Below, in pieces: positions 1-20,313 of a stretch of DNA of 20,313 bases. The translations under genes and the position numbers were made by a program. Within the stretch, counting starts at the first letter, position 1. The number at the start of each line of letters is the position of its first letter. The notes under the pieces were generated by a model. The model was not told the DNA's origin and searched no databases. It worked only from the letters and a program-made list of their open reading frames with translations. The stretch spans positions 1 to 20,313 of IMG/VR virus record IMGVR_UViG_3300045421_000141. One strand, 5' to 3'. Source of the stretch: a virus.

Positions 1-1
1 A

Positions 2-97
2 CAAGATGAATTTTATTATTGGATAGCTTACTTTAAAGTGAAGGCAGAACGAGAAAAACTACACTATGGCAGATCAGCAACTAAATATAAGACTTAA
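2..97 (+). CDS. Tail assembly chaperone, C-terminal end (partial)
   Basis: This is an open frame entering from the left edge that encodes the last 31 residues of a protein, ending KYKT at TAA 95-97. The visible part is rich in aromatic and charged residues (FYYWIAYFKVKAEREK). It overlaps the start of the tape measure gene by 32 bp. A small gene immediately before the tape measure is the standard position of the tail assembly chaperone (lambda gpG/GT, GTA gp10-type), which coats the tape measure protein while the tail assembles. The role is inferred from position and from the general look of the C-terminus; the N-terminal part lies outside the window. Confidence 0.6.
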   Translation, partial: QDEFYYWIAYFKVKAEREKLHYGRSATKYKT

Positions 98-1961
98 TGC
101 AATAGATAATGCTTCCAAAGCATTTACAGAAGTTAAGAATTCAATATTTAATATTAGAAATGCCTTAATAGGTTTAGGTGCTGGTGTCGCTGTTAGATCA
201 TTAATAAATATTGGAAGAGAAGCTGATAATTTAAGTGTAAGATTAGATCAAGTTGCAAAAGCTGGTTATGGTGGTAGTCAAGCATTTGATCAATTAACTA
301 AATTTGCTATTGATGCGAAAATTCCCTTATTAGATGTATTCCAAGCATCAAATGATTTATTAGCAGTTTCTAAATCACCAGAAGAACTAGCAAAAAATTT
401 ATTAATAGCTAGTAATGCCTCTGCATATTTTAAAATTAGTTTTGTTGAAGCTTCAGATCAAGTAGCTAAATCTTTATTAAAGGGTGTAGATTCTGCAAGA
501 ATTTTTCAAGATAGAGGAATTAGATCATTAAGAGGATTTGGTGAGTTTGCTGATAAATCATTTGATGGTGTAGGTAGAGCATTAGAGAGAAACTTTGGTG
601 CTAATGGAATTTTTGGCAGGGCAAATCAAGAATTAAAAGAAGGATTAGGTGGTACTTTAATAGCTTTAGATAATAGATTTAAACAATTTCAAATAACGAT
701 AGCAAAAGGATTTTTTGAAACATTAACAAGAGAATTAGGAAATTTAGAAACATTTGTTGAAAAAAACAATGAAGTAATAGATAAATTTGCTAAAACTTTA
801 GGAGATATACTTGGAAAAGCAGTTATAGTTCTTGGTAATGCATTAGCATTTGTAAATAGAAATTTAGACAGTTTAATAATAGCAATACAAGTTTTTATAG
901 CTTTAAAATTTGCATCTGTATTAGCTAGTTGGACTTCTGCTGTTATAACTTTTACGTCAGCACTTACTGCCTTATCTGCTTCTTCTGGTTATGGTTTAAT
1001 AATAAAATTACTTACAGCTATTTTAGGCGGTGCTGGTGCTTTTTATGCACTTGAAAAAGGTTTAAAAGGATTCAATAATGAATTAGAAAAATCTAATGAG
1101 ACTTTAGATGACACATCACAATTATTAGGTTCTATACCTAAAACTTTTCAAGAATATCTTTCTCTTATAAAATTATCAAACCAAGAACAAATTACATTTT
1201 TAGGAGTGCTAAGTAATATTGCACAAAAAAATATTGATAGTATTGCAAATCTTAAAAAAGCATTTAATAGTTTAGAAGCTGTATCAAAATTTATAATTGA
1301 TAATCTTAATAAAGGAATATCTGCATTTTCAAGAGGTGTTGCAGAATCATTAGTTCTTGGTAAAGGATTAGAAGAAACTTTTAGAAAATTTGCACAAGAA
1401 ACTTTAATCAATGCTTTATCTACAATTATTGAATTAATTATAAGAACATACATATTAAAATCTATTTTAGATGCTTTAGGTTTACCAGTAGAAAAAGCAA
1501 ACGAAAGTTCTAAAGAATTAAGAGGAACATCACTTGATATATTTGCGATTAACTCAGCTAACTATGGTGTGCAAGTTCTTACAACTTCTGAAATAAAAAA
1601 ACAAAATGATTTATTAAGAGAACAATCTTCAATTCCTAGAAATACAGGTCGTTTTAGGGGTTTTGATTTTGGTAATATTTTTGATTTTGGTATCAAATTA
1701 TTAGGTCTTGCTGAAGGTGGTGCTGTTAGAGGTGGTATGCCAATTACAGTTGGAGAAAGAGGTAGAGAATTATTTATACCTCAAACTAATGGAACTATTA
1801 TACCTAATCATGACATAAGTAAAACTGGTTCAGTTATAAATATTAATGTTTCGGCAGTTGATGTAAAAGGTGTAGAAGAATTATTTATAAACAATAGAGC
1901 AACGATTACAAATATAGTAAATCAAGCACTAAACTCAAAGGGACGATCTAATTTGATATGA
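66..1961 (+). CDS. Tail tape measure protein
   Basis: 631 residues. The N-terminus (MADQQLNIRLNAIDNASKAF) has the usual opening of lambda-gpH-like tape measure proteins, with a long helical region behind it. Residues about 265-335 are hydrophobic and Ala/Ile/Leu rich, as in the membrane-interacting stretch of many tape measures. The end carries the conserved C-terminal signature of the lambda H family (GGxVRGGMPITVGERGREL, then IPQTNGTIIPNHD, roughly residues 550-580). The protein sets tail length and probably helps DNA cross the cell envelope. At about 0.15 nm per residue, a family rule of thumb, the tail would be of the order of 95 nm. The stop overlaps the next start (ATGA at 1958-1961), so it is co-translated with the tail tip genes. 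Confidence 0.92.
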   Translation: MADQQLNIRLNAIDNASKAFTEVKNSIFNIRNALIGLGAGVAVRSLINIGREADNLSVRLDQVAKAGYGGSQAFDQLTKFAIDAKIPLLDVFQASNDLLAVSKSPEELAKNLLIASNASAYFKISFVEASDQVAKSLLKGVDSARIFQDRGIRSLRGFGEFADKSFDGVGRALERNFGANGIFGRANQELKEGLGGTLIALDNRFKQFQITIAKGFFETLTRELGNLETFVEKNNEVIDKFAKTLGDILGKAVIVLGNALAFVNRNLDSLIIAIQVFIALKFASVLASWTSAVITFTSALTALSASSGYGLIIKLLTAILGGAGAFYALEKGLKGFNNELEKSNETLDDTSQLLGSIPKTFQEYLSLIKLSNQEQITFLGVLSNIAQKNIDSIANLKKAFNSLEAVSKFIIDNLNKGISAFSRGVAESLVLGKGLEETFRKFAQETLINALSTIIELIIRTYILKSILDALGLPVEKANESSKELRGTSLDIFAINSANYGVQVLTTSEIKKQNDLLREQSSIPRNTGRFRGFDFGNIFDFGIKLLGLAEGGAVRGGMPITVGERGRELFIPQTNGTIIPNHDISKTGSVININVSAVDVKGVEELFINNRATITNIVNQALNSKGRSNLI

Positions 1962-2560
1962 GTGGAACATTTCCTTCAAGCCCAAAACCAAGAGATGTAA
2001 CTATTAGTTCTAATCAAAATACTATTGTATCAACTACTGTCTCTGGAAGAAGACAAGCAAGACAAATTGATGGACAAAGATTTAGATTAACACTTAGATT
2101 CCCAGTTATGACTAGAGCAGAATTTGCTCCTATTCTAGCTTTTATAATGAAACAAAGATCACAATTAGAATCATTTCAATATACTCCACCAACTATTGAT
2201 GATGCTTTAGGTTCTGCCTCAACAGTTATTTCAACAAATGGTGCTGTAAGTGCTGGTGCTACTTCATGCACAATAGATGGCATGACTGTTTCTCAATCTG
2301 GTGTTTTTAAAGCTGGAGATTTTTTTAGATTTACTGGACAAGAAAAGGTTTATATGTGCGTTTCAGATGTTTCTTCAAATGGTTCTGGTGCAGGAACATT
2401 AACCTTTGAACCACCATTAAGAACTGCTGTATCTGATAATACAATTATTATTTATGATGATGTAGATTTTACGGTTGGACTAACTGGAGATATTCAAGAA
2501 TTTACTATTGGTACAGAAAATTATTTTCAATACGAAATTGATCTAATAGAGGTTTTATAA
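1958..2560 (+). CDS. Minor tail protein (distal-tail / DUF2460-position protein)
   Basis: 200 residues, no signal peptide or membrane segment. The composition is that of a beta-rich structural protein. The conserved-looking core is around residues 40-80 (FRLTLRFPVMTRAEFAPI, then a Lys/Gln-rich stretch and FQYTPP), a pattern I associate with minor tail proteins that follow the tape measure in many siphoviruses. The ATGA overlap with the tape measure and the TAATG overlap with the next gene place it firmly in the tail module. By position it corresponds to GTA gp12 (DUF2460) or a Dit-type distal tail ring protein. The family assignment is inferred; the tail role is well supported by context. Confidence 0.7.
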   Translation: MSGTFPSSPKPRDVTISSNQNTIVSTTVSGRRQARQIDGQRFRLTLRFPVMTRAEFAPILAFIMKQRSQLESFQYTPPTIDDALGSASTVISTNGAVSAGATSCTIDGMTVSQSGVFKAGDFFRFTGQEKVYMCVSDVSSNGSGAGTLTFEPPLRTAVSDNTIIIYDDVDFTVGLTGDIQEFTIGTENYFQYEIDLIEVL

Positions 2561-3114
2561 TGACAAGATCATTAAGTGGTACACTTACAACTGAACTTGC
2601 AACAAACGCAATTAACCCCGTAGATTTAGTTTATCTTGGTGTTAGCACAGGAAGTTATTACACAGATCATTATAAAGATTTAGTTTTTAATTCCAATACT
2701 TATCTTGCTTCATCTTTATTTCTTGGTTTATCAGAAGTAACTGAAAGTTCTGAAGTATCTGTTAATAGTTTAAATTTAAGATTTACTGGTGCTGATCAAA
2801 CAATAATATCTTTATTTCTTAATAATAATTACATGGATAAACCAGTTAACGTATTTAGAGGATTTTTAAATTCTTCTCAGGCATTAATAGCTGACCCATT
2901 TCTTTTATTTGAAGGAAGAATAGAAAATTTTAATATTGAAGATGATGAAACAAGTTCTTCTGTTTTAATTAGTGTTGCTTCTCATTGGGCAGATTTTGAT
3001 AAAATTAAAACTAGAAAAACAAATACAAACTCACAAAAAATTTATTTTCCTAATGATAAAGGTTTTGATTTTGCAAGTCGTTCAGTTCGTGAAATAAAAT
3101 GGGGTAGAACATGA
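2560..3114 (+). CDS. Tail hub protein, DUF2163-like
   Basis: 184 residues, beta-rich. The N-terminal half reads like a hub or baseplate domain (NPVDLVYLGVSTGSYYTDHY, then the fill-in motif DLVFNSNTYLASSL). The C-terminus holds the sequence YFPNDKGFDFASRSV followed by IKWGR, which in related phages marks the end of DUF2163/lambda-gpL-like hub proteins that form the base of the tail tip. It starts on the stop of the previous gene (TAATG, 2558-2562) and overlaps the next gene by ATGA. In GTA-type modules this is gp13, normally followed by an NlpC/P60 peptidase (gp14). Here the next gene is different, see the HlyC-like entry. Confidence 0.7.
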   Translation: MTRSLSGTLTTELATNAINPVDLVYLGVSTGSYYTDHYKDLVFNSNTYLASSLFLGLSEVTESSEVSVNSLNLRFTGADQTIISLFLNNNYMDKPVNVFRGFLNSSQALIADPFLLFEGRIENFNIEDDETSSSVLISVASHWADFDKIKTRKTNTNSQKIYFPNDKGFDFASRSVREIKWGRT

Positions 3115-3542
3115 ATGATTTTAATAATATCGTTTCAATTTATAGACATTTTCAAAAATATAATCATCTCAACTACAAACAAATAGTTGATATAATTTTA
3201 CCTTCTTATAATCTTGGTCAATATCAAATTCATAAAGATAAAAAAGAAATTATTGGTTTTACTAATTGGGCTTTTTTAAATGATTTAGTTGAACAAAGAT
3301 TTAAAAGTACTGGAATGTTGAAGGCAACACAATGGAATTGTGGAAATAATCTTTGGCATATTGACACTTTAGCTAAAAGAAATCTAAAACAAATAATTGC
3401 TTGGACTAAAAATCATTTTACAAATTTATATGGTTATAACAAACCTATTAAATGGTTAAGAGTTAGAGATGAAAAAATAATTAAACATCAAGTTAGAATA
3501 ACAAAACCTAGCTGGAATAATTTTATAAAAGATAATGGGTAA
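3111..3542 (+). CDS. HlyC-like toxin-activating lysine acyltransferase homologue
   Basis: 143 residues, against about 170 for E. coli HlyC. The collinear pattern matches the RTX acyltransferase family (HlyC/ApxC). There is an N-terminal His (H19 in YNHLNY, cf. HlyC LHRNW), then ILPSYNLGQYQI (cf. VLPAIQANQYAL), then IIGFTNWAFLNDLVEQRF (cf. VAYCSWANLSLENEI), then WNCGNNLWHID with Asp85 (cf. WTSGDRKWFID, whose Asp is catalytic), and finally WLRVRD (cf. AIRVD). H19 and D85 are 66 residues apart, close to the 69 between H23 and D92 of HlyC. Known family members move an acyl group from acyl-ACP to a lysine of an RTX toxin. No RTX toxin is visible here. The gene is embedded in the tail tip operon (ATGA overlap upstream, 8-bp overlap downstream), so a phage tail protein or a host target is the likelier substrate. 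Homology is read by eye; substrate and activity are unknown. Confidence 0.72.
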   Translation: MNDFNNIVSIYRHFQKYNHLNYKQIVDIILPSYNLGQYQIHKDKKEIIGFTNWAFLNDLVEQRFKSTGMLKATQWNCGNNLWHIDTLAKRNLKQIIAWTKNHFTNLYGYNKPIKWLRVRDEKIIKHQVRITKPSWNNFIKDNG

Positions 3543-6423
3543 AATAACCAAACCTATAAGCAAGGCAATAAAAAGTGTTACTAATTTTGTAAGTAAAGCT
3601 TTTAATTCAGTTATAACTTGGTTAGTTCCAAAACCTAAACTACCTAACTTTGGTGGCAACACTTATGAAGGTGCAAAAGGAATTTTAGTTAATCAAGATT
3701 CTAATAACGCATCTATTCCTATTGTTTACGGTGAAAGAAAAATAGGAATTTCTAGGGTCTTTGTTGAAAGTTCAGGTTCTGATAATATAAATCTTTATAT
3801 TGCAGGGATACTTTGTGAAGGAGGAAATGGTGGTATTGAATCTGTTGAGGAAATTTATGTTGATGATAAACTTGTAACTTGGAGTGGTGTTTTATCTAAT
3901 GGAACAGTAAGGACAGTTAATAGTTCTGATACAAATTTTTTTAAAGATGGTGCAAGTTTAATATCTGTTCAAGCTTTTTATGGTTTAGATAATCAATCAG
4001 TTTCTTCTATTTTAGATGAAAGCACAAACTGGACTTCAGATCATAAGTTATCTGGTGTTGCTTATCTTGCATTTAAATTTACTTGGAATCAAGATGCTTT
4101 TAGTAATTTACCTGATATTAAAGTTATAATTAAAGGTAAAAAAATTTATGATCCTAGATTAGATAATAATAAAGGTGGTTCAGGCCCACATGATGAAGAT
4201 GATTCTACAACTTGGACTTATTCAGATAACTCAGCTTTAATTCTTTTAGATTATTTAAGAAACAGCAGATATGGAAAGGGATTACCGAATGATGCGTTTG
4301 AAACAAACTATGATTCATTTAAAAATTCAGCAAATGATTGTGATACATTAGTAACTCCTTATTCTGGTGGAACTGATATTAAAATATTTAGAACAAATGC
4401 AGTCATAGATACATCACAAAAAGTAATAGATAATGTAAAAGATTTATTAGCACCAATGAGAGCATTATTTACTTATACGCAGGGTAAATATAAATTAATT
4501 GTTGAAGGTATAGGTAATTCTGTTTTAAGTTTAAATTCAAACAATATTATTGGTGGTATAAAAATTTATGGTGAAAAGAAAAATACTAAATACAATCGTG
4601 TTATAGGAACTTTTGTAAATCCAGCAAAAGATTGGCAAGAAGATACTATTTCATTCCCACCAGCTGACGATGCTTCTTTACCAGTAGAAGATCAATATGC
4701 AACTTTATTGGCGGAAGATAATAATACTCCATTAGATGGTAATTTTGAATTTAGAAATATTACAAATCCATATCAAGCAGAAGAACTTTGTGAAATTATT
4801 TTAAGAAGATCAAGAAATGCTTTGGGAGTAGAAGTTAATTGTACTTCAGAAGCTTTAAATTTATCAATAGGAGATATAGTTGATTTAACTTATTCAACAG
4901 GTGGATTTAGTGCAAAACCTTTTAGAGTAATGAATATTGCTATTAATGCAGATAGTACAGTTGAATTAGAATTAACTGAACATCAAAATTCATTTTACAA
5001 TTGGGCTTCAAAAACAGAAGCCCCTGAAATATCTGATACTGTATTACCAAATCCTTTTTCTGTGTCCGCTCCAGCTTCTGTTACTTTAGATGACCAACTT
5101 ATTGAGTATTCTGATGGCGTTGTGATAACTGCTCTTGATGTAATAATTGGTGCTTCTACTGATAACTTTGTAGACTTCTATCAAGTAGAATATAAATTAA
5201 GCACCGATGCAACTTTTCAGATATCAGGTCAAGTTAAAGGATTAAATCATAGAATCTTAAATGTTATAGATGGATTAGATTATAACGTAAGAGTCAAAGC
5301 TATTAACACATTAGGAGTATCTTCAACTTATACTTCTGCGACAAGAACTATTGTAGGTGGATTATTACCACCTAGTGATGTTGAAGATTTTGCTTGTAAC
5401 ATTATTGGAAGAGATGCTCATTTATCATGGACGCAAATATCAGATTTAGATTTGGCTTATTATTCAATAAGGTACTCTACACTTACAACTGGTGCTGAAT
5501 GGTTAAACTCAGTTTCTCTTGTTGAAAAAGTTGCTAGACCTGCTACGACATGTACTGTCCCCGCTCGTATAGGTTCTTATCTTATAAAAGCATTTGATAA
5601 AAATGAAAATGCTTCATCTAATGAAGCAATTATCTCAACTAATATTTTAGAGATTGGAAACTTTAACGCTATTGTTACACAAACAGAATCACCTACATTT
5701 TTAGGAACTAAAACTAATGTTTTTGTTGATGATAACGATTCTTTAAGATTAGATTCCTCTGAACTTTTTGACTCTGCTATTGGCGACTTTGATTCTGCTA
5801 GTGGTTTATTTGATTCTGGAATATCTACATTTGATTTAGTTTCTGAAGGAAGTTATCTATTTTCTTCTCCTATTGATATTGGTGGAACTTATACTGTTCG
5901 TGTAACTGCTTCAATTACTCAAGGAGTAGATAACATAGATAATCTTTTTGATAGTGCTGTTGGATTATTTGATGATGGTGCTTCTAACTTTGATGGAGAT
6001 TCTCCTGCTAACTGTAATGCTCATATAGAAATAGCTACTTCTACTGATAATGTTACATATACTTCATTCAGAAACTTTGTAGTTGGAGATTACACAGCTA
6101 GATTTTTTAAATTTAAACTTATAATGACTTCCTCTGATTTAGCTTCTACTCCAGTTGTATCTGATTTATCTGTTTCAATAGATGTTGAAGATACTATACA
6201 AAGCGATAATGATTTAACTAGTGGTGTTGGAACTTTTACTGTAACATTTGACAAGCCATTTTATTCTGGTAATTATGCTATCGGTATTACTAATCAAGGA
6301 ATGGCTTCTGGAGATTTTTATACATTGAGTAATAAAACTATTAATGGATTTAATATTGCTTTTAAAAATAGTAGTGGTACAGGAGTAAGTAGAACATTTG
6401 ATTATATTGCGAAAGGTTTTTAA
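3535..6423 (+). CDS. Tail tip / host specificity protein J-like
   Basis: 962 residues, the largest gene in the window. The N-terminus has a short basic amphipathic stretch (KPISKAIKSVTNFVSKAF), then a GTA-gp15/lambda-J-like core (IPIVYGERKIGISRVFVES and NLYIAGILCEGG, about residues 60-100). It continues into receptor-domain-type beta repeats, with regions resembling fibronectin type III folds at about residues 510-720 (for example DFYQVEYKLS and LSWTQISDLDLAYYSIRYS). Near the C-terminus, residues 743-767 and 803-820 contain the repeated motif LFDSAxGxFD. The protein forms the central tail tip that contacts the cell. Its start overlaps the acyltransferase homologue by 8 bp. The final 120 residues end in a domain with GVGTFTVTFDKPFYSG that resembles a short receptor-binding or structural module. 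The general identity is confident; the domain limits are approximate. Confidence 0.85.
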   Translation: MGKITKPISKAIKSVTNFVSKAFNSVITWLVPKPKLPNFGGNTYEGAKGILVNQDSNNASIPIVYGERKIGISRVFVESSGSDNINLYIAGILCEGGNGGIESVEEIYVDDKLVTWSGVLSNGTVRTVNSSDTNFFKDGASLISVQAFYGLDNQSVSSILDESTNWTSDHKLSGVAYLAFKFTWNQDAFSNLPDIKVIIKGKKIYDPRLDNNKGGSGPHDEDDSTTWTYSDNSALILLDYLRNSRYGKGLPNDAFETNYDSFKNSANDCDTLVTPYSGGTDIKIFRTNAVIDTSQKVIDNVKDLLAPMRALFTYTQGKYKLIVEGIGNSVLSLNSNNIIGGIKIYGEKKNTKYNRVIGTFVNPAKDWQEDTISFPPADDASLPVEDQYATLLAEDNNTPLDGNFEFRNITNPYQAEELCEIILRRSRNALGVEVNCTSEALNLSIGDIVDLTYSTGGFSAKPFRVMNIAINADSTVELELTEHQNSFYNWASKTEAPEISDTVLPNPFSVSAPASVTLDDQLIEYSDGVVITALDVIIGASTDNFVDFYQVEYKLSTDATFQISGQVKGLNHRILNVIDGLDYNVRVKAINTLGVSSTYTSATRTIVGGLLPPSDVEDFACNIIGRDAHLSWTQISDLDLAYYSIRYSTLTTGAEWLNSVSLVEKVARPATTCTVPARIGSYLIKAFDKNENASSNEAIISTNILEIGNFNAIVTQTESPTFLGTKTNVFVDDNDSLRLDSSELFDSAIGDFDSASGLFDSGISTFDLVSEGSYLFSSPIDIGGTYTVRVTASITQGVDNIDNLFDSAVGLFDDGASNFDGDSPANCNAHIEIATSTDNVTYTSFRNFVVGDYTARFFKFKLIMTSSDLASTPVVSDLSVSIDVEDTIQSDNDLTSGVGTFTVTFDKPFYSGNYAIGITNQGMASGDFYTLSNKTINGFNIAFKNSSGTGVSRTFDYIAKGF

Positions 6424-6436
6424 TAATAGATAGATA

Positions 6437-7972
6437 ATGGCTCAACACGATTTTGTAATTGGCAACCAAAGTTTTCCTAGCTTTCGTTCTGATCTTAATG
6501 ACTTTTTAAATGCAGTAAGAACATTACATTCAGGTACATCTTTACCTTCAGGAGCGGTAGCTGGAACAATGTGGCTTGATACTACAAATGCCACAATACC
6601 ACTTTTAAAATATTATGATGGAGCCGATAATATTACTCTTGCTACAATAAATCATACAACAAATACAGTTACTTTTTCTAATGTTTCTTCAGATTTAGTA
6701 AATGATACAACTCCTCAACTTGGTGGAAACTTAGACGTTCAAACCCATTCAATTGTATCTACATCAAATAATAATGTAAAAATTTATCCTAGTGGTTCTG
6801 GTGTTTTAGAAGTAGGTGGTTCAACAAATTCTGGAAGAATACAATTAAATTGTGAAAATAACTCTCATGGTATTAAACTTGCTTCACCACCACATTCTGC
6901 TGGTCAATCTTACACTTTAACTTTTCCATCAACAGCACCTATAGCAGGAAAAGTTCTACAAACAGATGGTTCAGGTAATTTATCTTTTGAAACTGTTAGT
7001 GGTGCAACTCCTTATGGATTATTTAGAAAAGTTGACCCAACAATTGTTGCATGGACTAGAACAGGCAATTTTACAATGACAACTTCAACTACAATTTATG
7101 TAGAAGTAAATGGAAGTGTTTTAACTATTGCTTCAGGAACTTCTATAACCATGCCAAGTCCAACTGTTGGAACTGATTATGCAATCTGGTGTTCAACTGC
7201 TGGTGCATTATCCGCAACAACTGACCACACAACTCCACCTTCTGCTAATGCTAGAAAATTAGGTGGCTTTCATTATGCTAATGGACAAAATGCAACTGGC
7301 ACCTCTGGTGGAAATACCACTCCTGACATTAATCAATATTCATTATGGGATTTAAAATTTAGACCAGCTTGTGCTGACCCAAGAGGTATGACATTAGTTG
7401 CTGGCAATTTTTGGGCAGATATTTATTTAACAAACACTCTTCCTGATACTTATGGAACTTCTAAATACAATGTTACAATAGCTGATGGTTCTTCTCCACC
7501 AAAAATACCTTCAAAATTTGGTGGTAATGGTTCAACGGATTATGGTTCTTATACATGGTGGGAAGCAAATGAATTACTATCTGCTTATGGAAAAAGAAGT
7601 CCAAGTTATCAAGAATTTTCTGCTTTAGCTTATGGCACTACTGAAGCTACTTCAAGAGGAACTGACCCAGCTTCAACAACTTTAACAGCAACAGATGATG
7701 ATTTTACTTCTAAATGGGGAATTATACAATCCACTGGTTGTATGTTTATTTGGGGTTGTGATTTTGGTAGTGGTGCGTTGGGTGCTAGTTATGTTGCAAA
7801 TACAGAAGGAAGAGGTTCTACTTATCAATTGTCTAATGCCGTGGAACTGGGTGGGGAGTGGAGTTTTATGTCTAATTCTGGTTCTCGTAATTCTGATTGG
7901 AGGTATTCTCCTACGGCTTCTAATAGCAGGCTTGGTTCTCGTGGCGTCGCCGACCATTTACAACAGGATTAA
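6437..7972 (+). CDS. Tail fibre with C-type-lectin-like tip; 3' part lies in an invertible segment
   Basis: 511 residues. Residues 1-182 are the constant part: a fibre attachment domain (SLPSGAVAGTMWLDTT is a common phage fibre motif) and repeats ending AGKVLQTDGSGNL. Residues 183-511 are encoded inside the invertible segment. The last 45 residues (GGEWSFMSNSGSRNSDW to GSRGVADHLQQD) follow the pattern GGxW...SGSR...W...SNS...RGVxDHL of C-type-lectin/formylglycine-enzyme-like folds. That fold is typical of phage receptor-binding tips, including Mtd-like DGR targets. The DNA of this last part uses GC-rich codons (for example 7942-7960) unlike the rest of the window. This points to recent acquisition or to a DGR-style variable repeat. 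The next gene starts 2 nt after the stop. It is the receptor-binding fibre in the present orientation. Confidence 0.85.
   Translation: MAQHDFVIGNQSFPSFRSDLNDFLNAVRTLHSGTSLPSGAVAGTMWLDTTNATIPLLKYYDGADNITLATINHTTNTVTFSNVSSDLVNDTTPQLGGNLDVQTHSIVSTSNNNVKIYPSGSGVLEVGGSTNSGRIQLNCENNSHGIKLASPPHSAGQSYTLTFPSTAPIAGKVLQTDGSGNLSFETVSGATPYGLFRKVDPTIVAWTRTGNFTMTTSTTIYVEVNGSVLTIASGTSITMPSPTVGTDYAIWCSTAGALSATTDHTTPPSANARKLGGFHYANGQNATGTSGGNTTPDINQYSLWDLKFRPACADPRGMTLVAGNFWADIYLTNTLPDTYGTSKYNVTIADGSSPPKIPSKFGGNGSTDYGSYTWWEANELLSAYGKRSPSYQEFSALAYGTTEATSRGTDPASTTLTATDDDFTSKWGIIQSTGCMFIWGCDFGSGALGASYVANTEGRGSTYQLSNAVELGGEWSFMSNSGSRNSDWRYSPTASNSRLGSRGVADHLQQD
6943..6983 (+). repeat. Left inverted repeat (41 bp) of the fibre inversion cassette
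   Basis: This 41-bp sequence is present again, perfectly, in reverse complement at 9015-9055. After one mismatch (6984 against 9014) a further 5 bp match, so similarity covers 6943-6989 against 9009-9055. It encodes fibre residues up to the SGNL at 179-182, in the same reading frame in both copies. It shows no obvious internal dyad and does not match the Gin/Hin 26-bp crossover sites that I can recall. Confidence 0.95.
7842..7969 (+). other. Possible DGR-type variable region at the fibre 3' end
   Basis: The last ~128 bp of the fibre gene encode a lectin-like tip with many Asn/Ser/Arg/Tyr positions between invariant-looking Gly, Trp and Arg residues. It ends in a GC-rich stretch (GGCGTCGCCGACC at 7942-7954) in an otherwise AT-rich gene. 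In diversity-generating retroelements the variable repeat sits exactly at the 3' end of such a lectin-fold gene and ends in a GC-rich initiation-of-mutagenic-homology sequence. No template repeat and no reverse transcriptase are seen in the window, so this is only a candidate; an undiversified lectin domain explains the protein equally well. Confidence 0.35.
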
Positions 7973-7974
7973 AT

Positions 7975-8208
7975 ATGAAAATTATAAACACAAGACAAGA
8001 TTTAAACTCAATTCAAGGAACTTCTGAATACGATAATTTTATTAATTATCTAAAAGGTTCAATTACACAAAGAAGAGATATTCAAGTTTATCCTGAAAAT
8101 TATGGAAAGCCAGATTACACAGGTGAGAAATTAGAACCTATTTGGGAAACCTTTGAGGATACTTCTGTTATAGAGAGATTTGGATTTACTAAAGAGGAAT
8201 TAGAATAG
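7975..8208 (+). CDS. Small fibre-associated protein (possible chaperone) of the current orientation
   Basis: 77 residues, acidic. It begins MKIINTRQDLNSIQGTSEYDNFINYLKG and ends TSVIERFGFTKEELE. The opening pattern 'I.TR.DL..I.GT.EY..F...LKGS' and the closing 'IERFGFT' recall small proteins found after fibre genes in other phages, which I cannot name further. It starts 2 nt after the fibre stop and lies wholly within the invertible segment, in the same place as gene U relative to S in phage Mu. A role in assembly or attachment of the current fibre tip is inferred. Its 3' end overlaps the convergent 116-aa gene by 20 bp. Confidence 0.7.
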   Translation: MKIINTRQDLNSIQGTSEYDNFINYLKGSITQRRDIQVYPENYGKPDYTGEKLEPIWETFEDTSVIERFGFTKEELE

Positions 8209-8539
8209 GTCTTTTTGGAAATGTAGTTGCATTAACTTTAGCAACTGTATCTAATCCTTCAGTAATATCTCTTAATGCTTGTCTATAAGTAATCCAATTA
8301 GCTTTGTCAGTTACTGGACTATCCGCAAGTACAACATAATCGCTATCAATTAATAATTTATTTCTTTTGGCTCGTAAATTATCTAATGCCATATCCAATT
8401 CTACTTGTGGAAGTATAGCTAGTATCTCTTCTTTTGGTATTGGTGGTGTGCCATTTTCCCAAGTGATTTGATTAATGTCATCTCCGCTTACACTTACTTG
8501 TGCTGTTGGATTTATTTTTAATATTGCTTCTATAATCAT
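8189..8539 (-). CDS. Alternative fibre accessory / tail assembly chaperone-like protein (XkdW/DUF4376-type)
   Basis: 116 residues. It has an N-terminal domain (MIIEAILKINPTAQVSVSGD, then INQITWENGTPPIP) followed by a helical domain with the pattern 'LRAKRNKLLIDSDYVVL' and 'WITYRQALRDITEG'. These resemble phage tail fibre assembly and XkdW-like proteins, in which R..RN.LL..SD...D......YRQ.LRDI is conserved. It starts inside the stop of the alternative fibre half (ATGA, 8536-8539), so the two form one translational unit. It is the leftward partner of the 77-aa gene and would be expressed only after inversion, unless another promoter reads it. Confidence 0.75.
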   Translation of the reverse strand: MIIEAILKINPTAQVSVSGDDINQITWENGTPPIPKEEILAILPQVELDMALDNLRAKRNKLLIDSDYVVLADSPVTDKANWITYRQALRDITEGLDTVAKVNATTFPKRPILIPL

Positions 8540-9054
8540 ACTGCTATCTCCATTACTGTTATTGTTGATGCACTTCTTACTACGTTTGAACTATCTGAGT
8601 CAGAATTACCAGTACCAACAAAAGAAATACCTCCATGAGAGTTTCTAGCTTGAACTTTATAAGTAGTAAAAGACGTTGTTGCTGGACTATCTAAAAATGA
8701 AGATGCACATATTAAACCTGCACCTGAGTCAGCATTATAAATATTTGAAGATATTATTCCAAGTGTACGAGAACCAGCAGAATCACCAGCGTTAATAACA
8801 GTTGCACCTCTTAACATTCTAAATTGAGGATAGCCAGTTGCACTATTTGCACCAAATTGAAATGATGTAGTAATAAATATTTTATTAGATGCAGAAGATG
8901 GAGTTATTGAAACCGATAATCCAGTAACATCTGTGAATGATGTTGAACTTGTTGAAAATGTATCAGTCTTTGCTGTTGATGAAACCTGCCTCACCATACC
9001 ACCTGTACCAAAACATAAATTACCTGAACCATCTGTTTGTAGAACTTTTCCTGC
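8536..9054 (-). CDS. Silent alternative C-terminal half of the tail fibre (headless)
   Basis: The open frame on the minus strand runs from the inverted repeat (AGKVLQTDGSGNLCFGTGG) through an Ser/Thr-rich fibre domain (STAKTDTFSTSSTSFTDVTG, then GLSVSITPSSASNKIFIT) to the C-terminus VMEIAV. The domain is a common terminal module of marine phage fibres. An in-frame TAA lies directly upstream (9057-9055) and no start precedes the repeat. The only internal ATG (8997) lacks a clear ribosome binding site. After inversion, residues 1-182 of the active fibre would be followed by 159 residues of this half, giving about 341 residues. It is best read as the stored, unexpressed receptor-binding tip rather than a decayed gene: the frame is intact. 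Confidence 0.85.
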   Translation of the reverse strand, partial: AGKVLQTDGSGNLCFGTGGMVRQVSSTAKTDTFSTSSTSFTDVTGLSVSITPSSASNKIFITTSFQFGANSATGYPQFRMLRGATVINAGDSAGSRTLGIISSNIYNADSGAGLICASSFLDSPATTSFTTYKVQARNSHGGISFVGTGNSDSDSSNVVRSASTITVMEIAV

Positions 9055-9055
9055 T
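9015..9055 (-). repeat. Right inverted repeat (41 bp) of the fibre inversion cassette
   Basis: Perfect reverse complement of 6943-6983. It keeps the AGKVLQTDGSGNL reading frame on the minus strand. It marks the outer boundary of the cassette: beyond it, rightward, the sequence changes to non-fibre DNA with small plus-strand genes. Confidence 0.95.
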
Positions 9056-9100
9056 TAAAATACGAATTGCAATTTAAAACACATAAAGTATATTAATTGA

Positions 9101-9208
9101 ATGATATATTTTATTATTGGATTAGTAATTGGTTTATATTTAGAATATAGATTTCAACTAATTAAGAAAATTATTGAAATAGTAAAAAAATATTTTAATA
9201 AAAATTAG
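9101..9208 (+). CDS. Small membrane protein, unknown
   Basis: 35 residues: an N-terminal hydrophobic helix (MIYFIIGLVIGLYLEY) followed by a basic amphipathic tail (LIKKIIEIVKKYFNKN). This is a single-pass membrane peptide with a positive, probably cytoplasmic, C-terminus. There is no strong Shine-Dalgarno sequence. It stands between the fibre cassette and the lysis genes, so a helper of lysis is conceivable but not shown. Confidence 0.45.
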   Translation: MIYFIIGLVIGLYLEYRFQLIKKIIEIVKKYFNKN

Positions 9209-9216
9209 TCTTGAAA

Positions 9217-9233
9217 ATTGTGCATCGCACAAT
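9217..9233. repeat. Short perfect hairpin
   Basis: ATTGTGC, loop ATC, then GCACAAT: a 7-bp perfect stem with a 3-nt loop. It is followed by an AU-rich stretch but not a run of T, so it is not a classical terminator. It could be a transcript-stabilising hairpin or an operator upstream of the gene at 9270. Confidence 0.5.
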
Positions 9234-9269
9234 ATATAAATATTTATAAAACCTTTTAAGGAAAAATTA

Positions 9270-9389
9270 ATGCTAGATTATAAATCTATAAAAGATTATT
9301 GGTCAAAGTTTTATACAGATGCTTTTGAAGATGCAAAATCATTTTGGAAAAACTACTTAGATACAATAGAAAAACTTTATAAAAAATAA
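9270..9389 (+). CDS. Small helical protein, unknown
   Basis: 39 residues, rich in aromatic residues (DYWSKFYTDAF and SFWKNYLDTIEKLYKK), amphipathic and helical, with no membrane helix. It reads a little like a fragment of the phasin-type helical pattern, but it is too short to assign. The start is supported by AAGGA (9258-9262) 7 nt upstream of the ATG. It is followed by a terminator-like hairpin (9418-9445), so it appears to be the last gene of a transcript. Confidence 0.55.
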   Translation: MLDYKSIKDYWSKFYTDAFEDAKSFWKNYLDTIEKLYKK

Positions 9390-9417
9390 CTTTATACTGA
9401 CAAACTAATTTGATATT

Positions 9418-9445
9418 AATGCACAAAAATTTAATGTGCATTTTT
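9418..9445 (+). terminator. Rho-independent terminator
   Basis: AATGCACA and TGTGCATT form an 8-bp perfect stem around a 9-nt AT loop, followed by TTT (five consecutive T at 9441-9445 counting the stem end). It lies 28 bp after the stop of the 39-aa gene and before the next gene set. It probably ends the late tail and fibre transcript. Confidence 0.6.
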
Positions 9446-9494
9446 AGATTATCAGATGGTAAATGTGTCTTGCTGAAATCATGTAAATGCAAAA

Positions 9495-9689
9495 ATGATT
9501 ATGGCAAAAACTACCAACGAAGAAATAATAAGTTTAAGGGGACATATTACAGGCATCAAACGTGAACTTAAAATATTAGGAATTTCAGTTTGTAAATTAG
9601 AAAAACAAATGACTAATTTATACTGGGCGATCCTATGTGGTCTTGGTGCATTATCGTTGGCTTTAATTACTATATTTCTTGCTAAATAA
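9495..9689 (+). CDS. Small single-pass membrane protein, possible lysis helper
   Basis: 64 residues. The N-terminal 40 residues form a charged helix (for example SLRGHITGIKRELKIL and CKLEKQMTN). One membrane helix follows (YWAILCGLGALSLALITIFLA) with a terminal Lys. The topology recalls XhlA-type phage membrane proteins and other small lysis or spanin-like components, and the neighbours (M15 endolysin, holin) fit this. There are two possible starts, 9495 and 9501 (MIMAK or MAK), and neither has a clear ribosome binding site. No family can be assigned with confidence. Confidence 0.6.
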   Translation: MIMAKTTNEEIISLRGHITGIKRELKILGISVCKLEKQMTNLYWAILCGLGALSLALITIFLAK

Positions 9690-9714
9690 TATAAATACAA
9701 CTACTAGTTAGTAT

Positions 9715-10413
9715 ATGAATAAAAGAATCTTAGTAATATCAGATTTGCATATTCCATATCATAGACCAGATTCCTTTGAGTTCCTAAAAGAAATAAAAAA
9801 ACAATTCAAACCAGATACGATCGTAAATATAGGTGATGAGATTGATTGCTCTGCACTTGCATTCCATGACCATAATCCAGATTTGCCTTCTGCTGGAGAT
9901 GAACTTATAAGATCAAAAGATTTTATAAAAGAATTAGAATCAATATTTCCCAAAATGACTTTGCTAGACTCAAATCATTCTAGCTTAGTTTATCGTAGAG
10001 CAATTAAATCTGGAATACCTAGAGGATATTTAAAAGAATATAATGAATTTTTAAATGTCAAAAATTGGAAGTGGGTTGATAATTTGACTTTAACTCTTCC
10101 GAATAAACAAAGATGTTTTTTTACTCATGGAATATCTGCCGATGTTGTAAAAGTTTCTCAAATAAATTCTATGAATTGTGTGCAGGGGCATTTTCATTCA
10201 AAATTTTCGCTTTCATTTTGGGCTAATAGTGATTGTTTATTTTTTGCTATGCAAGTAGGTTGTTTAATACAACAAACTAGCATGGCTTTTACTTATTCTA
10301 AAAACTTTAAAACTAAATTTATTATGGGTTGTGGAATGATTATAGATTCTACTCCAAGACTTATGCCAATGGTACTTAACAAAGAAGGCAAATGGATAGG
10401 CAAGTTAGTTTAA
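9715..10413 (+). CDS. Calcineurin-like metallophosphoesterase
   Basis: 232 residues with all metal-site motifs of the family in order: SDLH (D10, H12), GDEID (D41), NH (N87-H88), THG (H138) and GHFH (H159, H161). This is a complete dinuclear metal centre, so an active phosphoesterase is likely. Substrates of phage members are mostly unknown; nucleic acid ends, cyclic nucleotides or phosphoproteins are possible. Its 3' end overlaps the endolysin gene by 22 bp, which couples them in translation, though the functions need not be linked. No signal peptide, so it is cytoplasmic. Confidence 0.9.
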   Translation: MNKRILVISDLHIPYHRPDSFEFLKEIKKQFKPDTIVNIGDEIDCSALAFHDHNPDLPSAGDELIRSKDFIKELESIFPKMTLLDSNHSSLVYRRAIKSGIPRGYLKEYNEFLNVKNWKWVDNLTLTLPNKQRCFFTHGISADVVKVSQINSMNCVQGHFHSKFSLSFWANSDCLFFAMQVGCLIQQTSMAFTYSKNFKTKFIMGCGMIIDSTPRLMPMVLNKEGKWIGKLV

Positions 10414-10838
10414 AAGAATTATTATTTAGCGATACTGCCATAAGACTTGGCATAGACAACACTCCAACTGACCAAATCCTAATTAACTTACAAACATTAA
10501 TTTACGAAGTAATCAATCCTATTGTAAATCATTTTGGTGATATTAAAATTACTTCAGGTTATCGTTCCCCTGAGTTATGCAAAGCAATAGGTTCAAATGA
10601 AAGAAGCCAACACACAACTGGAATGGCAGTTGATTGCGAAGTGATTGGAGTGCCAAATAAAGAACTTGCTGACTGGATTGTTAGTCATTTAGAATTTGAC
10701 CAATGTATTTTAGAATTTTGGAACAAAAATGAAATAAATTCTGGGTGGGTTCATGTCAGCTATAACAAATCTGGTAATCGTAAAATGTATTTAAGAGCAT
10801 TTAAAGCTAATGGAAGAACTATTTATGAAGTCTTATAA
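10392..10838 (+). CDS. Peptidase M15 endolysin (zinc D,D/L,D-type carboxypeptidase-like)
   Basis: 148 residues. The sequence ITSGYRSPEL (about 53-62), then SQHTTGMAVD with Zn ligands H74 and D81, then GWVHVSY with H121 as third ligand and E108 as probable catalytic residue, is diagnostic for the M15/VanY/Peptidase_M15_3 fold used by many phage endolysins. It cuts peptide bonds in peptidoglycan stems or cross-bridges at lysis. There is no signal peptide, so export would depend on a holin, and a holin-like gene lies at 11461. It starts within the phosphoesterase gene and its own 3' end overlaps the DUF3310 gene. Confidence 0.9.
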   Translation: MDRQVSLKELLFSDTAIRLGIDNTPTDQILINLQTLIYEVINPIVNHFGDIKITSGYRSPELCKAIGSNERSQHTTGMAVDCEVIGVPNKELADWIVSHLEFDQCILEFWNKNEINSGWVHVSYNKSGNRKMYLRAFKANGRTIYEVL

Positions 10839-11034
10839 AAAACAAATCGGTGGAAACCATTACAAAAAATACAAAATTCAGCCAGTAGAATTTATAATAA
10901 AAAATAATATTGGATTTTGCGAAGGCAATATCATAAAGTACATTTTAAGATTTAAAGAGAAGGGTGGTGTTATTGATTTGGAAAAGGCAAAACACTATAT
11001 AGAACTACTAATAGATTCAACTAAAAGTAGATAA
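10825..11034 (+). CDS. DUF3310 protein (SaV-like nucleotide kinase-related)
   Basis: 69 residues. KKQIGGNHYKKYKIQPVEFI at the N-terminus, NIIKYILRFKEKGG in the middle and DLEKAKHYIELLI near the end are the full DUF3310 pattern, a very common small phage protein. The family's function is not settled. An upstream in-frame ATG exists at 10810, but GGAAG at 10812-10816 sits 8 nt before the ATG at 10825, so I chose the latter. It overlaps the endolysin 3' end by 14 bp. Confidence 0.85.
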   Translation: MKSYKKQIGGNHYKKYKIQPVEFIIKNNIGFCEGNIIKYILRFKEKGGVIDLEKAKHYIELLIDSTKSR

Positions 11035-11174
11035 TATCATTTAAACAGATTAAAACGCATTTTAAGGCATATTGGCTTTATTATGAGTATTAACCTTATA
11101 GACTTCTAAAGAATCAAAATTTAGGGGTATTTTGATGGTTTAAACGATAAAAAAAGAACATTTATAGAACGTTT

Positions 11175-11459
11175 ATGGACATAACTACAATAGACCCAGA
11201 TTTTAGCCCAGTTTCATATACTGTTGGCGGAACTTCTGCACAATCATCAACTATAACAACTGGCTCAGGAATTATAAGGATTGCTGTTCGTGGTGGTCAT
11301 GCTCATATAAAATTTGGTGTCAATCCTGTTGCAACTGATGATGATATTTTAATACCAGAAAATCATGTAGAATTTTTTTCATTTGTTTCAGGTCAAAAAG
11401 TTGCATTTATTCACGTAGGTGGTGGATCAGCAGAGATGAATATAGCGGTGGTTGATTAA
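11175..11459 (+). CDS. Small beta-rich protein, possible virion decoration or structural protein
   Basis: 94 residues, Gly/Ser/Thr/Val rich with alternating hydrophobic residues (SGIIRIAVRGGHAHIKFGVNP, FFSFVSGQKVAFIHVGGG), no membrane helix and few charges. This looks like a compact beta-sandwich as in phage decoration or head-tail accessory proteins. It stands at the beginning of a small transcript that continues into the holin gene (1 nt gap). The 140-bp region before it has no clear Shine-Dalgarno sequence. The function is not identified; a structural role is inferred from composition only. Confidence 0.6.
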   Translation: MDITTIDPDFSPVSYTVGGTSAQSSTITTGSGIIRIAVRGGHAHIKFGVNPVATDDDILIPENHVEFFSFVSGQKVAFIHVGGGSAEMNIAVVD

Positions 11460-11460
11460 T

Positions 11461-11841
11461 ATGTGGTGGAATTTGATACCTTCAATTTTTAAAACTGGTG
11501 CTGAGATTTATAAAAATCATAAGCAATCAGAATTATTAGAGAGCGAAGCCGAACGTAGATACTATGAACGCATGGCTCGTGGCGAAATTGAATACCAAAG
11601 AGATGTTACATATCAGCAAGACAAAACTTGGAAAGATGAATTTGTATTAATTGTAGTGTGTATTCCAATTATTATTTTATCTTACGCAATAATTAGTGAT
11701 GATGTTAATATCAAAGCTAAGTTAGATTTATTTTTTGATTATTTTAATAAGTTCCCATCATGGTATCAATGGTTAATTGTTGGTATCTTTGGTGCAATCT
11801 ATGGATTAAAACCTACATTAGATATTTTCAATAGGAAATGA
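11461..11841 (+). CDS. Holin, 3TM-holin/GTA-holin-like
   Basis: 126 residues. An N-terminal amphipathic segment (MWWNLIPSIFKTGAEIY) and a charged helix (ESEAERRYYERMARGEIEY) are followed by WKDEFVLIVVCIPIIILSYA, a membrane helix at about 60-78. A second helix is WYQWLIVGIFGAIYGLKP at about 101-118. The order 'charged helix, WKDE, helix, P.WY.W, helix' matches the holin family used with M15 endolysins in alphaproteobacterial phages. I start at ATG 11461, directly after the TAA of the previous gene; the longer reading from TTG 11452 is less likely. It opens the inner membrane for the endolysin. Confidence 0.75.
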   Translation: MWWNLIPSIFKTGAEIYKNHKQSELLESEAERRYYERMARGEIEYQRDVTYQQDKTWKDEFVLIVVCIPIIILSYAIISDDVNIKAKLDLFFDYFNKFPSWYQWLIVGIFGAIYGLKPTLDIFNRK

Positions 11842-12068
11842 ATTTTTATTTAGTTACCTACGCAATATCTTTTGTGAAGGTAAATGAAGATTCTATTATA
11901 GAAGATTTAGCTTGGTGCAGATTTTTTGATACAGAAGCATTTGTAAATTCTACAACTTTTTTAAGCCAATTAAAATCAGTAAAAAAACTTAGGATTACTA
12001 ATGTTGAATTTCAAGTTGAGGAATGTAATTGGTATGATGATTATCAGGTTTCAAATACAATTCATTAA
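11838..12068 (+). CDS. Hypothetical protein
   Basis: 76 residues, acidic and aromatic, no membrane segment. It overlaps the holin stop by ATGA (11838-11841), so it belongs to the same transcript. Visible features are a beta-strand-like start (MNFYLVTYAISFVKV) and two Cys (C27, C64). I do not recognise the family. The pattern FDTEAFVNSTTFLSQLKS suggests a small alpha/beta protein. Confidence 0.6.
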   Translation: MNFYLVTYAISFVKVNEDSIIEDLAWCRFFDTEAFVNSTTFLSQLKSVKKLRITNVEFQVEECNWYDDYQVSNTIH

Positions 12069-12203
12069 AAAAATTTTTTTGTTAATTTTTTTTTGTTCTC
12101 TTAAAAAAAAATAAATATTGTTTTAATATCAATATTATATAGAGAGGGATTTTTGAGTTTTTACCATTTCACTAGCTTCTAGCCAATTTTGAAAAAGTGG
12201 GTA

Positions 12204-12212
12204 TGATATAAT
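12204..12212 (+). promoter_or_regulatory. Extended -10 promoter element
   Basis: TGATATAAT (TG at 12204-12205, consensus TATAAT at 12207-12212) is a perfect extended -10 box in the otherwise gene-free region. TTGAAA at 12189-12194 is too close to serve as a -35. Transcription would start near 12219 and run into the inverted repeat and the gene at 12364, leaving a leader of about 145 nt. Confidence 0.5.
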
Positions 12213-12215
12213 ACT

Positions 12216-12255
12216 AGTAATTAAATTTTTTTATTAAATAAAAAGTTTAATTACT
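12216..12255 (+). repeat. 10-bp inverted repeat just downstream of the promoter
   Basis: AGTAATTAAA (12216-12225) and TTTAATTACT (12246-12255) are perfect inverted copies with a 20-nt AT spacer. It lies over the predicted transcription start, so it may be an operator or a leader hairpin. In DNA this AT-rich, some inverted repeats arise by chance. Confidence 0.4.
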
Positions 12256-12363
12256 TTAAGGGTTAATAAGTATCGTTAAAGTATTAAATAATAAAAAGTA
12301 AAAAAATTAATTGAGTTCTTTAACATTGTGGGTGTGATTGGTTAATAACAAAAGGGAAAACTT

Positions 12364-12927
12364 ATGTTAGTAACACAAAACAACGAAGCTTTTGATCTTA
12401 GAAAAAAAATAGATTCTAAGTATCAAGAGGTAAATGATATATGGAATGATATTAAAATTCCATATATTACAAGAGAAGAAGCAGAAAAGGCAAAAAACAT
12501 ACTGATTAGAAAATTTGGTGCTAAGAAATTTTTACCACCATCACATTCAGCTATGAATCCAAAAGCTTATAGAGTTTGGAAACCTTATATCTGTTTAAGT
12601 GGAGACCCAACTACTTTATGGAAAGGTTGGAGAAGGTTAATTCATTCTCTATCTCATAAAGTTTATAGAAGAAGGTTTCCACAAAGATGGTTTGACCATT
12701 CTTATCAACAAGCCGAACTTGAATTTGAAATGTGCAAGTTTGTAATTGATAGTGGTTGGTTAAATGGCACTCTAAAATCTAAAGTAATTATTTTATCTAA
12801 AGATGAAATAAGAAATAAGAAATTAGAGAAATACAAAATCTTAATAAGTAAGTGGGAAAGAAAATTCAAAACTGCCACAAGCTTTATTAAGAAATATAAT
12901 AAAAAAATAAAGTACTTAACTAAATAA
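12364..12927 (+). CDS. Metallopeptidase-like protein with HxxxH...H arrangement
   Basis: 187 residues, basic. The core at about residues 86-134 (WKGWRRLIHSLSHKVYRR, then FPQRWFDHSYQQAELEFE and FVIDSGWL) has H94 and H98 in HSLSH and H112 followed by E117. This order is like the zinc site of SprT/peptidase-like proteins (HExxH...H), but with Ser in place of the catalytic Glu. Related proteins in proteobacteria and phages, as I remember them, share the 'W..L.H..SH....R..P....H......E' pattern. It may bind metal without being a peptidase. The lysine-rich C-terminal tail (from about 150) could bind nucleic acid. It is transcribed alone from the regulatory region at 12069-12363 and converges on the leftward operon. 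Confidence 0.6.
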   Translation: MLVTQNNEAFDLRKKIDSKYQEVNDIWNDIKIPYITREEAEKAKNILIRKFGAKKFLPPSHSAMNPKAYRVWKPYICLSGDPTTLWKGWRRLIHSLSHKVYRRRFPQRWFDHSYQQAELEFEMCKFVIDSGWLNGTLKSKVIILSKDEIRNKKLEKYKILISKWERKFKTATSFIKKYNKKIKYLTK

Positions 12928-12949
12928 ACAAATCAATCATACCACGATG

Positions 12950-13471
12950 TTAATTAAGCTGTATTTCAAAATATTCTATTCCATCATTTGGAAACTTTTT
13001 TAATTCTGATTTTGGCAATAACTTTAATATTTGATCTACACTTTTAAAAATAATCTTATCAGCTAGAGGGAAACAAATAGTGTATTTAGTATAATAGTTT
13101 GTAAAAGATTGCTCAAAATAAATATATCTTTTTATATCTCTTACTTTTATTTTAGCTAAAGTCTTTGCATTCTCATAAGTTGCATTCTTTAATTCAACAA
13201 AGAACTGCTCTTGCTTATGTGCTTCTTTAGGTGCGTAAACGAAGTAATCTGGGAAACTTTTGATAAGCGTTGGGAGTTTGGCAAACAAAGGTATAATACT
13301 TTCAGCGAAAGATTGAGAATCACTAACAGCATTGAGACCAAGCTTCCGATACAAATAGCCACGACTAAGGCAATACTGAATGAAACGATCTTCAACCAAA
13401 TTAAGATAATTTTTTGACCTATTTTCATAAGATTCATGACTAAAATTTTCAATGTATTTTTTTTCATTCAT
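12950..13471 (-). CDS. PD-(D/E)XK-type nuclease-like protein
   Basis: 173 residues. D75 in FPDYFVYAP and E93-x-K95 in FFVELKNA give the PD-(D/E)XK order with 18 residues between, flanked by beta-like strands. E27 in an N-terminal helix could be the usual extra acidic residue. The downstream part (IKVRDIKRYIYFEQSF and YTKYTICFPLADKIIF) fits the core fold. Such proteins in phage early operons are Holliday-junction resolvase- or VRR-NUC-like nucleases. It is the last gene of the leftward operon; its start directly abuts the stop of the gene before it. Assignment is from the motif only. Confidence 0.6.
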   Translation of the reverse strand: MNEKKYIENFSHESYENRSKNYLNLVEDRFIQYCLSRGYLYRKLGLNAVSDSQSFAESIIPLFAKLPTLIKSFPDYFVYAPKEAHKQEQFFVELKNATYENAKTLAKIKVRDIKRYIYFEQSFTNYYTKYTICFPLADKIIFKSVDQILKLLPKSELKKFPNDGIEYFEIQLN

Positions 13472-13810
13472 TTATTTACTTAATTCACGATTCGTTACTA
13501 GCCATGATCTATAAAGATCAACCCAGCTTTGTAAGTTAGCATACTTACCTTTAAGAATAGAGTAATTTTTTTCAGCAATTAATAAACCTTCAATAATTGT
13601 TTTGTACTCATCAGAAGTATAGGCCCATTTCTCAGCTTCAGATACACTACAATTCTTTTCTAATTTTTTTGTAAGAGTTAATTGACTGAATGTTATTTTT
13701 TTAAATTCTTCACATCTTCTAAAATCATAAAGTGCGTTAGACATTTCTTCTGATATTGAATCTAATTCTGCTTTTACTTCATCGGGATTCTTTAGAGATA
13801 GATCGTGCAT
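13472..13810 (-). CDS. Coiled-coil early protein, unknown
   Basis: 112 residues, predicted helical throughout, with heptad-like spacing (NPDEVKAELDSISEEMSNAL at the start, LKGKYANLQSWVDLYRSWL near the end). Small helical proteins with this 'K..NLQ.W.DL.R' ending are common next to recombination genes in phage early operons, but I know of no assigned function. The ribosome binding site is strong: AAAGGAAGGA directly before the ATG. The stop is immediately followed by the start of the nuclease-like gene. Confidence 0.65.
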   Translation of the reverse strand: MHDLSLKNPDEVKAELDSISEEMSNALYDFRRCEEFKKITFSQLTLTKKLEKNCSVSEAEKWAYTSDEYKTIIEGLLIAEKNYSILKGKYANLQSWVDLYRSWLVTNRELSK

Positions 13811-13835
13811 TCCTTCCTTTACATTTTTAAGTTGT

Positions 13836-13860
13836 ACTACTTATCTATTTAGTAAGTAGT
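13836..13860. repeat. 8-bp perfect inverted repeat between early genes
   Basis: ACTACTTA (13836-13843) and TAAGTAGT (13853-13860) flank a 9-nt loop. On the plus strand it is followed by TTTT, on the minus strand by no T run. All genes around it run leftward, so as a terminator it would act against antisense plus-strand transcripts. As an RNA hairpin in the leftward message it may mark a processing site. It overlaps the end of a 27-aa reading frame. Confidence 0.4.
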
Positions 13861-13928
13861 TTTTCAAATTCAAAAACATATTTAGAGTTTAAAATTTGTC
13901 TTAGCTTTTTTGCCTTTTCCAGCTTCAT
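13845..13928 (-). CDS. Very small basic peptide, unknown
   Basis: 27 residues (MKLEKAKKLRQILNSKYVFE and a short helical end). The start lies just after the stop of the 76-aa gene, and GGAG (rc 13937-13934) is about 5 nt before the ATG, which supports translation. It is too short to assign, and may be a leader peptide or simply chance. Confidence 0.35.
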   Translation of the reverse strand: MKLEKAKKLRQILNSKYVFEFEKLLTK

Positions 13929-13929
13929 T

Positions 13930-14160
13930 TTATACTCCAGTTCCAAGTTGAGAACCTTTTGAGTTCTGTCCCTGATGTTTTGAACTACTTGTTGTTGTGT
14001 CATCAAATAGTTTTATATTATTTCTTATGAACTTAGTATTTAGTATGTCCACAGAAATAATTTTACCTTCCTTTGTTTGAATTAGAGCATCTTCTGTACT
14101 ATCAAATACTTCGCAAATTTTGATACTACATTCAATTAACTTTTCTCTAACAACACTCAT
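13930..14160 (-). CDS. Hypothetical early protein
   Basis: 76 residues from the ATG at 14160 (MSVVREKLIECSIKICEVF, DALIQTKEGKIISVDIL). It ends in a Ser/Gln/Gly-rich tail (TTTSSSKHQGQNSKGS) that looks disordered. The frame is open further upstream to 14292, but the added residues are hydrophobic, are interrupted by the inverted repeat 14200-14262, and look non-coding, so I chose 14160 although no clear ribosome binding site precedes it. The function is not recognised. Confidence 0.5.
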   Translation of the reverse strand: MSVVREKLIECSIKICEVFDSTEDALIQTKEGKIISVDILNTKFIRNNIKLFDDTTTSSSKHQGQNSKGSQLGTGV

Positions 14161-14199
14161 CAATCTACTTATATATATTATATAATTATTTACAAGGAT

Positions 14200-14262
14200 A
14201 TGGCAGGTGGAAAAGGGAAAAAATGATATTAAACCAAAAGAGTTTAAAAAACCACCTGCCAT
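14200..14262. repeat. 11-bp perfect inverted repeat in a 109-bp intergenic gap
   Basis: ATGGCAGGTGG (14200-14210) and CCACCTGCCAT (14252-14262) are perfect inverted copies 41 nt apart. They are GC-rich in AT-rich surroundings, so chance is unlikely. They lie between the OB-like protein gene and the 76-aa gene of the same leftward operon. No T run follows on either strand. Either a long-loop RNA hairpin or a pair of protein binding sites is possible. Confidence 0.55.
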
Positions 14263-14269
14263 AAAAATC

Positions 14270-14764
14270 TTAGTTATTAAAATTAATTTCAAATAAAAAC
14301 TTGTAATCTTTTATTTTCAAATCAATTTCTTCTTTTGTAACATCTATTTTACCAGATTCAATACCTGATTTCAGCAAAGCCATTACAAACATATATTCAT
14401 CTTTATTAAATGGTTTTTTTTCAACTTCAAAACCATTTTTAGAATCCTTTGCCATTTCTTGTAATTGTGCTTCTAATTCTTCAGGATTAAAGCTAGTATC
14501 TGGTTTATTGTCAGAAGGTAATTCTTGCATCATTGGTGTTTTATCTGGTTTTGATTGCACAAATAAATTACCACTTTTTTTACCCTCCTGGACAGCAACA
14601 GATAGCTTCTTACCCTTTTCTAAAAAGCTAGGTTTAACTGCTGACCACAAAATTATCTTTTGATCACCGATTCCAAAAGTATAATTTGGGTATTTGTTTG
14701 GACTTCCGTCCTTCATAAGACGATTATCATAAACATATTTTACTACACCTTGTATGTTTGCCAT
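14270..14764 (-). CDS. Possible OB-fold single-stranded DNA binding protein
   Basis: 164 residues. The N-terminal 70 residues look like a five-stranded beta barrel (ANIQGVVKYVYDNRL, YPNYTFGIGDQKIILWSAV, GKKLSVAVQEGKKSGNLFV), as in OB folds. A linker rich in Pro, Asp, Glu and Gln and a helical C-terminal part follow. The C-terminus is not the acidic tip of true SSB. It starts directly after the RecB-like nuclease stop, with GGAG 7 nt upstream. A pairing of an OB-fold protein and a RecB-like nuclease fits a phage recombination or replication module, which supports the guess. The fold is inferred by eye. Confidence 0.5.
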   Translation of the reverse strand: MANIQGVVKYVYDNRLMKDGSPNKYPNYTFGIGDQKIILWSAVKPSFLEKGKKLSVAVQEGKKSGNLFVQSKPDKTPMMQELPSDNKPDTSFNPEELEAQLQEMAKDSKNGFEVEKKPFNKDEYMFVMALLKSGIESGKIDVTKEEIDLKIKDYKFLFEINFNN

Positions 14765-15499
14765 TTATTTCTCCTTTTTTGTTAAGTAGCGATACATTTT
14801 TAAGCAAGAGATCGCTACATCATCTTGCATTTCTTTTATTAGAAATTCCTTAATATTTAGTTTACCTTCTTTGGTGCAATTAACTATGATTCCTTTATTA
14901 ACATCAATGCCTAGTTCTTCTTTAATACAAATTTTATAAAGATAGATTTGAACTAACATAGAATCTCTAATTCCTGATGATGATTTCCAATCATAGATAA
15001 TATATTCCCCAGATTTTGTTTTAAATAAAGCATCAAGAGTTCCAGTAAATTTATTTACACGACTTAAAACTTTGCGTTCTGTATATACAATTTCTAAACT
15101 TTCTTGTTTATCAAACCATTCTTTAAATTTATTAAATGATTTTTTAATTTGCTCGTTGTGAATTTCAGGAACTATTTTTTTATGAATATAATCTTCTATA
15201 AGATTATGAACCTGAGAACCAACTAAACCAGCATCACTCATTGTTTGGTTTGGTGCTTTTTTAATTTGATCTGCGATTTTAGCTATTTCAATTTCATCAT
15301 AGCTAACTCCTGCTTTGACTAATTTTTTAAATTCTTCTGAGCATACTTTAGCTGACCAGGCTCCGATAACGTTTGCTGGAGTCAATAACTTGCAGATTGT
15401 TGTTGCACTTGGCAACTGCTCATCATTCCAAAAGTATTGGTGTAGAACTGGATCAAAAAATAAAGTTTCTTGACCATTGTATAATTTTATTTCTTGCAC
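14765..15499 (-). CDS. RecB/Cas4-like PD-(D/E)XK exonuclease
   Basis: 244 residues with the motifs of the PDDEXK_1/Cas4-RecB nuclease family in order: GSQVH (G94, H98), E141 before the core, FTGTLDAL (G153, D156), YDWKSS (D170, K172) and QIYLY (Q184, Y187). This is the complete catalytic set for a metal-dependent DNA exonuclease. In phages these usually make 3' single strands for recombination, or process replication intermediates. The start is GTG at 15499, preceded by GGGGAAGG. No Cas genes, repeats or helicase accompany it, so it is a phage recombination nuclease and not a CRISPR component. There are no four Fe-S cysteines of the Cas4 type. Confidence 0.85.
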   Translation of the reverse strand: MQEIKLYNGQETLFFDPVLHQYFWNDEQLPSATTICKLLTPANVIGAWSAKVCSEEFKKLVKAGVSYDEIEIAKIADQIKKAPNQTMSDAGLVGSQVHNLIEDYIHKKIVPEIHNEQIKKSFNKFKEWFDKQESLEIVYTERKVLSRVNKFTGTLDALFKTKSGEYIIYDWKSSSGIRDSMLVQIYLYKICIKEELGIDVNKGIIVNCTKEGKLNIKEFLIKEMQDDVAISCLKMYRYLTKKEK

Positions 15500-15522
15500 T
15501 TTGCCTTCCCCATTTTTAATTG

Positions 15523-15825
15523 TTAGGTATAAATATTATACTTAATTGTTTTACTGTAATCTGATTTGGTCAAATCTTCAAACATTGAATCAATAGGAAT
15601 CTCAAAAATTTTAGAAATTCTATAAAGTTGACTTGCTGACATTTGGATAGTTCCAAGTTCAAATTTACTTATCTGCTGTTCGCATTCTATACCTAACATC
15701 TCGGCTAAATCTTTTTGACTCATATATTTAATTTTGCCTGACATAGATTCTTGAATTTTTGTATTAATCCGCAGATATCTTAAATTACTTGCAAGTCTAT
15801 TTATTATTTCGTGTTTTGTTTCCAT
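15523..15825 (-). CDS. XRE-family helix-turn-helix regulator
   Basis: 100 residues. The HTH (SQKDLAEMLGIECEQQISKF, residues about 36-55) is followed by ELGTIQMSASQLYRISKIFEI, the usual cI/Cro-like pattern, and a short tail ending DYSKTIKYNIYT. It lacks a dimerisation or peptidase domain, so it is a small Cro/XRE-type repressor or antitoxin-like regulator. An ATG at 15837 lies inside the ribosome binding site; GGAAGGA immediately before the ATG at 15825 shows the latter is the start. It sits within the leftward operon rather than at its head, so control of the divergent region at 17204-17408 is possible. Its 5' end overlaps the 80-aa gene by 22 bp. Confidence 0.85.
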   Translation of the reverse strand: METKHEIINRLASNLRYLRINTKIQESMSGKIKYMSQKDLAEMLGIECEQQISKFELGTIQMSASQLYRISKIFEIPIDSMFEDLTKSDYSKTIKYNIYT

Positions 15826-16046
15826 AAATCCTTCCATTTTTTATGCTGGTTTTGCCAGTATTCTGAATTGTAATCAGGATTATGATAAGGAAATTTTTTA
15901 TAGAATTCATCTAAACAAATTGTTTTATCTTCAATTGAACATAAGTCATAATAGTATGGTGCTTCACTAGAAGTTATATGACGATTATTTTTTGAAGCTA
16001 AAAGTAATCTATTAATTTCTTGTTGTACTGTTTTAGTTAATGTCAT
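15804..16046 (-). CDS. Hypothetical early protein
   Basis: 80 residues. An N-terminal helix (MTLTKTVQQEINRLLLASKN) precedes a region rich in Tyr, His and Trp (APYYYDLCSIEDKTICLDEF, YHNPDYNSEYWQNQHKKWKD). Two Cys (C36, C44) are too few for a zinc finger. The ATG follows the TAA of the previous gene with no gap, and its 3' end overlaps the XRE gene, so it is translationally coupled on both sides. The family is not recognised. Confidence 0.6.
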   Translation of the reverse strand: MTLTKTVQQEINRLLLASKNNRHITSSEAPYYYDLCSIEDKTICLDEFYKKFPYHNPDYNSEYWQNQHKKWKDLWKQNTK

Positions 16047-16274
16047 TTAATTAATAGTACGTTTAATAAAACGCACAATGTTATTTTTTTCATTTTTTTC
16101 TCGTTTTTTTAAATATTCCATAGTCCTAACATTTTTATAATCTATAAATCTTAATCTTGGAAATTTTTGCCAAGCAAGTTGTATATAACTAGCTAGTGTA
16201 TGGAATTTTTTATTTTTGATACAATCGTCTATGATTTTGAGTGCAACTATTAAATCAGTCTTTTTTCTTTTCAT
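16047..16274 (-). CDS. Small basic protein, unknown
   Basis: 75 residues, strongly basic (Lys/Arg in the first 5 and in the last 25 residues: EYLKKREKNEKNNIVRFIKR). The middle is helical (IVALKIIDDCIKNKKFHTLA). The ribosome binding site GGAGAAGG is clear. A nucleic-acid-binding role is plausible from charge alone. It starts inside the 47-aa gene (20-bp overlap) and stops exactly before the next start. Confidence 0.6.
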   Translation of the reverse strand: MKRKKTDLIVALKIIDDCIKNKKFHTLASYIQLAWQKFPRLRFIDYKNVRTMEYLKKREKNEKNNIVRFIKRTIN

Positions 16275-16398
16275 TTGCCTTCTCCAGTTTTTCTTTATCT
16301 AATCTTTCTTGATATTTTTTTAACGCTTCTTGCATTTTGACTCTGAAAACAGAATCACCGAGTTTTTTGCTAATTCTGTCTTTGTTAAAAAGATTCAT
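16255..16398 (-). CDS. Small charged helical protein, unknown
   Basis: 47 residues (MNLFNKDRISKKLGDSVFRV, then KMQEALKKYQERLDKEKLEK and a Lys-rich end). It is a single long charged helix or coiled coil. It overlaps the next gene by 20 bp and begins 2 nt after the stop of the 50-aa gene. No ribosome binding site is seen, so it probably depends on translational coupling. Confidence 0.5.
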   Translation of the reverse strand: MNLFNKDRISKKLGDSVFRVKMQEALKKYQERLDKEKLEKANEKKKD

Positions 16399-16400
16399 GT

Positions 16401-16553
16401 TTATTTTTTATTATTTAATATTTTTTTTAATTCTTCGTAAACGGCTTTATCATAACTACTTATTTTTGTTCCTTGAAATTCAAGAAATAAAAAATATCTT
16501 TTAATTAATTTTTTTAAGTCAATAAGCATATCACTATTTACTTTTATTTTCAT
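16401..16553 (-). CDS. Small protein, unknown
   Basis: 50 residues: an N-terminal beta-strand and helix (MKIKVNSDMLIDLKKLIKRY), an aromatic-hydrophobic stretch (FLFLEFQG) and a helix (SYDKAVYEELKKILNNKK). The start is 2 nt after the stop of the 30-aa gene. It may be a small helical hairpin. No family is recognised. Confidence 0.5.
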   Translation of the reverse strand: MKIKVNSDMLIDLKKLIKRYFLFLEFQGTKISSYDKAVYEELKKILNNKK

Positions 16554-16555
16554 AG

Positions 16556-16648
16556 TTAATTAATAAGCCAATTTAATAATATAATAGCTGACCAACCTAA
16601 GCCAAGCACAAATAAAAAAGCCAATCCTTCTTTTATTTCTTTATTCAT
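16556..16648 (-). CDS. Tiny membrane peptide
   Basis: 30 residues: MNKEIKEGLA, then one hydrophobic helix (FLFVLGLGWSAIILLNWLI). A single membrane span with a charged N-terminus. It starts within the stop of the 28-aa peptide gene (ATGA, 16645-16648), and AGAT/AGAAGG-like signals are weak. Its tight coupling suggests it is translated. Confidence 0.45.
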   Translation of the reverse strand: MNKEIKEGLAFLFVLGLGWSAIILLNWLIN

Positions 16649-16731
16649 CTAAAAAAATTCCACATAATATAAGCTGTTATTACCGCAAGTATGAAATACC
16701 AAAATCCAATATCCTCAATAAGTTCTAACAT
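16645..16731 (-). CDS. Tiny membrane peptide
   Basis: 28 residues: MLELIEDIG, then FWYFILAVITAYIMWNFF and a terminal Arg. This is a single membrane span with an acidic N-terminus. AAAGGAA about 8 nt upstream of the ATG is a good ribosome binding site, which makes it the best supported of the tiny membrane peptides here. Confidence 0.5.
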   Translation of the reverse strand: MLELIEDIGFWYFILAVITAYIMWNFFR

Positions 16732-16733
16732 TT

Positions 16734-16838
16734 CTAAATTCCTTTTGATAAATTTTCTTTTTGCCACAATGTTTTAAATATTCTTCTTTTTTTTTTATTA
16801 CACCAATAACTATAATAACCTGATATTTTTTTTTTCAT
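16734..16838 (-). CDS. Tiny basic peptide, unknown
   Basis: 34 residues, very basic (MKKKISGYYSYWCNKKKRR, then IFKTLWQKENLSKGI). It contains two A10 homopolymer runs in the coding strand, so slippage or sequencing errors could change the frame. The stop TAG is 2 nt before the start of the next peptide gene, whose ribosome binding site lies in its 3' end. Its reality is uncertain. Confidence 0.4.
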   Translation of the reverse strand: MKKKISGYYSYWCNKKKRRIFKTLWQKENLSKGI

Positions 16839-16879
16839 ATTTGTTCTTTTGTTTGTATTTTCACATATAAATATTCTTT

Positions 16880-17203
16880 TCAGTTAAGACCAGCATCAAT
16901 TAATTGTTTTTTAACTTGTTTGCCACACTCAGAACCTAGATAATAACAACCCATATCAGAATCATTAAATTCTTTTTCTAATCTTGCATGGTCTTTTTTA
17001 TTAACTAAACATAATGGACTCATATAACCTCTGGTTTTAAATGCTTTATTATAACTTTTGATTCCTTTTCCACAAATGCAACATTGATCTACAAATTTTA
17101 TTCCACTTGTAAGAAAATGATTGTCATTTTTATCAAAGTTACTTCCATCTATAACAGCGTCAAAATATTCTAAACCGTTTTTTGAATCTTTTTTTAAAGT
17201 CAT
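16880..17203 (-). CDS. Zinc-binding-like early protein, first gene of the leftward operon
   Basis: 107 residues from the ATG at 17203, which has AAGGA 5 nt upstream; the frame is open to 17296, but that extension crosses the promoter. Cysteines C41, C42, C44 (DQCCICGKGIKSY), C65 (SPLCLV), C86 and C93 (GCYYLGSECGKQVKKQL) are arranged as a pair of C-x-C/C-x2-C-like sites, so one or two bound zinc ions are likely. The pattern 'CxxCGKxI...GSxCGKxV' is common in small phage proteins of unknown role. Being first after the promoter, it is probably made early and in the largest amount. Confidence 0.65.
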   Translation of the reverse strand: MTLKKDSKNGLEYFDAVIDGSNFDKNDNHFLTSGIKFVDQCCICGKGIKSYNKAFKTRGYMSPLCLVNKKDHARLEKEFNDSDMGCYYLGSECGKQVKKQLIDAGLN

Positions 17204-17234
17204 ATTTTCCTTTTTTGTTTTGTTATATAAAAGA

Positions 17235-17262
17235 AATATAACTAAATAAATAAATAAGTCAA
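17235..17262 (-). promoter_or_regulatory. Sigma-70-like leftward promoter
   Basis: On the minus strand, TTGACT (17262-17257) and TATATT (17240-17235) are separated by 16 bp, one or two mismatches from consensus in each box. Transcription would begin near 17228 and drive the leftward operon from the gene at 17203 to 12950. The -35 box overlaps the end of a 12-bp palindrome. Confidence 0.65.
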
Positions 17263-17273
17263 ACTTTAAAGTT
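17262..17273. promoter_or_regulatory. 12-bp palindrome at the -35 box, possible operator
   Basis: AACTTTAAAGTT is a perfect palindrome whose last base is shared with the -35 hexamer of the leftward promoter. This is a natural place for a repressor such as the XRE-family protein at 15523-15825. Only one copy is seen, and the link to that protein is inference. Confidence 0.4.
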
Positions 17274-17362
17274 GAGAATTTTTTATAATTATACAAGAAT
17301 TATATCAATAAAATCAATGAGTTATTCGTTGCTATTTTGTTCTATATTTGTTAATAAAAATT

Positions 17363-17390
17363 GTGGTGTGTATGCCTTCCTACACACCAC
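17363..17390 (+). promoter_or_regulatory. GC-rich hairpin in the leader of the rightward operon
   Basis: GTGGTGTGTA (17363-17372) and TACACACCAC (17381-17390) form a perfect 10-bp stem with an 8-nt loop TGCCTTCC, by far the most GC-rich structure nearby. It is followed by AATATAG and then GGAG and the ATG at 17409, with no T run, so it is not a terminator. It may be an operator for the rightward promoter or an RNA structure that protects or controls the message. The loop CCTTCC could pair with a GGAGG-type ribosome binding site. Confidence 0.55.
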
Positions 17391-17408
17391 GTAAATATAG
17401 GAGAATCA

Positions 17409-17552
17409 ATGCCATTAATTAAAGGTTATTCAAAAAAATCAATAGCGAAGAATATTTCAAGAGAAATGAAATCTGGTAAATCAAGAAAACAATCTGTTGC
17501 AATTGCCTTATCAGTTGCTAAGACTGCAAAGAAAAAAGCTAAAAAATATTAA
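17409..17552 (+). CDS. Small basic protein, DUF6496-like
   Basis: 47 residues (MPLIKGYSKKSIAKNISREM, then KSGKSRKQSVAIALSVAKTA and a Lys-rich tail). The pattern 'KG.S.K....NI..EM..GK...QAVAIALS.A' is that of a very widespread small phage and bacterial protein that I know as DUF6496, function unknown. The real start is ATG 17409 with AGGAG 6 nt upstream. It is the first gene of the rightward replication-side operon and follows the leader hairpin. Confidence 0.75.
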   Translation: MPLIKGYSKKSIAKNISREMKSGKSRKQSVAIALSVAKTAKKKAKKY

Positions 17553-17554
17553 TC

Positions 17555-17938
17555 ATGCAAATCTTGAAGGCAAATATTATAAAATCAGAAAAGCATAGAA
17601 GATTTGTTGCTTCATTTCCTTGTGTAGTTTGTTCAAATAATACTCAAGTACAAACGTGCCATATAAGATCAATACCTAAATTTGGAAATATTGGCAAAGG
17701 TGTTAGAGATGATTCTTATTGTATTCCAATGTGTTCAAGATGTCATTTGTATCAACATAAAATTGGAGAACTTAAATTTTTTGAGATGTATAATATAAAT
17801 CCTATATTGATTTCTATGAAATTATCAATTATATCTCCATGTAAGAAAATAAATCAAGCAAAACAGGAAGGTAAATATAATGGCAAACTTAACTACCGAG
17901 AACATATCAGAATCAACAAAAAAGATTCTTTGCAATAA
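17555..17938 (+). CDS. HNH endonuclease-like protein (DUF968/Ref-like zinc nuclease)
   Basis: 127 residues. A zinc knuckle is formed by C23-V-V-C26 and C60-S-R-C63. The nuclease core is C35-H36-I-R-S, then IGKGVRDDSYCIPMCSRCHL with H64, and H68-K-I-G-E. This 'CxxC...CHI...CxxCHxxQHxxGE' layout is that of phage HNH proteins of the NinG/DUF968/Ref type that act in recombination. The gene lies 2 nt after the DUF6496-like gene; its 3' end overlaps the next gene by 59 bp, an unusually long overlap that may make its last residues (about 107-127) variable. Confidence 0.75.
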   Translation: MQILKANIIKSEKHRRFVASFPCVVCSNNTQVQTCHIRSIPKFGNIGKGVRDDSYCIPMCSRCHLYQHKIGELKFFEMYNINPILISMKLSIISPCKKINQAKQEGKYNGKLNYREHIRINKKDSLQ

Positions 17939-18155
17939 AAAAATATATAAAGATGTTAATTTTTTTGAGGTTCCTCATAATAAAATTTTATTAGCAGTAA
18001 TTAGATCAATAACAAAAAAATCTTTTGCCCAGATCGGCAAAGACTATAAAAAATCTTGGTATAGCATTTATGCGTCAGTAAAAGATACCCAGAAAAATGG
18101 ATTAAAATCATTTACAAATAAAGTTATAGAATTAGTTAAAGAAGATTTAAAATGA
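17880..18155 (+). CDS. Small DnaA domain IV-like DNA-binding protein
   Basis: 91 residues, basic. Residues about 43-75 (NKILLAVIRSITKKSFAQIG, then KDYKKSWYSIYASVKDTQ) match the spacing of the DnaA C-terminal domain: 'A.YL.R..T..S...IG..F..RDHTTV..A...I'. The RDHTTV signature that reads DnaA boxes is replaced by KKSWYSIY, so the base contacts must differ. There is no AAA+ ATPase domain; it is the binding domain alone. AGGAAGG precedes the ATG. It sits between the HNH nuclease and the replication protein, which fits an origin-binding or initiator-helper role. Family assignment is by eye. Confidence 0.5.
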   Translation: MANLTTENISESTKKILCNKKIYKDVNFFEVPHNKILLAVIRSITKKSFAQIGKDYKKSWYSIYASVKDTQKNGLKSFTNKVIELVKEDLK

Positions 18156-18727
18156 CTAATGGTTGGATAGCTTTACATAGAAAAATTTATAATTCTAAAG
18201 ATTTTAATAATCAGTTAGAAACTTCAATATTTATTTATTTATTGAGTAATGCTTCACATAAAGATTGTAAAGTTGTTTACCGTAAAAAGAAAATTAACCT
18301 TAAAAGAGGTCAAATTTGTATAGCAATCAGGGACTTAGCAAACAAATTTTTGATTTCTTATTCAAAAACTAAAACAATAATAAATCATTTAATTACAACT
18401 AATAATATAAATCAAAATATAATCAAAAATTTAAGCATATTTAGCATTGTAAAATATAGCAAATATCAAGATCAGGCCGAAAAAAAAAATCAAAATATCC
18501 CACACAGAACAACAACTAATATATATAATACTATTAGTAATAATAATGATAATAATGTTAATAATATGGATAACTTTAAAAATAAAAAAATTGCAATTCC
18601 TTGTTTGCAAGACCTAAAAACCAAAATTATTGAAAAACCTAAAAAACTAAACGAATGGGAAACGATGCGTCAAAAACTTGATGACCAAAACTATGAGAAA
18701 TGGGTATTATCTAAATTAAACTCTTGA
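18152..18727 (+). CDS. Replication initiation protein with N-terminal winged helix (phage replisome organiser/DnaD-like)
   Basis: 191 residues. The N-terminal domain (GWIALHRKIYNSKDF, IFIYLLSNASHKDCKVVYRK, INLKRGQICIAIRDLANKF, then ISYSKTKTIINHLI and IVKYSKYQDQ, residues 4-113) follows the well-known 'GWIKLHRKL...LL..A.HK......I.LK.GQ.....R.LA..L..S..TVR..L..L......F.I..I.NY..YQ' pattern of phage replication proteins. A long Asn-rich linker (about 120-145) and a short C-terminal tail (NEWETMRQKLDDQNYEKW) follow; the tail may bind the host helicase loader. It overlaps the DnaA-like gene by ATGA. An origin may lie in or near this gene. Confidence 0.8.
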   Translation: MTNGWIALHRKIYNSKDFNNQLETSIFIYLLSNASHKDCKVVYRKKKINLKRGQICIAIRDLANKFLISYSKTKTIINHLITTNNINQNIIKNLSIFSIVKYSKYQDQAEKKNQNIPHRTTTNIYNTISNNNDNNVNNMDNFKNKKIAIPCLQDLKTKIIEKPKKLNEWETMRQKLDDQNYEKWVLSKLNS

Positions 18728-18815
18728 TTTTATTAGAATATATATGTTTAAAATTATATATTTACATTAACTATAAATCAATCTATCTGGGCTAAATTAA
18801 ACTACTGGAGAAACT

Positions 18816-18989
18816 ATGAAAATAGAAAAAATAATATCAAAAGTTGAAAAAATACAAGATAAATTAAATGATGATCTGGACGAAATAAAAGACCTTCTTG
18901 AGGAACACGCAGAAGAAATGGAAGATGATTCTTATGATGATTCTGATGATTCAGATGAAGATTCAGATTCTTCAAACGACGAAGAATAA
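18816..18989 (+). CDS. Highly acidic small protein, possible DNA mimic
   Basis: 57 residues: an N-terminal helix (MKIEKIISKVEKIQDKL) and an Asp/Glu/Ser tail (EDDSYDDSDDSDEDSDS). By my count 26 of 57 residues are acidic and 6 are basic, net about -20. The ribosome binding site GGAG lies 6 nt before the ATG. Such charge is typical of DNA-mimic inhibitors (Ocr-, ArdA- or Ugi-like in charge only) and of partner-binding acidic tails. It follows the replication gene after an 88-bp gap that holds only AT-rich sequence. No family is recognised. Confidence 0.6.
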   Translation: MKIEKIISKVEKIQDKLNDDLDEIKDLLEEHAEEMEDDSYDDSDDSDEDSDSSNDEE

Positions 18990-19038
18990 ATTCAAATACA
19001 GATAAGCTATCAAGCTGGAAGGCTATCTTAATTATTCA

Positions 19039-19653
19039 ATGAATATTAAATTAATATCCATTAAATTATGGAGACATTCATTGATTTGTCTTTTTTTACT
19101 TTTTGTATTTGTTTTAGGCACGTTTTTTCCAAATGATTATATAAAAAAAACGATTAGACAAAAAACATTAGATGAAATCAAGAATTTAGTTTTGTTTGAA
19201 CCTACAATTGAAATTATGTCTAGTGATAGATTTATTGAAAGCATGAAGAGATGTATTGCTTATCATAATCTAGAAATTAAAAATCAAGAACAAATCCCAT
19301 CATCTTTAATTATTGCTCAAGCAATTATGGAATCTAATTTCGGCAAGTCAAGGTTTGCAATAGAAGGAAACAACTTATTTGGAATTAGAGTTTGGTCAAA
19401 AAATGGAATACTGCCACTTGCTCAAGACCCTTCTATAAATTGGCGAGTAAAAATATTTAAAACAAAATGCCAGTCAGTTAAATTTTATATTGATCTACTT
19501 AATACAAATCATCATTATCAAGAATTTAGAATTACAAGAAATAAAACAAAAGACCCAATTCTTCTTGCAAATACATTAGATAATTTTAGCACTAGTAAAG
19601 AATATTCAAATTATGTTAAAAAGATATTAGTTAAATACAAGGATAAATTATAA
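19039..19653 (+). CDS. Bax-like N-acetylglucosaminidase with N-terminal membrane anchor
   Basis: 204 residues. A membrane anchor or signal segment (HSLICLFLLFVFVLGTFF, residues about 13-30) is followed by a glucosaminidase (GH73/Bax type) domain. SLIIAQAIMESNFGKSRFA gives the catalytic Glu98, and GNNLFGIRVW (110-119) is the conserved substrate-cleft motif; VKFYIDLLN and YSNYVKKIL match the C-terminal part. It cuts glycan strands of peptidoglycan. The uncleaved-looking anchor would place it in the periplasm. Together with the M15 endolysin it is a second wall hydrolase in the window; it may be a SAR-type lysin or an entry or exit helper. It directly precedes the mini-gene run (TAATG). Confidence 0.85.
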   Translation: MNIKLISIKLWRHSLICLFLLFVFVLGTFFPNDYIKKTIRQKTLDEIKNLVLFEPTIEIMSSDRFIESMKRCIAYHNLEIKNQEQIPSSLIIAQAIMESNFGKSRFAIEGNNLFGIRVWSKNGILPLAQDPSINWRVKIFKTKCQSVKFYIDLLNTNHHYQEFRITRNKTKDPILLANTLDNFSTSKEYSNYVKKILVKYKDKL

Positions 19654-19760
19654 TGGCTGGAGAAACCACATCAACTAGTATTGCAGTTCTTTACTCAAAA
19701 AGTAAAGCTAAAGGAACTTATAGAGTTTATAAACCTAAACCTTTGAAAAAGAAAAAATAA
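19653..19760 (+). CDS. Small Lys-rich peptide, unknown
   Basis: 35 residues (MAGETTSTSIAVLYSKSKAK, then GTYRVYKPKPLKKKK). The C-terminus is strongly basic. The start overlaps the glucosaminidase stop (TAATG) and the stop overlaps the next start in the same way. Translation is supported by this coupling rather than by a family match. Confidence 0.55.
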   Translation: MAGETTSTSIAVLYSKSKAKGTYRVYKPKPLKKKK

Positions 19761-19876
19761 TGGCAAAATTAACTATTGCACAAAAATATAAATCTTTAAA
19801 AAAACAAACAGAAAATGCAGGAATGAAAGTTTATGAAAAAAATGGCAAACTGATTGTTGCAAAGAAAAAAAAATGA
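19760..19876 (+). CDS. Small Lys-rich peptide, unknown
   Basis: 38 residues (MAKLTIAQKYKSLKKQTENA, then a beta-hairpin-like GMKVYEKNGKLIVAKKKK). Coupled on both sides: TAATG upstream and ATGA downstream. It is basic and probably binds nucleic acid or a virion component, but this is inferred from charge only. Confidence 0.55.
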   Translation: MAKLTIAQKYKSLKKQTENAGMKVYEKNGKLIVAKKKK

Positions 19877-20055
19877 AAAAAAGAAAAAGTACAGTCAATT
19901 TAGCTGGAAATTACACTAAACCAACTATGCGAAAGCGTCTTTTTTATTCTATAAAAAGCCGAGCAGTTGCAGGAACAAAAGCTGGTCAATGGTCAGCGAG
20001 AAAAGCACAATTACTAGCAAAGACTTACAAAGCTATGGGGGGTGGATATAAATGA
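19873..20055 (+). CDS. Small basic protein of a widespread phage family
   Basis: 60 residues. NYTKPTMRKRLFYSIKSRAV and AGQWSARKAQLLAKTYKAMG with the ending GGGYK form a motif I have met often in phage and prophage genomes ('AGQWSARKAQLLA..YK..GGGYK'), function unknown. It starts in the stop of the previous gene (ATGA) and its stop overlaps the next start. The conserved Trp/Arg/Gly pattern suggests a folded domain rather than a free tail. Confidence 0.7.
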   Translation: MKKRKSTVNLAGNYTKPTMRKRLFYSIKSRAVAGTKAGQWSARKAQLLAKTYKAMGGGYK

Positions 20056-20288
20056 TAAAAAAATCTCAAAGAGATTTAATGAATTGGACTAAACAGGATT
20101 GGAGAACAAAATCAGGCAAACCTTCTTCAGAAACTGGCGAAAGATATTTACCTTCAAAAGCAATCAAAGCATTAACATCATCTCAATACGCACAAACAAC
20201 TCGTGCTAAAAGAATGGCAAAAAAATCTGGAAAACAATTTTCTAAACAACCTAAAAAAATAGCTAAGATTGTAAGCAGATTCAGATGA
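20052..20288 (+). CDS. Small basic protein of a widespread phage family
   Basis: 78 residues. LMNWTKQDWRTKSGKPSSET, GERYLPSKAIKALTSSQYA and the ending GKQFSKQPKKIAKIVSRFR are the full pattern of a small basic protein ('WTKQ.W.TKSGKPS...GERYLP..AIKALS..EYA.TT..KR') that recurs in cyanophages, other marine phages and some bacteria, often near terminase or structural genes. I recall a DUF5872 label but cannot confirm it. It overlaps its neighbours by ATGA on both sides. Confidence 0.75.
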   Translation: MIKKSQRDLMNWTKQDWRTKSGKPSSETGERYLPSKAIKALTSSQYAQTTRAKRMAKKSGKQFSKQPKKIAKIVSRFR

Positions 20289-20313
20289 TTGATAAAATAA
20301 TCTTTGGAAGCAG
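20285..20313 (+). CDS. Start of a further gene (partial)
   Basis: An ATG within the previous stop (ATGA, 20285-20288) opens a frame reading MIDKIIFGS to the window edge. The tight coupling seen through this run makes it a likely true start. Nothing can be said about the product; in similar layouts the terminase or packaging genes come next. Confidence 0.5.

Follow-up and report, generated by a model that had tools for sequence, protein, structure and literature searches.

Two converging tail-fibre tips between inverted repeats: a probable invertible receptor-binding cassette in an uncultured phage

The DNA analysed here (the window) comprises 20,313 nucleotides of the IMG/VR record IMGVR_UViG_3300045421_000141. 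Its source is a small aquatic phage, related to phages of the ocean bacterium Pelagibacter. The arms of an inverted repeat, identical at 46 of 47 positions, enclose a 2.1-kb segment that carries two convergent sets, each with a fibre tip and a chaperone (Table 1). Over 41 bp (6943-6983 and 9015-9055) the arms match exactly, whereas exact inverted repeats reached no more than 19 bp when the window was simulated 100 times with a first-order Markov model, which excludes a chance origin. The fibre gene reads the left arm in the codon register GCA GGA AAA GTT..., and a minus-strand open frame (9054-8536, 172 aa) uses the same register at the right arm. Inversion of the segment in silico yields a single in-frame ORF of 341 aa, composed of 169 constant and 172 exchanged residues and followed by its own chaperone gene. 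After this inversion the displaced Mtd half begins directly after a TAA, which would silence the displaced tip set.

Table 1. Features of the cassette and of its candidate helper genes, in window coordinates
Feature	Position	Strand	Basis or remark
Expressed tail-fibre gene, with constant N-terminal region (6437-6982) and ON Mtd-type tip	6437..7972	+	ORF, 511 aa
Inverted repeat, left arm, coding (AGKVLQTDGSGNLSF)	6943..6989	+	
Variable region (VR) of the Mtd tip	7838..7949	+	Comparison with L004
Mtd-tip accessory gene, 77 aa	7975..8208	+	In relatives with a DGR, homologues lie after avd-TR-RT
Silent-tip tail assembly chaperone (Phage_tail_APC)	8189..8539	-	Pfam, PHROGs
Silent, headless alternative fibre tip, open from right arm to stop	8536..9014	-	phrog_6942, PDB 9efk
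Inverted repeat, right arm	9009..9055	-	
TAA formed by flank and first arm base, immediately before the silent frame	9055..9057	-	Sequence
Probable OB-fold ssDNA-binding protein, adjoins the exonuclease, candidate helper	14270..14764	-	Putative role
PD-(D/E)XK exonuclease (phrog_298), candidate helper if inversion is homology-directed	14765..15499	-	Putative role

The original prediction of perfect 41-bp repeats, entered in frame by both fibre halves, each with its own small accessory gene and the two genes converging (7975-8208 on the plus strand, 8189-8539 on the minus strand), is borne out; its product of 182 constant plus 159 alternative residues equals the 169 plus 172 given above. The second half, described there as headless, does form an open frame that enters from the right arm, but it also contains an internal ATG at 8997. 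The crossover repeat also appears unlike a Gin or Cin site, as predicted; by eye, against hix and gix sequences, no clear dyad is apparent in the arms.

The expressed fibre matches the Pfam family mtd_2nd (E 3e-15); its residues 195-508 match the Mtd chains in the PDB (1yu4, E 2e-95) and residues 25-187 a cyanophage fibre (8i4m). These matches show that the ON tip, earlier termed lectin-like, is more specifically a true homologue of Mtd of the Bordetella phage, a target of a diversity-generating retroelement (DGR). The feature that marks such targets, an Mtd/C-type-lectin protein with a C-terminal VR, is present in the fibre. Compared with the related phage L004, the VR differs at 20 of 32 template-adenine positions and at 6 of 80 other positions, and the first 1,400 nt of the fibre gene are 97.7% identical. 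The VR thus varies in the manner of a DGR target and gives the tip a second layer of diversity. No template repeat (TR) or reverse transcriptase (RT) was found in the 20-kb window of the ~33-kb genome; the sister phage L006 possesses avd, TR and RT, and L018 possesses TR and RT.

The silent tip matches the tail fiber family phrog_6942 (E 1e-11) and orf22 in PDB 9efk (E 3e-19), and it belongs to a fibre-tip family other than Mtd, homologues of which are ON in sisters such as L196, L206 and L214. The adjacent chaperone is recognized by PF16778 (E 1e-12) and by phrog_4912, tail fiber assembly (E 3e-14). Selection on the silent tips (dN < dS) was dropped as evidence, as ON and OFF members of one family were indistinguishable.

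The window has three near relatives. The contig L164 is 99.97% identical to it over 6.6 kb and ends 31 bp past the arm. Contigs L004 and L165, from other samples, have arms of the same kind in the same places (48/48), with an OFF tip and chaperone that differ from those of the window; the family of this OFF tip is found ON in L168, L202 and L259. Between the window and L004, only 8216-9002 is replaced. All three near relatives (L164, L004 and L165) hold the Mtd tip ON, with no flipped copy of the window's cassette among them, and an exact search of IMG/VR with the 30-bp core of the window's arm matched only L164, L165 and L166, none of them flipped. Opposite orientations do occur among the sister cassettes but not in these near relatives. 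The window's cassette presumably flips by the same process as its sisters.

The sister cassettes provide the main evidence for inversion. Their 26-bp coding repeat, B, is carried by 21 distinct cassettes, and in at least ten of these an outer 30-bp repeat, A, is nested around B, giving four tips. Inverted pairs of B, spaced 1.36-1.65 kb, occur in the 33 stretches in which this site was detected, save where a single copy was found, and the A pairs lie around B, 2.56-2.74 kb apart. Both orientations occur among the sisters, for the A segments as well as for the B segments, and the crossover breakpoints fall inside the repeats. For instance, the left flanks of L174 and L171 align through the end of A and the right flanks from the start of A, and the ends between the A copies align inverted (208 bp at 95.7% and 243 bp at 98.4%). 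The B pairs are heterotypic in 21 of 21 cases, with one tip of each flank class apiece; one class is joined to the fibre stem in 11 and the other in 10 (L265 and L270, which could not be oriented, were left out). The orientation of the sister cassettes has no phylogenetic signal, with 8 changes of state on 19 tips versus 6.6 in shuffles, and neighbours that are 98.5%, 97.6% and 97.0% identical hold opposite states. All 83 copies of A or B examined run on as open frames, of 75-266 codons. These comparisons argue that the switch is real on an evolutionary time scale.

We conclude that the segment 6943-9055 is very probably an invertible receptor-binding cassette, a degree of confidence that covers the cassette and not the enzyme; the architecture and logic of the proposed in-frame exchange of fibre tips are supported, and sisters occur both ways. 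Recombination between the arms would swap the Mtd-type tip and its accessory gene for the second tip and its own chaperone, keeping the reading frame and leaving the displaced set headless behind the stop codon. As judged from the tip families, such a swap would be expected to change host binding or host range.

Other readings of the locus deserve consideration. There may be no programmed switch, and rare inversion together with tip exchange among phages, taking place at conserved linker repeats, could maintain the OFF set as a seldom-expressed reservoir. The swap of OFF modules between the window and L004 fits this idea, as do L185 and L198, whose flanks are 94-98% identical around unrelated cassettes. 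However, independent replacement would also give rise to same-class pairs, and the opposite states of nearly identical neighbours, the roughly 50:50 orientation, the complete heterotypy and the intact frames suggest frequent flipping; we regard the reservoir as unlikely. It is much less probable that the minus-strand genes are an independently expressed second tip with its chaperone and that the repeats are a mere shared fibre motif. Although many phage fibres contain the peptide motif, and the minus-strand ORF has its internal ATG, elsewhere the motif is mostly single and differs in its codons (for A, at 104 of 120 loci), whereas the cassette arms are identical in nucleotides, and members of a single tip family are ON in certain sisters but headless in others. 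An assembly chimera that joined the tips of two strains in inverted order might account for the end of L164 just past the arm, but it is extremely improbable, because L004 and L165, from other samples, carry arms of the same kind in the same places; moreover, the same architecture recurs with regular spacing in contigs from many samples. Contigs do not clearly tend to end at the repeats, so that assembly breaks provide no sign of mixed populations either.

With respect to the crossover itself, we give about an even chance to homology-directed exchange between the short identical arms, by the phage exonuclease and ssDNA-binding functions or by host recombination. We consider it somewhat likelier than site-specific inversion on short repeats by a host-encoded recombinase or one of an unrecognized family, as with Gin/Cin or Rin, a serious possibility that falls a little short of even. 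The two arms of a pair agree with each other in every repeat type (A, B, W, C, an A variant in L262, and arms matching 42/42 in L453), and one variant is common to both partner arms of a single phage, which counts against a site-specific recombinase; the lineage-specific arms A, B, W and C would moreover demand several specificities of such an enzyme. Identical partners whose sequence differs between lineages are the feature expected of homology-directed inversion, and they favour exchange by phage or host functions. L406 was rejected as a full B-variant pair, as its arms match over 29 bp (GGT in both) and diverge just after, and it was counted as a shorter variant arm only. Inspection by eye for a recombinase core common to A, B, W and C revealed only ACARATGG, a coding element that A, B and W share. 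On the other hand, nearly every carrier phage has exact copies of A and B in a search that allowed 3 mismatches, while 38 of 190 intervening positions vary among 12 collars, and such near-invariance in divergent phages would also suit a sequence-specific recombinase, as would the exact breakpoints and the even orientation without phylogenetic signal. An invertase acting in trans has been proposed for a bifidophage inverted locus without an adjacent recombinase (PMC6109161).

Searches for such an enzyme were negative, which speaks for homology-directed exchange, as does the presence of the exonuclease and the probable OB-fold protein in the window. Neither serine (PF00239) nor tyrosine (PF00589) recombinases were found in 32 related records, including a ~97%-complete genome of 32.6 kb (control searches were positive in 10 of 14 and 14 of 14 genomes, respectively), and no recognizable serine recombinase is present among the ORFs of the window, which covers ~20 kb of the ~33-kb genome. 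Besides the tips and chaperones, no gene is confined to the cassette-bearing phages, hence no invertase candidate emerges, and ten unassigned proteins of G021 gave no invertase against PHROGs and Pfam. Not every possible enzyme is excluded, because the AlphaFold2 model of a 173-aa protein (12950-13471) was useless (pLDDT 40, from nine sequences); its profile had no PDB match. The candidate ssDNA-binding protein was modelled at pLDDT 77, and its best Foldseek matches are mostly OB-folds with weak E-values (0.003-0.05). Since neither gpJ nor site B found a relative in bacterial and archaeal genomes, no host or prophage can be tied to these phages.

By analogy, the cassette appears to work like the G segment of Mu (Gin) and the C segment of P1 (Cin), the likeness being one of architecture and logic: an invertible segment, a constant fibre N-terminus, and two converging C-terminal tips with assembly genes. 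In contrast to those systems, no serine invertase is adjacent here or recognizable in the relatives, the arms measure 26-57 bp and differ among lineages, and the structural module is pelagiphage-like, with two nested segments (four tips) in the sisters. The Min shufflon of p15B and the Rin shufflons of bifidophages resemble the sister phages in reaching more than two tips via several inversions and in their open silent tips, but at the locus Min encodes a serine invertase and Rin a predicted tyrosine invertase (PMC6109161), whereas here two separate repeat pairs are nested in place of a single repeated site, with no enzyme found. An inverted tRNA-Met bifidophage locus likewise lacks a flanking recombinase, and a trans-acting enzyme is suspected (PMC6109161); its site has 8 bp and its genes are unassigned, unlike the fibre tips and longer arms of the dozens of phages considered here. 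The pneumococcal spnIII hsdS locus also inverts without a locus-encoded or known site-specific recombinase (PMC6620402), although it is a bacterial restriction-modification locus, and its 15-bp repeat requires CreX while only the 85- and 333-bp repeats do not (PMC6620402). The Mtd/DGR system of Bordetella phage BPP-1 shares a tip homologous over 314 residues with a VR variable at adenine positions, but the window has no avd, TR or RT at the tip, which lies inside the invertible cassette. The closest cultured relatives, the Pelagibacter phages HTVC202P, 026P, 111P and 112P (gpJ 42-53% identical), have genomes of ~32 kb with similar gene order, but none carries an inverted set: all of their tip genes share one orientation.

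Inversion of fibre tips has been described in a few phages, which carry an invertase. The present cassettes, single or nested, show no visible invertase and occur in dozens of uncultured phages whose relatives infect one of the most abundant bacterial groups. Tentatively, we propose that widespread small pelagiphage-like phages may possess single and nested fibre-tip switches that lack a dedicated invertase and operate by homology-directed exchange between short coding repeats whose partners stay identical, with one tip also shaped by a DGR. If true, this would be a simple, enzyme-poor route by which an abundant kind of phage changes its binding target. If this is confirmed, streamlined phages would offer a case in which receptor switching through short-homology recombination can be tested, the appearance of tip regions shuffled between relatives would be easier to explain, and a single gene would join two of the best-known tropism-switching devices, inversion and Mtd/DGR hypervariation.

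Inverted repeats at 6943-6989 and 9009-9055, identical at 46 of 47 bases and containing the 41-bp perfect match of the original prediction, bound the cassette of the window; in 100 Markov simulations of the window, exact inverted repeats reached at most 19 bp. The two arms share one reading frame (AGKVLQTDGSGNL), used by the fibre gene on one strand and by a headless frame on the other. Inversion in silico yields a single 341-aa fibre followed by its cognate chaperone gene, with the displaced half immediately behind a TAA, in line with the proposed frame-preserving exchange of tips. An accessory gene follows each of the two tips, as had also been predicted, and the one on the minus strand is a tail assembly chaperone (Phage_tail_APC; fibre assembly PHROGs). 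The expressed tip is homologous to Mtd, the major tropism determinant of Bordetella phage BPP-1 (PDB 1yu4, E 2e-95, residues 195-508; Pfam mtd_2nd, E 3e-15), the silent tip matches another fibre family (phrog_6942; PDB 9efk orf22, E 3e-19), and the constant part is similar to the cyanophage fibre 8i4m.

Features of the window and of related loci (L-numbers)
Feature	Position	Strand	Remark
Window, fibre gene, 511 aa	6437-7972	+	reads through left arm
Window, headless frame, 172 codons	right arm to 8536	-	open reading frame
L006, Mtd-type DGR repeats	3058-3170 and 3586-3698		VR changes at template adenines only
L018, Mtd-type DGR repeats	7335-7443 and 7855-7963		VR changes at template adenines only
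L184, C arms	5516-5572 and 6586-6642		other place in same fibre gene

Among related loci, L164 is 99.97% identical to the window over 6.6 kb and has the same orientation; its contig stops 31 bp beyond the left arm. L004 and L165 (about 90-98% identical to the window, arms identical at 48/48 positions, Mtd tip joined to the stem) carry a silent tip and chaperone wholly unlike those of the window, the exchanged stretch corresponding to window 8216-9002. Members of their silent-tip family occupy the expressed position in L168, L202 and L259, and kin of the window's silent tip do so in L196, L206, L214 and others. The downstream metallophosphoesterase (window 9715-10413, L004:4541-5242) is strongly divergent between the window and these otherwise similar relatives (66% to L165 by tblastn), and is apparently another exchanged gene. 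Further on, a 187-aa ORF (12364-12927), whose sole family match is a weak, sub-threshold one to GmtX, had no homologue in the relatives compared.

The opposite orientation expected in relatives was encountered in sister cassettes, but the window's cassette itself did not turn up in flipped form in an exact scan of IMG/VR. With the neighbouring tail protein as query, 80 loci were collected. An inverted-repeat scan of collected loci, together with exact searches, identified two repeats inside the fibre gene. The inner one, B (CTTCAAACAAATGGAAGTGGGGTTTT), occurs in 33 stretches, and in each stretch that yielded two copies these are inverted and 1.36-1.65 kb apart; pairs of the outer one, A (TTCTTAAAGACAGATGGTGCTGGGAATTT), lie 2.56-2.74 kb apart and enclose the B pair. 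Phages with both have four tips, each with a small gene of its own, and open frames of 75-266 codons run on from 83/83 site copies. These nested cassettes work like a two-level version of a shufflon.

The evidence for inversion comes from comparisons between phages rather than from reads of one population. L174 and L171 can be aligned on the left through one copy of A and on the right from where the second copy begins, and the ends between these flanks align in inverted orientation (208 bp at 95.7% and 243 bp at 98.4%); the flipped state also occurs in L168, L202, L260 and, with a variant A, L262. Just outside B, the tips encode the same residues by different codons (TTG TCN TTC vs TTR AGY TTT), and each of 21/21 distinct B pairs has one copy of each class, one class being joined to the fibre stem in 11 phages and the other in 10. 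This speaks for inversion, which preserves such pairing, as independent replacement would not. A tree built from the constant part of the fibre requires 8 changes of orientation over 19 tips (shuffles average 6.6), and neighbours 98.5%, 97.6% and 97.0% identical are in opposite states, which suggests that flipping may be fast relative to divergence.

As a working likeness, the comparison with the Mu G and P1 C segments is sound: the window cassette works alike. The cassette is not assigned to the serine-invertase or Rin families, because no such enzyme was found. Neither serine (PF00239) nor tyrosine (PF00589) recombinases were detected in 32 related records, in searches whose controls were recovered. 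Genome G021 (L215; 32,570 bp; cultured relatives, 31.6-32.5 kb) carries the B pair, lacks by synteny with G027 only the scaffold gene and a small part of the capsid gene, and has no recognisable invertase among its ORFs; apart from tips and chaperones, no gene is restricted to phages with cassettes. The absence of an enzyme has its closest precedents in a bifidophage locus (PMC6109161) and the pneumococcal spnIII inversions (PMC6620402).

Arm sequences differ by lineage (that of the window, A, B, C and that of L453), yet partner arms match: in L262 both arms of the A variant carry one and the same change, GGG to GGA, and a search pattern allowing nearly all codon choices for the A peptide yielded, among the collected loci, 104 single-copy loci and 16 inverted pairs (some contigs counted twice), with identical arms in all the pairs. 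This favours an exchange dependent on arm identity, and we put at about even the chance that homology-directed recombination makes the crossover. The phages encode a PD-(D/E)XK exonuclease, and the adjoining gene a probable OB-fold protein, for which Foldseek support is weak. A sequence-specific enzyme, host-supplied or unrecognised, is a somewhat less probable but serious candidate, with which the near invariance of A and B across divergent phages is compatible: in 12 collars, 0/55 positions vary in the sites against 38/190 between them, a contrast overstated by the choice of exact matches. Such an enzyme sits poorly with the recombinase searches and with arms unlike among lineages and alike within a pair, which favour homology instead. 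Site B had no match in bacterial and archaeal genome contigs.

The Mtd tip may vary at a second level. The L006 fibre has a full diversity-generating retroelement (DGR), with VR, Avd (NF033474, above cut-off), template repeat and reverse transcriptase, and its VR differs from the template at 21/32 adenines and 0/81 other positions; L018 and its relatives share this adenine-specific pattern, and a reverse transcriptase was found in L018. In the window the accessory gene directly follows the Mtd stop, with no avd, TR or RT at this position, and no template repeat was found in the window. Its VR (7838-7949) nonetheless differs from that of L004 at 20/32 template-adenine positions and 6/80 others, the two fibre genes being 97.7% identical over their first 1,400 nt. 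The DGR of the window may have been recently lost, act in trans, or lie in that part of the genome which the window lacks.

In the literature searched we found no account of pelagiphage-like phages with cassettes of this kind, although that does not prove that none exists; judging from the closest cultured phages, the host would be a Pelagibacter-like (SAR11) bacterium. A third, unrelated repeat, C (52-57 bp, coding TDFEFLPIDVSLGRCQRYY), surrounds tip segments of about 1 kb in L184, L185 and L191. L185 and L198 have flanks 94-98% identical and entirely different tip cassettes (C repeat vs nested A/B). L453, which has a different head module, has arms identical at 42/42 positions (969-1010 and 2513-2554) and related tips, and this occurrence of the same kind of cassette suggests transfer of the cassette, or of its tips, from one type of phage to another.
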